Positions 1 to 64,000 of a DNA stretch of 64,000 nucleotides are shown in pieces. Each line of letters begins with the position of its first letter. Within the stretch, counting starts at the first letter, position 1. The stretch spans positions 248,001-312,000 of the forward strand of contig JALGSV010000004.1 of the NCBI GenBank assembly GCA_029821755.1, given 5' to 3'. The notes beneath the pieces are model-generated. The model was not told the origin of the DNA, did no database searches, and saw nothing but the letters and a program-made list of their open reading frames with translations. Origin of the DNA: Candidatus Zipacnadum vermilionense. Its GTDB lineage: Bacteria; Armatimonadota; Zipacnadia; Zipacnadales; Zipacnadaceae. Made by a program: the position numbers and the translations under genes.

Positions 1-627
1 CTCCCGCTCCCGCCCCTGTAACTCCGCCAGATGCGCCTCGGCGGAGGCGATCTCGCCCAGGTTTCGCGTGGGCGCCCCCTTGGTGCCCCGCTGCAGGTCG
101 CTCAGCACCTTCTCCAACCGCCCCAGCACCTGCTCGACGCTCACCTCATCCGCCGCCCCGGAGACTGTCTCCTGCAGCAACTCCCCCAGCCTTCGCCCCT
201 CCTGCAAGCTCAGTATATCTTGCTGGCGTAGCCCCGCAGTGGACTGGTAGATGGCCGACGAGTCGGTACCGACCAAAGCGGCGAGGACCCGCTGCGCCTC
301 ACTGTGGTCCTCCCAGGTTTCCCTGCTGTCCAGATCCCGCAGCAGGCTACGCTGTCCCTCGAAATCCTTGACTAGCTCCCAGTGCCGTCGCTGGGCTCGG
401 AAGGTCATGGCCAGTTCGTAGTTGCGTGACGCACCCCAGCGCCGCCACCGGGTGGCGGTGGTCTTGGTGGTGGTCGGCTTGTCGAACAGCAGCATGAAGA
501 TGGCCGCCAGGAGGGTGGACTTCCCGGCTTCGTTGGGCCCCCAGAGCACGTTGAGACCCGGCCGCAGGCTAACCCGCGCCTCGTCCCACCGTCCGAAGTC
601 CCTCATCCGGACCTCCTCGATGACCAT
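1..627 (-). CDS. SMC/Rad50/SbcC-like ATPase, N-terminal part (cut by window edge)
   Basis: This is the first 209 codons of a gene running off the left edge. The protein starts MVIEEVRMRD and has a P-loop GPNEAGKST at residues 30-38, the typical ABC-ATPase head of SbcC/Rad50/RecF-like chromosome-maintenance proteins. A glutamine-rich segment (YQSTAGLRQQDI, about residue 120) fits the Q-loop region. The visible end (about residue 170 onward) turns charged, as at the entry to a coiled coil. The ATG shares one base with the stop of the upstream sbcD-like gene (TGATG at 625-629), so the two are translationally coupled, as expected for an SbcCD-type nuclease/ATPase pair. The length of the whole protein and whether it has a zinc hook cannot be seen. 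An YhaN-like member is possible. Confidence 0.85.
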   Translation of the reverse strand, partial: MVIEEVRMRDFGRWDEARVSLRPGLNVLWGPNEAGKSTLLAAIFMLLFDKPTTTKTTATRWRRWGASRNYELAMTFRAQRRHWELVKDFEGQRSLLRDLDSRETWEDHSEAQRVLAALVGTDSSAIYQSTAGLRQQDILSLQEGRRLGELLQETVSGAADEVSVEQVLGRLEKVLSDLQRGTKGAPTRNLGEIASAEAHLAELQGRERE

Positions 628-1751
628 CAAGCCGATTCCTTCCTCTCCAATAGGGCCAGCCCCCACTGCAGCGCCTGCGTCTCGGTCCGCACTTGCTTTT
701 CGTCGCCGGCCTCCCGCGCAGTCTCGATCCGCCCCCGCATGAGCCGTACAAAGCGGCCCACGATCAGCTCCGGGGGATAGCGGCTCTCGGTGATCTCCTC
801 CTGGGCCAAGAGCGCCTTGTCGCGCACCCGCACCCGGAAGAAGTCCGGCCCCAGGGCCTCCTCCAACTCGGCCGCGTCGTAGTGGAAACTGGGGTCGGCC
901 AGGCCGGTCAGGACCACCTCCAGCACCAGGTCCTGGTCGCCTTGCCGCCGCAGGGCCTCGACCAACTGGTGGGCGTTGTCGTAGTCGGCGAGGTTGGCCT
1001 CGGTCTCCTCGCGCCGGAGCTGCCCCACAGGCAGGCGCTCATGGCGGGTCAGGCCGCCCCGGCTCAGCTCGACCCGCACCGCTTGGCCGCGCTCCGCCTG
1101 GTCAATCGCCGTGATCTCCGGCGAGCCGCTATACAGGGCGGTGACGCCGCCGGTGGAGTAGTCTCCGAAGCGGTGCCAGTGCCCCAGCGCCAGATAGTTC
1201 ATCCGGGTGTCGGCCACATTCCGCGGAGTCAGGGCCGGCTCCCCGCCTCCGAGTAAGTTCCCCAGCTGCAAGGAAGCGTGGATGACGCCGATGTTGAAGG
1301 GGGCGCTATCCTCCGCGGCCAGGTGCAGGCAGCCCGGCCCGCCGTGAACCAGTACCTCGCGCCCGGCCAGGGCCACAGGCCGGCCCTTGGGGTCGGTCAG
1401 CAGGTGGATGTGCTCCGGCAGGCCCTGCCGTAACCATTCCTCATACACTGAGCCGCGCGTGAGCGGGTCGTGCGTGCCCGGTAGGATGACGACCTCCGTG
1501 CCCGGCCCCGCCTGCCCCAACCTGCCCAGTTGCGCCCGCACGAACTCTACGGTCTTACGCGAGGGCTGGGCGCCGTCAAACAGGTCCCCGGCGATGACCA
1601 GGAGGTTGGTCGGTTGCGCCAGGCACTGATCCACCACCCGGGTGAAGGCCTCCCGCAACAACTGCCTGTGCTCCGCCGCCCGCGCGCCGAAGGCCTCCCC
1701 GGACATGCCCAGGTGTACGTCGCCGGTGTGTATGAGTGTGAAGCGATCCAT
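627..1751 (-). CDS. sbcD: SbcD/Mre11-like DNA exonuclease (metallophosphoesterase)
   Basis: A 374-residue calcineurin-like phosphoesterase. Metal-site motifs appear in order: GDVHLG (residues 10-15), GDLFD, GTHDP (in place of the usual GNHD), GVIHAS and GHWH. This arrangement is typical of Mre11/SbcD/YhaO nuclease subunits, which act with an SMC-like ATPase on DNA ends. The downstream gene is such an ATPase and overlaps by one base. I chose the ATG at 1751 because the protein then begins directly with MDRFTLIHTGDVH and has a GGAGAG ribosome site upstream. A longer reading frame exists but adds a low-complexity arginine-rich leader. The Asn-to-Thr change in the GNHD motif is a small oddity. 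Confidence 0.88.
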   Translation of the reverse strand: MDRFTLIHTGDVHLGMSGEAFGARAAEHRQLLREAFTRVVDQCLAQPTNLLVIAGDLFDGAQPSRKTVEFVRAQLGRLGQAGPGTEVVILPGTHDPLTRGSVYEEWLRQGLPEHIHLLTDPKGRPVALAGREVLVHGGPGCLHLAAEDSAPFNIGVIHASLQLGNLLGGGEPALTPRNVADTRMNYLALGHWHRFGDYSTGGVTALYSGSPEITAIDQAERGQAVRVELSRGGLTRHERLPVGQLRREETEANLADYDNAHQLVEALRRQGDQDLVLEVVLTGLADPSFHYDAAELEEALGPDFFRVRVRDKALLAQEEITESRYPPELIVGRFVRLMRGRIETAREAGDEKQVRTETQALQWGLALLERKESA

Positions 1752-1918
1752 AAGGTCGGCTCTCCGTCCCGGCCGCGCCCGGGTGGCTGACACCCCTCCT
1801 CGGCACCCCTCTCCCGAGCGGAGTACGCTCTCTGTATTCCACTTCTCGGCCCTGGCAACCTTCCTCCTCGCCATCTTTGGTCCCAGTGTCTCGGCAATTC
1901 AGAAAAAACCTTTCTACT

Positions 1919-1953
1919 AGCGAGGACTTTCCCTCGCTCAGAACGTATATATA
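1919..1953 (+). promoter_or_regulatory. Hairpin next to a weak -10-like box upstream of the secreted pair
   Basis: AGCGAGG and CCTCGCT form a 7-bp inverted repeat around 1919-1939, followed directly by TATATATA (1946-1953). The position, 40-70 bases before the start of the secreted gene, would suit a promoter with an adjoining operator. No good -35 box is visible, so this is weak. Confidence 0.25.
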
Positions 1954-1991
1954 CGGGAGTCGCACAACGAGTTGTGAAGGAGGAATGTCTC

Positions 1992-2840
1992 ATGAGCGTC
2001 AACCAGACTCGCCCCTGGGCAGCAGCCCTGGCCCTGGCTTTGGCCGTGGCAGCAGCCTTTGGACTAGGCGCCGCCTTGCGGCACGCTCTGCCCGTGGGAG
2101 TGTCCGTGGTTCATGCCGATGAAACCACGGCCGCCGCTTACGATGGCCCCTGGGCGATGGCGGAGCGGCAGATCGTGGGCAACGAGGAGCGCGGCGCGAT
2201 ACGCGTAGGAGATCAGGCGGTGTTGGAGATTCAGACCAGTGCGGGGGGCCTCACCGGTTACGAACGATCTCTCATCGTCGCCAAGCGTCTCAATGACGCC
2301 CTAGTGGCCGGGGTCAAAGCGGACGAGATCCACGCGGGTAGCGCCAGCGGCATGTCGGTGCTACAGGCGGGTAACACGGTGCTCATCACCGTCAATGCCC
2401 AGGAGGCGGAGCGACAGTTGACCACGGTGTCCGGCCTGGCGGCTACCTGGGCCCAGGCGCTGGGCCGAGCGTTGGGGGGCACGCCAAGCCCGCACGACAG
2501 TCCCGCTCCGATCACTCCAGCCCCAACCACCCCCACGGCCGACAACGACGAGGTCGAACCCACGCCCGTGGAGGGCAACTGGACCCCGCCGGAGCCTTAC
2601 AAGGACAAGATCGTCCCCATTCTCAGCGTTCTGGAGGGGGTCAAGATTGGGGCAGCCCGGGTCAACGGGCCCACCTCTAAGGTGGACCAGGTGCAGGCCG
2701 TGGCCCAGTTGGAGACCGACTACGAGAAGCTGCTCAGAATCAGCGTATACGTGCCGATCTCCACCGCAGTGCCCGGCTCGAAACTAGCCCGAGTGCAGGG
2801 CGTGGGAGTCACGGCCCTGGCCGATCTCCGCATCCGCTAA
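1992..2840 (+). CDS. Secreted protein of unknown function with C-terminal domain shared with the next gene
   Basis: A 282-residue exported protein. The ATG at 1992 sits 8 bases after a strong AAGGAGG (1977-1983), and gives a classical signal peptide (AAALALALAVAAAFGLGA). The mature N-terminal block (about residues 55-170) looks like a small alpha/beta domain of the sort that precedes MscS-type channels in some bacteria. That likeness is a pattern impression only. A proline/threonine-rich linker (about 175-205) follows. The last 80 residues (from KIVPIL to the end) are clearly related to the tail of the next gene: GAA-V-GP, AVAQL, V-PIST and GVGVTA recur in the same order. The gene is probably co-transcribed with that paralogue. 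No enzyme motif is seen. Confidence 0.8.
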   Translation: MSVNQTRPWAAALALALAVAAAFGLGAALRHALPVGVSVVHADETTAAAYDGPWAMAERQIVGNEERGAIRVGDQAVLEIQTSAGGLTGYERSLIVAKRLNDALVAGVKADEIHAGSASGMSVLQAGNTVLITVNAQEAERQLTTVSGLAATWAQALGRALGGTPSPHDSPAPITPAPTTPTADNDEVEPTPVEGNWTPPEPYKDKIVPILSVLEGVKIGAARVNGPTSKVDQVQAVAQLETDYEKLLRISVYVPISTAVPGSKLARVQGVGVTALADLRIR

Positions 2841-2852
2841 GGAGGCATGAAC

Positions 2853-3317
2853 ATGTATCAGCGCAAGCCAGTACTCAAAACCGCTGCTGCCCTGGTGGCG
2901 GTCGCGTTCCTGTCGGGGCTCCTGGTCACGGCGCCTCCCACCCCGGCGGTGGCCGGTGTCAGCCTCGGAAGCTTGGTCAAGCTCTTCGGCATCGCCTGGA
3001 TCGTCGACCACTTCGGCACAGGCATCAACAGCGCCATCAACAAGGTCCTCCAACAGAAGGAAGCGGCGATTGAGGGCTATACCAAGGTCGTCCCCATTAT
3101 CAAGATCGGGGGCGGCGTGGCCGTGGGCGCGGCGCAGGTGATGGGTCCCGAGGAGCAAGTGAAGAAGGTCAAGGCGGTAGCCCAGCTCGACTGGACGCCC
3201 GGCGCAACCTTCCGTGGCCGGGTCTTGCTGCCGATAAGCACCGACCGCGATTTGACCTCGACCGTCCGGGGCGTAGGCGGCGTCGGGGTCTCCGCCGTGA
3301 TCGCCTTCCCGCTCTAA
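2853..3317 (+). CDS. Small secreted protein, tail paralogous to the preceding gene
   Basis: A 154-residue protein with a signal peptide (LKTAAALVAVAFLSGLLVTA). GGAGG at 2841-2845 is 7 bases from the ATG at 2853 but only one base from an ATG at 2847, so 2853 is preferred. A short hydrophobic and amphipathic segment (residues 35-70) is followed by the domain shared with the upstream protein: KVVPI, VGAAQVMGP, KAVAQL, LLPIST and VRGVGGVGVSA. The gene begins 12 bases after its neighbour's stop and is followed by a strong terminator, so the two form a two-gene unit. Function unknown; a cell-envelope role is an inference from the export signals. Confidence 0.75.
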   Translation: MYQRKPVLKTAAALVAVAFLSGLLVTAPPTPAVAGVSLGSLVKLFGIAWIVDHFGTGINSAINKVLQQKEAAIEGYTKVVPIIKIGGGVAVGAAQVMGPEEQVKKVKAVAQLDWTPGATFRGRVLLPISTDRDLTSTVRGVGGVGVSAVIAFPL

Positions 3318-3364
3318 AGCGCAGGCCCAGGGACAGGCATAACCGTAAGTCCCACGACAACAGA

Positions 3365-3394
3365 AACGGGACCCCTCGCCGGAGGGGTCCCGTT
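3365..3394 (+). terminator. Intrinsic-type hairpin terminator
   Basis: A perfect 13-bp inverted repeat (AACGGGACCCCTC / GAGGGGTCCCGTT) with the 4-base loop GCCG, lying 47 bases after the stop of the secreted pair. The following bases are only moderately T-rich (GTCACTTCTCTT). The convergent lipM gene lies just beyond, so it may serve both strands. Confidence 0.75.
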
Positions 3395-3436
3395 GTCACT
3401 TCTCTTCGGCGGGGCTGTCCGTGTGGGCCGGACTTG

Positions 3437-4273
3437 CTAGCGCGCCCTCCCCGGCTTCACCAGGTTCCAAGCCTCGGTCGCGTACTTGGTCTCCCGCAAC
3501 TCCGCGGCCCGGACCTGCTCCGCCGCGGTCAACTCCCCGGGCTCCAGGCTCATCTGGAAAGCCTCCTCATACCCCCGCGCCAGCGCCCGGGCCAGTTGTT
3601 CGAAGCTGATCCGTTGCGCCAAGGTCTGGGCGATGCCCTGGGCAGCCTCGGAAAGCTGTTCCTCACTGCGCCGGCTCACGCCCCGACCGGGCATGACCGC
3701 CAGGTGGTCTTCCACTCGGATGTGCAGCGGCACCGAGCCGTGCTGCAAGATGATCCCCCGCTTGCGCACCTGCGCCGAGCCGACAACCTTCCGCCCCGCG
3801 GCCACCAAGTCGCAGCGGGAAGCCTGCGCAAAACAGACCGTGGGCAAGTCCCGCGCCGCCTGCCGGTGCTCGGGGTCGGCCGCGGTTTCGCCCAGCGCCG
3901 CCTCCAGTCCCAGCCGCTGCAGGCCCAACTCCAGCCCGCGCGAGATCTCTCGGTACGAGCCCATGACGCTGGGCCCATGCTCCAGAAGGTCCTCGGCGAT
4001 CGCCACCGAGTATGTCACCTCGTCGTTATGGAGAATGGCACGCCCGCCAGTAGGCCGGCGCACCAGCCCCCAGCCGCGCCGGTCGATCTCGGCCCGGTCC
4101 ACCTGGCCCTCGGCTTCTTGAAAGTAACCGAGCGAGACGGTGGCCGGCTGCCAGCCGTAGAAGCGCAGTGTGGGCGGCGCGCCTATTTCGGCCGCCGCCC
4201 ACAATAGGGCCTCATCCACCGCCATGTTGGTGTAGCCGTCGGCGTAACCCGACCACAGTAGCCGCCAGTTCAT
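3437..4273 (-). CDS. lipM: Octanoyl/lipoyl transferase of the LipM type
   Basis: A 278-residue member of the biotin/lipoate protein ligase fold. It carries RRPTGGRAILH (residues 72-82), the conserved lysine in GRKVVGSAQ (K162) and a cysteine in PTVCFAQAS (C147). That cysteine is the acyl-enzyme nucleophile of LipM/LipL octanoyltransferases and is absent from ATP-using LplA ligases. The predicted role is moving octanoyl from acyl carrier protein to GcvH. The gene lies 9 bases after gcvH on the same strand, which supports that substrate. LipL (amidotransferase) is the main alternative. No lipA is in the window. Confidence 0.85.
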   Translation of the reverse strand: MNWRLLWSGYADGYTNMAVDEALLWAAAEIGAPPTLRFYGWQPATVSLGYFQEAEGQVDRAEIDRRGWGLVRRPTGGRAILHNDEVTYSVAIAEDLLEHGPSVMGSYREISRGLELGLQRLGLEAALGETAADPEHRQAARDLPTVCFAQASRCDLVAAGRKVVGSAQVRKRGIILQHGSVPLHIRVEDHLAVMPGRGVSRRSEEQLSEAAQGIAQTLAQRISFEQLARALARGYEEAFQMSLEPGELTAAEQVRAAELRETKYATEAWNLVKPGRAR

Positions 4274-4282
4274 CCCGTCGCG

Positions 4283-4672
4283 CTACTCCTCACCCAGGCT
4301 TTCCAGGTACGCGGGGTATTCCTCCGCGCTCATGGTCTCGGTCAGATCCACGTCGCCCTCGGCCTTGACCACCATCGTCCAGCCGGCCTCGTAGGGGTCG
4401 GCATTCATAGTCTCCGGGGTGGCTTCCAGCTCCTCGTTGACCTTGACGACCGTCCCCGACAGCGGGGCGATCAAGTCCTCGACAGCCTTGGCTGACTCGA
4501 TGTTGCCGTACGCCTCGCCAGCCGTCACGGCCGCGTCCACCGCAGGCACCTCCACGTAAATGATGTCGCCCATGGTCCCGGCGGCATAGTCGGTAATCCC
4601 CACCAGCCACTCCTCGCCCTGCTGCTCCATCCAAGCATGCGCCTTAGTATAGCGCGCTCTGTCCCTGCTCAT
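4283..4672 (-). CDS. gcvH: Glycine cleavage system H protein
   Basis: A 129-residue lipoyl-carrier protein. The lipoyl lysine is K62 in NIESAKAVEDL, close to the usual ESVKAV motif, and the flanking GDIIYVEVP and PLSGTVVKVNEEL strands are typical. It shuttles the aminomethyl group in glycine cleavage or, as in many anaerobes, serves as the platform for lipoate assembly. AAGGAGGG lies upstream of the ATG. No gcvP or gcvT is in the window, and the partner is lipM directly downstream, so a lipoate-relay role is at least as likely as a complete glycine cleavage system encoded here. Confidence 0.95.
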   Translation of the reverse strand: MSRDRARYTKAHAWMEQQGEEWLVGITDYAAGTMGDIIYVEVPAVDAAVTAGEAYGNIESAKAVEDLIAPLSGTVVKVNEELEATPETMNADPYEAGWTMVVKAEGDVDLTETMSAEEYPAYLESLGEE

Positions 4673-4746
4673 TACTAAACCCTCCTTGGGATTGCCTGCA
4701 CGATATGTGATCTACATCGGCTGTTCGGCCATCGTTCAGTCGCCGT

Positions 4747-5622
4747 TCAGCTATCCGCCCTCGCCACTCTCGCCAACTGCCGGATGTGCGCCGGCGTGGT
4801 GCCGCAACACCCGCCGAGGATCCGCACACTCATCTCCGCCAGTTCCTGTCCGAAGCGGCCGAAATCTTCCGGGCTTTGCCGGTAGATGGTGCGCCCGGCG
4901 ATTAGCTCCGGTTGTCCGGCGTTGGGCTGGGCCATCAGGGGCAGGTCAGTGACCTCCGCCATCTGCTGCAGTGCCGTCCGCAGTCCGTCGACATGCCCGC
5001 AGTTGGCCCCGATCACGTCCACGCCCAGGTCCGCCAGCTTCCGCGCCACCGCCGCACCGTCGTGCCCCATCATCGTCCGGCCCTCCGCCGACGAGAAGGC
5101 CACCGTCACTGCCAGTGGCAAGCGGCAGCCCACCGCCCGCACCGCCTCCACCAACGTCTCCACCTCGTCCAGCGCCTCAAAGGTCTCCGCCAGGACGAAA
5201 TCCACGCCGTGCGCGAGCATCGTCTCCAACTGCCGGGAATAGCAGGCCACCGCTGCTTCGCGGGGCAGGTCTCCCAGCGGCTCCAGCAGGTGCCCGGTCG
5301 GCCCCAGGTTCAGTGCCACCAGCGGGTCCGGCCCCACTGTCTCCCGTACGATCCGCGCCGCCGCCGTCTGGATCGCCGCCGCCTGCTCGCCCAGCCCCGC
5401 CCGATCCAGCATAATCTGGTTGGCGGCAAAGGTGTTCGTCTGGAAGACCTTAGCGCCGGCCGCCAGGTAGTCCTGATGCACCGCCGCCACGACTTCGGGA
5501 TGGCTGAGGTTGGCCTCGCCGCTATTGCGGAAGGATACGCCCCGGGCCGCGAGTTCCGAGCCCATGGCGCCCTCGCAGACCAACAGCTCCTCCCGTGCGC
5601 GTTTTAGGATTGATCGAGTCAT
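4747..5622 (-). CDS. Homocysteine S-methyltransferase domain protein (MetH N-terminal module)
   Basis: A 291-residue stand-alone homocysteine-binding TIM barrel. The zinc cysteines are C208 in GANCGHVDG and C272/C273 in GGCCGTTP. The N-terminal EGAMGSEL and TNTFAAN motifs are those of the MetH/BHMT family. It would pass a methyl group to homocysteine or a related thiol. The folate- and B12-binding modules of MetH are absent, so the methyl donor is either S-methylmethionine, betaine or a separate corrinoid protein. The start at 5622 has GGGAGG upstream and follows a good promoter. Several UroD-like methyltransferases lie close by, which fits a modular corrinoid system, but no corrinoid protein is in the window. 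Confidence 0.88.
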   Translation of the reverse strand: MTRSILKRAREELLVCEGAMGSELAARGVSFRNSGEANLSHPEVVAAVHQDYLAAGAKVFQTNTFAANQIMLDRAGLGEQAAAIQTAAARIVRETVGPDPLVALNLGPTGHLLEPLGDLPREAAVACYSRQLETMLAHGVDFVLAETFEALDEVETLVEAVRAVGCRLPLAVTVAFSSAEGRTMMGHDGAAVARKLADLGVDVIGANCGHVDGLRTALQQMAEVTDLPLMAQPNAGQPELIAGRTIYRQSPEDFGRFGQELAEMSVRILGGCCGTTPAHIRQLARVARADS

Positions 5623-5646
5623 CTCGGCCCTCCCGATGCCAGCGTT

Positions 5647-5675
5647 ATGGTAGGCTAAAGGTGGAGTGGTGTCAA
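5647..5675 (-). promoter_or_regulatory. Sigma-70-like promoter for the homocysteine methyltransferase unit
   Basis: On the minus strand a consensus TTGACA (5675-5670) and TACCAT (5652-5647) are separated by exactly 17 bases. The predicted start point is about 20 bases before the ATG at 5622. This is the best -35 box in the window. Confidence 0.6.
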
Positions 5676-5737
5676 CCTGCCTGAGCGGCCGGCCAGTGTG
5701 ACCTCTAGGTGCCGGTAGGTGGGCGCGGCTGGACACA

Positions 5738-5843
5738 GGAGGGGCCGGATGAACGGAACCCAGCGGAGTGAATCCGGCCCGCCCGCCGCTGGGCACGGGC
5801 CGGATTCGCCGCGCATTTCGTGCACACCTCATCCGGCCCCTCC
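5738..5843. repeat. Palindromic intergenic element, copy A
   Basis: A 106-bp element bounded by perfect 15-bp inverted ends (GGAGGGGCCGGATGA at 5738, TCATCCGGCCCCTCC at 5829). A second inverted pair, GAATCCGGCCCG and CGGGCCGGATTC, lies inside, so the whole folds as two back-to-back hairpins. It has no coding capacity. Related copies occur at 17638, 57716 and 63365. It lies in the 292-bp spacer 5623-5914, which otherwise holds only the promoter above. Confidence 0.7.
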
Positions 5844-5914
5844 ACAAGGAAGGGTTTGTCCCTGCGCGCGCCGAACCTGCTCCCGCTGATATTACATCTA
5901 GGAGTTATTCATCC

Positions 5915-6856
5915 ATGACCCCTCGCGAATCCCTCCGCGTCGCCTTGCAGCGCGGCAAGCCCTCGGGCCTGCCGCCGCACCTGGAGCTGGAGTACCAACT
6001 CACGGAAATCACCCCTGGCATCGAGCAGGTGGCCCTGCGCACGCCGATGTTGGAGGGCGTCACCGGCGCCGCGCGGCAAGACCTGCTCAAACGCAACGCC
6101 GAGATGTGGGTCAAGGTCGCCGAGCGCTTCGACTGGTCCTGTATCACCGGCCTGCACTGGCTGCCGCTGGAGGACCAGTGCCAGAGCTTCCAGTACGTGC
6201 GGGAGATCGCCGGCGACACCTACATGCTCAGCGCCTTCGCCGACGGGACCTTCGGGATTCCCGGCGGCTCAACCATGCTCGAGCACGTCATGTGGCTGCG
6301 CGATAACGAGGAGGAGGCCCTAGCGGAGGCCCAGCGCAACATTGCCGCCGGCGCCGAGGACATCCGCACCGCCACCGACGCGGGCGCCGAGGTTATCTTC
6401 ATGTGCGCCGACTATTGCTTTAACGATGGCCCCTTCCTCTCCCCGCCGATGTTTGCCAAGTTCGTCACCCCCTTCCTCAAGCAGCAGGCAGACAACATTC
6501 GCGCCTGCGGGGCCTTCTCGGTCAAGCACACCGACGGTGACATCATGCCGATCCTGGACCAGCTGGTGGACAGCGGCGTGGACGCCCTGCATTCCCTCGA
6601 TCCCATGGCCGGGGTGGACATCGCCGAAGTCAAGCGCCTCTACGGCGACCGGATCGCCCTCATCGGCAACGTCAACTGCGCCTGGGTGCAAGCGGGGACG
6701 AAGCAGCAGATCGAGCAGAGCGCCCGCTACTGCCTGGAGCAAGGCGGCGCGGCTCAGGGCGGCTACGTCTACGCCACCAGCAACTGCATCTTCGCTGGCG
6801 TGCCACTAGAGAACTATGGGTGGATGCTCAAGGTCAGGGAGGAGTATCCGGCGTAG
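5915..6856 (+). CDS. UroD-family (COG0407) methyltransferase-like protein
   Basis: A 313-residue protein with the uroporphyrinogen decarboxylase fold. Seen are the ending pattern GDRIALIGNVNC (strand before the final helices), GGYVYATSNCIF near the C terminus, and the DALHSLDPMAGVDI segment typical of the family. The metal-site position reads KHTDGD instead of the HxCG of zinc corrinoid methyltransferases such as MtaA and MtbA, so zinc-thiolate chemistry at that site is doubtful. The ATG at 5915 follows TAGGAG. It heads a probable unit with the UroD-like gene at 7015 and the membrane protein at 8346. True heme UroD is unlikely given divergence and multiple paralogues. Confidence 0.8.
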   Translation: MTPRESLRVALQRGKPSGLPPHLELEYQLTEITPGIEQVALRTPMLEGVTGAARQDLLKRNAEMWVKVAERFDWSCITGLHWLPLEDQCQSFQYVREIAGDTYMLSAFADGTFGIPGGSTMLEHVMWLRDNEEEALAEAQRNIAAGAEDIRTATDAGAEVIFMCADYCFNDGPFLSPPMFAKFVTPFLKQQADNIRACGAFSVKHTDGDIMPILDQLVDSGVDALHSLDPMAGVDIAEVKRLYGDRIALIGNVNCAWVQAGTKQQIEQSARYCLEQGGAAQGGYVYATSNCIFAGVPLENYGWMLKVREEYPA

Positions 6857-6879
6857 GGGCGCGTTTCATCGTGCCCTTC

Positions 6880-6953
6880 CGCGTGGCGCGGGCTTCCCAG
6901 TCCGCCCTCGGCGATGAACCCCGGAGCGCGGGCTAGAAAGCCCGCGCCACGCG
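6880..6953. repeat. Long hairpin repeat with 16-bp perfect arms (CGCGTGGCGCGGGCTT type)
   Basis: CGCGTGGCGCGGGCTT (6880-6895) pairs perfectly with AAGCCCGCGCCACGCG (6938-6953), inside a larger arrangement bounded by TTCATC on both sides and GATGAA in the middle. Shorter relatives with the core GGTAGCGC-GGGCTTC occur at 8235, 10273, 37278 and 44145. The element lies in the 158-bp spacer between two UroD-like genes. Confidence 0.65.
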
Positions 6954-7014
6954 GGAGAAGTTCATCCCTGTCGTTCATTCTCGACTCGTGTCTCGCGACT
7001 ACAAAGGAGACCCC

Positions 7015-8232
7015 ATGACCCCCAAACAACGCGTACTGACCGCTCTCGCCCACCAGGAGCCCGACCGGGTGCCCTGGGGGGAGCACTTCATCGATTACAA
7101 CGTCTACGAGGACGTCCTGGGTCGGGAGACCTTCGTCCACGCCAAGTTCAAGGAGACCGAGGCCTGGTGGGACGGCCGCCGCGAGGAGATCGTCGCCTCC
7201 TACAAGCGCGATCTCGTGGACCTCACCCTGGCGCTGGAGCATGACGTGCTGGCCGTGCCCCTGGTGACCGCGAAGGGCCAGGAGCCCCAGCGGATGAAGC
7301 AGGTGGACGAGAACACCTGGGAGGAGAACGGCTACACCTACCGTATCTCCGCCACCACCCACGACCTGTGTATCTACAAGCGCCCCTCGGAGCCCTATCC
7401 GGTACCGACGCTGGAGAGCCTGCAGGAGCAAATCGACCAGGTGGACGCCGAGGGAGTTCCCGCCCCGGACGAGTCGGCCTGGGAGGTCGTGCGGCATGTG
7501 CGGGGGGTGCTGGGCGAGACGCACTTCCTAGTCTCCTTCGCCGGCGACATTGGCTTCCCCGGCTTCGGCTATGGGGACGGGGAGTTCTACCTGAACACGG
7601 CCCTGCACCCGGAGCTGCATGCTAAGCTGACCGAGTTGGCTGCCAAGCGCGCCATCGCCGGCATGAAGTACTACGCCGAGCAGGGCCTCGACGGCGTGAT
7701 GGGCGCGGCCGACTACGGCAGTTCCTCCTCCCTGCTGGCCAACCCCCGCATCATGGAGCAACACATGGCCTACTGGATGAAAGCGATCGCGGACGAGGTA
7801 CACCGCCTGGGGATGAAGTATCTTAAGCACTCCTGCGGCTGCAACTGGGAGGCCCTGCCCTACTTCGTGGCGGCGGGTTACGACGCCTACGAGGGCATCC
7901 AAATCAGCGCCGGGATGGATATGAAGGACCTCAAGCGTCTGTACGGAGACCAGCTCGCCCTGTGGGGCGGCGTAACCAACGAGAACCTGATCCTGGGCAC
8001 GCCCGAGCGGGTGCAGGCCGACGCGCTTTACGCCCTGCGCTACGGCGCGCCCGGTGGCGGGTTCATCTATGGCGCCACCCATTCCCTGGCCGTCGGCACC
8101 AAGCCGGAGAATCTGGCCATGATGAAGCAAATGCTAGATGAGTACGGGGTCTATCCCCTCCGCATCCCCGAGGGCATGGGTATGGCCCCGGGCTTCCCAG
8201 CCCCCGTGACGCTGCCGGAGCGCTTCCGGTAG
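7015..8232 (+). CDS. UroD-family methyltransferase-like protein with HSCG site
   Basis: A 405-residue UroD-fold protein. The barrel carries LKHSCGCNWEALP, giving the H-x-C part of the zinc site of corrinoid methyltransferases. The usual distal cysteine near the C terminus is replaced (GATHSLAVGT), so the third ligand may be histidine. KQRVLTALAHQEPDRVPW is the family's standard N terminus. The start at 7015 has AAAGGAG 8 bases upstream. Likely role: methyl transfer from a methylated corrinoid or demethylation of a small substrate. The substrate is unknown, and the closeness of another UroD-like gene upstream and a transporter-like membrane protein downstream suggests uptake and demethylation of one compound. 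Confidence 0.82.
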   Translation: MTPKQRVLTALAHQEPDRVPWGEHFIDYNVYEDVLGRETFVHAKFKETEAWWDGRREEIVASYKRDLVDLTLALEHDVLAVPLVTAKGQEPQRMKQVDENTWEENGYTYRISATTHDLCIYKRPSEPYPVPTLESLQEQIDQVDAEGVPAPDESAWEVVRHVRGVLGETHFLVSFAGDIGFPGFGYGDGEFYLNTALHPELHAKLTELAAKRAIAGMKYYAEQGLDGVMGAADYGSSSSLLANPRIMEQHMAYWMKAIADEVHRLGMKYLKHSCGCNWEALPYFVAAGYDAYEGIQISAGMDMKDLKRLYGDQLALWGGVTNENLILGTPERVQADALYALRYGAPGGGFIYGATHSLAVGTKPENLAMMKQMLDEYGVYPLRIPEGMGMAPGFPAPVTLPERFR

Positions 8233-8234
8233 TC

Positions 8235-8250
8235 CAGGCCTCCAAGCCTG
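8235..8250. repeat. Short hairpin relic of the GGGCTTC repeat family
   Basis: CAGGC and GCCTG flank a TCCAA loop directly after the stop of the preceding gene. A similar degenerate copy is at 10273-10303, reading GGTAGCGCGGGCTTCGC. Confidence 0.4.
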
Positions 8251-8345
8251 TGCTGCCGGCACGCGCCCGTTCGCTTCCGGACCGCAACCCGAGGCAAGCC
8301 CGCCCCGCGCCCCGGGTGGCTTCCGTGGCCGCCTCTGAGGTACGC

Positions 8346-10265
8346 ATGGCTCTCTCCGCAAGACAGTCCGGCGCCGTTTCCCACCGCCTCACCGCCTGGG
8401 GGCCGATGGTGGGGTTGGTGGTTAGTGCTCTCCTCGTGGTCGTGGCCGCGTTTGGCTCCACCCGGTTCAAGTTCTATAGCGGCTTCACCGACCACTTCAA
8501 CACCATCGGCGCTACCTTTTTCTTCTTCCTGGTGTGCTGGCCGCTGATGGCAATCATCTACCGCGTGGCGCGGCGCCGCCTCTCCGCCGCCGACCGGGCG
8601 CTGATCTACCTGTGCCTGATGATGGCTACCGTGGTACCCACCATGGGCACCTGCGGCTATCTGCTGCCGCTCATCTCCGGCGTGTCCTATTACGCCACCG
8701 GGGAGAACGGCTGGCGGGCGCTGCTGGTCGAGCACCTCCCACCCTTCCTGATCACCTCGCCGGGCCAGGCCAGCGCCTGGTTCTACGAGGGCCTCCCCCC
8801 GGGCCTGGCCCCGCCCTACCACATCTGGTATACGCCGCTGCTGTTCTGGGGGAGCTTCTTCCTGGTGCTGGCGGTGGTGAGTCTCGCGGCGATGATCCTG
8901 ATGCGGCGGCAGTGGGAGGACCACGAACACTTAGCCTACCCGTTGACCGCCCTGCCGCTGGAGCTGATCGGGGCCGCCCCGCCCCGTCGCTCGCCTTTGT
9001 GGGTCAACCGCCTGTTCTGGATGGGCTTTGTCCTGGCCCTGGGGATCACGTTCTACAACGCCGCGGCCCTGCTCATCAACGGCCTGTTTATGGTCTCCTT
9101 GCGCCCGGCCACCTTCAGCACCTGGTTCTCCCTCTTCCGTCGCACCGTAGGCGTATCCGTCCTGTTCGATCCCCTCGTCATTGGCCTGAGCTACCTGGTG
9201 ACGGTTGACGTGTTGTTGGGGGTGATCGTCTTCTACTGGCTGACTACCGTCCAGGTGGGCATCCTGAACCTCCTCGGCGTGGATCGGGCTACGGGCATGC
9301 CCCACGCCGCCGGCGGCGGGTTGATGGCCCTGCAGCAGAGTGGGGCCCTGCTGTTCATGACCGGCCTAGCGCTCTGGAACGCGCGGGCGCATCTGGCGGC
9401 CCTGTGGCGAGGCCAGGCTGACGACCGGCGGGAGATCGCCCCTTACCGCCTGTGCCTCTTCCTCTTCCTGGCCGGGAGCGGGGTGCTATGGTACATGCTG
9501 ACCATCACCGGTCTCTCGGCCGCACTGGCCGCCTTTGTACTGCTCGTGGCGCTGAGCTTCTTCCTGGGGACCACCTACCTACTCGCGCAGACGGGAATCG
9601 GCCGCCTGCGCGCCCCCCACAGCACCGCCGGGTTGGTAGGAGAGCTTTTCGGCACCGCCCGTATGACTCCACCCCAGCTTGCCGCGCTGGGGCTGACCTT
9701 CATCTGGGGCGGGGACATCCAGCTCTTCACCATGGGCACGGCGGCAATGGGCCTGCAGGCGGTACACCGCGCCCGGCCCGACCGCCCCCGGTGGGCCTTC
9801 CCCACGGCGATGGCGGCGGCAGCGCTGGCGTTACTGACGGCCTTCGCGGCGTACCTGACCTTCGGGTACAAGTACGGGGCGCACGGAGGGTTCGGCTGGT
9901 ACTTTGAGGCCTCACCGGTCTACCACTGGGGTTGGATCGAGCAGCAGATACGGGGCGGATCGCAGCCGTCCTGGTCGGCGTGGGCGCTGATGGCGCTGGG
10001 CGGGGGCGCGACCTTCCTCGTGGACTTGCTGCACCGCCAGTACTCCTGGTGGCCGCTGCACCCGGCGGGGCTGGCGATTGCGCAGATCAATACGGTGGTA
10101 ATCGACTGGTTTTCGATCTTCCTGGCATGGCTGCTGAAAGTGGTGATCTTGCGCTACGGCGGGGCGGGCGCCTTCCGCCAGAGCCTCCCCTTCTTCCTGG
10201 GGATGGTAGCGGGGAGTTGTGCGGGGATCAGCCTGAGCTTCGTGGTGAACATGCTGACGGCGTGA
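8346..10265 (+). CDS. Large polytopic membrane protein (DUF6785/DUF6784-like)
   Basis: A 639-residue integral membrane protein with roughly 13-15 hydrophobic helices, beginning at residues 20-45 (MVGLVVSALLVVVAAFG). Conserved-looking loops include MGTCGYLLPLISG, STWFSLFRRTVG and KYGAHGGFGWYF. The overall pattern resembles uncharacterised families annotated DUF6785/DUF6784, abundant in environmental bacteria. The start at 8346 has GAGG just upstream; an earlier in-frame ATG at 8250 falls within repeat DNA. It closes a run with two UroD-like genes. Transport of a methylated or sugar-linked substrate is an inference from that context only. Confidence 0.75.
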   Translation: MALSARQSGAVSHRLTAWGPMVGLVVSALLVVVAAFGSTRFKFYSGFTDHFNTIGATFFFFLVCWPLMAIIYRVARRRLSAADRALIYLCLMMATVVPTMGTCGYLLPLISGVSYYATGENGWRALLVEHLPPFLITSPGQASAWFYEGLPPGLAPPYHIWYTPLLFWGSFFLVLAVVSLAAMILMRRQWEDHEHLAYPLTALPLELIGAAPPRRSPLWVNRLFWMGFVLALGITFYNAAALLINGLFMVSLRPATFSTWFSLFRRTVGVSVLFDPLVIGLSYLVTVDVLLGVIVFYWLTTVQVGILNLLGVDRATGMPHAAGGGLMALQQSGALLFMTGLALWNARAHLAALWRGQADDRREIAPYRLCLFLFLAGSGVLWYMLTITGLSAALAAFVLLVALSFFLGTTYLLAQTGIGRLRAPHSTAGLVGELFGTARMTPPQLAALGLTFIWGGDIQLFTMGTAAMGLQAVHRARPDRPRWAFPTAMAAAALALLTAFAAYLTFGYKYGAHGGFGWYFEASPVYHWGWIEQQIRGGSQPSWSAWALMALGGGATFLVDLLHRQYSWWPLHPAGLAIAQINTVVIDWFSIFLAWLLKVVILRYGGAGAFRQSLPFFLGMVAGSCAGISLSFVVNMLTA

Positions 10266-10328
10266 GGGCGGTGGGTAGCGCGGGCTTCGCGGCTTGTGGC
10301 GCCGGGGAACGGACGAAACCGCCCCGCC

Positions 10329-11372
10329 CTACCTGTGCCTGTTTCCCGGCCCCTTCCCCACCGTCCGCCCCATCTCGTGTATCCTTCCGCTCAGGCACAG
10401 ACGGCAAGCTTCGGCCGTCTCGTTGACACAGTCTTTCTCCGGGTAGATCTCATACAGGGCCCGGTACTTCACTGGGGTCAGGTTGGGCATGACCACGTTC
10501 GCCCCGCGCGCCAGACCCAGCTCCCGCCCCGTCGCCTTGTTCAGCGTCGCCAGGGCCGTAGTGGTGGGGAGGTTGGCTTGCGGGCAGACGATCCGCGCGA
10601 GGGCCACGACCCTGTAGGTCATGTCCTCGGTGTTGGGGGCCTGCTCCCCTGCGGGTAGCGCTGGCTGCCCAGCTTGTGCCTTCCCTGCTCCCAGCGGCGT
10701 CTCCGGGTGCGCTATCCACGGCCCCACTCCGATCATGTCCAGATCCAACTCCCCGAACAGGGCCAGGTCGTTCGCCAGACTCGCATACGTCTGCCCCGGT
10801 AGGCCGATCATCACCCCGCCGCCGATCTCGTACCCCATCTCCCGCAGCCGCCGCAGCAGGGCAAGGCGGTCGGACCGCTCCTGGCCCGCCCGGAGCGGAT
10901 GGATGCGCTCATACAGCTTCCGGTCGGAGGTCTCAAAGCGTAGCAAGTACCGGTCGGCCCCGGCCTCCCGCCACGCGAGCAGGTCCTCCTCCGGCCGCTC
11001 CCCCAGGCTCAGCGTCACCGCCAGCGGCGTCTCGGCCTTCAGGCGCTGGATCACCTCCGCCAGGGGCTCCCGCCGGAGGCCATAGTCCTCCCCCGCCTGC
11101 AGCACCACCGTCCCGTAGCCGTACTCCACCGCCTGCCGCGCGCATTCCAGCACCTCGGGCCAGCTCATCCGATACCGCGTGATCTTCCGCTCCCGGCGGA
11201 GCCCGCAGTACCCGCACGACCGCACGCAGAAGTTGGAGATCTCTAGCAGCCCGCGCAAGTGAATCTCGTCGCCGACGTTCTGGGCCCGCACGCGGTCGGT
11301 CTCCGCCCAGAGCTCTTCCAGGCGAGCGGGGGAGGTTTCGCGGAGCCAGGTTTCGAGGTCGGTGAGGGTCAT
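10329..11372 (-). CDS. hydE: [FeFe]-hydrogenase maturation radical SAM enzyme HydE
   Basis: A 347-residue radical SAM protein. The cluster motif CVRSCGYC gives CX3CX2C at residues 49, 53 and 56. LRGLLEISNFC, VLQAGEDYG, GGGVMIGLPGQT and MPNLTP are HydE/BioB-family landmarks. HydE acts with HydG and HydF to build the diiron subcluster of [FeFe]-hydrogenase. It starts 40 bases after hydF, at an ATG preferred over an upstream TTG; the ribosome site is weak. The second cluster of some HydE proteins is represented by ETAEACRLCLSGR near the C terminus. No hydrogenase large subunit is in the window, so the target enzyme lies elsewhere. PylB is a related alternative but the hydF linkage settles it. 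Confidence 0.92.
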   Translation of the reverse strand: MTLTDLETWLRETSPARLEELWAETDRVRAQNVGDEIHLRGLLEISNFCVRSCGYCGLRRERKITRYRMSWPEVLECARQAVEYGYGTVVLQAGEDYGLRREPLAEVIQRLKAETPLAVTLSLGERPEEDLLAWREAGADRYLLRFETSDRKLYERIHPLRAGQERSDRLALLRRLREMGYEIGGGVMIGLPGQTYASLANDLALFGELDLDMIGVGPWIAHPETPLGAGKAQAGQPALPAGEQAPNTEDMTYRVVALARIVCPQANLPTTTALATLNKATGRELGLARGANVVMPNLTPVKYRALYEIYPEKDCVNETAEACRLCLSGRIHEMGRTVGKGPGNRHR

Positions 11373-11411
11373 AATCGCTGGCGGGCGTTGCCGCGCACGC
11401 AATATTCGCCC

Positions 11412-12665
11412 CTACGTGAGGCGCGTGGTCAAGCGAGTCTGCGCCTCCCGCCACACCTCCAGCGCCGCCGGGAAGGGCTCCAGCACCCTTTCCATTATCC
11501 CCAGCGAGTAGGCGATCACCACGCCGTAGTTCGTGATCGGCACGCCCGCTTGTCTGCACTTGAGCAGTCGCGTCAGCATCTCCCGGCGATTCCACATGCA
11601 CGCCCCGCAGTGGATCACCAGCTTGTACCGGAAGAGATCTGCTGGGAAATCGTGGCCCTGAACGGTATCGAACTCCAGCTTGCCGCCCACGTACTGCTGC
11701 AGCCAGCGCGGAATCTTCACCCGGCCGATATCGTCAGCGATGGGGTGATGCGAGCAGGCCTCGGCGACCAGGACGCGGTCACCGGACTTCAAGGTCTCCA
11801 CAGCGAGAGCGCCGCGGACCTGCTCCGGCAAGTCACCTCGGAAGCGAGCAAAGATGATGGAGAAGGAGGTCAAAGGGATTTCCGGCGGTGTGTCGGCAGC
11901 CACCTTCAGGAAGACCTGGGAGTCGGTGACCACCAGTTTCGGCGGCCGGTTCAGGCGCCCCAAGGCGGCGCGCAGCTCCCGCTCCTTGACGATCAGGCAG
12001 TACGAATCGTTGTCCAGCAGGTCGCGGATGGAGTTCACCTGCGGCAGAATCAGTCGGCCCTTGGGAGCTTCCTTGTCCACCGGCACGACCAGCACCGCCA
12101 TCTCCCCCGGCCCCACAAGGTCGGCGAGGATCGTCGGGTTGCTGATGAGATCCTCCGGCGCGGCGTCCAGGAAAGCTTGCCGCAAGTCCAGGATTCCCTG
12201 CCCGAGGGTGGCGGCGGTCCGCACCACCGGCATCTTCTCCGCCGCGAAACGGTCCAGCAGGTCCGGGCGCGGCGAGCCGAGGTCCACCTTGTTGAAGACG
12301 ACAATGGCGGGGATCTCCCGCCCCCGCAGCTCGGCCAGCATCTGCTCCTCGAACTCGCCCCACTCACCCGGCTCGGTGATGATGACGCCGATATCGGTGC
12401 GGTCAAAGACCTGCCGCGTCTTGGCCACCCGCAACTCGCCGAGCGCGCCGACATCATCAATCCCGGCGGTATCAATGAACAGCACCGGCCCCAGCGGCAA
12501 GAGTTCCATCGGCTTCTCCACCGGGTCGGTAGTGGTCCCGGCGAACTCGGAGACGATCGAGACCTGCTGGCGGGTCATGGCGTTGAGCAAGGAGGACTTG
12601 CCCACGTTGCGTCGACCAAACAGGCCGATATGTAATCGAAAGCCCTTAGGTGTCTTCTGTGGCAT
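11412..12665 (-). CDS. hydF: [FeFe]-hydrogenase maturation GTPase/scaffold HydF
   Basis: A 417-residue protein. The N-terminal GTPase has a P-loop GRRNVGKSS (17-25), the switch TTTDPVEKP and DTAGIDDVG. A dimerisation domain follows. The C-terminal cluster-binding domain has ACSHHP and HCGACMWNR, giving the three cysteines that hold the [4Fe-4S] scaffold cluster. HydF receives the diiron precursor from HydE/HydG and delivers it to apo-hydrogenase. It lies between a UroD-like gene (16 bases upstream) and hydE, in one minus-strand unit with hydG. Confidence 0.95.
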   Translation of the reverse strand: MPQKTPKGFRLHIGLFGRRNVGKSSLLNAMTRQQVSIVSEFAGTTTDPVEKPMELLPLGPVLFIDTAGIDDVGALGELRVAKTRQVFDRTDIGVIITEPGEWGEFEEQMLAELRGREIPAIVVFNKVDLGSPRPDLLDRFAAEKMPVVRTAATLGQGILDLRQAFLDAAPEDLISNPTILADLVGPGEMAVLVVPVDKEAPKGRLILPQVNSIRDLLDNDSYCLIVKERELRAALGRLNRPPKLVVTDSQVFLKVAADTPPEIPLTSFSIIFARFRGDLPEQVRGALAVETLKSGDRVLVAEACSHHPIADDIGRVKIPRWLQQYVGGKLEFDTVQGHDFPADLFRYKLVIHCGACMWNRREMLTRLLKCRQAGVPITNYGVVIAYSLGIMERVLEPFPAALEVWREAQTRLTTRLT

Positions 12666-12680
12666 GGTCTACTCCGAAGG

Positions 12681-13811
12681 TCAGTGTGGTCCCGGCTTGG
12701 CCGGCGGGGACGCGTCCCCCAGCTCAGCGAGGCGTCTGGTCGTCAACTCGACCAGTTCGTCCTGCATGCGCCGGGACGCCTCGTCGCCGGCAGTGTTTAT
12801 GATCATGGACAGGCCCCGCGAGTCGAGGTGAGTCACGAAACACTCCACCTCCCAGGCCTCCACACAACTGATGAAGAGACACTTACCGGCCGCCTGGATC
12901 TGCTGCATCTCGGGCAGCAACTCCGTGAACCGCGGACTATTGGGATCGTGCCCGAACTGAATAAGCTGTATCTCCTCCAGGGTGAGCAGGCTGTCCAGGT
13001 GGTGCCGGCAGCCATCGTGCCAATGTAGGACCGTGCGCTCAGTATGCCCCGCCATCTCCTGAATCGCCGGCAGAAACACCTCCCGGTACATCGCCGGGGA
13101 GAAATTGATGGCCATGTCGTCCTGCACCGTCCCCAACGGCCGATCGCTCCAGCAGGGCATCCAGTTCGCCATTCCATCGTTCGCGGCGGTGATGGGGGGG
13201 CGCACCAGGTCGAGGGCTCGGTTACACTCGCGGGCCAGACGCAGGGCGAAATCCCGCATTCGCTCCGGATGCTCAATCGTCTCCAGTAGGAAGTTGCCGG
13301 TGCCCATCACAGCGGAGAGCCAGTCGGTGGGCCCGCCGAAGTCCGTCGTGCCCAGCTGCATCTGTCCGGCGCACCGGGCCGAGAAGTAGGCGACTGTCTC
13401 CAGGTGCGCCTTCCAGTAGGGGTTGTCCTCGTCGAAATGAACGCGGTCGGCCTCGTCTAGGCTGGCGATCAGCGGCTCGTGCCATACGGTATCGCGCCCG
13501 AATACCGGCTGCGCCCCACAGAAACCAATGAACACGTTGGGGCCGTAAGAGGGGATGCAGTACTGGAACAAGTCGGCGTGCCAGTGCCAGTTACTGCGCT
13601 GCCAGGTCTTGAGCGCGAAGAGCTTGTCCGGGTTAAGGTACTTCTCGGCAGAAGCCTCGACCATCCAGGGCTCAGGGGCCGAGCGCTCTGCAGTCGGGTT
13701 CTGGACGTGCGCGAGAAGGCACCCGTCCTCAACCTGCTTGGACCAGTTGGCCAGGTAGCGCCGGCGCAGTTGGGGCCACTCGGGTATCTGCTGGTAAACG
13801 TACTCCTGCAT
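12681..13811 (-). CDS. UroD-family protein embedded in the hyd operon
   Basis: A 376-residue UroD-fold protein, recognisable from its architecture (C-terminal QLIQFGHDPNSPRF and CLFISCVEAWEVE). The metal-site region is HWHDGCRHH rather than HxCG. The ATG at 13811 shares its A with the TAA of the aspartase remnant (TAATG), so translation may be coupled to a dead gene. AAGAGG lies upstream. It precedes hydF by 16 bases. I know of no established role for UroD-like proteins in H-cluster assembly. The placement may be accidental or may link a corrinoid or sugar pathway to hydrogenase expression. Confidence 0.75.
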   Translation of the reverse strand: MQEYVYQQIPEWPQLRRRYLANWSKQVEDGCLLAHVQNPTAERSAPEPWMVEASAEKYLNPDKLFALKTWQRSNWHWHADLFQYCIPSYGPNVFIGFCGAQPVFGRDTVWHEPLIASLDEADRVHFDEDNPYWKAHLETVAYFSARCAGQMQLGTTDFGGPTDWLSAVMGTGNFLLETIEHPERMRDFALRLARECNRALDLVRPPITAANDGMANWMPCWSDRPLGTVQDDMAINFSPAMYREVFLPAIQEMAGHTERTVLHWHDGCRHHLDSLLTLEEIQLIQFGHDPNSPRFTELLPEMQQIQAAGKCLFISCVEAWEVECFVTHLDSRGLSMIINTAGDEASRRMQDELVELTTRRLAELGDASPPAKPGPH

Positions 13812-14044
13812 TACGCCTCTTCGTGGTGAGGAATCTCTGCCATCCCCAGCCGCGTCACGATCTTCGGACTCATCAACTCCCCGAATGGCCCCGCGGTCAG
13901 CAGCGCCTCCTCGATCGCCATTTCTCGCACCGTCCGCCCGGCCAACGGGAAATTCTCCCGCGCCCGCGCCGTATGGATGCGCTACAGGGCCTCGGCGGGG
14001 AGGGAGAGGGAACCGAGAAGGTCGTGTTCGTCTCTGTACGGCAT
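13811..14044 (-). pseudogene. aspA: Aspartate ammonia-lyase remnant (ends joined, middle lost, one stop)
   Basis: A 78-codon frame reading RDEHDLLGSLSLPAEAL, stop, IHTARARENFPLAGRTV and then REMAIEEALLT to the end. The first half matches the N terminus of aspartase/fumarase-class lyases (DLLG-VPA-A-YGIHT-RA-ENFP). The second half matches their C terminus (GK-VRE--LE-GLLT). About 390 central residues, including all catalytic ones, are missing. A TAG at codon 21 stands where a tyrosine TAC is expected. Frame is otherwise kept, and the element abuts the neighbours exactly (the 1179-aa gene's stop ends at 14045; the UroD ATG overlaps the TAA). Aspartase genes occur beside hydE/F/G in several anaerobes, so this looks like a relic in its ancestral place. 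Confidence 0.75.
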
Positions 14045-17000
14045 TTACCTTAGGACGACTATCTCCCCTCCCGCCGGCACCTCCACTACCTTGTCCCCTA
14101 TCGCCAACCCCGGCAGCGTCATCCGCTGCGTCAGCTTCACCCGCAGGGGCTTGTCCGTCGGGTTGTTGACCGCGCAATAGTAGGTGTCCGGCTGGTCCGT
14201 GAGCTTGGTGAAGGTGATGAAGACGTCTGGATTGTCCGCCACTACCGGATGCCCCATGAGCACGTCTTGCCCCTCGCCGAGCTCAGTGTTGAGGCGCACA
14301 TACGCCACGTCCTCGATGCTGCCGATCGGGCGGTACTTGCCCCGGGCGGCGTCCCACAGACCCGCGTCCCAGCGGCTGTTGAGGCCGTAGAGGCGCAACC
14401 CCAGGACCACGTGCAGCTTCGGCCCGGCGGGGGGAGGAATGGACAGACTAACCACTCCGTTGTCGGCCTGCAGGTCGAGGAGGCCGCGCGTGGAGAGGAC
14501 CTTGCCTTGCTTGAGCGTCAAGTCGTACCCCGGCTGGCCGCCCTCGCCCAGCCCCAGGTATTTTCGGATCTCCTCGTAGCGCTGCAGGCTGTTGTTGTCG
14601 GCGGTGCGGCCGGAGAGGGTCAGGAACTCATAGCTGTAGGTATCGCCCTGCTTCACCTGCTTACCGGCCAGGTCCGCGAACAATTTGGTGCTGTCGTCGT
14701 CGTGGCGGAAGATGAGCGGAGCGCCGAGGTTGTAGACGACCCCCGATCCCACCGGCTGTAGACCGAACATGGCCATGAAGCCGTCGCGCTCGATGGTGTA
14801 GGGGCCGATCAAACTGGTCTCGCCGTCCAGGATGAAGCCCTGGAGGTACTCCGCAGCGACGGTGACACCCTCTTGCGTGTGCGCTACCGCCTGGATGACC
14901 TGCTGGTTGGGCACCTTGTACATGTCCCACGGCGTCCAACTGTTCATCACCATCAGGCTCTGCACCGTCTGGTCCTGCTTGAAAGTGATCTTCCCGGTGA
15001 ACAGCGACGGCGCCACCCAGGCCTTGTCGGGCTTGGCGGGCTCCTCCGGCAGCGGCCAGTAGTTGAACCCGACGCGGTAGGTGATGTTGTGCTGCTCGAA
15101 GGTCATCAGGTCGGTGTCGATTAGCGGTCCGTAGGTACCCCAAACCATCCAGATCTTCTCGCTCGCCGGGTACTTCTTGTAAGACTCCTCCCAGAAGTGG
15201 CGAGCGTCCTCCGAGATGAACCACTGGTAGGCCCGGTGGTTGAAGTACCGGTCCCCTTCCGTACCCTTATCGCTCACCAACAACGGATGGAACTTGAAGG
15301 GCACGCCCAGGTTGCCGTTGGTGTCGATGCCCTTACCCGCGTAGTTCGGCCCCAGCTCGACCGAGGCGCCGAAAGCGTACGGCCCGTGGTAGAGGTAGCC
15401 ATTCTCCCGATCGCTGCACCAGAAATGGTAGTTGAGCTGGTTGCGGTCGAACTGCTCGCCGCTGATCGCTTGGCGCCCCTGGGTATCGGTGACCTCCAGG
15501 ACCAGATTCTTCTGCTGGTTGTGCGAGAACTCGAAGATGCGCAGGAAATCCTTCTCCCCGCCCAGCACGAACCGGCGGAAGAGCCTCGGACCGTCCCAGA
15601 TCTTGATCTCGGCCAGGCCCACCTCGCTGGTCACATGACACCGCACCCGCCAGCGGTAGTTGGAGGTGATGAAGTTCTCGCCCACACCGGTGGCGTCGCG
15701 GTTGGTGCAGTCCCAGTCCTTGATGACCGGCCCCTGCGAGAGGTACGCTCTCGGCTGCACCAAGTAGCTGTACCACAGTGCCGACATGACGTTCTCCAGC
15801 TTGTCCGTCCGCGCACAGGTGAGGAAGTGCCCGCCCGCCACCGCTTGCCGCAGCTCCTCCGGCGTAGCCACCAGGTCCACGCTTATTGGCACCGGATTGC
15901 AGCCCTGGTCGCTATTCTCCAGGAAGCCACGTAGATTGTCGGCGAGGCCCTCCTGCTGCTGGCCGTTACGGTAGTAGGTCACCCCCATGCTGTTGTACAA
16001 CCGTAGGTCCCAGTAGGGGGCGGAGTCGGCGTGGGACTTGAAGTTGAAGTAGCCGAGCGCGTTCTGGCCCTGGGCAAAGGAGATCATGAAGCCGATGTGT
16101 GGAATGCCGCTGGAGTCCGGTCGCGCCGATACGTCAAACTGCTTGCCGTCCGCCGTCAAATACATCGGCGCCGGCCAGATCAGCTTCTCTCCGAAGAAGA
16201 ACTGGGAATGACCGCGGTTGTCATCGATATGCAGGCCGGGAATGGCCCGGAATTCGGCTGTGGTTCCCGCCGCGCAAGCCTTCTTCAGTTCCTCCAGCTT
16301 GCCCGCGTTCATGGCCGTGAAGTTCTCCAAGAACACTAGGTAATCCAGCCCCGCCTGCTCCGCTGCACGGATCATCTCCGCCGGGCTGGACTCACTCGCC
16401 GAGGAGAGGCTGCTGCGCGCCCCGATCAGACCGCGCCAGGAGGGCACCTCGCCCTGCATGCGACTGAGCAGTTGCTCCCCGGTCGTGCCCTCCGCTTTGG
16501 CTCGTGCCTCGAGAGCCGCCATGTCCACCTGCGCCGCCGGTTGCTCGGCCGGGAACAGCAGCTCCTGTGGGGTCATCACGTGGGTCGCCGGGCGGAACTC
16601 CACCAACCGGCTCCCGTCCTGCACATACCCGCCCACGGTCCCGCTCGCCAGGCTGGGCTCGGCCAGCCAGCGGAAAGTGTTCTCGAACAGCATGAAGAGG
16701 TCGTTGGGGATGTTGTTGATCCCCTGGCCCTCCATCATCACGCCGTCTAGCCCGCGGCTGGAACCGCCCATCAAGTGGAAGGTCCCGTTCATCGCCATGA
16801 AGGCCATGCGCCCCTGGCGTATCTCCCGCACCGCGAGAATCGGTGGCGCCGAGTCGTAGCCCTTCTCCACTACCACGTCCTCCGGGTAGCCGAAGTGGCT
16901 CCCCAGCAGGTTCAGTTCCTGGGGGCCCTGGCTACGCGCCGTCGGCGCGCCGCTGACCACGACCTGCCAGTTCTCGTCGCCCCGGATCGGCGTCGTGGAG

Positions 17001-17584
17001 GGCACCTTCCGCCCCGATTCGTCCACCGGATACCAGATTCCCCTCAGCCCCTCGGTGATCGGGTGCTGAGCGAAGTTGGTGGTGTAAGCGTACTTGTTCC
17101 GCGGCCAAATCCCCGCGGTCACCAGACCGGTGTCGGTGATCCACTGCTCAAAGAGGTATTGCATCCCGTAGCGCGGGAAGAGGCTCTTCTGCGTTGCCTG
17201 CAGAAGCGGCACTGAATCCCCCCACAGGTCCAGATTGGGGATGATCCACACGCTACCGCCGGCTTCGATGTACTGGTCGATCAAGTCCAGCGTCTGCTCT
17301 AACTGCGCCTCCACCCCAGTGGAGTTGTACAGAACAAGGTCCTGGAAGACGACCACGTTGTACTTCTTCATCCGCGCCAGGTCCAGCCGATACGACTCGA
17401 GGTAGTCCATCTGGAAACCGTCGCGGGCAAAGCGCTGGAAGGAGGGAAAATCCGTGGACTCCCACCCGCGGTGAGTCAGAGGCACCCACAGCACAGAGGG
17501 CTTCCTTTGGTCCTGGGCGAGGGCAGGGATGGCCAGAGCAACTGCCATAAGCGCAAGCAATAGGCACGCCAGGTAGTGCTTCAT
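14045..17584 (-). CDS. Large secreted protein with GATase-like and PHP-like regions
   Basis: A 1179-residue exported protein with signal peptide LACLLLALMAVALAIPALA. Residues about 28-330 resemble the ThuA/type-1 glutamine-amidotransferase-like fold (VLWVPLTHRGWES, GGSVWIIPNLDLWGD, GRMAFMAMNGTFH). Residues about 390-620 resemble a PHP or amidohydrolase-like region, with AAEQAGLDYLVFLEN and the histidine-bearing IPGLHIDDNRGHSQFFF. The rest is probably beta-rich carbohydrate-associated sequence. The ATG at 17584 has GGAAG upstream. It lies between hydG and the aspartase remnant on the same strand, with no spacer before the latter. Specific activity unknown; polysaccharide handling is an inference from the other secreted proteins here. 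Confidence 0.7.
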   Translation of the reverse strand: MKHYLACLLLALMAVALAIPALAQDQRKPSVLWVPLTHRGWESTDFPSFQRFARDGFQMDYLESYRLDLARMKKYNVVVFQDLVLYNSTGVEAQLEQTLDLIDQYIEAGGSVWIIPNLDLWGDSVPLLQATQKSLFPRYGMQYLFEQWITDTGLVTAGIWPRNKYAYTTNFAQHPITEGLRGIWYPVDESGRKVPSTTPIRGDENWQVVVSGAPTARSQGPQELNLLGSHFGYPEDVVVEKGYDSAPPILAVREIRQGRMAFMAMNGTFHLMGGSSRGLDGVMMEGQGINNIPNDLFMLFENTFRWLAEPSLASGTVGGYVQDGSRLVEFRPATHVMTPQELLFPAEQPAAQVDMAALEARAKAEGTTGEQLLSRMQGEVPSWRGLIGARSSLSSASESSPAEMIRAAEQAGLDYLVFLENFTAMNAGKLEELKKACAAGTTAEFRAIPGLHIDDNRGHSQFFFGEKLIWPAPMYLTADGKQFDVSARPDSSGIPHIGFMISFAQGQNALGYFNFKSHADSAPYWDLRLYNSMGVTYYRNGQQQEGLADNLRGFLENSDQGCNPVPISVDLVATPEELRQAVAGGHFLTCARTDKLENVMSALWYSYLVQPRAYLSQGPVIKDWDCTNRDATGVGENFITSNYRWRVRCHVTSEVGLAEIKIWDGPRLFRRFVLGGEKDFLRIFEFSHNQQKNLVLEVTDTQGRQAISGEQFDRNQLNYHFWCSDRENGYLYHGPYAFGASVELGPNYAGKGIDTNGNLGVPFKFHPLLVSDKGTEGDRYFNHRAYQWFISEDARHFWEESYKKYPASEKIWMVWGTYGPLIDTDLMTFEQHNITYRVGFNYWPLPEEPAKPDKAWVAPSLFTGKITFKQDQTVQSLMVMNSWTPWDMYKVPNQQVIQAVAHTQEGVTVAAEYLQGFILDGETSLIGPYTIERDGFMAMFGLQPVGSGVVYNLGAPLIFRHDDDSTKLFADLAGKQVKQGDTYSYEFLTLSGRTADNNSLQRYEEIRKYLGLGEGGQPGYDLTLKQGKVLSTRGLLDLQADNGVVSLSIPPPAGPKLHVVLGLRLYGLNSRWDAGLWDAARGKYRPIGSIEDVAYVRLNTELGEGQDVLMGHPVVADNPDVFITFTKLTDQPDTYYCAVNNPTDKPLRVKLTQRMTLPGLAIGDKVVEVPAGGEIVVLR

Positions 17585-17637
17585 CAGTTAATCTTCCAAT
17601 GAGTGTCCGTACTGCGACCTGAGTCGGGTGCCGACGG

Positions 17638-17745
17638 GGAGGCCGGCCCGTGGGCCTCATATTGTCGCTGACCGTGACCGTAGCCTGGCGGGCCGGCCTC
17701 CTCGCAAACCGCGTTCCGCGGCCCGCGACTCGACACGGCCCCTCC
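17638..17745. repeat. Palindromic intergenic element, copy B
   Basis: GGAGGCCGGCCCG (17638-17650) pairs perfectly with CGGGCCGGCCTCC (17689-17701). The right end is CGGCCCCTCC (17736-17745), as in copies A, C and D. The left GGAGGGGCCG end is missing, so this copy is partial. It sits between hydG and the 1179-aa gene, inside the putative hyd unit. Confidence 0.6.
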
Positions 17746-17753
17746 GTGAAACC

Positions 17754-19154
17754 CTAGCAGTACACGTCCCGCTTCCCACCTCGCACTGCTTCCAGCAGCT
17801 TCTCCGAAGTACCTCGCGCCCTCTCGTCCATGCCCGCCAACGTCTCGGCGATCAACTTCTCCCCTGCCGCCTTCGTGGCCGGGGAGGCATAGTCCAGCAC
17901 GTACTCCTGGAAGGTAGACACGGCGTTAGGGGCGCAGTGCCATTTGATCTCGCCGGGCTTGGCCAGGTCCATGAAGTCCCCACCCGTTCGCCCCAGCCGG
18001 TAGCAGGCGGTGCAGAAGGAGGGAATGTACCCCATTTCCGCCACGTCACGGATGACCTCATCCAGCGGGCGATGGTCGCCCAGGCAGAACTGTTCGCCGT
18101 CCGGGTCGGAGTCTCCCTCGGCATAGCCGCCGGGGTTGGTCCGGCTCCCCGCCGAAATCTGCGATATCCCCAGCGCGAAGGTCTCCCGGCGCATCTGTGC
18201 CGTCTCGCGCGTGGTCATGATGATGCCGGTGTAAGGCACCGCCATGCGCAGGATGGCCACGATCTTCTGGAAGTCCCTATCTGAGACGGGGTGTGGGGGA
18301 GTGGTGGCGACATCCGACCCCAGCGCCAGCTCCATGCGCGGCACGCTAATGGTGTGCGGACCTACGCCGAAATGGTCCTCCAGGTGGGCGATGTGCTGCA
18401 GCAGCGCAAGGATCTCGAAGCGCACGTCGGCCAGCCCAAAAAGAATCCCCACGCCCACATCGTTGATCCCGGCCGTCATGGCCCGATCCATGGCGCCTAT
18501 ACGCCAGTCGTAGTCGGCCTTCTTCCCCGACCGGTGCATCTGCGCATAGGTCTCTCGGTGGTAGGTCTCCTGGAAGACCTGGTAGGTCCCGATCTTGGCG
18601 TCCTTGAGCAGCCGAAACTCGTCGACCGTCAGCGGCGCCACGTTCACATTGGCCCGCCGTATCTCCCCTGGCCCACTGATGACGCTGTAGATGGTCTCGA
18701 TGCTGTCCAGCACATACTGTAACCCGTGCTGTGGGTAGGACTCGCCCGCCACTACCAGGATGCGCTTGTGCCCCTGCTCCACCAACAGCTTCACTTCGCG
18801 CGCGATCTCCTCCTGGGTCAGCGCCCGCCGCTTGAGCAGCTTGTTGCTGGCCCGGAAGGCGCAGTAAAGGCACTCATTGGCGCACAGGTTGGAGATGTAC
18901 AGCGGGGCGAACAACACCAGCCGCTGGCCGTAGATGCTCTCCTTCACCTCGCGTGCCGTATGGAATAGCTCCTCCAACAGCGCCGGCTCGTCTACGCCCA
19001 TCAGCGTGGTGACCCCGGCGGTGTCGAGGCCGTGCAACTCCCGGGCCTGCGCCAGAATCTCTTGCACCCGTGCCGGCTCCGGCCGGACGGCCGACTCCAG
19101 GGTCTCCTGAATCTCCTCTTCACGAATCTCCACGGTCTCCGCCACTGCACTCAT
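17754..19154 (-). CDS. hydG: [FeFe]-hydrogenase maturation radical SAM tyrosine lyase HydG
   Basis: A 466-residue enzyme that cleaves tyrosine to p-cresol, CO and cyanide ligands for the H-cluster. The radical SAM motif CANECLYC gives CX3CX2C at residues 91, 95 and 98. The C-terminal auxiliary-cluster motif is CTACYRLG...HC with exactly 22 residues between the second and third cysteines (CX2CX22C), which separates HydG from its relative ThiH. The start is the ATG at 19154; a GTG three bases earlier is also possible. It is the first gene of the minus-strand hyd run, but is separated from hydF by about 5.1 kb of other genes. Confidence 0.95.
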   Translation of the reverse strand: MSAVAETVEIREEEIQETLESAVRPEPARVQEILAQARELHGLDTAGVTTLMGVDEPALLEELFHTAREVKESIYGQRLVLFAPLYISNLCANECLYCAFRASNKLLKRRALTQEEIAREVKLLVEQGHKRILVVAGESYPQHGLQYVLDSIETIYSVISGPGEIRRANVNVAPLTVDEFRLLKDAKIGTYQVFQETYHRETYAQMHRSGKKADYDWRIGAMDRAMTAGINDVGVGILFGLADVRFEILALLQHIAHLEDHFGVGPHTISVPRMELALGSDVATTPPHPVSDRDFQKIVAILRMAVPYTGIIMTTRETAQMRRETFALGISQISAGSRTNPGGYAEGDSDPDGEQFCLGDHRPLDEVIRDVAEMGYIPSFCTACYRLGRTGGDFMDLAKPGEIKWHCAPNAVSTFQEYVLDYASPATKAAGEKLIAETLAGMDERARGTSEKLLEAVRGGKRDVYC

Positions 19155-19239
19155 CACAAGACGCCTTCTTTCAAGCTGCGAATTTCACCTATTCAGTATC
19201 CTCAATATGCCATATGCACCCCGCCGTGCCGACGAGGGC

Positions 19240-19245
19240 ATTATA
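19240..19245 (-). promoter_or_regulatory. Possible -10 box for hydG
   Basis: A perfect TATAAT on the minus strand, about 85 bases before the hydG start, in the 211-bp divergent spacer with the TIM-barrel gene at 19366. No convincing -35 box lies 16-18 bases upstream, so an activator may be needed or the match may be chance. Confidence 0.35.
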
Positions 19246-19365
19246 GCACCGGCCTTATGGAATAGATAGAGGTGGGGCCGGTATAGGGCGTACTTCAGAG
19301 GAGGAATCCTCTCTCGCTACGTCGAATTGTCTCTCGTCTACCATACTCGTCACGGAGGGGTCCCT

Positions 19366-20214
19366 ATGGACATTGGCTTTACCGGTCAGTACTCCGAGGA
19401 GAAGGTCCTATTCGCCGCGCAGGCCGGCTTCGAGTGTCTGGAACTCTACGTCGCCCCCGGGGCTTCGCTTGACGCCGACGAACCCGCGACTTTCCGCCAC
19501 GCCGCCGAGCAGTGCGCCGAGGCGGGGGTGGAGATCGCCTCCTTTCTCATCGACGTCAACCACCTCGCCGCCAACCCCGCCGCGCGCGCAATCAACAACC
19601 AGTACATGATCAAGGCCATGCGCGAGGCTGCCGCCGTCGGGGTCCGCATCATTACCACCAATACGTGGGGCAACCCCGACCTGGACCTGCAGGGCAACCT
19701 CCCCGTCTATCAGGAGGTCTTCTCACACTACGCCGAGGTCGCCGAGGAGCTGGACGTGGTCATCGGCATGGAGAACTGTCCGCACCTAAGCACCTACCCC
19801 ATGAAGCTGGGCAACATCGGCTACGCACCGAAGGCCTGGGAGGAGATGTTCGCCGCGGTCCCCTCCTGGCGAATCGGCCTGGAGTTTGACCCCTCCCACC
19901 TCATGTGGCTGGGCGTGGACTACGTGCGGGCGGTCTACGACTTCGGCGACCGCATCCATATCGTGCACGCCAAGGACACCGAGGTCATGGAGGGAGAACT
20001 GGGGCGCCAGGGTATCTTCGGCAGCGGCTGGTGGCGCTACCGCATGCCGGGTTGGGGAGAGGTACACTGGAAGGATTTCATGACCGCCCTATACGAGGTG
20101 GGCTTCGACGGCACGCTGATCATCGAGCACGAGGACCCCGTCTTCGAGGGTGACCGCTTCGAGGAGGGCCTGCGTATGGGCCTGAGGTTCCTGCGGCAGT
20201 TGATGCCGGGGTAG
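19366..20214 (+). CDS. Xylose-isomerase-like TIM barrel (sugar phosphate isomerase/epimerase family)
   Basis: A 282-residue protein of the AP-endonuclease-2/xylose-isomerase-like superfamily. Metal-ligand strands are visible: VVIGMENCPH (Glu), GLEFDPSHLMW (Asp and His), HIVHAKDTEV (His, Asp) and TLIIEHEDP (Glu) near the end. This set fits an Mn/Co-dependent sugar or inositol-type isomerase, epimerase or dehydratase. GGAGG lies 7 bases before the ATG at 19366. It is divergent from hydG. The exact sugar cannot be read from sequence. Confidence 0.88.
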   Translation: MDIGFTGQYSEEKVLFAAQAGFECLELYVAPGASLDADEPATFRHAAEQCAEAGVEIASFLIDVNHLAANPAARAINNQYMIKAMREAAAVGVRIITTNTWGNPDLDLQGNLPVYQEVFSHYAEVAEELDVVIGMENCPHLSTYPMKLGNIGYAPKAWEEMFAAVPSWRIGLEFDPSHLMWLGVDYVRAVYDFGDRIHIVHAKDTEVMEGELGRQGIFGSGWWRYRMPGWGEVHWKDFMTALYEVGFDGTLIIEHEDPVFEGDRFEEGLRMGLRFLRQLMPG

Positions 20215-20218
20215 GAGT

Positions 20219-20322
20219 GGGAAAACGATAGACGACAAATGATGGGTGGGGCCGGGCTCGACGCACCGCTCGACAGGCCCGCCGACCTGCTGCCCATTCA
20301 TCACTTATCATTTCTCAATTCC
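20219..20322. repeat. Spacer with inverted degenerate heptamer repeats
   Basis: The right arm reads CATTCAT CACTTAT CATTTCT (20295-20315), with period seven. The left arm (from 20219: GATAGAC GACAAAT GATGGGT) is roughly its inverted complement. Between them lies a GC-rich hairpin. A related CATTCAT CGTTCAT CATTCAT block is at 37351-37371. Confidence 0.5.
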
Positions 20323-21532
20323 ACCCGTTCGCCGCCTCCTTTGCCGCCTGCGCCCACGTTCTCAGCGCCTCTCCCCCATCATGGTTGATGGTCTGGATGT
20401 CGCAGAGCTTGAGGTTGAAGAGGTGGTCGCCGGCGTCACGGACCAGACGCCGCAACTCTATCTGCATCTGCGCTGCGTCCCAGAGGAAGAGAACGTTGGT
20501 CGGGTGCGAATGGACCTCCATGGTTACATGCGCGGGCAGGGCCGCCGCAATCGGCGCCACCTGTGACCAGGGGGAAACGTGGAACTGCACCAGATGGGGC
20601 AGTTCCCGGATGGTCTCGACTTTGCGGGTCAAGTCCTCACAGCCGTGGTAGTAAACCTTCCCGAACAGCTCCGCGAGGGGGACGTTGTACGGCTGCACGA
20701 ACTCCGCGTAGGTCGCCGGACCGTAGGAGGCCGCCGACTGCGCGTGCAGGTAGCCCCACGCGTGGTCCAGCCGCGGCTGCTCCCCGTCCGGCCACTCCTC
20801 CCACGGCGTGTGCAGCGCCCGGCTGGAGCGGTCGCAGACATATCCCGCCGCCTCCCGGTCGCGATGATACTGCACCATCCCCTCGGTGATCCGCGCCATC
20901 AGCTCGTGCAGCCATTCCGGTCGGTCGTAGCAGTCTAAGAGCAGGTTGGCCATCCCCCGCAGCCGCACCGCCCACTCGAAGGGGCCGTTGTGCAGCGCAT
21001 CGCACGCGAAACAGACCGGCAGCCTCTCCCCCACCAGCTCCCGGACCTGCTCCTCCTGCTCGTGCCGCCTCGCCTCGTCGGCACGGAAGATCGGCAGCCG
21101 CAGCTTCTTCAAGTCGTCCGGACTCGCCAGCGGGGGCACCGGCTTGTAGGCCCCGCCGGCCTGGCCGGTGCTGTGCGCCCCCAGGGGTACGCCCCAAAGC
21201 TCATCGGGCGCCAGGCCGGGGGCGGCGTAAAGGGTGAACAGAGGATCATGGGGCACGTCGTCGGGGATATGCCGCGCCCGCCACAGCCGGTGACGCAGGT
21301 GCAATTCAATCCGCCGGGCGAAACCCTCCTTGTAGTGGAAGGTTTCCTCCGGCAGAATCTGCTGCCACACCAAGTCCTGCGAGCCCTGGAACATGGAGCA
21401 GGCCACCGGCACCTCCCGGGTCCGCCCCGCCCAGTGGTCGACCCACAGGCGGCGCCGGCGGTCCCACTCAGGGGAGGCCCAGAGGGCGAGTAGCTCCTCC
21501 GCGAGGTCACACAGCACAGGACAGTCAGCCAT
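20315..21532 (-). CDS. UroD-family methyltransferase-like protein with HGC site
   Basis: A 405-residue UroD-fold protein. KVYYHGCEDL supplies an H-x-C pair at the usual zinc position. YGPATYAEFVQPYNVPLAELFG and MEVHSHPTNVLFLWD match the later barrel strands of the family. The final VRDAGDHLFNLKLCDIQTINHDGG departs from corrinoid methyltransferases and ends in a different cysteine context. The ATG at 21532 is separated by 21 bases from the stop of the MBL-fold gene upstream, so the two are probably co-transcribed. Confidence 0.78.
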   Translation of the reverse strand: MADCPVLCDLAEELLALWASPEWDRRRRLWVDHWAGRTREVPVACSMFQGSQDLVWQQILPEETFHYKEGFARRIELHLRHRLWRARHIPDDVPHDPLFTLYAAPGLAPDELWGVPLGAHSTGQAGGAYKPVPPLASPDDLKKLRLPIFRADEARRHEQEEQVRELVGERLPVCFACDALHNGPFEWAVRLRGMANLLLDCYDRPEWLHELMARITEGMVQYHRDREAAGYVCDRSSRALHTPWEEWPDGEQPRLDHAWGYLHAQSAASYGPATYAEFVQPYNVPLAELFGKVYYHGCEDLTRKVETIRELPHLVQFHVSPWSQVAPIAAALPAHVTMEVHSHPTNVLFLWDAAQMQIELRRLVRDAGDHLFNLKLCDIQTINHDGGEALRTWAQAAKEAANGWN

Positions 21533-21553
21533 GATTCGCAGGAGGCGCCGGTC

Positions 21554-23515
21554 TTATACTGCCCCCGTCCCCTCCCGCACCGGCGGCTGCGGCGAGAAGT
21601 TCTCCGGGAGCGGGGAGACTACCCGCGGGGCCGGCGACTGCACGCGATCGTACCACCGTGGCACCGTCCTCGTCTTCGCTAGCACGTCCACCCGTCCGTT
21701 GAAGAACTCGCCCCATCGGTAGTCCCCTGCCGTCACGTCGGCGGTAATCAGGTGGGTCCGACTCTTCGCCCGCTCCGGTATCTGGAAGCGTATCCGGAAG
21801 GTTTTCGTCTCGCCGGGTTGGAGCAGCGCCTTCATCTGCTTCGGCTTCGGCGCCCATTCCTCCGGCATTCCCGCCACCAACTTGAACTCGCGCGCCTCCG
21901 GGTACAGGTTCCGCACCACCACGTCGACCTTCCCCTTCTCCCCCGGCGCCAGGCGCTGAATCCACGGGTCAAAGACGCACCAGTAGGGGTCCAGGAAGAG
22001 GCTGTAGGGGTCGAAGGAGGAGAACTGGCGGAAGGCCTCCGGCAGCGTCCGGGCCCACTCCAGATACGCCTTGATCTGCCCCGCCGGCTTCTCGATCTCC
22101 GAGGCGTGCCCGGTCAGAATCCAATCCGGGTTGATCTTCGCCTGCGTCTCCGCCCCGGCCAGGTACTGCAGGTCCACCTGGCTGCCGTTGCGCGCCACTA
22201 GGGCCTCGTGCCCCGACCCGCCGCGCTTGGCGGTGTAGAAATGGTTGTCGCCGTTGAACAGAATGCGCGTCCCGTCCAGGTCCAACTCCAGGCCCACGGT
22301 GTGGCTGGTCTGCCCCGGCAGGTGGTGGACCTTGATCGGGAAGCCGTCCCACTCGAACTGCTCCCCGTCGTGGAGCCGGCGCGCCACCGGCGTGGTGTCC
22401 TGGTCGAGGCGATAGTACGGCAGCAGGCAGCAGGGCTGGTGCCGGTAGGGGTGCTCCAGCAGGTCAGCGAAGCTGTCTAGGCACCAGACCTCCGTGTCCC
22501 AGTGTTCCGCCAGGTACGCCGCCTGCAGGTAGTGGTCGCCGTGCGCATGACTGGGGATGAGCACCTCGATGGTCCCTAGCCCCATGTCCTGCTGCATCCG
22601 CCGCAGCGACCAGTCCAGCCACCCCTCGTCGATGCATCCGCAGTCGAGGAACATCCCCCGCCCGGTCTTGCCGATCAACAGGTATCCGTTGCTGCCATAC
22701 GGACCCAGCTTGTACAAGTTGTCCGAGAACTTCCGCACCCCCGCCAGGCGGGTCGGCTGGCTGAACCACCCTAGTGCCCCGGCGATGCCGTCGTTCCAGT
22801 CCCAGTTGCGGTTGTAGGTGTCGGTGATGAACCGCGACCAGCGCCGGTGGAAGCTCCGAATCTGCTTCTTCGGGTTGCTCATCACCGGGCCGTGCGACGG
22901 GCAGACCGTCCCCGGCAGCAGCGACTGGAGGATGGTGACTGAGTTGGCCTGCGCCAACGGCCCTACGCCGTGCCCGTAATCCCACTCGTTGTCGTAGAAG
23001 GTGTGCAGCATCCCCCCTTCCAGAATCAAGTCCCCGGGGAAGAGGAACCACTGGCCGTCCACCTGCACCCGGTAGGTCATCGCGCCCTGACTGTTGCCGG
23101 GCGTGTGGTAGGCCCCCACCTCGAACGGTCCCCAGGCGAAGGTCTCCAGGTCGCACAGCGTCCGGTCGACCTTCACCGCCTCCCGCGGCGGCCGCACGTA
23201 GACGGCGCTATAGACCGAGTTGGCGTCCAGGTCATCCCAGTACGAGGTCGGGTCAGTGAACAGGTACGCCTCCGCCGCCGGCACTGCGGTCTTGGCCCCC
23301 GCCGCGGTCAGCCGCGCGTGCCCCTGGCACTGCTCCCGGTGGTGGTGGGTATACAGCACCCAGGCGACCTTCTTAACGCCGATCTCGTCCAGGTGATCAA
23401 CTACGTCGCCGGCCCCACAGTCAATCAACAGCGCCCGGTCCTTATCGACCAGCGCGTAGACATTGCAGGTATCGGTGAAGCAGTAGAGATGGTCGGACAG
23501 CTTCTGCCAGGACAT
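21554..23515 (-). CDS. Tandem metallo-beta-lactamase-fold protein with C-terminal beta domain
   Basis: A 653-residue protein with two MBL-fold units. The first (1 to about 270) has LLIDCGAGD, YTHHHREQCQG, HTPGNSQGA and FPGDLI; its metal motif is altered from HxHxDH to HxHxEQ-like HHHREQ. The second (about 275-500) has LDCGCIDEGW, SHAHGDHYLQ (canonical HxHxDH), LPGQTSHTVGLE and LFNGDNHF. The tail (about 545-635) is a beta-sandwich like NPCBM-associated or CARDB domains. The second unit is probably a hydrolase; the first may have changed or lost activity. The ATG at 23515 follows GGGAGG. It lies between metV and a UroD-like gene. Confidence 0.82.
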   Translation of the reverse strand: MSWQKLSDHLYCFTDTCNVYALVDKDRALLIDCGAGDVVDHLDEIGVKKVAWVLYTHHHREQCQGHARLTAAGAKTAVPAAEAYLFTDPTSYWDDLDANSVYSAVYVRPPREAVKVDRTLCDLETFAWGPFEVGAYHTPGNSQGAMTYRVQVDGQWFLFPGDLILEGGMLHTFYDNEWDYGHGVGPLAQANSVTILQSLLPGTVCPSHGPVMSNPKKQIRSFHRRWSRFITDTYNRNWDWNDGIAGALGWFSQPTRLAGVRKFSDNLYKLGPYGSNGYLLIGKTGRGMFLDCGCIDEGWLDWSLRRMQQDMGLGTIEVLIPSHAHGDHYLQAAYLAEHWDTEVWCLDSFADLLEHPYRHQPCCLLPYYRLDQDTTPVARRLHDGEQFEWDGFPIKVHHLPGQTSHTVGLELDLDGTRILFNGDNHFYTAKRGGSGHEALVARNGSQVDLQYLAGAETQAKINPDWILTGHASEIEKPAGQIKAYLEWARTLPEAFRQFSSFDPYSLFLDPYWCVFDPWIQRLAPGEKGKVDVVVRNLYPEAREFKLVAGMPEEWAPKPKQMKALLQPGETKTFRIRFQIPERAKSRTHLITADVTAGDYRWGEFFNGRVDVLAKTRTVPRWYDRVQSPAPRVVSPLPENFSPQPPVREGTGAV

Positions 23516-23529
23516 GAGGGGAACCTCCC

Positions 23530-23633
23530 GTAACAGTAGGGGCGGAACGCACGGTTCCGCCCCCGGACTATCTCTTTCTCCCGCAGGCGCACGTCCCCGT
23601 GCGCAGGAGAGGGGGCCAGGGGATGAGGCCTCC
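23530..23633. repeat. Spacer hairpins, including a CTCTTTCTCCC...GGGGCCAGGGGATGAGG block
   Basis: AGGGGCGGAAC and GTTCCGCCCC form one hairpin near 23539. A second block (23571-23627) has GGCGCACGTCCCCGTGCGC as a hairpin and ends GGGGGCCAGGGGATGAGGCCTCC. The same suffix, GGGGCAGGGGATAAGGCTCC, recurs at about 34212-34231. Confidence 0.45.
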
Positions 23634-24302
23634 CTATCCCCCTCGGCGCGGCTCAAACACCTTCTGCCGCGGCGCGCTGGACTTCCGGTGGTCCCGCGGT
23701 TCGTGGTACGGCGCGCCGATGGCGACCGGCTCCTCGCCGAGCTTCTCCGCGCGCTCGTAGATCAGCGTCCACACGCACTGCTCCTCGGGGTTGACCTCGC
23801 ACTTGCCCTCGTTGGCGCCACCGCAGGGGCCGTGGACCTGGCCCTTGGGGCAGCGGGTGATCGGGCAGACGCCGCCGTAGTCAGCCACGATACACTCCCC
23901 GCACGACGAGCACCACTCGTAGAACTGCCCCAGGCGGAACTGGTCTACCTGGCCGATGGTATCCAGACCCGCCACGACCGGCTTACTCTCCGCGGCCTCC
24001 GAAACCGCCTGCACGCCCGCGCCGCAGGCCAGCACCAGGATGGCGTCGGCCGCGGCCACGGCCTCCTTGTTCTGCCGCAGCAGCTTTTTCACATCCAGGA
24101 TCTTGCAGGAGACCTCCGGCACCACCCAGCCGGTGACGGTCTTGCCCGCCCCGGTGAGTGCCTCGGACATCTCCTTGACCTCAAACTCCCCGCCGGTCTG
24201 CAGCACGGTGGCGCAGTCGCCACACCCCACCACGAAGACGCTCCCGCGCTTCTCCAGCGAGGCCAGGATATCGTCGAATACTCTCTTCTCAGTTGCGGTC
24301 AT
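23634..24302 (-). CDS. metV: MetV-like methylene-tetrahydrofolate reductase partner protein
   Basis: A 222-residue protein. The C-terminal half has a dense cysteine motif (CSSCGECIVADYGGVCP, ITRCPKG, GPCGGANEGKCEV) characteristic of the MetV/MTHFR C-terminal family, which binds Fe-S or zinc and associates with MetF in acetogens. The N-terminal half is a Rossmann-like domain with VVGCGDCATVLQTGG and LVLACGAGVQ, similar to the corrinoid- or cluster-binding family found next to MetV. The ATG at 24302 follows GAGGTG. No metF is adjacent, so it is an orphan here. A role in methyl-branch one-carbon reduction is inferred from family knowledge. Confidence 0.85.
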   Translation of the reverse strand: MTATEKRVFDDILASLEKRGSVFVVGCGDCATVLQTGGEFEVKEMSEALTGAGKTVTGWVVPEVSCKILDVKKLLRQNKEAVAAADAILVLACGAGVQAVSEAAESKPVVAGLDTIGQVDQFRLGQFYEWCSSCGECIVADYGGVCPITRCPKGQVHGPCGGANEGKCEVNPEEQCVWTLIYERAEKLGEEPVAIGAPYHEPRDHRKSSAPRQKVFEPRRGG

Positions 24303-24318
24303 GTGGGAACACCTCTAA

Positions 24319-24339
24319 GTTAGCAGTTAGCAGTTGGCA
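24319..24339. repeat. GTTAGCA heptamer tandem repeat
   Basis: Three tandem seven-base units (GTTAGCA GTTAGCA GTTGGCA) in the 79-bp spacer just upstream of the metV start. Confidence 0.5.
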
Positions 24340-24381
24340 GTTTATGCTCACGCGAACGTTGTAGTAGGCAGATCTGGTCGG

Positions 24382-24819
24382 CTACACTCGGGGCACTCGT
24401 ACACGGTCATCTGATCCATGTGACAACCGTTCATAGATCCATGAAAGCCCCAGTGAAAGCACGAAACATGCAAGGAGCAGTGGCAGATACGGCTTGGTGT
24501 GTTGCGCGGATTCCATCAGAAGAACGACCAGTGAGAGTACCGGACCAGCGACAAGGCGAACGCCAACTCGCCACCAAGGCCGCACCTTCCCGAAACCGGC
24601 CACCAATCCAACAGCAATCCCACCAATGGCGAACGGTAACGATAGGAAGATCGAGCTGAAGCTCTCATATGCTGGGTTGCTTGCCGGAGGATCGCCGAAA
24701 AGGCCCATCCAACGGTGAAACCACAAGCTGTGCAGAGATATGACGGCGATCGCACCGAGAAAGCAGGCCGCGAGGCCCTGTACAATATCACCAGACAGTT
24801 TAGTGCGTTTGGCCTCCAT
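24382..24819 (-). CDS. Small integral membrane protein, unknown
   Basis: A 145-residue protein with about four hydrophobic helices (GLAACFLGAIAVISLHSLW, SIFLSLPFAIGGIAVGLVA, VRLVAGPVLSLVVLLM, LPLLLACFVLSLGLSW) and a basic tail. I do not recognise a family. The local base composition is less GC-rich than the neighbours, which may mean recent arrival or weak selection. It lies between the IscU-like gene and metV on the same strand. Confidence 0.55.
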   Translation of the reverse strand: MEAKRTKLSGDIVQGLAACFLGAIAVISLHSLWFHRWMGLFGDPPASNPAYESFSSIFLSLPFAIGGIAVGLVAGFGKVRPWWRVGVRLVAGPVLSLVVLLMESAQHTKPYLPLLLACFVLSLGLSWIYERLSHGSDDRVRVPRV

Positions 24820-24879
24820 GGACCTGTGTCCTTCGTGGCGCTCTTGATCTCTGCGACCACCGGCTATCGGCCACCGACC

Positions 24880-25332
24880 CTAATGCTCATGTACCTCAAT
24901 CGCCGCCAGCAGCTTCTCCTTCTCCTCCAGGTAGGGCGGCCGGGTCTTCTCGGGGTGCTGGTCGAAGTAGTCTTTCAGCGCGGCAACGATTCCCTCCTCG
25001 GCCAGGACCGAGCAATGTATCTTCACCGAGGGCAACCCGCCGAGGGCCTCGATAACGTCCTTGTTGCTGACCTTCAGAGCGTCCTCAATCTTCTTCCCTT
25101 TGACCAGCTCGGTGATGATGCTGCTGGTGGCAATCGCCGCCCCGCACCCGAAGGTCCGGAACTTGATGTCCTCGATAACCTCGGTCTCCGGATTGATCTG
25201 CATGGAAATCCGCATCAAGTCGCCACACACCGGGTTGCCCACATCACCGACAGCGTCGGCGTGCTCAAGCTCTCCAGAGTTCCGCGGATTGCGGAAGTGC
25301 TCCAGCACTACGTCGGTGTAGAAATCAGCCAT
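24880..25332 (-). CDS. Fe-S cluster scaffold protein, IscU/NifU-N type
   Basis: A 150-residue scaffold. The three cluster ligands are seen in GNPVCGDLM, RTFGCGAAIA and VKIHCSVLAEEG, together with the N-terminal YTDVVLEHFRNPRN. It assembles [2Fe-2S]/[4Fe-4S] clusters for apo-enzymes. The LPPVK-type recognition motif is replaced by LPSVK. No cysteine desulfurase is adjacent. HydE, HydF, HydG, ThiC and MetV in this window would all be clients. NifU-like naming is equally valid. Confidence 0.92.
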   Translation of the reverse strand: MADFYTDVVLEHFRNPRNSGELEHADAVGDVGNPVCGDLMRISMQINPETEVIEDIKFRTFGCGAAIATSSIITELVKGKKIEDALKVSNKDVIEALGGLPSVKIHCSVLAEEGIVAALKDYFDQHPEKTRPPYLEEKEKLLAAIEVHEH

Positions 25333-25360
25333 GCTAACCTGCCCTTCTGAGCCGCTTGGT

Positions 25361-25386
25361 GGCACCGGTTGGCAGACCGGTGCACC
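25361..25386. repeat. GGCACCGG hairpin repeat
   Basis: GCACCGGT (25362-25369) and ACCGGTGC (25376-25383) form an 8-bp perfect stem between the GHMP kinase stop and the scaffold gene. The same GTGGCACCGG core is seen at 37311. Confidence 0.5.
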
Positions 25387-26336
25387 TAATGTATCTCCAA
25401 CTGCAGGCCCTCAAAGTCAAACGCTATGTCCAACCCTTCGAGCCCCCGCTCCCCCAACTTACCTTTGATTCGGCGCTTGGCCTCCTCATCGCGGGCGATG
25501 AAGAACACGCATCCCCCGCCCCCCGCCCCGCAGGGCTTGCCGCCTAGTATCTCTGACGAGACCGCTGCGAACAACTCCTCAATCTGCGTGTTGCTGGTCG
25601 AGTCGTCCAGGTCCCGCATGTATCCCCGCTGCGCCGTTACCAGCTCGGCAAAGACTTGCAGGTCACCCGCTTCCAGCGCCTGCTTGGCCTCGTACGCCGA
25701 ACTTCGCAGGCCGAACAGGGCCCGCACCGTCGCTTCCTTACCGGCCTGGAAACTCCCCCACACATTGCGATGGATATGTGACGACAGCCGCGTCTTGCCC
25801 GTATAGCACAACACCAGCCGGCTCGCCAGCTCCGCCACCGCCTCTGCACTCATCTCCAACGGCTGGCGGCAGGTGCCCTCCATGCCGAACTCGAACAGGT
25901 TGATCCCACCAACCGCCGAGGCGTACTGATCCTGACGCCCGCCGACAATCCCCAGGGCCTTCTCAATGTCGTAGGCCAGCTCCGCCACTCGCATACGATC
26001 CTCGGTCGACTCCACAGGCTCCCCGCGCGCTAGAGCCAACCAGAGCACGTTGAGTGTCGCGGAGGACCCCAACCCGCTCCCCGCCGGCAGGGCACTTCCG
26101 TATTCCACGACCAGCGAAGGTTCCGCAGGCAGGGCAAACAGATCGCCCTGTCTGGCCACCTCCACCGCACGGCTCAGTCCAGTGGCCCTACCCTCCCCCG
26201 CCTCTAGACGCCCGGTCACGTACATGGTGATGGCCGCGTTCAGCGTGGCACCGCCGAACACGTCCGAGAAGTACGCCACGTCCGTCCAGGCCCCGGCGAA
26301 GTCTATCCGCACCGGTGCCCGCGCCGAGATGATCAT
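25386..26336 (-). CDS. GHMP-family sugar kinase (HddA-like)
   Basis: A 316-residue kinase. RAPVRIDFAGAWTD is the substrate-binding N terminus of heptose-7-phosphate/fucose-type kinases. ALPAGSGLGSSA is the GHMP ATP loop. KPCGAGGGGCVFF is the C-terminal glycine motif. It phosphorylates a sugar; D-glycero-D-manno-heptose 7-phosphate and L-fucose-type substrates are the nearest known family members. GGGAG precedes the ATG at 26336. The neighbour upstream is a sugar-isomerase-like barrel, 57 bases away and on the same strand. Confidence 0.85.
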   Translation of the reverse strand: MIISARAPVRIDFAGAWTDVAYFSDVFGGATLNAAITMYVTGRLEAGEGRATGLSRAVEVARQGDLFALPAEPSLVVEYGSALPAGSGLGSSATLNVLWLALARGEPVESTEDRMRVAELAYDIEKALGIVGGRQDQYASAVGGINLFEFGMEGTCRQPLEMSAEAVAELASRLVLCYTGKTRLSSHIHRNVWGSFQAGKEATVRALFGLRSSAYEAKQALEAGDLQVFAELVTAQRGYMRDLDDSTSNTQIEELFAAVSSEILGGKPCGAGGGGCVFFIARDEEAKRRIKGKLGERGLEGLDIAFDFEGLQLEIH

Positions 26337-26392
26337 GGCTGGCTCTCCCTGTCACTGCAGAACACATACAGGCTAGAATTCCCCGCCTCCCC

Positions 26393-27313
26393 TCACTCCA
26401 CCTGCCCTGCCACCTCCCGGCACAGCCCCACCGTCCACTCGATACCTTCCGCCGTGTGCGGATGGTCCTCGTCTAGCCGGTAGTATACTTCAAACGTCAC
26501 CAGCACGTCAGGCCTGGCCCGCAGAGCTGTTTCCAGACACGCCTGAGTGTCAATCCACCCTGGCCGCCCCTGGTGCTCAGGATGCACTGGGTACTTACGC
26601 AGTAACCCGGCCTCCCGCAGCGTCGAGAAATCGACCCTCTCCGGCAGGTGATTGTCGTAGAGGTGCAGTGATTCCAGGTTCAGCCCCATCGCCTCCGCCA
26701 GCTCGACCTCCGCAAACCCAAAACACTTGCCGTCCAGGGCCGCATGACCCACATCGAAGCAATACTGCAATTCCGGTAGCGCCTCCGCCAGCGCGCGGTA
26801 AGCCTCGGGGCTGTGCAGCAACGGCGAACCCATCATGTTCTCCAGGTGGACCGGTACCCCCACCCGCAGGCTCTCCTCGAGCAGCGCCCCCACCTCCTGC
26901 ACCGCCAGGTCCAGCCCCTCCGCCTCGCCCCAGCCGGCCGGGGGCATCTCCTCGTCCATCAGCAGGTTCCGCTGCAGGTGCACGATCAGGTGCCGCGCGC
27001 CCCACTCCGCCGCCAGTTCCAGCTCCCGCCACATCATCTTGCGCATCTGGGCGCGGCGCTCGGGTACTGGGTCCACCACCGCCGACTTCAGCGGGTACTC
27101 CGGATATTCCTCGTGCCGTAGCGCCGGGGCGTGGAAGCTGAACCCGTGCGGCATCCCGGCCAGGTAGCCCGGCAGCCACGCCCAGTCCTCCCGCGGGATT
27201 AGCACCGCCTCCGCGCGCCCAAAGCCATACCCTCGCAACCGCTCCAGGTGCTCCCGCCGGGCGCCGACCATACCGAATTGTGGGGAATAGAACCCTTCCA
27301 GAGATACCAACAT
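26393..27313 (-). CDS. Xylose-isomerase-like TIM barrel protein
   Basis: A 306-residue barrel of the AP-endonuclease-2 superfamily. PVHLENMMGS supplies the glutamate strand, YCFDVGHAALDG the Asp and His, LESLHLYDNH the His/Asp strand and VTFEVYYRLDED the last glutamate. Probably a metal-dependent isomerase, epimerase or endonuclease IV relative; the sugar-kinase neighbour favours sugar metabolism. The start has only a poor ribosome site (AGGAAG about 20 bases away). Confidence 0.8.
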   Translation of the reverse strand: MLVSLEGFYSPQFGMVGARREHLERLRGYGFGRAEAVLIPREDWAWLPGYLAGMPHGFSFHAPALRHEEYPEYPLKSAVVDPVPERRAQMRKMMWRELELAAEWGARHLIVHLQRNLLMDEEMPPAGWGEAEGLDLAVQEVGALLEESLRVGVPVHLENMMGSPLLHSPEAYRALAEALPELQYCFDVGHAALDGKCFGFAEVELAEAMGLNLESLHLYDNHLPERVDFSTLREAGLLRKYPVHPEHQGRPGWIDTQACLETALRARPDVLVTFEVYYRLDEDHPHTAEGIEWTVGLCREVAGQVE

Positions 27314-27418
27314 CCTTAGTGGCGCCGCTTCCTAGAGCGGTGACCCAAAATGGCGAGAAGGTCCCTGCCCCTCCCCTGCCGAACGTGTCCCCATTCCTAC
27401 CCAGGAGGCTCCCGGCCC

Positions 27419-28495
27419 ATGCTCCGACGCTTGATGCCGCTGCTGCTGCTAGTTTTCTTCCCGGCCTGCCTACCGGCCGCGTACCTGACCCGTATTGGCA
27501 CAATCGCCGAGCAGTCGCTCCGCGCGTTGCCCGGCGGTCGTCTATTGGTTCGCCAGACGGTGGAGGTTTACCTCGCCGGTGGCGACAATGAGGTCACTTT
27601 CCTGCTGCCCCCGGGGGGCGTAACTCCGGAACAGGTCCGCCTGCGCCCGCTGGATGAGGGCGTTAACGTGCACGCGACCGAGTCCCCGCGCGAGAATGCC
27701 GGCTGGGTGCGCTGGCTGGTGCAAGCCCCCGCCGCCGGCCCCGCCCGTTTCGCCCTCACCTACCCCGCGGCGGAGCTGACGTGGGAGCTGTCCTACGCCC
27801 TGCACACCGCGCCGGACAGGGCCACTTGGGAGGCCTGGGTCCGCCTGGTCAACAAGGGCGCGCGCGATTGGCAGAAGGTTCGCCTGACGGGTGTCCCTTG
27901 GGCCGCGCTGACCGTCTCCCTGCCCGCGGGGACCGATACCCGCTTCCCGCTCATCACCTTCCCCGACCTGCCCGCCAGCCGCGCCCTGCGGTATGAGCCC
28001 GAGCGCTACGGCGACGCGGTGGTGGAGCTACTCACCGTCCCGCGCGGTGACGGCCTCTTCGCCGCCGCGGCCATCCCGCCCGGCCGTCTCGAGGTCACCG
28101 AGGGTCGGCCTCAACCCGGCCTCCCCGCCAAGTCTCTGGACTTGCCCTACACGCCCCGCGGCTGCGACCTGGTCGTTTCCCTGGGCCCCGCCGCCGGTCT
28201 GTCCGCCAGCCACTGGCTGGCCTCATCGCAGCAGGTCAATACCCGCTTGGACGTAGACGGCCGCCCGGCGCTGTATGACCTGGACGAATGGTACGAGGTC
28301 AACATCAGCAACAGGCGAGCTACTCCGGTGACGCTGACCGTAGTAGAGCGGCTGGCCGGTCCCGGCGAGGTCCGAGAGTCCTCCGGGCCCTGGGAGCCCT
28401 ACGACGCCCAGCACGTGAGCTTCGCGCTCACTGTCCCTGCCCAGGCCGACACCAGGATATCCTACCGCCTACTCCGCGCTAATCTGGAGCCGTAG
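27419..28495 (+). CDS. Secreted DUF4139-like protein
   Basis: A 358-residue exported protein with signal peptide RLMPLLLLVFFPACLPA. A beta-rich body follows. LTYPAAELTWELSYAL and WVRLVNKGARDWQKVRL match the core of DUF4139 (the mucoidy-inhibitor MuiA-like family). The C-terminal NISNRRATPVTLTVVERL and FALTVPAQADTRISYRLL match its last strands. The N-terminal partner domain of full-length MuiA proteins (coiled coil) is missing. AGGAGG lies upstream of the ATG at 27419. Role unknown; envelope association is likely. Confidence 0.75.
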   Translation: MLRRLMPLLLLVFFPACLPAAYLTRIGTIAEQSLRALPGGRLLVRQTVEVYLAGGDNEVTFLLPPGGVTPEQVRLRPLDEGVNVHATESPRENAGWVRWLVQAPAAGPARFALTYPAAELTWELSYALHTAPDRATWEAWVRLVNKGARDWQKVRLTGVPWAALTVSLPAGTDTRFPLITFPDLPASRALRYEPERYGDAVVELLTVPRGDGLFAAAAIPPGRLEVTEGRPQPGLPAKSLDLPYTPRGCDLVVSLGPAAGLSASHWLASSQQVNTRLDVDGRPALYDLDEWYEVNISNRRATPVTLTVVERLAGPGEVRESSGPWEPYDAQHVSFALTVPAQADTRISYRLLRANLEP

Positions 28496-28564
28496 ATAGC
28501 ATAACCCCGCGTGGGAGTGGACGCCTGCGCTATTCCCTACCCTCTCGCGACTCGATCCCCGCTC

Positions 28565-29398
28565 CTACTTCTGGCACTTTGCACAGAAGAACGTGCTGCG
28601 CCCCGCCTGCACGATCCGGACCACCTCTCCCCCGCACCCTCGCCTCTGGCACTTCCCGCCTTCGCGCCCGTATACCCGCAGGAACTTCTGGTACCCGCCG
28701 CTGAGGTTCTCCCCGGTCCGGTAGTCCGAGATGGTCGTCCCCTGCGCGGCCACCGCCTCGGCCAGGACCGTCCGCGTCACCCGCAACACCTCCCGCGCCT
28801 GTCTCGGCAAGAGGGCATTGGCCGGGGTCTCCGGGTGAATCCGACACCGATGGAGAATCTCCGAGGCGTAGATATTCCCGATCCCGGCCAGGTGGGTCTG
28901 GTCCAGCAGGAAGTTCTTGATCGGCACTGCATGGTCGGCCAGCAACGCCGCGAATTCCTCCGCCGAGAGGTCACTGAGCAGGGCGTCATGCCCCAGGCGG
29001 CAGTCCTCTCCCAGTGCCCGCTGCAACTCGGCCGTCTTGACCAGTCGCGTCTCCCCAAACCGCCGCGCATCCCGGTACACGATTCGCCGCCCGTCCTCCA
29101 GCTCCCAGACCAGCCGCGTGCACGGCGGCAGGGGCTCGTCACCGGGCTGGGGGTACATCTGCCCGGTCATGCCGAAGCGCTGCAGCACGCTCCATCCGCC
29201 GGAGACGGAAATGACCAGCACCTTTCCGCAGCGGTCCAGATCGTCAATGGTCTGCCCCTTGAGGGCGCGCTTCATCCGTCGCGCCTCGGAGGGAGGCATG
29301 ATGAGCGGGTCGTCAGCCTTCACGCGCACAATCCGCGCCCCCAGGACGCTCTTCTCCAGGTCGCGGCGGACGGTCTCTATTTCGGGGAGTTCAGGCAT
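28565..29398 (-). CDS. mutM: Formamidopyrimidine-DNA glycosylase
   Basis: A 277-residue Fpg/MutM. The N-terminal MPELPEIET gives the catalytic proline and glutamate once Met is removed. HLAGIGNIYASEIL is the helix-two-turn-helix. The C-terminal zinc finger has CQRRGCGG and FFCAKCQK. It removes oxidised purines such as 8-oxoguanine and cuts the backbone. It lies 45 bases after the mrfA-type helicase on the same strand, so this looks like a DNA-repair end to the folE2 unit. Confidence 0.96.
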   Translation of the reverse strand: MPELPEIETVRRDLEKSVLGARIVRVKADDPLIMPPSEARRMKRALKGQTIDDLDRCGKVLVISVSGGWSVLQRFGMTGQMYPQPGDEPLPPCTRLVWELEDGRRIVYRDARRFGETRLVKTAELQRALGEDCRLGHDALLSDLSAEEFAALLADHAVPIKNFLLDQTHLAGIGNIYASEILHRCRIHPETPANALLPRQAREVLRVTRTVLAEAVAAQGTTISDYRTGENLSGGYQKFLRVYGREGGKCQRRGCGGEVVRIVQAGRSTFFCAKCQK

Positions 29399-29443
29399 AC
29401 GGTCTCAGCCCCAAGGTGCGCGGCGTGTAGGCCGGCAGCAAGC

Positions 29444-31957
29444 TCAGGCTTTCTGGGCCGGGGGCTGAGGCTTGTTCTTGACCTTCGCCTCCCGCAGTTG
29501 CGCCCGGATCTTCTCCGCGATATGCTCCGGGAGGCTCCGAATCTCTACCGGCTCCGCCGGTAGCGGCGGAGCAGCTACCAGCGGCACTAGTTCGTCCGGG
29601 CTCACCGCCGCCGGCCGCCGCTCTCCCTCCGGCGGGACGTACGCCTCGAGGCCCAGCAGGTCGTGCAGCAGACAGAGAGCCGCTTCCTTGTCCGGCAGCG
29701 CCCGACTCGGGCCAGGCTCTTCGCGCGTCCCCGGCGGCTGCGGGGAGCCGACACAACTGGGGCAGCCGTACTCGCAGGGGCACTCCTGGATCAGCTTGAG
29801 CGCCGCGCTGAATATCTCCTCCACCAGGTCGTAGCACTTGCGCGCGAATCCCAGGCCCCCGCTATACAGGTCATACACGAACAGCGTCGGCGCGCCGAAG
29901 TTGCCGCTGTCCGTCGTCGCCCCCACGTCGGACGGCTCGCACAGCACCTGCAGCGGCAGCACACCATTAACCGCGTTCGAGACGCCCAGCAGGCCCTCAT
30001 ACGGGTCGCGGCCAAGCTGCCGCACGCGCGTCAACGCCGCCGGCGGCGGGGTGATCCAGCAGGCCACCGTGTCCAGCAGCACCGGCGGCAGGTCCAGCCC
30101 GCCCCAGCCCAGGCTGTCGAGCGAGTGGAACTTAGTCTTCCGGTACATGTGGACCAGTTGCGTAACCTCGACCGGCCCAAAGCCCATCTGCGACACCCGC
30201 CAGGTCTTCTCGATAGAGGGGTCGTCCTCCAGGTCCAGCACCCGCACCGTCGTATCCGACTCGGCCATAGTGTAGTAGTCGAACTCGCCGGGGCGGACGT
30301 AGGCCACCTTCTCCTGCAGGTCCAGCTTCTCGCAGAAGAAAGTCTGGCCCTCGTGCATGTACACGGCCTCGGGGTGCAGCATGGTGTACGCGCCCCAGAT
30401 GTCGATCTCCCCGATGACCCGGCCGCTGTCGAGGTTGTGGATCGTGTAGTTGTACTCGTCAGAATTACGCAGGGAGACCTCGCGTGCCGGGGCCGCGGGG
30501 CCGGACCAGTACCAGCGTCCCTTCAGGTTGCGCGCCTGCCCTTCCTCCCCCAGAATCTCCAGCACGCCGCCGAGGTACTTGCCGAACAGCGCCTCGTCGT
30601 CCCCGGTCACGGGCAGCTCCTGCAGCGCACAGCGCAGGTGGCGGTACAGCACAAAGGGATTCTCCGGGTCGATGATGGCCCGTTCCGGATTCTGGCCGAA
30701 GAAATACTCGGGGTGACGCATCAGGTACTGGTCAATCGGCGTCTCGCGTGCAATCAGCACCGCCAACGACTCCTCGGACCCTCGCCCCGCCCGCCCGGCC
30801 TCTTGCCAGGTGCTGGCGATGGACCCCGGATACCCCACGATCAGCGCTGCATCCAGTGACCCCACGTCTATTCCCAACTCCAGCGCGTTCGTAGAGGTCA
30901 CGCCCATGAGCTGCTGCGAGAAGAGCAGCCGCTCGATCTCCCGCCGCTCGGCTGCCAGGTACCCGCCCCGGTAGGGCCGGATCGTCTCCGCCAGCTTCAG
31001 CGACACCTGCGAGAGCGACTCTTTGGTGTACCGATACAGCAGCTCCGCCCCCAGGCGCGTGCGGACGAAAGCGATGGTCTGCGCCCCCGCCTCGGTGATG
31101 AGCGCCGTCATCAGCCGCCGGGCCTCGATGTTGTAGCTGGCCCGGGTCCGCGGCGGGTCGTCGATGAAGGGCGGGTTCCACATCAAGAACGTCCGCGGCC
31201 CCCGCGGCGCCCCGTTGTTGTCCACCACCGTCACCGGCAGCCCCAACAGCCCCTCGGCATGCTCGCCCGGATTGCCAATGGTAGCGCTGCACGCGATGAA
31301 CTGCGGGGCGCTCCCATAGTGCCGGCAAATCCGTCGCAGCCGCCGCATGACATTGGCCACGTTGCTGCCGAAGATGCCGCGGTAGGTGTGAATTTCATCG
31401 ACGACCACGTACCGCAGGTTGGCGAAGTAGTGGGACCAGCGCGAGTGGAAGGGGAGAATGCCCGAGTGGAGCATGTCGGGATTGCTCAGGAGAATCCGGC
31501 CGCTGTCGCGCAGCGCGGTCCGCCGGCTCTGGGCGGTGTCGCCGTCGTAGGTCCCCATATCCAGGTCCAGCCCCTCCACCCGCGACACCAGCCGTTCCAG
31601 CACCCGCAGTTGATCCTGCGCCAGGGCCTTGGTGGGGAATAGATACAGGGCCCGCGCCGCGGAGTCTTCCAGCATGGCGCTGAGCACGGGGAGGTTGTAG
31701 GTCAGGGTCTTGCCGGAGGCGGTGGAGGTGACAACGGCCACGTGCTCCCCCCGCCTGGTGGCATCCAGCGCCGCCGCCTGGTGAGTGTAGAGTCGCTTGA
31801 TCCCGTCCTCGGCCAGCGGCGCACAGAGAGCCTCGGGCACGGGGCGCTCCGGCTCGGCGAACTCCGCCTCCCGCGCCGCCAGACGTTCCTGCCATACCAC
31901 TTGGCTACGGTAGTCCGGGGAGGACTGGATCAATTGGAGGAAGCGGTCTACGTTCAT
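29444..31957 (-). CDS. mrfA: MrfA/YprA-type DEAD-box DNA repair helicase
   Basis: An 837-residue superfamily 2 helicase. Motif I is TSTASGKTL, motif II is VVVDEIHTYRG (DEIH), and the C-terminal RecA domain carries TNALELGIDVGSLDA and QEAGRAGRG. The C-terminal DUF1998/MZB domain includes the four-cysteine group CPCEYGCPSC. MrfA acts in repair of mitomycin-type lesions in Bacillus; orthologues are often the only member in their genomes. It starts 15 bases after the 92-aa membrane protein and is followed by mutM, so repair genes are grouped here. Confidence 0.9.
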   Translation of the reverse strand: MNVDRFLQLIQSSPDYRSQVVWQERLAAREAEFAEPERPVPEALCAPLAEDGIKRLYTHQAAALDATRRGEHVAVVTSTASGKTLTYNLPVLSAMLEDSAARALYLFPTKALAQDQLRVLERLVSRVEGLDLDMGTYDGDTAQSRRTALRDSGRILLSNPDMLHSGILPFHSRWSHYFANLRYVVVDEIHTYRGIFGSNVANVMRRLRRICRHYGSAPQFIACSATIGNPGEHAEGLLGLPVTVVDNNGAPRGPRTFLMWNPPFIDDPPRTRASYNIEARRLMTALITEAGAQTIAFVRTRLGAELLYRYTKESLSQVSLKLAETIRPYRGGYLAAERREIERLLFSQQLMGVTSTNALELGIDVGSLDAALIVGYPGSIASTWQEAGRAGRGSEESLAVLIARETPIDQYLMRHPEYFFGQNPERAIIDPENPFVLYRHLRCALQELPVTGDDEALFGKYLGGVLEILGEEGQARNLKGRWYWSGPAAPAREVSLRNSDEYNYTIHNLDSGRVIGEIDIWGAYTMLHPEAVYMHEGQTFFCEKLDLQEKVAYVRPGEFDYYTMAESDTTVRVLDLEDDPSIEKTWRVSQMGFGPVEVTQLVHMYRKTKFHSLDSLGWGGLDLPPVLLDTVACWITPPPAALTRVRQLGRDPYEGLLGVSNAVNGVLPLQVLCEPSDVGATTDSGNFGAPTLFVYDLYSGGLGFARKCYDLVEEIFSAALKLIQECPCEYGCPSCVGSPQPPGTREEPGPSRALPDKEAALCLLHDLLGLEAYVPPEGERRPAAVSPDELVPLVAAPPLPAEPVEIRSLPEHIAEKIRAQLREAKVKNKPQPPAQKA

Positions 31958-31972
31958 TGCTGCATTGCAGGA

Positions 31973-32251
31973 CTACGTCTTCCGCCCCTTCTTCCCCTCC
32001 AACGGCTCCAGCGGCTCTTGTGCTCTCTGGACATCCATGATCTCCTGACTGTACTTGAGCCCCTCCCGCACCCGCCCCACCCGCCTGACACCCACGACCA
32101 CGATTACCGCCCCGCAGAAGAGGTACACCAGGATGCGGTACCAGAGGGGAAACCAGTCGAATAGCGCCGGCCACCAAACCAGGACCGCCGCGATCAGCCC
32201 CAGCCATTCCCACAACTCGTCTCGCTCCACCTCACGCGCCTCCTTCGGCAT
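31973..32251 (-). CDS. Small two-helix membrane protein, unknown
   Basis: A 92-residue protein with two hydrophobic helices (WLGLIAAVLVWWPALF and ILVYLFCGAVIVVVGV) and a charged C-terminal tail. It overlaps the previous gene by 20 bases and uses TGGAGC upstream of its ATG. No family recognised. The tight packing between the 336-aa membrane protein and mrfA suggests a shared transcript. Confidence 0.65.
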   Translation of the reverse strand: MPKEAREVERDELWEWLGLIAAVLVWWPALFDWFPLWYRILVYLFCGAVIVVVGVRRVGRVREGLKYSQEIMDVQRAQEPLEPLEGKKGRKT

Positions 32252-33242
32252 TGGGCTCCAGTTGCCGCAGGCCCAACAGCGTCTCGTGCAACGTCAGCCC
32301 CAGCGCATCCGCCCACAGAATGTCGGCCACGTCTCCCTCCACCTGGGTCAGGTGCGCTGGCGCGTTCACATGCGTGTAGGAGGCCTGCCGTTCGTCCTCC
32401 CCCAGCAGCTCCGCCGACCCATACCGCTGCCGTACCATGCGCACTCCCCGCAGCAGCGCCTCCGCCGCCGGGGCCACCGGCTCGATGATCTCCAGATTCG
32501 GCTCCAGCCGCCGCTTACGCAGTTGCTCCAGCCAGGTGTTGCTACCGCGCTCAACCAAATACCCCTCCGCCACCAGGCAGTCGGCCACATAGTTGCGCAG
32601 GTCCCCGTAGACCCCCTCCCGCTGCCAGAAGGTGGTCTCGGCCCGCACCACCTCCAGTACCTTCTCCACCAGCAGGTCCAGGGGCACCCATGGCGCCTCT
32701 CCGGCCCGCTCCAGCGCCTGGCCCCCGCTTTCCTCCACCGTCTCCGGCAGGTGCATCTTTTTCTCCACCATGTCGAAGGCCACCGCCAGGCAATCCCCCA
32801 GCGGGGAGGCCAGCAGCGGGCCCGCCCGCCGGGCCTGCAGCTCCCAGTTCTTGTGCGGGAAGGGTGGCATCAGCGTCGGCACCCGTTCCACCACCCGGTA
32901 CTCAATCCCGCCCTCCTCGGCTACCTCCGCCAGCAGGGCAAACAGCATTTTGGCCGCAAAATCCCGCGGGTCCAGCTCCTCCCCGGTCAGCGGCGCCCGC
33001 GCCTGAAAGCGCGGATTGACCACCTTCCCCGGCTTGGGCGTCCGCACGAACTGGTGCGCGAACAGGTAGACGAGCGCGTCCGCCCGCACCGGCCGCCGTA
33101 CCTCCGCTGCCTCGCGGACCTCGGGACGGGCCGGGGTCGCCGCTAGCTCGGCGCTCGCCATTAGGTGCCGCCAGGCATGGTACCCAGCCCACAGCAAGCC
33201 TACTCCCGCCAGCATTAGGACTACTGCAATCACCGTTCCCAT
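32232..33242 (-). CDS. Membrane-anchored protein of unknown function
   Basis: A 336-residue protein with one N-terminal transmembrane helix (TVIAVVLMLAGVGLLWAGY) and a soluble remainder without recognised motifs. Its ATG overlaps the folE2 stop (TGATG at 33240-33244), which implies coupling. Conserved-looking stretches are LFALLAEVAEEGGIEY, GDLRNYVADCLVAEGYLVE and WADALGLTLHETLLGL. Function unknown. Confidence 0.7.
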   Translation of the reverse strand: MGTVIAVVLMLAGVGLLWAGYHAWRHLMASAELAATPARPEVREAAEVRRPVRADALVYLFAHQFVRTPKPGKVVNPRFQARAPLTGEELDPRDFAAKMLFALLAEVAEEGGIEYRVVERVPTLMPPFPHKNWELQARRAGPLLASPLGDCLAVAFDMVEKKMHLPETVEESGGQALERAGEAPWVPLDLLVEKVLEVVRAETTFWQREGVYGDLRNYVADCLVAEGYLVERGSNTWLEQLRKRRLEPNLEIIEPVAPAAEALLRGVRMVRQRYGSAELLGEDERQASYTHVNAPAHLTQVEGDVADILWADALGLTLHETLLGLRQLEPNAEGGA

Positions 33243-34048
33243 CAGTCGCCCCCATTCTCCGCGTACGCGTCGCCTCCGCCTTCGGCGTACGCGTAGGCAA
33301 TATGGTTATGGATGGACTCGTGACTCTCGCACTGCACCGAGAACCAGGTCACCCCCGGCAGCCCGGCCAGCGCCAGGTAGCTGTCACGCACCACGTCCTC
33401 GACGAACTTTGGGTTGTCGTACGAGGCCTCGGTGATGACCTTCTCATCAACCCGCTTGAGCACCGAGAAGATCTCCGCGCTGCCTTGAGCTTCCAGCAGC
33501 GGTATTAGCTCCTCCAGCCAGATCCAGGCGCCGGGGCGCGTCCGCAGGCGGACGCGCAGGGCCGCTCGCTGGCTATGGGCGCCGCGCGTCGAGATCTCCT
33601 TCGAGCAAGGACACACCGTAATCACCGGCACCGTCGCCCCCAACGTAAACGAGTACCCCTGCCCGTCCAGCACGCCCTCGAAGCAGCAGTCGTAGTCCAA
33701 CTGCGACACGATCCCCGAAGCCGGCGCGCGCTTGGGCAGGAAGTACTTGAATCCCAGCCGCATCTGCGCCCGCGGGGCGCTGAAGGCCTCCCGCAATTCC
33801 TCCAGGATCTCCTCCATCTCCGCCCCCGCCACGGCCTTGCGGCTCCAGTTGTTCAGGATCTCGACAAACCGGCTCATGTGGGTCCCACGCTCATGGTGGG
33901 GCAGTTCCACCGAGGCATCCACCTGCCCCCGCACGCGCGCCATCTTGCCATCGCGCTGGCGGACCAGAATAGCCAGATGTAGGTCCTTGATACCCACCTG
34001 CGCCAGGTCCACACCTCGGTTGTCACGTTCAGAGGCTACGTCTTTCAT
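33242..34048 (-). CDS. folE2: GTP cyclohydrolase I type 2 (FolE2/MptA family)
   Basis: A 268-residue FolE2. The catalytic cysteine region is VCPCSKEIS (C146/C148), with SVELPHHERGTHMSRF and CESHESIHNH as other metal/substrate strands. It makes dihydroneopterin triphosphate for folate, or in archaeal MptA the methanopterin precursor; FolE2 needs no zinc-replete conditions. The C terminus carries a short duplicated tail (AYAEGGGD, AYAENGGD). It heads a five-gene minus-strand unit. A folate supply fits the one-carbon theme. Confidence 0.92.
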   Translation of the reverse strand: MKDVASERDNRGVDLAQVGIKDLHLAILVRQRDGKMARVRGQVDASVELPHHERGTHMSRFVEILNNWSRKAVAGAEMEEILEELREAFSAPRAQMRLGFKYFLPKRAPASGIVSQLDYDCCFEGVLDGQGYSFTLGATVPVITVCPCSKEISTRGAHSQRAALRVRLRTRPGAWIWLEELIPLLEAQGSAEIFSVLKRVDEKVITEASYDNPKFVEDVVRDSYLALAGLPGVTWFSVQCESHESIHNHIAYAYAEGGGDAYAENGGD

Positions 34049-34106
34049 GGCTAGGCCTGCTGACAGTTATCTTACCTGCCCATCCGCCTTTCCGCAAGGT
34101 CGCCTT

Positions 34107-34174
34107 CGGACAGCGCCGGCTTCCCAGCCTGCGTCCGCACAGGACTACGGGCGGCGCATCCTTGGCGCCGCCCG
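34107..34174 (+). repeat. Hairpin repeat and a plus-strand-facing terminator-like stem
   Basis: CGGAC-GCGCCGGCTTCC-GTCCG (34107-34137) belongs to the GGGCTTC repeat family. Just beyond, CGGGCGGCGC and GCGCCGCCCG (34148-34174) form a 10-bp perfect stem followed by CCTTTTCTTC. That T-run is on the plus strand, but the genes on both sides are on the minus strand. Confidence 0.55.
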
Positions 34175-34237
34175 CCTTTTCTTCTCGCTCCCCCCTGCAA
34201 GGGTAAGGGGCAGGGGCAGGGGATAAGGCTCCGTTCC

Positions 34238-36238
34238 CTACTCGACTATCACGGCCGCATGCACCCCTACCGCCCCTACCCTCGCCCATAGCTTCCCCTC
34301 GGCCCAGCCCCACTCGAACTCCGCCTTCTCCCCAGCTAGCCACACCTTCTGCGGCGGGACCTCGACCCTCATCTCCACCTCCACCGGGCCAACCGCCGGG
34401 ATCTGTTCGACCCCCTGTGCCGGCGACTCCAGCGATAGGCCAGTGGACCGATTCACCAGGTGCACCAACCGCCTCTTCCCCTTCCGCCGCAGAATCACAT
34501 CCACAACCGCCGGCGCCTGTACCTGCAGCCCCAGGTCCGGCCGCAAGGCACCCACCAGTTCCCCCAGCCAACTCCGCACCGCCGGGTACCGTGTATCCCG
34601 GAAGAACCGAAACACGTCCCAGGGCGCATACACTACCCGTCCCTTCCCCACTCGGTTGACCACGGCGCAGGGGTAGGGCGTCAACTCCGCGTCCGTCAGT
34701 CCCGTAGTCCCCAGAGTCCCCAGGCTCTTGGCCTTGCTCAGCTGCAACATGCCCCACTGCTTGCTCCACGCCGCGAAGCTAGCTCCGGCGGAGGGCACGA
34801 AGCAGCCCTTCTCCTCCGCCACCTCCGCCTGCTCCGCCCCCCAGAAGGCCGGTTCTTGCAGCCCATGGGACGCTGCGCCCGTCACCAACAGTTTCCCGCC
34901 CCCTCGAACATACCCCGCCAGTGCCTGGGCCATCGCCGCCGACATCCGGTCCTGCTCGGGAACCACCACCAGCGGGAACTCCGCCAGCCTGGGCACCAAC
35001 GCCCATTCATCCAGGATGTCCACGCTAAGCTGGTTTTCGAGCAGCGCGAATGCCGCCCCCTCTACGGCCGCCGCCTCACAAGAGAAGTACAGGTCCTTGG
35101 CTGGCTGCGAGCGGAAGTGATGCTCGGAGTGCAGCACCGCTACCTGCGGCACGCTCTCCGTGTCTCGGCACCAGGCCTGGCGCGCCTTCACCCACCTGCC
35201 CACCTGCCCCATCCGCTTCATGCGCCAGTCCACCAGCCGCCCGTCCCGCAGCGGGCTGGGATTCTCGTAGATCTGGAAGTTGCCCCCCAGGGCCAGGACG
35301 GTCGCCGCTTCCTGCAGGAGCATCTCCGGATCCTTGGTGGTCCAGGGGCGGGTCTTGTCGTTCCAATCCCCCACCCGGAAGAAGTTCCAGGCCATCAGGT
35401 CCCAGGGCCGCCCCCGAGTCGAGATGAACCGCGCCTCGCAGCGCAGCGGATCCAGCCCGTATACAGTGTCTCCACTGATCCAATCCGTCGGGACAGTTGG
35501 CTCGCCGGGGTCTTTGAAGGTATGCATCCAGTTGGAGCACACCCGCGCTTCCGGACACTTCTCGTGCAGAGCGGTCACGTAGCGCGTCACGTAGTCGTAG
35601 AACGACTGCCGGTGGAAGTTGAGCCATGCCACCCAATTGGGGTCGTCCGTGCTGGTCGGCACCCGCTTGATCCCCGTCTGCTCGTGCCAGGCTACCTTGC
35701 AGCTCTCACAATAGCACGGCTGCACCGCCCAGATCTCCCCGTCCACCCAGAAGCCATCCACACCGTAGCGCTTCACCAACTCGATCATCTGCGGTAGCAG
35801 CAGTCCCTCCAGGTACCCGCCCCGCGGGCACATCCGCCCCGCAGCGGTATCGAAGGCATCGCCCGCCTTGGCGCCTTTCGGGTTGGGTACGACCGCCCAC
35901 TCCGGGTGCTTCTCCGCCGCCGCATCATCCCAGATGCCGGAGTAGTGACAGTGCAGCGGCACGCCCATCCGCCGCGTGGCCTCCCGCCAGCCCTTCAGGG
36001 CGTCCTGCTTCACGCCGGGGCTGACGGTGGCGTTGGGGACTTTGCTGAACCAACTCGTCATCCCCCGGTGCCCCTTGCAGTCCGTCTGCACCCACTCCGG
36101 CCGCATCAGCCGCAGCGACTGTTCCAACTCCTCGGGGCCGCAATGGGTCCCCAGCGCCGTGTCGTGCTCGTTAGCGTGAAGGTCATAGTGCAGCCCAAAG
36201 TACGGCCGCTTCGGATACCAGCGTCCCTTATGAGCCAT
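34238..36238 (-). CDS. Glycosidase-like protein with GATase-like C-terminal domain
   Basis: A 666-residue cytoplasmic protein (no signal peptide). The N-terminal TIM-barrel-like part (1 to about 400) has YGVDGFWVDGEIW, with an Asp at a place typical of a nucleophile, PCYCESC and MAWNFFRVGDW, resembling the hypothetical glycosyl hydrolase 6 / GH29-42 clans. The middle (from about 425) has LVVVPEQDRMSAAMAQAL and VRGGGKLLVTGAASHG, typical of the trimerisation (GATase-like) domain of GH42 beta-galactosidases. The end is a small beta domain. AGGAGGG precedes the ATG at 36238. It follows the sugar isomerase by 44 bases. Substrate unknown; the family assignment is from pattern, not alignment. Confidence 0.7.
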   Translation of the reverse strand: MAHKGRWYPKRPYFGLHYDLHANEHDTALGTHCGPEELEQSLRLMRPEWVQTDCKGHRGMTSWFSKVPNATVSPGVKQDALKGWREATRRMGVPLHCHYSGIWDDAAAEKHPEWAVVPNPKGAKAGDAFDTAAGRMCPRGGYLEGLLLPQMIELVKRYGVDGFWVDGEIWAVQPCYCESCKVAWHEQTGIKRVPTSTDDPNWVAWLNFHRQSFYDYVTRYVTALHEKCPEARVCSNWMHTFKDPGEPTVPTDWISGDTVYGLDPLRCEARFISTRGRPWDLMAWNFFRVGDWNDKTRPWTTKDPEMLLQEAATVLALGGNFQIYENPSPLRDGRLVDWRMKRMGQVGRWVKARQAWCRDTESVPQVAVLHSEHHFRSQPAKDLYFSCEAAAVEGAAFALLENQLSVDILDEWALVPRLAEFPLVVVPEQDRMSAAMAQALAGYVRGGGKLLVTGAASHGLQEPAFWGAEQAEVAEEKGCFVPSAGASFAAWSKQWGMLQLSKAKSLGTLGTTGLTDAELTPYPCAVVNRVGKGRVVYAPWDVFRFFRDTRYPAVRSWLGELVGALRPDLGLQVQAPAVVDVILRRKGKRRLVHLVNRSTGLSLESPAQGVEQIPAVGPVEVEMRVEVPPQKVWLAGEKAEFEWGWAEGKLWARVGAVGVHAAVIVE

Positions 36239-36282
36239 GGCATTGCCCTCCTGCCGTTCTCGACGATCCACGATCCCCGGCC

Positions 36283-37260
36283 CTATCCAAACCACACCTT
36301 CCGTATCACCTTCTGCGTCTCCACCGCGCCCATCGTCTGCTGCGCCGCCGCCAGGGCCGTCTCGTCTATCTCGTCCACCTTGGTCCACAGCGCCTGCAGG
36401 TTGTCTACCGCCATCTGCGCCGCCGCCCCGCCGTCCTCGCGGTAGGGGAACATGTCCAGGCCGTACCAGCCGTCATACCCGGTCTTCTTGCAGTAATAGA
36501 GGAACTCCAGCGTCAGGTTGGGGTTAACGCTACCCGCTATCATGTCGTCGTCCCAGGCCCCCCAGGCGTCATTGAAGTGGACGTTGAAGAGCTTCCCATG
36601 CCGCTGCAGCAGCGCCACCGCCAGCCCCGGGTCTTCCTGGGCCATCAGCGCATGCCCGTAGTCCACCGTGCAGCCCACGTTGTCCATGCCCACTTCCTGC
36701 ACGATCGCCAGCGCCGTCCCTGACGTCGATATCGTCATGTGTGTGCGCGGCTCCTTGAGCTTGTACTCCACGCCCACCCTCAGGTCCGGCGAGGCCTCCT
36801 CGGCCACCTGCCGGATGCCGTCCACCAACAGCTCTAGGTGCTGTACGTAGTCAATCTGCCAGGGGTAGTCAAAGCCATCTGCCCCCAGCCACAGGGCCAC
36901 GCTGGGCGAGTCGACCTGCCGGGCCAGCTCACACGAACGCTTGCCCTCGTCAATGGCGGTCTGTCGGACCTTCGGGTCGGTGTGTGTGAACGCCCCCAGC
37001 GCATACTTGGCGAAGCCCCACACGTTGGTGTTGACGTTGGTCGTCACCAGCCCCTGCTCTCTGACCAGGTCCGCGTACCGAGCCACGCCGAAGTCGTCGA
37101 AATCGGACCCGTGACACTCCACACCCTCGAGCCCGTCCAGCCTCCCGGCAATGTTGATCTGGTCCTCCAGTGGCACATCCGGCCCATACCCGCTCAGACA
37201 GAACCTATCCCCGCACTTTCCCAGCACCCACAGACCCACGGAAAACTTCGGTTGCGACAT
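36283..37260 (-). CDS. Metal-dependent sugar isomerase (xylose/rhamnose-isomerase-like barrel)
   Basis: A 325-residue TIM barrel. VGVEYKLKEPRTH (Glu and Lys), CTVDYGHALMAQED (Asp, His), FNVHFNDAWGAWDDDM (His, Asp cluster) and YGLDMFPYRED match the metal sites of the xylose-isomerase-like superfamily, and the HFND/DDD set is reminiscent of Pseudomonas-type L-rhamnose isomerase. It probably interconverts an aldose and ketose. It lies upstream of the glycosidase-like gene on the same strand. Confidence 0.8.
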   Translation of the reverse strand: MSQPKFSVGLWVLGKCGDRFCLSGYGPDVPLEDQINIAGRLDGLEGVECHGSDFDDFGVARYADLVREQGLVTTNVNTNVWGFAKYALGAFTHTDPKVRQTAIDEGKRSCELARQVDSPSVALWLGADGFDYPWQIDYVQHLELLVDGIRQVAEEASPDLRVGVEYKLKEPRTHMTISTSGTALAIVQEVGMDNVGCTVDYGHALMAQEDPGLAVALLQRHGKLFNVHFNDAWGAWDDDMIAGSVNPNLTLEFLYYCKKTGYDGWYGLDMFPYREDGGAAAQMAVDNLQALWTKVDEIDETALAAAQQTMGAVETQKVIRKVWFG

Positions 37261-37277
37261 AACAGATCACTCCTCTG

Positions 37278-37336
37278 GGTAGCGCAGGCTTCGCAGCCTG
37301 CGCCCTCTCGGTGGCACCGGCGTCCCGCCGGTGCTC
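37278..37336. repeat. Double hairpin: GGTAGCGCAGGC unit and GTGGCACCGG unit
   Basis: GCGCAGGC (37282-37289) pairs with GCCTGCGC (37296-37303). GCACCGGCG (37314-37322) pairs with CGCCGGTGC (37326-37334). Both belong to repeat families seen elsewhere. A heptamer tract (37351-37371) follows before the next gene. Confidence 0.6.
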
Positions 37337-37370
37337 TCTCGTCAAGTCACCATTCATCGTTCATCATTCA

Positions 37371-37721
37371 TCAGTTCCCCATCCTCGCGCTCCACATCAA
37401 CCCTCCCAGGATCACCCACGCGCACAGGTGCATCACCCACGCCACTACCGCCTTGCCCCAGATCGTCCCATACGCGGCCCGAATCACCCACAGCCCGCTC
37501 CCCACGGCCGCCGCCAGCAAGCCCAGACCCAGCACCACTCCCACGCCGCTGCGCAGCACCTGCGCCGCTCCGGCCAGGGGCAGCCCAAAGCCGCAGGCGG
37601 CGATGAGGCTCGCGCGCACGGTGACACCATCCACGCCCGCCAGCTTTGCGCACATCCACATCAGCAGCGTCGCCGCCCCTACCCCGACGACCGCCACAAC
37701 TAGTAACAACAGGATGCTCAT
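37371..37721 (-). CDS. Four-helix membrane protein, unknown
   Basis: A 116-residue hydrophobic protein with about four helices (LLLLVVAVVGVGAATLLMWM, SLIAACGFGLPLAGAAQVL, VLGLGLLAAAVGSGLWVI, AVVAWVMHLCAWVILGGL). The ATG at 37721 is preferred over an upstream start that would add a polar leader. No family recognised. Its stop lies in the heptamer repeat tract. Confidence 0.6.
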   Translation of the reverse strand: MSILLLLVVAVVGVGAATLLMWMCAKLAGVDGVTVRASLIAACGFGLPLAGAAQVLRSGVGVVLGLGLLAAAVGSGLWVIRAAYGTIWGKAVVAWVMHLCAWVILGGLMWSARMGN

Positions 37722-37795
37722 ACTGGTCGTGCCTGTTCTCCCTCTCTCTTGCATCCTCCTCTTCTCTGCAACCTTCCGCCACTCGCCCCTCTCAC

Positions 37796-37824
37796 TTGCC
37801 CCTTGCCGTCCCTTCGGCTATAAT
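37796..37824 (+). promoter_or_regulatory. Promoter for the T-box/cimA transcript
   Basis: TTGCCC (37796-37801), a 17-base spacer and a perfect TATAAT (37819-37824). Predicted transcription starts near 37831, just before the T-box leader. Confidence 0.65.
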
Positions 37825-37847
37825 CCCCGCAACAATCTACCCTACCC

Positions 37848-38146
37848 CAAAGACACCGACGGGGAAGAGTAGCCAGCGAAAGCGCCGGGAGCGAACCGGG
37901 GATGGTGTAAGCCCGGTGGAGAGCGCGCTGGTGAAAATCACCCCCGAGTCGCTGCCCCAACGCCGCGATCGCGCGGCCAGTAGGCGCGGACGGTTGCTCC
38001 ACCGTTACCGGGAGAAGGCATCGGCAGCGACTGACCCAGTCGCGACCCGTGCCCGGCGAGTGGGCAGGATCACCCCTGCCAATCAGAGTGGTACCGCGGG
38101 ACCAGTGCAGACCCGTCTCTGACTTCAGAGGCGGGCTTCCTGTTTT
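37848..38146 (+). ncRNA. T-box riboswitch (isoleucine) with transcription terminator
   Basis: A roughly 300-nt leader. The stem I landmarks are GACGGGGAAGAGTAG and a GTGTAAGCCCGGTGGAGAG distal loop-like piece. The specifier region GTGAAAATCACC places ATC (37937-37939, Ile) at the expected site. The antiterminator box AGAGTGGTACCGCGG (38085-38099) matches the T-box consensus. A 10-bp terminator (CCCGTCTCTG/CAGAGGCGGG, one G-U pair, loop ACTT) ends in CTTCCTGTTTT (38112-38146). Uncharged tRNA-Ile would pair with the specifier and T-box and stop termination. The next gene makes isoleucine precursor, so specifier and gene agree. Confidence 0.9.
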
Positions 38147-38255
38147 CGCAGTACCTGCCGCCGGGGCCGGCTTTCCCTTGACCCACAGTGCCCCCGCCCG
38201 CGCCGCGGGCAGGGGGTGGGATAGCCGCCGCCCGTGCCTCCAGGAGGCCCAGACC

Positions 38256-39857
38256 ATGCCCGACAAAATCCAGATCTACGACACTACTCTCCGCGACGGT
38301 TGCCAGGCCGAGCACGTCAACTTCACCGTGGAGGACAAACTCCGCATCGCCCAGGCGCTGGACCAGATAGGCGTGGATTTCATCGAGGGCGGCTGGCCCA
38401 ATGAGACCAGTCCCCGCGACCTCGAGTTCTTTGAGCGCGCCCGTGATCTCGAATGGGCCCATGCCCAGATTGCCGCCTTCGGCAGCACCCGCCGCGCCTC
38501 GGTTCACGCCGAGGAGGATAGCCAGCTTCAACAGCTTGTAGAGTCGGGCGCGCCCGTCATCACCATCTTCGGGAAGTCCTGGGACCTGCATGCCCGCGAG
38601 ATCCTCCGTTGCTCTCTCGAGGAGAACCTCGCCATGATCGAGGAGTCGGTGGCTTTCCTCAAGGCGCAGGGCCGCACTGTCTTTTTCGACGGCGAGCACT
38701 TCTTCGATGGCTACAAGGCCGACGCCGCCTACGCTCTGGAGACCCTCCGCGCCGCCCAGCGTGGGGGGGCCGACGGCTTGGTGCCGTGCGACACCAACGG
38801 CGGCACGCTTCCTCTGGAGCTCCGCGACCTCACCGACGCGGTCGCGGCCGCTTTCCCCGGCGTCCCGCTCGGGATCCATTGCCATAACGACGCCGGCATG
38901 GCCGACGCCAATTCCCTCGTCGCCGTCCTGGCCGGTGTCCGCCAGGTGCAGGGCACCATCAACGGCTACGGGGAGCGCTCCGGCAACGCCAACCTGTGCA
39001 CGATCCTCCCCAACCTGGAACTCAAGCTGGGCCTGCGCTGCTTGCCCGAGGGCAAGCTCGCCGACCTAACCTTCCTGTCCCTCTTCGTCAGCGAACTGGC
39101 CAACCTACCGCACAACTCCCGCCTCCCCTACGTGGGCCGCTCCGCTTTCGCCCACAAGGGCGGGATGCACGTCAACGCGGTGATGAAGTACCCCGCCTCC
39201 TTCGAGCACGTTCCGCCTGAGTCGGTGGGCAACGAGCGCCGCGTGCTGGTCTCCGACCAGTCCGGGCGTAGCACCATCCTGCATAAGCTCCAGACGCTCT
39301 ACCCCACTATGCACCGCGAGGACCCGCTCATCCAGCAGGTCCTGGAGGCCGTCAAGGAGCGCGAGAACCGCGGCTACGAATACGAGGCCGCCGAAGCCTC
39401 TCTGTCCTTGCTGGCGATGAAGCTCCGCGGGGAGCTACCCGACCTCTTCCGCCTGCATGGCTTCCGGGTGATGGTGGCGAAGCGCTACGAGGACGACGTC
39501 CCCTACTCCGAGGCGACCATCAAGCTCCGCGTCAACGGCGACCAGTTCCACACCGCTGGGGAGGGCAACGGCCCGGTCAACGCCCTGGACAAGGCGCTGC
39601 GCAAGGCCTTACGCCCCAAGTATCCCGAACTGGACCTGCTGACCCTTATCGACTACAAGGTCCGCGTCCTGGAGGCCACCCACGGTACCGCCACGGCCGT
39701 CCGCGCCCTTATCCAAACCACCGACGGCGAGGAAACTTGGGGCACGGTAGGCGTCCACGAGAACATCATCCAGGCCTCTTGGGAGGCCCTGGTAGACTCC
39801 ATCATCTATGGCCTGAACAAGCATCTCACCAACCGCGACGAGGTCCGGCCGGACTGA
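38256..39857 (+). CDS. cimA: (R)-citramalate synthase
   Basis: A 533-residue DRE-TIM metallolyase with a LeuA dimer-type C-terminal domain. IYDTTLRDGCQAE has the catalytic Arg and metal Asp, GIHCHNDAG the metal histidines, GERSGNANL the family signature, and FGKSWDLHAREI marks the citramalate synthase branch rather than isopropylmalate synthase. It condenses acetyl-CoA and pyruvate for isoleucine made without threonine. The C-terminal regulatory domain (from about 400) would bind isoleucine. The ATG at 38256 is 8 bases from CAGGAGG. The isoleucine T-box upstream supports the call. Confidence 0.93.
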   Translation: MPDKIQIYDTTLRDGCQAEHVNFTVEDKLRIAQALDQIGVDFIEGGWPNETSPRDLEFFERARDLEWAHAQIAAFGSTRRASVHAEEDSQLQQLVESGAPVITIFGKSWDLHAREILRCSLEENLAMIEESVAFLKAQGRTVFFDGEHFFDGYKADAAYALETLRAAQRGGADGLVPCDTNGGTLPLELRDLTDAVAAAFPGVPLGIHCHNDAGMADANSLVAVLAGVRQVQGTINGYGERSGNANLCTILPNLELKLGLRCLPEGKLADLTFLSLFVSELANLPHNSRLPYVGRSAFAHKGGMHVNAVMKYPASFEHVPPESVGNERRVLVSDQSGRSTILHKLQTLYPTMHREDPLIQQVLEAVKERENRGYEYEAAEASLSLLAMKLRGELPDLFRLHGFRVMVAKRYEDDVPYSEATIKLRVNGDQFHTAGEGNGPVNALDKALRKALRPKYPELDLLTLIDYKVRVLEATHGTATAVRALIQTTDGEETWGTVGVHENIIQASWEALVDSIIYGLNKHLTNRDEVRPD

Positions 39858-39920
39858 TTACTCGGGGACGGGCGCTTCTCCGTTCGCGGGTAAGTGCCTG
39901 TCCCCGCCCTTCGCTGACCA

Positions 39921-40712
39921 ATGCCTGCCCTAGTCGTCACGACTTCGCGCCACCCCCACCCCGCCCACCTCGCGGAGGCCTCCCGCTGGGCCGCCCTACT
40001 CGACGCCCCCGTGGTCCCGCGCAACGACCTCAGCCTCATCCGCCTTACCGAAACCCACGGCGTCCCCGGCGTTCTGGTCCTCGGCGGCGACCGCGTGACC
40101 TACTACGAGCCCGCCCGCGACCTACTCTACTTCTTCCACCCCGGCATGTCCCGCCGGCGAATCCGCAACCTCAAAGCCGCCAATGGAGACCCCATGATCA
40201 CCGCCATGCAGGTCGGCCCCGGTGACAGCGTCCTCGACTGTACCCTCGGTCGCGGCGCGGACGCGACGGTAGCCGCACATGTAGTGGGTCTCGAGGGCCG
40301 CGTGGTGGGGATAGAGAAGGTCCCGGTCCTGGCCTGGCTGACCGTCGACGGACTGCAGCATTACGAGATCGAGGACGCTGCCACCCGCGAGGCTATGCGC
40401 CGCGTAGAGGCCGACTGCGCGGACTCCGCCGACTTCCTTGGGGATCAAGCCGACGGCAGCTTCGACGCCGTGTACTTCGACCCCATCTTCGAGCAGATGG
40501 TGGCGGGCGCGTCGTCCATGGTCCCCCTGCGCCAGCTAGCCAGCCATGAGCCGCTGACCCGCGAGGCGCTGATCGAGGCCCGCCGCGTAGCCCGCCGCCG
40601 GGTGGTCATCAAGCAGCCCTCCGGAAGCCCGCTTTGGGGACGACTGGGTATTGAGGTGGCGATAGTTGCGGGGGGCAAGAGCCACGTGGAATACGGCGTA
40701 GTGGGAGAATAA
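39921..40712 (+). CDS. SAM-dependent methyltransferase, RsmJ-like
   Basis: A 263-residue class I methyltransferase. SVLDCTLGRGADA is motif I, VVGIEKVPVLAWL follows with the acidic SAM contact, and FDAVYFDPIFEQM is the catalytic DPxF/Y-type motif IV seen in RsmJ (m2G1516 of 16S rRNA) and YpiP-like proteins. The N-terminal ~75 residues are an extra domain with no recognised fold, as in the Bacillus type. It follows cimA by 63 bases and may be read through from it. Confidence 0.8.
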   Translation: MPALVVTTSRHPHPAHLAEASRWAALLDAPVVPRNDLSLIRLTETHGVPGVLVLGGDRVTYYEPARDLLYFFHPGMSRRRIRNLKAANGDPMITAMQVGPGDSVLDCTLGRGADATVAAHVVGLEGRVVGIEKVPVLAWLTVDGLQHYEIEDAATREAMRRVEADCADSADFLGDQADGSFDAVYFDPIFEQMVAGASSMVPLRQLASHEPLTREALIEARRVARRRVVIKQPSGSPLWGRLGIEVAIVAGGKSHVEYGVVGE

Positions 40713-40772
40713 CGCGTATCGGGGACAAGCGTCCCTGGTGAACAGGCCTTGGTCTCCCCGCTCAATTGCCCT

Positions 40773-41243
40773 TCAGCCTGCCTGCAACTTGCTGGGAACC
40801 AGCCACCGCAACATCCCATCTCCTGCCGACACCCTCCCGCAACTCACCAGCGCCAGCGCTGCTTTCTTGACCTCCACCTGCCCTCGCGTCAGCTCCTGGA
40901 TCAGGTCCCCCAGGTCCGGCTCATGCCCCACCAGCAGCACACTCTCTCCCACTTGGTACTCTCGCGCCATCTCTCGCACTGACTCCGCCGTCAGCCGCAT
41001 CCCAGCCAGCCGCTTGTCGGTTACGATCGCCATGCCCAGGGCCTCCGCCACTGGCTGCGCCGTCTGCACCGCTCGGATCAGCGGGCTGCTGATGATCGCC
41101 TCCACCTGCATCCCCTGCGCCGCCAGCCACTCCGCCGCCCGTCGCGCCCGCTCGTGCCCCCTGTCGGTAAGCTCCCGCTCCCCATCCGGCCTCCCCGGCC
41201 GCTGCTCCTCCGCCTCCGCGTGTCGTAGCAGGAAAACGTCCAT
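40773..41243 (-). CDS. sixA: SixA-type histidine phosphatase
   Basis: A 156-residue phosphatase. The RHG-type motif is LLRHAEAEEQ; ISSPLIRAVQTA and LLVGHEPDLGDL carry the other active-site arginine and histidine. SixA removes phosphate from phosphohistidine on phosphotransfer domains. I chose the ATG at 41243 so that the protein begins MDVFLLRHAE; the longer frame adds an unlikely leader. Other small phosphatases of this family act on nucleotides or sugars. Confidence 0.88.
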   Translation of the reverse strand: MDVFLLRHAEAEEQRPGRPDGERELTDRGHERARRAAEWLAAQGMQVEAIISSPLIRAVQTAQPVAEALGMAIVTDKRLAGMRLTAESVREMAREYQVGESVLLVGHEPDLGDLIQELTRGQVEVKKAALALVSCGRVSAGDGMLRWLVPSKLQAG

Positions 41244-41278
41244 TGATCTCGTTGCCTCCCCTGAATCTCCCGTCCAGG

Positions 41279-41842
41279 CTAGTACCATATCGCCGCCCAC
41301 GGGCGGATCAGTCTCCACCAATCAGTTGGTCGCAAGATCAGCAGCGGGAGGGTTTCGAGGTGCTCTCGGTGCCTCAGTATTGTCCGCCAGTCGCGGGTAC
41401 AGAAACAGTCGCACCCGTAGGCGAGAGCATCGCAGAGCAGCACCCTGTCCCCGATGTCTGGGAGGATATCTAGAACGCCGGACGCAAGGACTTCAACTCT
41501 TATCTGCTCCGCGTGCGATAGGCTCCGAAGCGTCTCGTCGGCTTTCAAAAAGGTGAGCCAGTAGTGCCACACCTCCAAGAACCACCTCTCGACATAATGC
41601 CTTCGGACAGGATCCGTTGTTGACACGACCTCCCTGTACGTGAGTGGCGATACCGCCAACTGCCACGACGCACGCTGTCCTGTCTTGAACATCATCTCCA
41701 GCGCGGTGACGTCCTCTCGCACACGCTTGCTTATTCCGGCTCGCAGCTCCACGCCGTCGAATATGGCCTCTCCGTGATCCAGGATGAAGTTCACAACCGA
41801 CGTGTCCAAGAAGATGCGGCCTGGAAGGTCCTCAAAGTCCAT
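41279..41842 (-). CDS. PIN-domain-like protein (possible toxin)
   Basis: A 187-residue protein. The N-terminal IFLDTSVVNFILD and C-terminal DRVLLCDALAYGCDCFCTRDW are the typical first and last acidic strands of PIN nucleases. The central acidic residue group is not clear. It could be the toxin of a VapBC-like pair. No complete antitoxin gene is adjacent; only a 37-codon frame directly after the upstream UroD stop resembles a helical antitoxin tail. GGGAGG lies upstream of the ATG. Confidence 0.65.
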   Translation of the reverse strand: MDFEDLPGRIFLDTSVVNFILDHGEAIFDGVELRAGISKRVREDVTALEMMFKTGQRASWQLAVSPLTYREVVSTTDPVRRHYVERWFLEVWHYWLTFLKADETLRSLSHAEQIRVEVLASGVLDILPDIGDRVLLCDALAYGCDCFCTRDWRTILRHREHLETLPLLILRPTDWWRLIRPWAAIWY

Positions 41843-41889
41843 ACGGCACCGCCCTCCCTTATTCGTCGTGCGACCTCGAGCGCACCGTC

Positions 41890-42001
41890 TTCACGGGGCC
41901 CGTCGCGCGAGAAGCTTCAGCACCCTTCGCCTCGCTCGCTCGTAGTCCTCGTGCTTGAGGTCGTACCCCTCCTTGCGCGCTATCAGTTTCTCCGGGAACA
42001 G
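41890..42001 (-). other. Short in-frame sequence after the UroD stop, possible antitoxin relic
   Basis: Immediately after the UroD TAA (42004-42002), and in the same frame, comes a 36-residue stretch: LFPEKLIARKEGYDLK, then HEDYERARRRVLKLLARRAP and a stop. It is charged and helix-prone, like the C-terminal end of some antitoxins. It has no ATG of its own, so it is either not translated, reached by read-through, or a decayed fragment. Confidence 0.25.
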
Positions 42002-43063
42002 TTACCACCAGTACGTATAGAACTCCTCAATCGCCTCACACAGCGCGTCGACATGCTCCGGCGGGGTGGGGGGGTAGATCCCGCAGATCATCATCAGTCC
42101 GCCCTCCGGTGACCCCAGCGTCCGCACTTCCTCCTCGATCAACGCCCGAATCTCCTCCCGCGTCCCGAAGGGCAATACCTTCTGCCGGTCGATGTCCAGG
42201 TCAATGCACACGCGCCCCTTGAGGTGGTCCCGGATGTTCTCAATCCCGTTGCACAGGTCCTGCAGGTTGATGATATCCCGGCCGGACTCCACGAAGTCGT
42301 CAATCAACTCCATGACATACCCGTCGCTGTGCTGGTGTACCACTACCCCGGCCCGCTTGACCGACTCCACCACCCGCGAGTAGGCGGGGGTAATGTACTT
42401 GTGGAACAGCCGCGGGCTGATGATGGACCGGTCCTGGGTCCCCAGGTCCTCCGGAAAGTCCATCTCATCCACCCCGATCTCCAGCCACTGGTTGACCAGG
42501 CCCAGGTTGTGCTCCACTACCAGGTCGATCAGCTCCGGTAGGTGCGGGGCATCCGTCGCCAGGTCCATCATCAGATTCTCAAAGCCACGCAGGTACCATA
42601 GCCGCATCAGCATGAACCCATGCGGCACACCCCCGACCACTACCTCCCCGCGCGCCCGGGAGGCGACCGCGTCTCGCCGCCGCGCCTCCCAGTCGGCCGG
42701 CCCCGAGTCGGCCAGCGTTAAAGGGTCCGGCAGTCGCCAACTCTCCAGGGCCGCCCAGTCCTCCAGCGGCGACTTAAGCACCAGCCCGGCCAACCCGTCT
42801 ATCTCCGCCTTCCACACCACTCCCCAGTTGTCGGTGAAGGTCCCTTCCTTGCTGTAGTTGGTGTTGAAGACATAGCTGGCCCAGTCAATCTGTCCCTGCT
42901 CGAAGTTAGGGAACAGCAGCGGATGCCGCGCCATCACCGCCTCGATTTCACTCCCCAGCTCCTTCCGGCTGGCCCCCGAGATCACCAGCCGCACCGGTAT
43001 CCACTGTGGATTGGTCCTCTTCACGGTGGCAAGATAGTTTTCGCGCTCCAACATGTTGATCAT
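42002..43063 (-). CDS. UroD-family protein with HQHSDG site
   Basis: A 353-residue UroD-fold protein. GVVVHQHSDGYVMEL replaces the HxCG zinc motif; CNGIENIRDHLKGRV and the final MMICGIYPPTPPEHV complete the family pattern. The ATG at 43063 with GAGG 8 bases upstream is preferred to an upstream TTG. It is divergent from the TIM-barrel gene at 43262. The absence of the cysteine suggests chemistry unlike corrinoid-dependent zinc methyltransferases. Confidence 0.75.
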   Translation of the reverse strand: MINMLERENYLATVKRTNPQWIPVRLVISGASRKELGSEIEAVMARHPLLFPNFEQGQIDWASYVFNTNYSKEGTFTDNWGVVWKAEIDGLAGLVLKSPLEDWAALESWRLPDPLTLADSGPADWEARRRDAVASRARGEVVVGGVPHGFMLMRLWYLRGFENLMMDLATDAPHLPELIDLVVEHNLGLVNQWLEIGVDEMDFPEDLGTQDRSIISPRLFHKYITPAYSRVVESVKRAGVVVHQHSDGYVMELIDDFVESGRDIINLQDLCNGIENIRDHLKGRVCIDLDIDRQKVLPFGTREEIRALIEEEVRTLGSPEGGLMMICGIYPPTPPEHVDALCEAIEEFYTYWW

Positions 43064-43105
43064 ATGTATGCACCTCAAGGCACGGGTAACTGTCTCCGGA
43101 ACGTT

Positions 43106-43128
43106 CTTCCAGACCTGCTTCCAGACCT
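43106..43128. repeat. Tandem 12-base direct repeat in divergent promoter region
   Basis: CTTCCAGACCT occurs twice (43106-43116 and 43118-43128) with one base between, in the 198-bp spacer between two divergent genes. It could be a paired regulator-binding site. Confidence 0.4.
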
Positions 43129-43261
43129 CCCACGCACCCTCCCCCCACCGGCCTACAGAGTGGTCTCACAGCCGCCCTCCGGTCCCTTTCTCTGGGAAGG
43201 TCCTCCCTCCTCCGCGTCGAATCCTCCCCGGTCAATGTCCCATCGAAAGGATCTCACCCTC

Positions 43262-44149
43262 ATGCAACTCGCTTATCCCTTGGAGCAATTCCGCCAGAAC
43301 TTCTCTCGCCACGTAGAGTTCCTCCGCAACTGCGCCGTGGACCAGATCCCGCTGTACGTCATGTTGAGCCGCGCCGAGCGCGACCGGTGGTTTGGGGCCG
43401 GCGTTGGTCTAAACCACATGGGTGGAATCTTGCGCGAGCAGGTCGCGGCCATCCGCGCCCAGGGCCTGACCATCGAGGTCATCTACGCCGGTGGCACCCT
43501 CGCCGAGACCGTCCTGGACAGTCCCGAACAGCAGGAAGAGTGGCGCTACCTGTGCCCGCTCTGCGCCGAGCTTGGCCTCACCCAGATCGCCGCCGCCCTC
43601 CCGAATCCCGCCCGTGAGAAGGGCGACGAGGCCTGGCTCGCCCGCCTGGTCGCGGGCTACCAGTGGCTGGCCGACACCGCGGCCGAGCATGGCCTGCTCG
43701 TCTCCAGCCACCACGGCGTCGACTGGGGTCGGCGCTTCTACTCCCTGGAGGACTACGAGGACCTGTTCACCCGCATCGACCGCCCCAACTGCGGCCTGCT
43801 CTTCTGCTTCGGCAACCTCGCCCTAGCCGAGATTGACGTCCCCGAGGCCATCCGGCGCCTGGCCCCCTGGATCTTCGCCGTGCACATCCGCCAGGTCACC
43901 GGCACCTTCCGCGGGGGCGGCGAGGAGAAGCAGTTGCATGATGGAACCGTTGATCTGCCCGCCTGTCTGCGGGCCTTGCAGGAAGTCGGCTACTCCGGTA
44001 TCCTCCACTCCGAGCATTTTCCCAAATTCAGCACCGCTCTCGCCAGCGACCAGCGCGACCTATGGTACCTCCCCGGCGAGCCCGACGGCCCCGCCCTGGC
44101 CTGGAACCTGGCCTATTTGAAGGGTCTAAGGGACGCGACTGTCGGGTAG
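43262..44149 (+). CDS. TIM-barrel protein, mannonate-dehydratase/isomerase-like
   Basis: A 295-residue barrel. LLVSSHHGVDWGRR, GLLFCFGNLAL, IFAVHIRQVTGTFRGGG and GILHSEHFPKF give a set of metal-type residues similar to UxuA mannonate dehydratase and xylose-isomerase-like enzymes. The C-terminal part ends with a helix (LAWNLAYLKGL). It is probably a sugar acid dehydratase or isomerase. It is followed by a UroD-like gene 114 bases downstream. Confidence 0.78.
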   Translation: MQLAYPLEQFRQNFSRHVEFLRNCAVDQIPLYVMLSRAERDRWFGAGVGLNHMGGILREQVAAIRAQGLTIEVIYAGGTLAETVLDSPEQQEEWRYLCPLCAELGLTQIAAALPNPAREKGDEAWLARLVAGYQWLADTAAEHGLLVSSHHGVDWGRRFYSLEDYEDLFTRIDRPNCGLLFCFGNLALAEIDVPEAIRRLAPWIFAVHIRQVTGTFRGGGEEKQLHDGTVDLPACLRALQEVGYSGILHSEHFPKFSTALASDQRDLWYLPGEPDGPALAWNLAYLKGLRDATVG

Positions 44150-44171
44150 CACAGGCTTCCAGGCCTGTGCC
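44145..44171. repeat. GGTAGCACAGGCTTC hairpin repeat
   Basis: GCACAGGC (44149-44156) pairs with GCCTGTGC (44163-44170), directly overlapping the stop codon of the TIM-barrel gene. Same family as the units at 37278 and 10273. Confidence 0.5.
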
Positions 44172-44263
44172 TGCACCGCCAAACAGACTGTCAGACGGAC
44201 GTGCGCTAAGCCTGTCATTTCGTCCCGCGTCTCACATCCCAAGCCTGAGGTCTCCCTGCCATC

Positions 44264-45346
44264 ATGACCAACCGAGAACGTTACTTGGCTACTTACTCTT
44301 TCCAACCCGTAGACCACCCCCCGCTCGTCCTCGGCGGCCCCTGGCCGGAGGCCCGCCGCCGGTGGGAGGCCGAGGGCCTGCCCGCCGGCGCTGACCTGCA
44401 TGAGTACTTTGGCGTCGAGCCTTACACTTTCGTCTACATCGGCCCTGCCACCCGCATTTTTCCCACCTGGGAGGAGGAGTTACTCGAGAAGACCGAGGAG
44501 TATGTCACCCTCCGCACCACGAAGGGCTCCATCGTCAAGCGTCGCGTAGAGATGGCCGAGGCTGGCGCCGAGCACTACCTGGAATACGCTATCAAGGGGC
44601 CAGAGGACATGGAGTGGCTGGCCGAGCGTCTGGACCCAGACACCCCTGGCCGCGACACGGGGGAGTGGCAGCAGAAGCTGGAGGAGAACCGCGGCCGCCC
44701 CGATGCGCTGCTCATCACCGACTTCGGCTCCTTCTTCGGCGACCTCCACGAACACATGGGCACCCCTCAGACCCTGATGGCCTTCTACGACCATCCCGAT
44801 TTCATCCATTGGTACAACGACAGAATCGCCACTCTCTGCGAAGCCTCCATAGACAAGGTTCTCCCCCTCGGCGGCGTAGACTTCATGGGTGGACACGAGG
44901 ATATGGCCTACAAGGGCGCGCCCATGATCTCCCCGGAGATGTTCCGCGAGTTCCTCATGCCCTACTACCGCCGCACCGTGGGCAAGGCCAAGAGCCATGG
45001 TCAGTGGATCTTCATGCAGGACTGCGACGGCGACTTCCGCAAGCTGCTGCCTCTGTGGCTGGAGGTCGGCGTCAACGCCATGTCGCCCTGTGAGGTTGCG
45101 GCAGGCATCGACGTAGGGGAACTGCGCGAGGAGTATGGCCCGGAGTTGCTCCTGTCCGGCGGCATTGACAAGCGGGCCCTGGCGGCCGGCAAGCCGCAGA
45201 TCAAGGCCGAGTTGGAGAAGCGCTATGCCACCGCGGAGCTGGGCGGCTACATCCCCGGCGTGGACCACGGCGTCCCGCCCGATGTGTCCTGGAAGAACTT
45301 CTGCTACTACGCCGAGGTCTGCAAGCACCTGTGCGGAGTCGCGTAG
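44264..45346 (+). CDS. UroD-family methyltransferase-like protein
   Basis: A 360-residue UroD-fold protein. The metal-site region reads FMQDCDGDFRKLLP, keeping the cysteine but with Gln-Asp in place of the histidine. LLLSGGIDKRALAAG and the ending GGYIPGVDHGVPPDVSW (replacing SxGC) match decarboxylase-like UroD relatives. MTNRERYLATYSFQPVDHPP is the family N terminus. It follows the sugar-barrel gene with a repeat between. Confidence 0.8.
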   Translation: MTNRERYLATYSFQPVDHPPLVLGGPWPEARRRWEAEGLPAGADLHEYFGVEPYTFVYIGPATRIFPTWEEELLEKTEEYVTLRTTKGSIVKRRVEMAEAGAEHYLEYAIKGPEDMEWLAERLDPDTPGRDTGEWQQKLEENRGRPDALLITDFGSFFGDLHEHMGTPQTLMAFYDHPDFIHWYNDRIATLCEASIDKVLPLGGVDFMGGHEDMAYKGAPMISPEMFREFLMPYYRRTVGKAKSHGQWIFMQDCDGDFRKLLPLWLEVGVNAMSPCEVAAGIDVGELREEYGPELLLSGGIDKRALAAGKPQIKAELEKRYATAELGGYIPGVDHGVPPDVSWKNFCYYAEVCKHLCGVA

Positions 45347-45383
45347 GGGATAGCGCAAGCTCCCAAGTCCGCTTCACGCGGAA

Positions 45384-46459
45384 TCACGCCGCGGCCTCGG
45401 CCAGGGCCTGCCCAAACGCGGCCCAGAAGGGGTCTACGCGCGGGTGGGCGAGATCACGCTCTACCCCGTCCTCCACCACGCGAATGCCGTAGTCTTTCTC
45501 GCGCATCTCCCCGACTACCGAGGCCGGAATGTCGGCGGCCTGCAGGGCGGCGACAATGCCCTCCGCCGTCTGGGGGCGACAGGTCAATACCAGTGTGCCC
45601 TCGCTGATACAGGAGTAAGGGTCGATGCCGAGCGCGTCGCACAGGGCCAAGCACTCCGGGTAGGCCACGATGGCCTCCTGGTCCACCCGCAGCCCCAAGC
45701 CGGAGGCGTCGGCGATCTCCCACAGCGCCCCCCAGATGCCGCACTCGGTGGCATCGTGCATGCACGTGACGCCCTGCTCGCGTACCCCCTGGGCCACGGC
45801 GATCAAGGCGTCCTCGACTACTGACATCTTCCAGAAGATCTCCTCCGCCCGCCGGCGCGAGTCGTCTCCCAGCTTGCTGTCGATCAGGCCAGGCACGGCG
45901 GCGGCGAAAAGGCCGGTGGTCTCGATGGCCGGTCCCTTGGTGATGATGAGGGCATCGCCGGGCCGGGCGAAGCGTGGCGTGACGTACGTTTCCTCCGGTC
46001 CGACTGCCAGCACCGTGGCCCCGCCCACCATGGGGTAGCCGCAGCCCTCGTAGCGGGCGGTGTGGCCGGTGATGACCGAGACGCCGTAGCGCTCGCATTC
46101 ACCATGCAGCACCCCCCAGACCACATCCAAGGCCTCCCGGGTGATGTCCACGGGGAGATTGAGGTCGATCGTCAGGTACTTCGGCGGCAAGCCGGAGGTG
46201 ACGGCATCGCTGAGCAGGATGTGGATGGCAAACCAGGCGGCGCGCTCCCAGCCGTACTGGGGCACTACTGGGGCACAATGAAGACAGGGTCGGTGGTCAT
46301 AGCCACCGCTTGCCCTCCAATGCGAACGATGCCGACATCCACGCCGGACTGCGGGCCAACCAGGATGTCGGGAGAGGGAGCGCCCAAGCGCGGGTAAATG
46401 AGTTCGGCGAACACCTCCGGGGAGATCTTGCCCAGATCGGGCAGTGGGGATTCAGGCAT
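45384..46459 (-). pseudogene. AIR-synthase-family gene split by an 11-bp tandem duplication
   Basis: The reading frame starts at 46459 (MPESPLPDLGKISPEVF), runs 64 codons to TAG at 46265, and continues in another frame as a 293-residue frame (GTG at 46265). At the break, GTGCCCCAGTA is present twice in a row (46266-46276 and 46255-46265 on the plus strand as TACTGGGGCAC). Removing one copy restores DPVFIVPQYGWERAAWF and a 354-residue AIR-synthase/HypE-like protein with GPAIETTGLFAAAVPG and CMHDATECGIWGALW. The HypE C-terminal cysteine tail (PRVC-type) is absent, so it is an uncharacterised relative, not true HypE. The restart codon GTG at 46265 could still give the main part. Confidence 0.85.
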
Positions 46460-46555
46460 GGGTGATGCACCTCAGACTTCGGACTTAGGATGGGAGGACA
46501 GGAATATTAGCCCGTCCATTCTACGGCTTCTGACCGGGGGCCTGCGCTAACCGGA

Positions 46556-49500
46556 TCACGGCAGCTCGACTATCTCCATCTCGTCCACCCAGACCGAGGG
46601 GGTCAGAGCGGACTGGACGGCCAAGGCGAGGCGGATCTGGACGGAACGGGCGCCCTCGGGAGCGGTGAAGGGCTTGCCGAGCAGCTCCTCGCCTCCGCCG
46701 CGATGCGGGTTGGTAGCAGTGGTCCAGGCGGTGCGATCTTGTATATCACTCACGAGACCGTCCACCTTTACCATCTTCCCGCTCCCGTCAGCGTTCTCCT
46801 GCCAGAACAGCGCGACCTGAAAGGCAGCGTAACCCCGGTCGGGACCGGGGCGGCGATTCTCGTACAACCCGCCGGTGTCGTGGTAGCGGAAGCGCACCAG
46901 GTATTGCTTACCCGGCGTGACCGGCACTAGCTGGCTCACCAGGATGTAACCGCCCTCGACGGCCTGGTTGAACTGCTCCCAGGTCAGCTTGGTGTTGTCC
47001 GCCGGGACCTCCGGCGTGGTGGTCTGCTGCAGCAGCAGGCAGGACCGGCCGCTGTACGAGTCCTCCTCGGTTACGGTCGCCTCGCCTCCGCCCCGGCTAT
47101 CGAGCACCTGCCACCCTTGTGTCCAGTCCTTGACCAGCGGCGACTCGAAGCCGGGATTCTTGAGCAGGTTGACCCCCTCGGGCGCCTCGTTGACCACTAA
47201 GCCCCACTGGTCAGGCTGCAGGCGCGCCTCGGTGGTCAGGTCGGCGGTCATGGCGGTGTCCTGATTGTAGTAGTACAGCCGCAGGACTCGGTCGTGGCCG
47301 GTCTCGTCGGAGTAGATAACCCCCACGTCGCCGCGCAGAGGCTGCAGGGGGAGCGGGGCGAGGCCCAGATCGCGCAAGGGGACGCGAGCTTCCACGGTGT
47401 AGGCCTTGTCCCCGCGCTGGAACTTGACCTCGACGTCGTCCAGACGCAGGACCTGATCGATGCGGGTGGCCATGAACTGTACGGGATTGGCCGCGCCGGG
47501 CGCGTTGGGCCAGTAGAGGACCGCGGTTGGCTGGTCCTGGTACACGCCCAGGAGTAAGCGCGCATCGCCGGGGGCGGCCTCCAGACGATTGGCCTCAGCC
47601 TGGGGATCGGAGGCCAGCCTCAGGTCCACGCAGTCGCCGGTAATGAACAGTCTCTGCCAGTCGGCCCCCAGGTTCAGCAGCGGCGTGGCGTCCTGCACCT
47701 GGTAGGCGAGGTACAGGTTCTCCGCGTCGCGCTGCAGAGCCACTCGGGCCCCCCGGTTCTGGGACGCAGTGAGCGTGACCCCCTCGTCCAGGTTCCAGTC
47801 AGCCAGGTTGCCGTCGATAGTCAACGGGCCGCGGAGTTGGCCGATCGAAAGGACCGGCTGGGGTCGGGCCGTCTGCTGGGGCGCGGCGCGGAACTCAGCC
47901 GCGCGGTCCACGTCCGCCTGGGTCAGCCTGAGCTTCCCGGTAAAGCGCCCGCCCTGGTCGAGACCCTGCAGTCGGAAGAGGTGGTGGGCGTCGTTGGCAC
48001 CGTTCATGAACCAGACCTGGCCGTCTTGGGTCTGCCAGAGGACCTTGTAGGACTCGCTCCAGGCCGACTGCGGTCCGACGCGGGACTCGGTGTCCAGGAG
48101 CGTGCCGACGTAGAGCCCGTCGCTGGTGAAGAGGTAGGGACGGAAGTTGTGGTGCCAATTCCAGACGGCCATCACCGTGCCCAGACCAGGAACGGTGGCC
48201 TCGCCGCACACACCGTTGCCCCAGAAGGCTTTCGTGCTGATGTCGCCGGGGCCGGGCGTCATCCATTTGAGGTTCCCGTCCCGGTCATAGCAGCCGATGC
48301 CGGGAGAGGCAGCCGAGACCTCCGGCTTGAGCGTCTCGGTGTTGTGGTTGAAGCAAACGAACAGTTCGTTCTTGCTGTTGACCCACAGGCCGCTGACGAC
48401 CTCGTTGCCCGGGCCGCGCGGGGAGGGCAGGCGGAGGATGAGCTTGGCCTGGTTCGGATCGTAGATGGGCGCGCCCTGCGGGGTCCAGCCCTGCACGTCC
48501 AAGCGGTATATGGCACCGTCGGAACGGCAGAAGCCGCCGGCGTAGATCGACCAGTCCGGACCGATACCGTAACCCCAGCCAGTCATCCACTCGGTCACCG
48601 CGTCGGGAGCCAGCTCCTGCTGCCGGCTAAGCGCGGGGCGGAAGATGAACTCGTCCTCCGAGCACAGACCATCGCCGTTCTGGTCGCACCAGGTGTAGTT
48701 GGTGCCGATCTTGTCGCGGAACCACTCCGGGAACCAACCGTGGTGGATGTGGTACCCCAGATCACTATCCCACGTCATCAGGCTAGTACCGTCATCGTCG
48801 CGATAGGAGGGGCGCTGGAGCGTACCGACCGCAGCGACCGGGACGTACTGGTCGCCCTGACGCTGCATGATCGTCAGGCCGTAATGGGGATTGTCACCGA
48901 TGAGGTATTCCTGGCCCGCGCGGGTGCGGGGCAGGCCCCCCAGGACTCGCGACAGGCCGGAGCCGCCTACCATCGAATAGGGCTGGTCCAGACTCATTCG
49001 CCGCGAGACAGTACCCAGCGGGGTGAAGCTCTTAGCCGCAAAGTCTAGCTTCCAGCGGACGCCGAGAGCCACCAGATCCCCAGGATCCCGGCGGCTGGGC
49101 AAGAAAGACCCGCCGCCGTACGGCGTGGGGCCGAGGTACTCGCGCATCAGGGCGCCGGCCTTGCTGTCCCAGACCGAAACGCGTTTAGGGCTAGCGTCGT
49201 CCTCCGCCACCCACAGGCGGCCGGAGTCGGTGACGGCTATCCCGCGGGGAAGGAGCAGGGCGTCAGGATCGTACTGGCCCAGCCAGGGGCGACCGCCGAG
49301 CTTGCCGATAGCACGCAGATACTTTCCCTGTGGCGAGAAGACCTTGACCTGGAACGACTTGGCCCAGTCGGAGACGAAGATCTCACCGCCGGGGCCGACG
49401 GCCACGTTCACCGGGGCCTCCAGGTTGGTGGTGAGCAGCGCCGTGACCGCCTTGGTAGCGGGGTCCACCCGGACCACGCGGGCCTCGCTGACGGCGAGGA

Positions 49501-51778
49501 TCGCCCCGTCGGGAGTCGCGGTCAGGCCGAAGGGAGCGGGCACGGGGATCTCGTCCACCTGCTGCCCGGTGTTGCGGTCCAGGACCAACAGCTTGCCGTC
49601 GAAGAAGAGAGAAACGTACAGCCTCTCCCCTATCGCTGCCAGCCCGACGGCCTGCGCGGTCTCGCCGACGTCGGCGTCAAAGTAGCGGGGCTGCCCCGCG
49701 TAGGTAGCGGGGCGAAAGTTCATCTCCCGGCGCAGATCCCACAGCTTGAACTGCTGGTGGCGGTAGGGCCAGGTGGCGATCTTGAAGGCGCCGGTCTGGG
49801 CGGAGAGGCCCGCGTACTGGCCGGTACGCTTGTCCAGGCACAGCAGCAGCGCGCGCTCGACGGCGTTGGGGCCGCCATTGTACACGCGGCTGTTGTCGGT
49901 AAGCTCGGGACCGCTGACCAGGGCGTAGAGATAGTCACCCGACAGGGCCAGGGAGATGCAGCGCGGGTAGACCTGCCAGCGCACGGCCCACCGCCGCCGG
50001 CCGGTCTCGTCGACGGCCACGATGGCCCAGCCCTTTTCAGAACCGGGGGCGCCGAGGAAGACCCAGTCGCCGTCGGTGACGGCCGCCTGCGGGTTGGACT
50101 CGTCCGAGAGCCAGTCGCCTTGGCCCTCGGTGGTGGGCCACGGGGGCTGGCCCGGATTGGTAGCGGTCATGACATAGTCAAGTTTGAGCAGCGGGTGGTA
50201 CAGGCCGCGGACCTCATACTCTCCGGCGGGGACGGGCTTGCCGAAGCTGTCCAGGCCGTCCCAGGACTCAGCCTGGGCCCCCGCCCGGCGGAAGTCGGCC
50301 TGCAGCAGCCAGCGCACCAGACGTCCGGCGGCGTCGAAGACCCCCAGGCTGGTCTCGCCGTCCTGGGGCAGGTTGTAGGGCACCGGCAGGGCGCCACCGC
50401 GCTCCAGCCGGAGTTCGGTGTCCACGGTAAAGCGCGGGTCGAGCCCGGCCCACCACAACTGGAACACGGCGGGCCACTTCTCCCCGGGGGCGGGCGGCTT
50501 GCCGTCGGCAGTGATCTGCGCCCAGGGCAGCTTAATCTCCTGGAGGTAGCCCTCCTCGTTGGCGTGGAACGCTTGCTGGGCGCCCTGGGCGCCGTGGGCG
50601 TCCTTAGCCAGCAGGTCCTGCTTCTGGTTGGTCTCGAGAGTCAAGGCGGGCTGCCGTCCCGCCGTGTCGTACCAGGCGCAGTAGTAGGCCGGAGCCATGC
50701 CGGGGGGCTGCACGCGCAGCTGCAGGCAGTCGCCGCCGTTGTAGCCCTGGCCGAGGGCGGCCGGGTTGAGGTTGAACATGGGCACGGTCGAACTCCACAC
50801 CAGCGAGAGGTACAGAGCTTGGTCGTCGTAGCAGGCGGCTACTCCCGCCCCGTAGCGCGTGCCCAGGAAGGCGGGGGCCCAGGAGGTTAGGTGCTTGCCC
50901 ACACCGGCCCAGTCGCCCAGAGCCCCGTCGATAGTAATCGCGCCGGGGGCGCGGGGGACCGCCAGGGAGGTGGCGCTGCGCAGGAAGGGTGTCTCCACTT
51001 CTCGGTCATCGGCCTCAGTGCCGCCGAAGACCAGCGTACCCCAAGTCTGGGGATTGGCGAGATACCCCGTAGCGCCCAGGGATTCCGGGGCAGTGAGGAA
51101 GTCGTACGAGAAGGCGCAGTTGGGATGCAGCAAACCACGGGGGAGTTGGCGCAGCAGGGAGGGGTACAGGCCGCTCCAGGAGAAATCCGCGAAGAGGCGT
51201 AGGTCGTCGGGGCGGCCGCTCGCGGTCAGCAGCTTCCAGGGCAACCTGAGTTCCTCGTCGTAACCGCGCTGGTCGGCGTGGGGGCGAGCGGCGCCGACGG
51301 CGCCGGGAGTGTTGGCCAGAAACAGGCCCCCCACCGAACGCGCTGCGAGAACGTCGAGGCGGTCGAAAGACCCGGCGGGACGCACATAGACATGGGTCAT
51401 CCGGGGCTGGGTGCCCCCGGCGCGTAGGTGCAGAGCGAGACCGGCGCCGGGCTCGCCTTGCACGGGATCAACCCACATGAACGCGAGGTACAGCGCCTGG
51501 TCGTCATAGGCCGCCCGGACCTCCACGCGCTGGCCCAACGAGTCGGCGTGCTCCTCCAAGGCTGCGGCGATCTCGGCGGTTACGTTCTCCCCGATCTTGA
51601 GGGGGGTGTACGTGAACAGGGGAACGGAGCCGCCCCATTCCCTTAGATCACCGTCCACGGTGATGGGGACGCCAGCCTGAGGGACAGCCAACGGCGCGAT
51701 GGAGCGAACGCCGCCCGCTCCGGCACCGGCAACCGAGAATAGCAGCATGGCGAGCAACGAGAGCTTGGTCAGGCGCAT
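46556..51778 (-). CDS. Giant secreted multidomain protein (CBM9-like, beta-propeller, FlgD-like)
   Basis: A 1740-residue exported protein with signal peptide LTKLSLLAMLLFSVAGAG. At least three CBM9/DOMON-like units start at GVPITVDGDLREW (about 35), GAITIDGALGDW (about 290) and GPLTIDGNLADW (about 1325). A FlgD-like Ig segment (RLVRWLLQADFRRAG, GKPVPAGEYEVRGLY) lies near 500. A long NHL/SMP-30-like propeller (for example PVNVAVGPGGEIFVSDW) follows, with an EF-hand-like loop DQNGDGLCSEDEF inside. The C terminus is a carbohydrate-binding jelly roll (NLLKNPGFESPL). No clear catalytic site is seen. The ATG at 51778 follows GGAGG. Polysaccharide binding at the cell surface is likely. Confidence 0.8.
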   Translation of the reverse strand: MRLTKLSLLAMLLFSVAGAGAGGVRSIAPLAVPQAGVPITVDGDLREWGGSVPLFTYTPLKIGENVTAEIAAALEEHADSLGQRVEVRAAYDDQALYLAFMWVDPVQGEPGAGLALHLRAGGTQPRMTHVYVRPAGSFDRLDVLAARSVGGLFLANTPGAVGAARPHADQRGYDEELRLPWKLLTASGRPDDLRLFADFSWSGLYPSLLRQLPRGLLHPNCAFSYDFLTAPESLGATGYLANPQTWGTLVFGGTEADDREVETPFLRSATSLAVPRAPGAITIDGALGDWAGVGKHLTSWAPAFLGTRYGAGVAACYDDQALYLSLVWSSTVPMFNLNPAALGQGYNGGDCLQLRVQPPGMAPAYYCAWYDTAGRQPALTLETNQKQDLLAKDAHGAQGAQQAFHANEEGYLQEIKLPWAQITADGKPPAPGEKWPAVFQLWWAGLDPRFTVDTELRLERGGALPVPYNLPQDGETSLGVFDAAGRLVRWLLQADFRRAGAQAESWDGLDSFGKPVPAGEYEVRGLYHPLLKLDYVMTATNPGQPPWPTTEGQGDWLSDESNPQAAVTDGDWVFLGAPGSEKGWAIVAVDETGRRRWAVRWQVYPRCISLALSGDYLYALVSGPELTDNSRVYNGGPNAVERALLLCLDKRTGQYAGLSAQTGAFKIATWPYRHQQFKLWDLRREMNFRPATYAGQPRYFDADVGETAQAVGLAAIGERLYVSLFFDGKLLVLDRNTGQQVDEIPVPAPFGLTATPDGAILAVSEARVVRVDPATKAVTALLTTNLEAPVNVAVGPGGEIFVSDWAKSFQVKVFSPQGKYLRAIGKLGGRPWLGQYDPDALLLPRGIAVTDSGRLWVAEDDASPKRVSVWDSKAGALMREYLGPTPYGGGSFLPSRRDPGDLVALGVRWKLDFAAKSFTPLGTVSRRMSLDQPYSMVGGSGLSRVLGGLPRTRAGQEYLIGDNPHYGLTIMQRQGDQYVPVAAVGTLQRPSYRDDDGTSLMTWDSDLGYHIHHGWFPEWFRDKIGTNYTWCDQNGDGLCSEDEFIFRPALSRQQELAPDAVTEWMTGWGYGIGPDWSIYAGGFCRSDGAIYRLDVQGWTPQGAPIYDPNQAKLILRLPSPRGPGNEVVSGLWVNSKNELFVCFNHNTETLKPEVSAASPGIGCYDRDGNLKWMTPGPGDISTKAFWGNGVCGEATVPGLGTVMAVWNWHHNFRPYLFTSDGLYVGTLLDTESRVGPQSAWSESYKVLWQTQDGQVWFMNGANDAHHLFRLQGLDQGGRFTGKLRLTQADVDRAAEFRAAPQQTARPQPVLSIGQLRGPLTIDGNLADWNLDEGVTLTASQNRGARVALQRDAENLYLAYQVQDATPLLNLGADWQRLFITGDCVDLRLASDPQAEANRLEAAPGDARLLLGVYQDQPTAVLYWPNAPGAANPVQFMATRIDQVLRLDDVEVKFQRGDKAYTVEARVPLRDLGLAPLPLQPLRGDVGVIYSDETGHDRVLRLYYYNQDTAMTADLTTEARLQPDQWGLVVNEAPEGVNLLKNPGFESPLVKDWTQGWQVLDSRGGGEATVTEEDSYSGRSCLLLQQTTTPEVPADNTKLTWEQFNQAVEGGYILVSQLVPVTPGKQYLVRFRYHDTGGLYENRRPGPDRGYAAFQVALFWQENADGSGKMVKVDGLVSDIQDRTAWTTATNPHRGGGEELLGKPFTAPEGARSVQIRLALAVQSALTPSVWVDEMEIVELP

Positions 51779-51909
51779 GGCGACCTCCGAGACCCCGGTT
51801 GACATAGGTGCGCGTGAACACGCAGAATCGGGAGGGCTGGATCCATGGTAGCATATTTCGACAAGGGAGGCACCTCGCCCCCCGTTAGTTCACAGTGGCG
51901 AGGCCGGCA

Positions 51910-52647
51910 ATGAGTTCAGGGTATCAGCCCCGTACTTACCGGGCGGACCAGGCGGCGGAGGACCTAGTGCCCTGGCGCATCGTAGTGGAGGAGACGGACC
52001 TGCATATCCAGGCGGAGCTGGAGCTGTGGGACTCCTCGCGGCAGGCGACGCGGACAGCGCGCGGGCAAGTCGAGCGCGAGATCGCGCGGCGGCCGGAATT
52101 CTCGACCAGCCTGCAGCCCCTGTATGCGTCGGAAAACGCCGAGGAGGTCACCGCCCGCATGTATGCGGCGACAGCGGTCGCCGGGGTGGGGCCGATGGCA
52201 GCGGTGGCGGGAGCGATCGCGCAGTATGTAGGGGAGGCGCTGGCCGCAGGGAGTGGCCAGGTGCTGGTGGAAAACGGGGGGGATGTCTACCTCAACATCA
52301 CGCGGGAGCGGGTGATCGCCCTCGGAGCCGGGCAGTCGCCGCTGAGCGGGCGGGTGGGGCTAGTGGCACCGGCGGGATTCGTGGGAGGAGTATGTACCTC
52401 GTCGGGGACGGTGGGGCACTCCTACAGTGCGGGAAGGGCAGATGCGGCCGTCATCGTGGCCGCCGATGCAGCTTTCGCCGATGCCGCGGCCACCGCTCTG
52501 GGCAACCGGGTCCAGCTCGCCGACGACGCGGAGGCAGCGGTCCAATGGGCGCTGAGTCTGCCGGGAGTGGAGGGGGCTCTGGTGGTGATCGGAGCAACGC
52601 TGGCAGCGGGGGGAAAGGTGGAGCTGAGGAGAATTGATGAGTCATGA
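51910..52647 (+). CDS. UPF0280 family protein (ApbE-related)
   Basis: A 245-residue protein of the UPF0280/ApbE-like group. GPMAAVAGAIAQYVGEAL, VLVENGGDVYLNI, GVCTSSGTVGHSYSAGRADAA (in pieces) and ADAAATALGNRV are its signature stretches. The family is related to FAD:protein FMN transferase, but its reaction is not established. The ATG at 51910 is preferred over a GTG five codons earlier because of GAGG upstream. It precedes thiC by 234 bases on the same strand. Confidence 0.88.
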   Translation: MSSGYQPRTYRADQAAEDLVPWRIVVEETDLHIQAELELWDSSRQATRTARGQVEREIARRPEFSTSLQPLYASENAEEVTARMYAATAVAGVGPMAAVAGAIAQYVGEALAAGSGQVLVENGGDVYLNITRERVIALGAGQSPLSGRVGLVAPAGFVGGVCTSSGTVGHSYSAGRADAAVIVAADAAFADAAATALGNRVQLADDAEAAVQWALSLPGVEGALVVIGATLAAGGKVELRRIDES

Positions 52648-52681
52648 ATTGGCGACGGGTGACGATCACCGCCCTGCAGAG

Positions 52682-52740
52682 CGGTGCCACTGGGGCAGGC
52701 CGGTGTGGCAGCTACCGCCCGGGCTGGAAACCCGCCCTAT
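52682..52740. repeat. Spacer hairpins of the GTGGCACCGG / GGTAGC type
   Basis: GGTGCCACTGGGGCAGGCCGG and GTGTGGCAGCTACCGCCCG lie in the 234-bp spacer before thiC; the arms resemble inverted copies of the dispersed hairpins at 25361 and 37311. Confidence 0.4.
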
Positions 52741-52758
52741 GTGGCGGCCGCGGGTTGC

Positions 52759-52787
52759 TTGCGCCTATGCGCGGCGCGGGTTATAAT
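52759..52787 (+). promoter_or_regulatory. Promoter upstream of thiC
   Basis: TTGCGC (52759-52764), 17 bases, and a perfect TATAAT (52782-52787), about 95 bases before the thiC start. The leader shows no complete TPP riboswitch. Confidence 0.6.
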
Positions 52788-52881
52788 TACGACAGCAAGG
52801 CTGGCAGGGCGCCGGCCTTGTCTACCTTTGGCTGTCTGAGAAGACGGCATCGTGTGGTGGTGCGTACGGGAAGGGATGACT

Positions 52882-54174
52882 ATGGCAGCGATCGCTGAAA
52901 CTCCGCTGGTCGACGCGGCTACCCTGGCTGCGGTCGCGACGGAAGAGAAGATAGAGGAAGAGCTACTCCGGCAGCGCGTGGCGGAGGGGACCGTGGTTGT
53001 CATGGGACGCGCCGGCGGTTCGGTGCGGCCACTGGGCATCGGGCTCGGGCTGCGTACCAAGGTCAATGCCAACTTGGGGACCTCCCCAGATTCCTGCTCC
53101 CTCGAGACCGAGCTGCGCAAGCTACAGGCGGCCTTGGCGGTAGGCGCGGACACGGTCATGGACCTGAGCACCGGCGGCGACCTGGATGCCATCCGGCGGG
53201 AGATCCGGGCGGCCTGCCCGGTGGTGCTGGGGACGGTGCCTATCTACCAGATGGCGGTGGAAGCTGAGGCCCGCTGGGGCGAGGTGGTCAAGATCACCGG
53301 CGACCACATGCTCGAGGTCATCGAGCAGCAGGCGGCCGACGGCGTGGACTTCATGACCCTGCACTGCGGGGTCACTCGCGCGACGGTGGCGGCGCTGCGC
53401 TCGGAGCCACGGGTGTGCGGAATCGTCAGCCGCGGCGGGAGTCTGCTGGCGCACTGGATGGACGTGCACCAGGCCGAGAGCCCGCTGTACGAGCGCTTCG
53501 ACGAACTGTTGGCCATCCTGAAGAAGTACGGGGTGGCGGCCAGCCTCGGGGACGGGTTGCGGCCGGGGGCGACGGCGGATGCCTCGGATGCGGGACAAAT
53601 CGCCGAAACGCGCGTGCTGGGCGAGTTGGTGCTGGCCTGCCGGGAGGCGGGGGTGCCCGTATTCGTGGAGGGGCCCGGGCACATGCCGCTGGACCAGATT
53701 GCTGGCAACGTGCTGCTGATGAAGCAGCTCTGCTACGATGCGCCCTTCTACGTGCTGGGGCCGCTGGTGACGGACGTGGCGCCGGGGTATGACCACATCA
53801 CGGCGGCCATCGGTGGAGCAATGTGCGCGGCGGCAGGAGCGGATTACCTGTGCTATGTCACCCCCGCGGAGCATCTGGGGCTGCCGGAAGAGCAGGACGT
53901 CATAGAGGGCGTAATCGCCTGCCGGCTGGCGGCCCACGCGGCCGACCTGGTCAAGGGGGTGCCGGGAGCGCGGGAGTGGGATGACCGGATGTCGCAGGCG
54001 CGCGCGGCCCTGGATTGGGAGGGGATGGCGGAGTCGGCCCTCGATCCGGGGACGGTGCGGCGAGTACGCGGTGAGGGGGCAACACGCGATCCGAAGGTGT
54101 GCTCCATGTGCGGAAAGTTCTGTTCGATGAAGTTGCAGGTTACCGCCGCTGAACAGCCGCCAGACTGCGACTGA
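52882..54174 (+). CDS. thiC: Phosphomethylpyrimidine synthase ThiC
   Basis: A 430-residue non-canonical radical SAM enzyme that converts aminoimidazole ribotide to HMP-phosphate in thiamine synthesis. The C-terminal cluster motif CSMCGKFC gives CX2CX4C. GEGATRDPK and VEGPGHMPLDQI plus the metal-site HCGVTRAT and APGYDHITAAIGG are typical. The ATG at 52882 is 6-7 bases after GGGAAGG; an ATG two codons earlier is too close to it. No TPP riboswitch is visible. At 430 residues it is of the short (N-terminal-domain-less) ThiC type common in anaerobes. Confidence 0.96.
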   Translation: MAAIAETPLVDAATLAAVATEEKIEEELLRQRVAEGTVVVMGRAGGSVRPLGIGLGLRTKVNANLGTSPDSCSLETELRKLQAALAVGADTVMDLSTGGDLDAIRREIRAACPVVLGTVPIYQMAVEAEARWGEVVKITGDHMLEVIEQQAADGVDFMTLHCGVTRATVAALRSEPRVCGIVSRGGSLLAHWMDVHQAESPLYERFDELLAILKKYGVAASLGDGLRPGATADASDAGQIAETRVLGELVLACREAGVPVFVEGPGHMPLDQIAGNVLLMKQLCYDAPFYVLGPLVTDVAPGYDHITAAIGGAMCAAAGADYLCYVTPAEHLGLPEEQDVIEGVIACRLAAHAADLVKGVPGAREWDDRMSQARAALDWEGMAESALDPGTVRRVRGEGATRDPKVCSMCGKFCSMKLQVTAAEQPPDCD

Positions 54175-54309
54175 AGGTCCCCTGGCAGCGACCCCGGACT
54201 CGGTCTGCGGGGGCGTCTAGTTGGTTTGTGGCTGCTCTCGGGCAGCCATTTAGTAGCTCTTCACGGTCGTTTTGCGGCCGTTCCGCTATTCCGAAGGAGA
54301 TTCTCTCAT

Positions 54310-55941
54310 ATGTCTATCATGCGAATGCGCAAGATGTTTAGCCGGCAGCGCAAGCTGAAGGTCGGCAAGAAGCGCATCAATATCCCCAGTATCATGACGA
54401 TCGTTATCGGGCTCCTGGTCATCGTCTTCGTGATTGGCGCCTACTACACCTTCGGCGGGCCCTCCGGCCAGGGCGGATCACAATCGACCCAAGAGAGTAT
54501 CGCCCCGACGACCGTGGTGGCCAAGGTCGGCGGGCAGAGCATCGTCAAAGGCCAGGTAGACATGATGGTGGACCAGCAGTCCGCCATGTTCGGTGGCGCC
54601 CCTCCCATCTCCATGGTGGCGAACCTGCGCTGGGGAGTTCTCAACCAGATTATTGACCGCCTCCTGCTCCTGCAGCAGGCCAAGCGCGAGGGAGTCGTCG
54701 TCTCCAAGGCCGACCTGCAGAAGGACCTCAGTGACCAGGTCGACCAGGACATCAGTCGACGCTTCCCCACGCAGGAGAAGCTGTTCAACTACCTGCAGTC
54801 GAAGAACATAAAGCGCGAGCAACTGGTGAAGGAGACCCACGACAAACTGGCCGCGAACGTAGCGGGCATGCGCGAGGACCTGCAGGTGCAGAAGCTGCAG
54901 GAGAGGGTCCAGGCCTCGGTCCAGGTCACCGACGACCAGGTCAAGAACTGGTACACCGAGGTCAAGGTCAGCCACATCCTCATCAGCCCCGAGAAGATTA
55001 TGCAGGCCTCCAGCCAGCCGGCCGAGGCCGGCCAGTCGGCCCCGCAGCCGCTCACCAAGGAGCAGGCGGACGAGCAGGCCAAGCAGAAGGCGGAGAAGCT
55101 GCTGGCCGAGATCAAGGGCGGCGCCGACTTCGCCAAGCTCGCCAAAGAGAACTCAGACGACCCCGGCAGCGCAGAGAAGGACGGCGACCTGGGCTGGGTC
55201 GGGCACGGCCGGATGGTCCCCGAGTTCGAGCAGGCGGCCTTCGCCCTCCAGCCGGGCGAGGTCTCCAGCATCGTCAAGAGCCAGTTCGGCTCCCACCTCA
55301 TCAAGGTCTTCGAGACCAAGAGTACGCTGCCCCAGGACTTCGACTCCAACAAGGAGATGTACAAGCAACAGGTCGGGGAGCAGATGAAGCAGCAGGTCTG
55401 GCAGCAATACCAGGCCAGGCTGAAGCAGGAGGCGAAGATCGAGATTATCTCGCCCGCGCTGAGGGCGCAGCAGGCCTTGCAGCAGGGACAGAAGGAAGAG
55501 GGGCAGACGCTGCTGGTCGCGGCGGCGCAGGAGGACCCCTACGACGTCGGTTCGCGCTGGCAGCTGGCACAGATGATGATCCAGGCCCAGAACTGGACGC
55601 CGGCCGTCAAGTACCTAGAAGAGATCACCAAGACCGCGGAAAGCGCCAGCGATGCGACGGTGTGGCTGGCGTTGGCTGAGGCCTACGAGAAGAACGGCCA
55701 GAAGGAAGAGGCGCAGGGGGCGTATACCTCGGCCTCCGACCGGGCCGGAGCCTATGACTACCAGAACATGATGATCCACGAGCAGCTCAAGAAGAAGTTC
55801 CAGGAGCTGAATAAGGACGACTTGGTGGCGCAAGAGGACCAGTGGATCGCCGAGTTCGAGGAAGCCCAGAAGGAGAGGGCCGCGGAGGGCGGTCTGGGCG
55901 GATTAGGCGGGATACCGGGCGGGACGTTCCAGATTCCGTAA
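54310..55941 (+). CDS. Membrane-anchored SurA/PpiC-type parvulin peptidyl-prolyl isomerase
   Basis: A 543-residue chaperone-isomerase. A transmembrane anchor (IMTIVIGLLVIVFVIGAYY, about 28-47) is followed by a SurA N-like helical region, a parvulin domain (VSHILI, LGWVGHGRMVPEFEQAAF, SQFGSHLIKVFE; about 220-345) and C-terminal TPR-like helices (TVWLALAEAYEKNGQKEEAQGAY). The last residues are a Gly-rich GGLGGLGGIPGGTFQ tail. It acts on exported proteins at the outer face of the membrane. AAGGAG lies 11 bases before the ATG. The many large secreted proteins nearby would be plausible clients. Confidence 0.9.
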   Translation: MSIMRMRKMFSRQRKLKVGKKRINIPSIMTIVIGLLVIVFVIGAYYTFGGPSGQGGSQSTQESIAPTTVVAKVGGQSIVKGQVDMMVDQQSAMFGGAPPISMVANLRWGVLNQIIDRLLLLQQAKREGVVVSKADLQKDLSDQVDQDISRRFPTQEKLFNYLQSKNIKREQLVKETHDKLAANVAGMREDLQVQKLQERVQASVQVTDDQVKNWYTEVKVSHILISPEKIMQASSQPAEAGQSAPQPLTKEQADEQAKQKAEKLLAEIKGGADFAKLAKENSDDPGSAEKDGDLGWVGHGRMVPEFEQAAFALQPGEVSSIVKSQFGSHLIKVFETKSTLPQDFDSNKEMYKQQVGEQMKQQVWQQYQARLKQEAKIEIISPALRAQQALQQGQKEEGQTLLVAAAQEDPYDVGSRWQLAQMMIQAQNWTPAVKYLEEITKTAESASDATVWLALAEAYEKNGQKEEAQGAYTSASDRAGAYDYQNMMIHEQLKKKFQELNKDDLVAQEDQWIAEFEEAQKERAAEGGLGGLGGIPGGTFQIP

Positions 55942-56049
55942 CGGCGGGGCGCCTCATCCCGTACTCCCTCTTCCGCACGGGAGGGGGGCGCGCACAACAG
56001 GCAGGACGACAGCGGGACGGAAGTGGGACGGCCCGCGGAGGCCTTCGAG

Positions 56050-56898
56050 ATGCCCGAGTCTATCTGCAAGATGAGACTGGTGCAGTTCAATCCCCGGCTG
56101 GGGGGGGTACAGGAGAACCTGAGGCGGCACCTGGAGATGATCGAGGAGGCCGCCGCCGGCGGGCGAGACCTGGTGGTCTTCCCGGAGTTGTCCCTTACCG
56201 GCTATTACCTGCGCGACCTGGTCAGCCAGGTTGCCCTCCCCACCGACAGCCCGGAGTTCCAGGCCCTCCTGGAGGCCAGCCGGCAGATCCACGTCGTCCT
56301 CGGTTTTGTGGAGGAGACTTCCTCCTACGAGCTGTATTGCACCGCCGCCTACCTCGCGGATGGCGAGGTGCGGCACCTGCACCGCAAGGTCTACCTCCCC
56401 ACCTACGGCATGTTTGACGAAGGTCGCTACCTCACCCCCGGCGGCAAGCTCGAGACCTTCCCCACCCCCTGGGGGCCGATGGGGCTGCTGATCTGCGAGG
56501 ACATCTGGCACCCCTCCGCTCCCTACGTCCTCAGCCGCCGCGGCATGGACACCCTCCTGGTCATCAGCGCCAGCCCCCTGCGCGGCGTGGAACCGGGCGG
56601 TCTGGCGATTCAGCAGAGCTACGAGCAGATGATCTCCGTTTACGCCAGTCTGTTCCAGTGCTTCGTGGTCTACGTCAACCGGGCGGGCGTGGAGGACGGT
56701 GTTACCTTTTGGGGCGGGAGCCAAGCGGTTTCCCCGGCGACAGGGCGAATAGCGGTGGCGCCGCTGATTGAGGAGACGCACCTGGACGTAGATCTGGACC
56801 GGGCGCACCTGCGGATGGCGCGCCTGGCTACCCCGCTGCTTGCCGATGAGCGGCTGGAGGTGACGCTGCGCGCCCTGGAGGAGATCTGGCGTGAGTGA
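56050..56898 (+). CDS. Carbon-nitrogen hydrolase (glutaminase-like subunit for NAD synthase)
   Basis: A 282-residue nitrilase-superfamily protein. The catalytic triad is E46 (FPELSLTGY), K113 ([12 protein letters not shown]) and C149 (LLICEDIW). This matches the N-terminal glutaminase domain of NadE glutamine-dependent NAD synthase, here as a separate gene. It overlaps nadE by 8 bases (nadE GTG at 56891), so the two products probably form one enzyme. The ATG at 56050 has GCGGAGG 8 bases upstream, after a GTG alternative 27 bases earlier. Confidence 0.9.
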
Positions 56899-57715
56899 GC
56901 TGAGCCTGGACTGCAAGCTGGCCGCGCACGTCCTGGAGCACTTCATCCGCCAGGAGTTGGCGAAGTTCGGCTTCACCAAGGGCGTGGTGGGGATGAGCGG
57001 CGGGATCGACTCCACGCTCAGCGCCTACCTGGCGGCGCACGCGCTGGGGGCGGAGAACGTTCTGGGCGTCATTATGCCCTACAATACCTCCAGCCCCGAG
57101 AGCGAGGCCGACGCGCGCCTGGCAGGCGAGGCCCTGGGCGTCCAGCTGTTGAAGGTGGAGATCACCCCCCAGATAGACGCCTACTTTGAGCGTTTCCCCG
57201 ACGCGGACCAGATGCGGCGGGCCAACAAGATGGCCCGCGAGCGCATGACTATCCTTTACGACCAATCCGTCCTTTTCGGCGGGTTAGTCATCGGCACCAG
57301 CAACAAGACCGAGGCCCTGCTAGGCTACACGACCCTTTGGGGAGACATGGCCAGCGCCGTCAATCCCCTGGGGGACCTCTACAAAACGCAGGTCCGGGAG
57401 CTGGGGGCCTTCCTCGGCGTGCCGGAGAACATCCTGTCCAAGGCCCCCTCGGCGGACCTGTGGCCGGGGCAAACCGACGAGGGTGAGCTGGGCTTCTCCT
57501 ACGCGGAGGTGGACCGCGCGCTGTACTGGCTCATCGACCGCCGCTGCCGCCCGGAAGACCTGATCCAAGACGGCTTCTCGGAGGACTTCCTGGAGAAGGT
57601 CTGGAAGCTGATCCGCCTCTCGCAGTACAAGCGTCGCCTGCCGCCTCCGGTGGCCAAACTCTCCCGCCGGTCGCTGGACCGGGACTTCCGGTACCCGCGG
57701 GATTGGGAAGAATAG
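56891..57715 (+). CDS. nadE: NAD+ synthase, ATP-pyrophosphatase subunit
   Basis: A 274-residue synthase. The ATP-PP loop is [15 protein letters not shown] (34-48), with [12 protein letters not shown] and [18 protein letters not shown] as NaMN/ATP-binding stretches. It converts deamido-NAD to NAD. The start is GTG, 8 bases inside the preceding nitrilase-like gene. Length suits the ammonia-dependent form, but the partner glutaminase gene suggests glutamine use. Confidence 0.95.
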
Positions 57716-57806
57716 CTGGACGGTGTTGGGGCGCCGCCGGCTGTCGACGGGAATGGGCCGGATTCGCTTGGCCTAGCTTCGCTGGGCAACTCATCGCGGC
57801 CCCTCC
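57716..57806. repeat. Palindromic intergenic element, copy C
   Basis: Holds GGGCCGGATTCGC (57755-57767) as in copy A, then a TTCG-bearing hairpin region, and ends CTCATCGCGGCCCCTCC (57790-57806). It starts at the nadE stop and reaches to within 22 bases of the rsmI start. Confidence 0.6.
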
Positions 57807-57828
57807 ATCACGGGCCAGGTGCACGGTC

Positions 57829-58689
57829 ATGACCTCCTCACCTCCGTTCGGCACCCTCTATGTAGTCGCTACTCCCCTTGGCAACCTCGAGGATCTCACT
57901 TTCCGTGCAGCGCGAATGCTGGCCGAGGTCAGCGTGATTGCGGCGGAGGATACGCGGCAGACGCGGAAGCTGCTGGCCCGGTACGGGATCAGCACGCCGC
58001 TGCGTAGCCTGCATGGGCACAGCCGCGAGGGCGCGGTGCGGGCGCTCGTGGGAAGACTGCGGGAAGGGCAGTCGGTGGCGTATGTGTCCGACGCGGGGAG
58101 TCCGAGCGTGTCGGACCCCGGCGCGGAGTTGGTGGCGGCGGCGCGAGCGGCGGGTGTCGAGGTCGTACCGATTCCGGGGCCTAGCGCGCCCGCGGCGGCG
58201 ATGAGCGTGGCGGGGATGACAGCCGCCGGGTTCATCTTCGCCGGGTACCCACCGCGCGGTGTGGGCGAGCGTCGGGAGTGGTTGCGACGATGGACCGCGC
58301 TGGAACCTCCCCTTATCCTCTTTGAGTCCCCCCATCGGATACGCGACACGCTGGCGCAGTTGGCGGCGCTGGTTCCCGAGCGGCAAATGGCGATCTGCCG
58401 CGAGATGACCAAGCAGTTTGAGCAGATAGTGGCGGCGCCCGCGGCGGAGGCGGCAGGGCGGTTGAGTGAGGAGCAGATGCGGGGGGAGTTCACGCTGGTG
58501 GTGGAGGGGGGCGGCGAGGCCCGTGAGCGAGCGGCGGCAGGCGAGGCGGAGGTGGCGGAGGCGGTGCAAGTGCTGGCGGAGGCGGGGGTCCCGAGGAAGA
58601 CAGTGGGGAAGGTGCTGCAACTGCTGGCAGGGCTGAGCCGCAACGAAGCCTATCGTGCGGCGGTCGAGGAAGGCGGTAGCCAACCATGA
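57829..58689 (+). CDS. rsmI: 16S rRNA 2'-O-ribose C1402 methyltransferase
   Basis: A 286-residue tetrapyrrole-methylase-fold enzyme. GTLYVVATPLGNLEDLT, AEDTRQTRKLL, SDAGSPSVSDPGAEL, PIPGPSAPAAA and FESPHRIRDTL are RsmI signatures. It 2'-O-methylates C1402 of 16S rRNA. The ATG at 57829 was chosen because the family begins GTLYVVATP; the longer frame runs through repeat copy C. Its stop overlaps the next gene by 4 bases (ATGA). Confidence 0.95.
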   Translation: MTSSPPFGTLYVVATPLGNLEDLTFRAARMLAEVSVIAAEDTRQTRKLLARYGISTPLRSLHGHSREGAVRALVGRLREGQSVAYVSDAGSPSVSDPGAELVAAARAAGVEVVPIPGPSAPAAAMSVAGMTAAGFIFAGYPPRGVGERREWLRRWTALEPPLILFESPHRIRDTLAQLAALVPERQMAICREMTKQFEQIVAAPAAEAAGRLSEEQMRGEFTLVVEGGGEARERAAAGEAEVAEAVQVLAEAGVPRKTVGKVLQLLAGLSRNEAYRAAVEEGGSQP

Positions 58690-59765
58690 TAAACCTCCCC
58701 TTTGATTCCCCCACCCCCGACTATCCCGCTTTCGAGCGCATGATCACCGGCCAGGAGCCACCCCGGCGCGTGCATATGGCGGAGTTGCGCATGGATGAGG
58801 AACTGGTTCGTTGGGTCACGGAGGAAGTCTTTGGCGAGCGCTGGGTGGCCCCGGAAGCGGACCGCAGGGGGTACTGGGGGCAGTACCTCCGCTTCTGCGA
58901 GCGCCTGGGGTACGACTTCTTCTGCTACTGGGGCTTCCCCTGGACGGGGCTGCCGGAGCTGAGGGAGCGACGGGCGGCCGATACGGCGGCGCTGGGGGCC
59001 GGGACGCGATCCTGGGTGGAGGAGGAGAGTGGGATCATCGGCGACTGGGAGGACTTCCGGCGCTTCCCCTGGGACGCGGTGGGGTTTGACGAGCGACCAC
59101 TGCACCTGCTGGCGGCAGCGCTGCCGACGGGAATGCGGCTGGCGGTGAGTACGCACTGGTTTGCTTTCGTCTCGCAGCGACTGATAGGGATGGAGAAGCT
59201 GTTCCTGCTGAGCCACGACGACCCGGCCCTGGTCCGCGCCGCGCTGGACCGCTGGGGGGAACTAACCTATGCCTACTACGAGGCCTGCTTGCAGCGCCCA
59301 GAGGTCGTGGCGATGTTCCATTCCGACGACCTCGGGCACAAGACGGCAACCTTGCTCGCCCCGAACTGGCTGCGGGAGCACATACTCCCGTGGTTCCAGG
59401 GCTTTGCCGAGTTGGCCCACGGCTGCGGCAAGCAGTTCTGGCTGCACTCTTGCGGGAACGTCCTGGCGGTCATGGAGGATTTGATCCAGGAAGTAGGGAT
59501 CGACGCCTACCACTCCTTCCAGGACGTGATCATCCCGGTGACGGAGTTCCAGCGGCGGTACGGGGACCGGATCGGGGTCATGGGCGGGGTGGACATGGAC
59601 CCGCTGGCAAGAATGCCGCTGGAGAAGTTCCGGGGCTACGTGCGGGGGATTCTCGGGGAGTGTATGCCTCGGGGAAGGTATGCGCTAGGGGCCGGGAATT
59701 CGCTGGCTAACTACGTAAGGCCGGAGAACTACCTGGCAATGCTGGAGGAGGCGGGGACCTGGTAG
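58686..59765 (+). CDS. UroD-family methyltransferase-like protein with HSCGN site
   Basis: A 359-residue UroD-fold protein. FWLHSCGNVLAVMEDL gives the H-x-C metal pair of corrinoid methyltransferases; the late strand ALGAGNSLANYV has Asn instead of the distal cysteine. DRIGVMGGVDMDPLAR and VAMFHSDDLGHK are family strands. Its ATG overlaps rsmI by four bases (ATGA), implying coupling to an rRNA enzyme, although functional linkage is doubtful. Confidence 0.85.
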   Translation: MINLPFDSPTPDYPAFERMITGQEPPRRVHMAELRMDEELVRWVTEEVFGERWVAPEADRRGYWGQYLRFCERLGYDFFCYWGFPWTGLPELRERRAADTAALGAGTRSWVEEESGIIGDWEDFRRFPWDAVGFDERPLHLLAAALPTGMRLAVSTHWFAFVSQRLIGMEKLFLLSHDDPALVRAALDRWGELTYAYYEACLQRPEVVAMFHSDDLGHKTATLLAPNWLREHILPWFQGFAELAHGCGKQFWLHSCGNVLAVMEDLIQEVGIDAYHSFQDVIIPVTEFQRRYGDRIGVMGGVDMDPLARMPLEKFRGYVRGILGECMPRGRYALGAGNSLANYVRPENYLAMLEEAGTW

Positions 59766-59806
59766 GGGAATATCCTCCCACTCACCGCAGCAGGAGGTTG
59801 TCTGAC

Positions 59807-62800
59807 ATGTCCAGAATCGCTTCTTCCCTGTGTCTCGCCTTGATTATCGTGCTCGGCATCGTGGCAGTGACTGGCTGCTCGGCTGCCGACTTCACCCTCC
59901 GCGATTTCATCGGTCGCGACTGGCGCAACGAACGCGTCAGCTTCCCTCTCACCGCCGCCCAAGCGGTCCATGCCAAGGCCGGGCACGGCCTCCTGGGCCC
60001 CGACGGGCAGCCCACGCTGTACCAGCTCCTCCCCGCACCCGCCGACCAGGAGCCCCGGCTAGAGTTCCTCGCCAACGTGGGCCCCTATGAGACTTCGCCG
60101 TATACCTTCGACGACGAGGTCACCCAAGTGCCTACCGACCTGCTCGCGGAGGAGGCGCCGGACCTCTTGCAGTTGAGCAACGGCCAGGTGGGGATAGCCA
60201 TCCCCAAGCAACTCGTGAACGGGGCGGGGCCGATTCAGCGGCTACGGCTGCCCTCCGGTAAGGTGGTGGGAGGGTCGCTACTCAAGAGCGACGCGCCGCC
60301 GACGGCCTACACGGCCACGGTGACCGCGCAGGGCCCGGTCTTTGCTGAGATAACGTGCGAGACGACCTTCGGCGACCAGGGGACGTGGGAGATCCGGTTC
60401 CAACTGCAGGCCGGGGAGCCCGTGGTGCGGGTGCTGGAGAACAGCGCGGTGAGCGGCAACGTGGAGTTCCTGCTCTTCCCTGACCGTGACTTGAACGCGG
60501 ACAAGCTGCTCTACCGCACCGGCAAGGGCCAGATAAACCTCAACCGCCTCGGTGATATCACGCCCGGCGAGGTCTGTGTCCTGGAGCCGTGGTGCCACTG
60601 GTGGGAACGAGAGCGCCAAGGGCCTTGCTTCACCATTTTCAACTCCGGGGGCGAGGATGCGCTTTCCCTCGGTGCGGGCCTCGCCAGTGAGTGGGTGGAC
60701 CCCACGCTGCCGAAGGAAAAGCCCCAGGCCCGTCCCCAGATCATGGTCAAGAAGGATGACCAGGGGATGTACATGACCTTCCCCCTCAAGTTCGGCAAAC
60801 GGATGTGGATCATGACCGGTCTGCGCAAGGACGACGCGCTGGCTGAATTCCGGCAGGACGAAGCCAAGACCCTCCTGCCCTACGAGTACCTGATCAAGCA
60901 CGGGCAATTCCCGCTGGACATGGTCAAGGATTACACGCTGGTGTGGGAAGGGGATCACGCCAACTACCCACGCACGCTGGTGACGCAGAAGGACGTGGAC
61001 CGCTTCCGCAAGTCAATTGAGGACCTGACGCCGTACACGGACGCGATTCCCGGTCACCTCAATACTCCCCCCGACACGATCACGCAGTTCAACATGGAGT
61101 CCCTGATCACCACCTACCTGGCCACCGGGGACGCGGAGCTGGGTAAGTACTTAGGCAACTGCACCGCGATGATGCTGGAGCACGCCATCTACCGGGTGGT
61201 CATGCAGCCGGACATGCCCTTCGGGTCAGCTCCGCATCACTTCAGCGACATGGGGGCAGCCGTTTTGCTGGCAGACGCTGCGCTGTCTTGTCCAGAGCTG
61301 GACCCGGCGCTACGGGAGCGCATGCTGGGGCAGATCGCCTTCCTGGGCTACACGGTTAGCCGGCCCGACTACTGGTCGGGAGAGCGCGGCTTTGCCGCCA
61401 ATCCCAACATGACCACCTCGGTCATGGGCTACCAGACCACCATCGCCTGTGCCGTCTCCGATCATCCCCTGGCCCAGGAATGGGCCAAGGAAGGCATGGC
61501 GCAACTGAAGGGGCAGGTGGACTACTGGACCGACGATAACGGCGGCTGGCTGGAAGCCCCGCACTACGCCATGGTCTCTTGCGACCAGATTCTTGCCGCC
61601 TTCGTGATGGCAAGAAACGCCGGCTTCAACGACTACCTCTACGAGCCGAAGTTGCGCAAGTTCATCGACTGGTTCAGCAAGATCTCCACCCCGCCGGATT
61701 CCCGGATCAAGGGCTGGCGGCATCTGCCGCCGTTGGGGAATACCTACCTGCAGGAGCCGACGGGCGAGTTCGGGATCGTGGCTTACCTCTTCCGGGACAA
61801 AGACCCGGAGTGGTCGGCGCAGTTGCAGTGGATGCACCATCAGCAGGGAGCCTGGCCGTGGCCGGGGATAGGCGGGGCATACCCAGGCTTTGCCGGCTAC
61901 CGAGCGCTGATGTTCGACCCCAAGCTCCCGGAGAAAGCTCCCGCCTGGAAGAGCGAGCTGTTCCCCGAGACGGGCGTCGTGCTGCGCAACACTTACAACT
62001 TCGAGCGCGAGACCTATCTGCACATGATCCAGGGCAACAACCACGCGCACTATGACGACGACTCGGGGAGCGTGGTGATCTGGGGCAAGGGCCGGATCAT
62101 CTCCGACGACTTCGGCTACTACATCCCCCAGCGCACCGAGCACAGCATGGTCGAGTCGCCGCTGGCCGGCGGCGTTATGCGCGTTACCGACTTCGCGCCC
62201 GCCGAGCGGCTGGACTACGTCCGGGGGGTACAGGGCGGCTGGACCCGTCAGATCGCCTTCGTCAAGGACCCCGACCCGCTGGGACCCAACTACTTCGTGA
62301 TCAACGACACACTGCAAGCCCCGGCCCCCGCCACCTGGAGACTCTACCTGCTGGCCAACAACGTCACCACCGGACCGCACGGGGCGCTGGTGGAGGGCAC
62401 GGAAGACGTAGATACCGACATCTTCTTCGCCTTGCCAGCACAGGTCCCCCTCCAGACAGTACCGGCAACCCACACGGCCAATGCGGGGCTGAGCCCGGAG
62501 GGGGGGCAGGTGCGGCTGGAGATGACCCAGATCGGCCTGGTTGCCTCCACGGAGCGCGAGAAGGTCTTCAACGTAGTGGTCTACCCCCGGCTCAAGAACG
62601 AGGCGCTGCCGACCTTCCTGGCGATTGCCGAGGGCCGCGGAGTGAAGCTGGAGACCCCGGCAGGGACGGAATACGTCTTCCTGAGCAACGAGCCGTTCAC
62701 CTACAAGGAAGGCGACGTGGAGTTCACCGGGACAGTGGGAGCGGTGCAGATTCGCGCCGGCCAGCCCCACCTCAGCCTGGGGGCCCCCGGCAAGCTATCC

Positions 62801-63364
62801 GCTCTGGGCAAGACCTTGGAGGAGGGAACGGTCACCACCGCCGCGGGGAATCTCTTGCCGATAGGCGACCTGGAGGACGGCAAGCTCACCGGCTGGGTAG
62901 CGGACACCCGGCAGTACAACGCCGTGGCGCAGGTCTTCGAGGGCAACCCCGCTCCCAACGACCCCGACCACCAGGGCAAGTTCTGCCTGGCGGTGCAGAT
63001 CAGAACCACCAGCGGCATGTCCTGGACCCAGCAGCCCGTGTACATTGACCCCACCAAGACCTACAAGTGCAGCTTCAAATACTACACGCCCAACAACATG
63101 ACGCTCCAGTACGGCGGGTACGGCAACGACCTTCAGGGCCAAGCCAAAGACGACACAGGGCGCGTGTGGGATTGGAGAGCGTACATCAAGGGGCCGACCG
63201 ACAAATGGCAGGAGACGGAGACGACTATCGGCCCCCCCGGATCGGGGGCGAAATCCACTTGGCTCCCCGGCATGTTCGGGGCGGGATTCGGGTTCAGGAT
63301 CACCGGTGACGAGAACCTGACGGTCTATGTGGATGACCTGAGGTTCGAGGAGGTCAATTCGTAA
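59807..63364 (+). CDS. Large secreted lipoprotein, heparinase II/III-like
   Basis: An 1185-residue protein with an N-terminal lipoprotein signal (IVLGIVAVTGCSAA; lipobox VTGC). The central region (about 350-560) is alpha/alpha-toroid-like, as in polysaccharide lyases (WTDDNGGWLEAPHY, PPLGNTYLQEPTG). NNHAHYDDDSGSVVIW and IISDDFGYY form the heparinase II/III-type active-site and beta-sandwich signature. The C terminus has a CBM-like jelly roll (NLLPIGDLEDGKL). It probably cleaves a uronic-acid polysaccharide at the cell surface. ATG at 59807 follows AGGAGG by 9 bases. The linked UroD-like gene upstream is 41 bases away. Confidence 0.85.
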   Translation: MSRIASSLCLALIIVLGIVAVTGCSAADFTLRDFIGRDWRNERVSFPLTAAQAVHAKAGHGLLGPDGQPTLYQLLPAPADQEPRLEFLANVGPYETSPYTFDDEVTQVPTDLLAEEAPDLLQLSNGQVGIAIPKQLVNGAGPIQRLRLPSGKVVGGSLLKSDAPPTAYTATVTAQGPVFAEITCETTFGDQGTWEIRFQLQAGEPVVRVLENSAVSGNVEFLLFPDRDLNADKLLYRTGKGQINLNRLGDITPGEVCVLEPWCHWWERERQGPCFTIFNSGGEDALSLGAGLASEWVDPTLPKEKPQARPQIMVKKDDQGMYMTFPLKFGKRMWIMTGLRKDDALAEFRQDEAKTLLPYEYLIKHGQFPLDMVKDYTLVWEGDHANYPRTLVTQKDVDRFRKSIEDLTPYTDAIPGHLNTPPDTITQFNMESLITTYLATGDAELGKYLGNCTAMMLEHAIYRVVMQPDMPFGSAPHHFSDMGAAVLLADAALSCPELDPALRERMLGQIAFLGYTVSRPDYWSGERGFAANPNMTTSVMGYQTTIACAVSDHPLAQEWAKEGMAQLKGQVDYWTDDNGGWLEAPHYAMVSCDQILAAFVMARNAGFNDYLYEPKLRKFIDWFSKISTPPDSRIKGWRHLPPLGNTYLQEPTGEFGIVAYLFRDKDPEWSAQLQWMHHQQGAWPWPGIGGAYPGFAGYRALMFDPKLPEKAPAWKSELFPETGVVLRNTYNFERETYLHMIQGNNHAHYDDDSGSVVIWGKGRIISDDFGYYIPQRTEHSMVESPLAGGVMRVTDFAPAERLDYVRGVQGGWTRQIAFVKDPDPLGPNYFVINDTLQAPAPATWRLYLLANNVTTGPHGALVEGTEDVDTDIFFALPAQVPLQTVPATHTANAGLSPEGGQVRLEMTQIGLVASTEREKVFNVVVYPRLKNEALPTFLAIAEGRGVKLETPAGTEYVFLSNEPFTYKEGDVEFTGTVGAVQIRAGQPHLSLGAPGKLSALGKTLEEGTVTTAAGNLLPIGDLEDGKLTGWVADTRQYNAVAQVFEGNPAPNDPDHQGKFCLAVQIRTTSGMSWTQQPVYIDPTKTYKCSFKYYTPNNMTLQYGGYGNDLQGQAKDDTGRVWDWRAYIKGPTDKWQETETTIGPPGSGAKSTWLPGMFGAGFGFRITGDENLTVYVDDLRFEEVNS

Positions 63365-63581
63365 GGAGGGGCCGCGATGAGCGGCGGTCACGAAGTGACC
63401 GACGGGAGGCCGGCCCCCGACCAAGCGCCCGGCGCCGCCTCAAAACCGTAGCCAATCACCGCCGGCCTGGGGTCCGCCTGCAGGGACCTTCCCCCAAAGC
63501 AGTGCGGCGGCGGATTGTAGCACGCGGGGGCCAGCCTCCTGCCCCACGACTCCGTCGCGGGTCACTCGACGCGGCCCCTCC
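63365..63581. repeat. Palindromic intergenic element, copy D
   Basis: A 217-bp spacer element with ends GGAGGGGCCGCG (63365-63376) and CGCGGCCCCTCC (63570-63581). GGTCACGAAGTGACC and GGGAGGCCGGCCCCC lie inside, the latter like copy B. It begins right after the heparinase stop codon. It makes up most of the 328-bp gene-free stretch 63365-63692; the rest is the promoter and palindrome below. Confidence 0.65.
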
Positions 63582-63590
63582 ATCAGAAGC

Positions 63591-63619
63591 TTGTGCCTTG
63601 CCCCGGCTTGCAGTACAAT
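63591..63619 (+). promoter_or_regulatory. Promoter for the oxidoreductase gene
   Basis: TTGTGC (63591-63596), 17 bases, TACAAT (63614-63619); predicted start near 63626, just before the palindrome. Confidence 0.4.
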
Positions 63620-63632
63620 TCGCGCTGTTGCG

Positions 63633-63657
63633 ACGAGCGCCGCCAGGCGGCGCTCGT
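63633..63657 (+). promoter_or_regulatory. Perfect 25-bp palindrome in the leader
   Basis: ACGAGCGCCGCC, one A, GGCGGCGCTCGT, followed by TTTG. It lies 36 bases before the oxidoreductase start. It may be an operator, an attenuator stem or a terminator of upstream readthrough. Confidence 0.5.
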
Positions 63658-63692
63658 TTGCTGACACCATTCCATGAAACGAGGTTCAGGTA

Positions 63693-64000
63693 ATGCCCGC
63701 CAAGCTGAAAGAAGTTCGCTGCGCACTGATCGGGTACGGAGGCGCCTTCAACATGGGCAAGCTCCATGGCGATCAGATCAATGCCGTCCCTGGTATGCGC
63801 ATCACCGCCGCCTGCGACATTGACCCTAAGCGCGCGCAGCAGGCCGCCGAGGATTTCCCCGGCATCGCCACCTACACCGAGGTCAAGGCCTTGCTCAAGG
63901 ACCCCAACGTCGATCTCTGCGTCATCATTCTCCCCCACAACCTGCACGCCCCGGTGGCTCTGCAGTGCCTCAAGGCCGGCAAGCACGTCGTCCTCGAGAA
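63693..64000 (+). CDS. Gfo/Idh/MocA-family oxidoreductase, N-terminal part (cut by window edge)
   Basis: The first 102 residues of a Rossmann-fold oxidoreductase. VRCALIGYGGAFNMGKLH holds the GxGxxxxxG nucleotide loop (with an unusual GGAFNMG), ITAACDIDPKRAQ the acidic NAD contact, and PHNLHAPVALQCLKAGKHVVLE the family's EKP-region (E at the edge). It acts on sugars or inositols with NAD(P). The gene continues beyond the window. Confidence 0.9.
   Translation, partial: MPAKLKEVRCALIGYGGAFNMGKLHGDQINAVPGMRITAACDIDPKRAQQAAEDFPGIATYTEVKALLKDPNVDLCVIILPHNLHAPVALQCLKAGKHVVLE

Follow-up and report, generated by a model that had tools for sequence, protein, structure and literature searches.

A probable aspA pseudogene in the [FeFe]-hydrogenase maturation operon of Candidatus Zipacnadum vermilionense

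The [FeFe]-hydrogenase maturation genes of Candidatus Zipacnadum vermilionense lie on the minus strand of a 64,000-nucleotide stretch of contig JALGSV010000004.1 (here referred to as the window). The operon order is hydG, a gene for an 1179-aa protein, a 78-codon frame, a UroD-like gene, hydF, and hydE, with one gene between the 78-codon frame and hydF (Table 1). This frame, which we call the relic, joins the first ~40 and the last ~40 residues of an aspartate ammonia-lyase (AspA) and translates as MPYRDEHDLLGSLSLPAEAL*RIHTARARENFPLAGRTVREMAIEEALLTAGPFGELMSPKIVTRLGMAEIPHHEEA*, the asterisks being stops. Its junctions with both neighbors are as exact as an initial annotation of this DNA had described them: the upstream gene ends in ...GGTAA and the ATG of the relic follows with zero spacing, and the 3' end reads GCGTAATGCAG, in which TAATG is the stop of the relic overlapping the start of the next gene. 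GC contents at the three codon positions are 0.69/0.45/0.82, compared to 0.65/0.42/0.85 for hydG, and are thus coding-like. The UroD-like protein has no significant match in Pfam, NCBIfam, or the PDB, and a purine-rich GAAGAGG stretch lies directly upstream of its start. Beyond hydE, the plus strand (6988-10265) carries a gene for a MtaA/URO-D-like methyltransferase and, after it, one for a DUF6785/DUF6784 membrane protein.

Table 1. Coordinates of the operon genes and of the parts of the relic, numbered from the first letter of the window
Feature	Position	Strand	Remarks
hydG, maturase, first operon gene	17754..19157	-	TIGR03955, 2e-159
1179-aa secreted-type protein, between hydG and relic	14045..17584	-	no Pfam match; many-copy family in genome
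aspA pseudogene (probable)	13811..14044	-	start codon to natural stop, 78 codons; ~394 codons internally deleted; TAG is codon 21
N-terminal AspA part	13928..14044	-	codons 1-39; HMM positions 4-43 are codons 1-40; best NCBIfam E 1.2e-7
In-frame TAG nonsense codon (codon 21)	13982..13984	-	family Tyr/Trp/His position
Inferred deletion junction GRTVR (codons 36-40)	13925..13939	-	common to both family blocks; GGGCG-like short homology
C-terminal AspA part	13814..13939	-	codons 36-77; HMM positions 433-467 are codons 36-70
UroD/MtaA-like gene (tentative name), between relic and hydF	12681..13811	-	no family match; start overlaps relic stop (TAATG)
hydF, maturation GTPase	11412..12665	-	TIGR03918, 8e-167
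hydE, maturase	10329..11402	-	TIGR03956, 1.5e-88

Both halves of the relic match AspA. The N half is recognized by NCBIfam aspartate ammonia-lyase models (E=1.2e-7 and 5.9e-5), contains the AspA block YRxEHDLLG...GIHTxRAxENFPL, and also matches solved fumarase and aspartase structures (PDB 3rrp, a fumarase, E 6.5e-8); among the NCBIfam models, aspartate ammonia-lyase comes out on top for the relic. The C half contains the block GRTVRExxLExGLLT...SPExVTRLG and, judged on its sequence alone, appears modestly significant, with a match to Pfam FumaraseC_C (PF10415) at E=0.0038 and 18.1 bits that falls under the 32.5-bit cut-off. Using an AspA HMM trained on 45 intact sequences from relatives and from other hyd loci, we found positions 4-43 (i-E 8.5e-11) and then positions 433-467 (i-E 9.7e-4) in a single frame, ordered and overlapping by five residues (GRTVR), which bears out the initial reading of the frame as the two ends of an AspA. 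The relic scores 40.8 bits with this HMM, compared to 3.7 bits for the top of 2000 codon shuffles, and a six-frame search of the whole window with the same HMM returned no other segment above 1.5 bits. The closest intact protein (L133) shares 66% identity (23/35) with the N half and 62% (23/37) with the C half.

What lies between the two blocks in intact genes is gone. In the 45 intact aspA genes, the blocks are spaced by 391-399 codons (median of 394, the expected length of the deletion), and model positions 44-432, which include the central lyase domain and its GSSxMPxKxNP catalytic loop, are absent from the relic. The removed segment carries the catalytic core of the fumarase/aspartase superfamily fold. 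At both deletion ends, Gly-Arg or Gly-Lys codons with GGGCG-like DNA are common in intact genes, which makes deletion at short homology plausible. The second lesion is the TAG. The position had been described as the family tyrosine; the stop is indeed at codon 21, but in relatives the residue varies among Tyr, Trp, His, and Phe (LYGIHT, LWGIHT, LHGIHT). TAG differs by one base from the codons for Trp (TGG) and Tyr (TAT or TAC), and the conserved Gly that immediately follows is Arg in the relic. Where an AspA gene has an uninterrupted frame of ~470 codons, the relic has 78 codons with a TAG at codon 21; it is a pseudogene and not a functional AspA member, and no enzyme can be made from it.

Because the TAG sits in an otherwise open frame, and methyltransferase-like genes are nearby, we considered readthrough, either with insertion of pyrrolysine or with the help of a suppressor. 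No PylS was found above the cut-off in the genome, where the matches were weak and the best was a lysyl-tRNA-synthetase-like protein; pyrrolysine was therefore rejected and the TAG is taken as a stop. Moreover, a readthrough product would still be without the catalytic core, and we give readthrough of any kind almost no credence. A second concern is the assembly itself, since the relic comes from one draft genome (115 contigs, 95% complete) in which an intact aspA could have been collapsed or missequenced. Such an artefact would have to account for two independent lesions, a deletion and a nonsense codon; the junction homology of a few bases is too short for assembler collapse, and the rest of the genome yielded no orphan AspA fragment. 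We consider it very improbable.

Intact aspA genes occupy the corresponding slot in relatives. A same-class genome (G045) has the order hydG-aspA-hydF-hydE; two genomes of the same order (G017 and G022) have hydE-aspA-hydF, another of the same class (G044) and G055 have aspA-hydF, and in G019 and G024 aspA lies directly before hydF with hydE upstream of both. Over 10598 bases, G044 is identical to WJIW01000133.1 (Armatimonadia bacterium Bin_177), which places the window in the phylum Armatimonadota. More broadly, among 80 named HydF loci found by scanning GTDB with a HydF alignment, aspA lies <700 bp upstream of hydF in 40, hydG precedes aspA in 36, and hydG and hydF occur without aspA in 9, in agreement with the earlier expectation that aspA is found beside hyd genes in other organisms. 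The slot proteins of G017, G045, G044, and G019 exceed the cut-off of the aspartate ammonia-lyase subfamily PRK12273 (599-653 versus 510 bits), and aspA models beat fumC in all four; the same proteins fall under the stricter aspA equivalog cut-off TIGR00839 (461-554 versus 681 bits), so it is on the grounds of family and context that we presume them to have AspA activity. Given the synteny in relatives and the counts from the 80 loci, the slot is ancestral in the ordinary sense, and loss of aspA from it is also common.

Closer relatives document that loss. A search of 14 genomes from the same genus and family detected HydF in just one, the same-genus G001, in which hydG and hydF are separated by 388 bp with no AspA signal; this genome lost aspA altogether. 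At full sensitivity, the AspA HMM found no remnant in the hydG-hydF gaps of G001, of four genomes of family f5 (where AspA absence is based on a short query), or of nine named loci. The 78-codon frame itself is absent from all 14 same-genus and same-family genomes (E 0.001), and there is thus no relative among them that lacks aspA yet keeps the frame with its stop.

The claim that the relic sits at its ancestral position holds for the slot but probably not for its present immediate neighbors. The family of the 1179-aa protein is represented many times in the window genome and in G001, with no member in the hyd loci of relatives that were compared. A close homologue of the UroD-like protein was found only in the same-genus G002 (66%), where the preceding gene is unrelated and there is no relic upstream, and a GTDB scan with the UroD-like protein gave no match. 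Both genes look like lineage-specific insertions flanking aspA rather than its ancestral partners.

The remnant could have been kept as a translational bridge, with ribosomes that start at its own ATG, or at a start after the TAG, ending at TAATG and feeding translation of the UroD-like gene. The exact overlap, the coding-like codon composition, and the ATG codons present inside the relic downstream of the TAG are in keeping with this. On the other hand, the UroD-like start has its own purine-rich stretch, the G002 homologue does without a relic, no relative conserves the frame, and the TAG would halt most ribosomes 57 codons early; we regard such a role as unlikely. The earlier proposal that an internal deletion occurred while operon coupling was kept is upheld for the deletion, of ~394 codons; the coupling has probably been disrupted by the TAG, or at a minimum changed. 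A functional small protein encoded by the 78-codon frame or by the 57 codons after the TAG, such as an AspA remnant that binds HydF, would explain why both ends of the frame and its codon composition are kept. However, the frame has an in-frame stop, the conserved Gly beside this stop is replaced by Arg, and none of the 14 related genomes conserves the frame, which leaves a product of this kind highly unlikely.

We therefore favor, with a probability of about 0.93, the reading of this frame as a pseudogene of the aspA of [FeFe]-hydrogenase maturation operons. In this reading, ~394 codons with the catalytic core were lost through an in-frame internal deletion, whose likely endpoints are short G+C-rich homologies at the two Gly-Arg/Lys sites, and codon 21 acquired its nonsense mutation before or after that event, the order of the lesions being conjectural. 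Against this reading stand the intact frame at both ends, the coding-like GC, and the exact junctions, which are surprising for a gene in long decay and require that decay is recent or that the remnant was retained; the modest significance of the C half and the draft state of the assembly also count against it. Gene decay of this kind is ordinary. A literature search found no described aspA pseudogene in a hyd operon. The relic catches the loss of aspA part-way, in an operon whose AspA is presumably the nitrogen source for the dithiomethylamine bridge of the H-cluster.

Pagnier et al. (2024) showed in vitro that either AspA or SdaA can serve as the source of ammonium for the nitrogen of the dithiomethylamine ligand. 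Of the ammonia-lyase genes, they found aspA to be the most frequent in the vicinity of hydF, and they stated that in every case examined, organisms producing [FeFe]-hydrogenase keep two ammonia-lyase sources (PMC11736057). The window genome encodes the [FeFe]-hydrogenase HydA (L102, 347 bits) along with HydEFG. Searches of this genome returned no FumC/AspA C-terminal domain above threshold, no serine dehydratase alpha domain (SdaA), and, in one family search, no threonine ammonia-lyase (IlvA) above the cut-off; its Lyase_1 proteins are just two, ArgH (argininosuccinate lyase) and an adenylosuccinate-lyase-like (PurB-like) protein, and the IlvA search matched threonine synthase, cysteine synthase, and a protein whose sequence looks TrpB-like. 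The genome thus appears to be without a replacement among the named ammonia-lyases (AspA, SdaA, and IlvA), and several HydF-bearing relatives in family f5 are also without SdaA. Either the ambient supply of ammonium suffices for maturation or another enzyme provides it, and loss of aspA would have been tolerated if dithiomethylamine (DTMA) synthesis now draws on free ammonium or a different source. That the H-cluster is matured here without any named ammonia-lyase, via ambient ammonium or an undescribed source, strikes us as an even bet; if true, it would contradict the published two-source generalization (PMC11736057). This absence, rather than an ordinary pseudogene, is the part worth following, as the relic and the missing lyases together provide a test case from nature for the question of whether [FeFe]-hydrogenase maturation in vivo requires an ammonia-lyase at all.

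Set against known systems, the relic resembles the aspA of hyd operons (PMC11736057) in its slot beside hydF and in its N- and C-terminal sequence blocks, and differs from it in the loss of ~394 central codons, with the catalytic core, and in the stop at codon 21. It belongs to the same superfamily as class II fumarase (FumC), and its N-terminal block also matches fumarases, but NCBIfam places aspartate ammonia-lyase first for both the relic and the intact slot homologues. With hyd operons that have no aspA, such as those ordered hydG-hydF-hydE (family f5 genomes; L144, L163, L177, and L184), this operon shares HydG, HydF, HydE, and the want of a working AspA; whereas the gaps of those operons show no detectable aspA remnant, an intermediate state is seen here.
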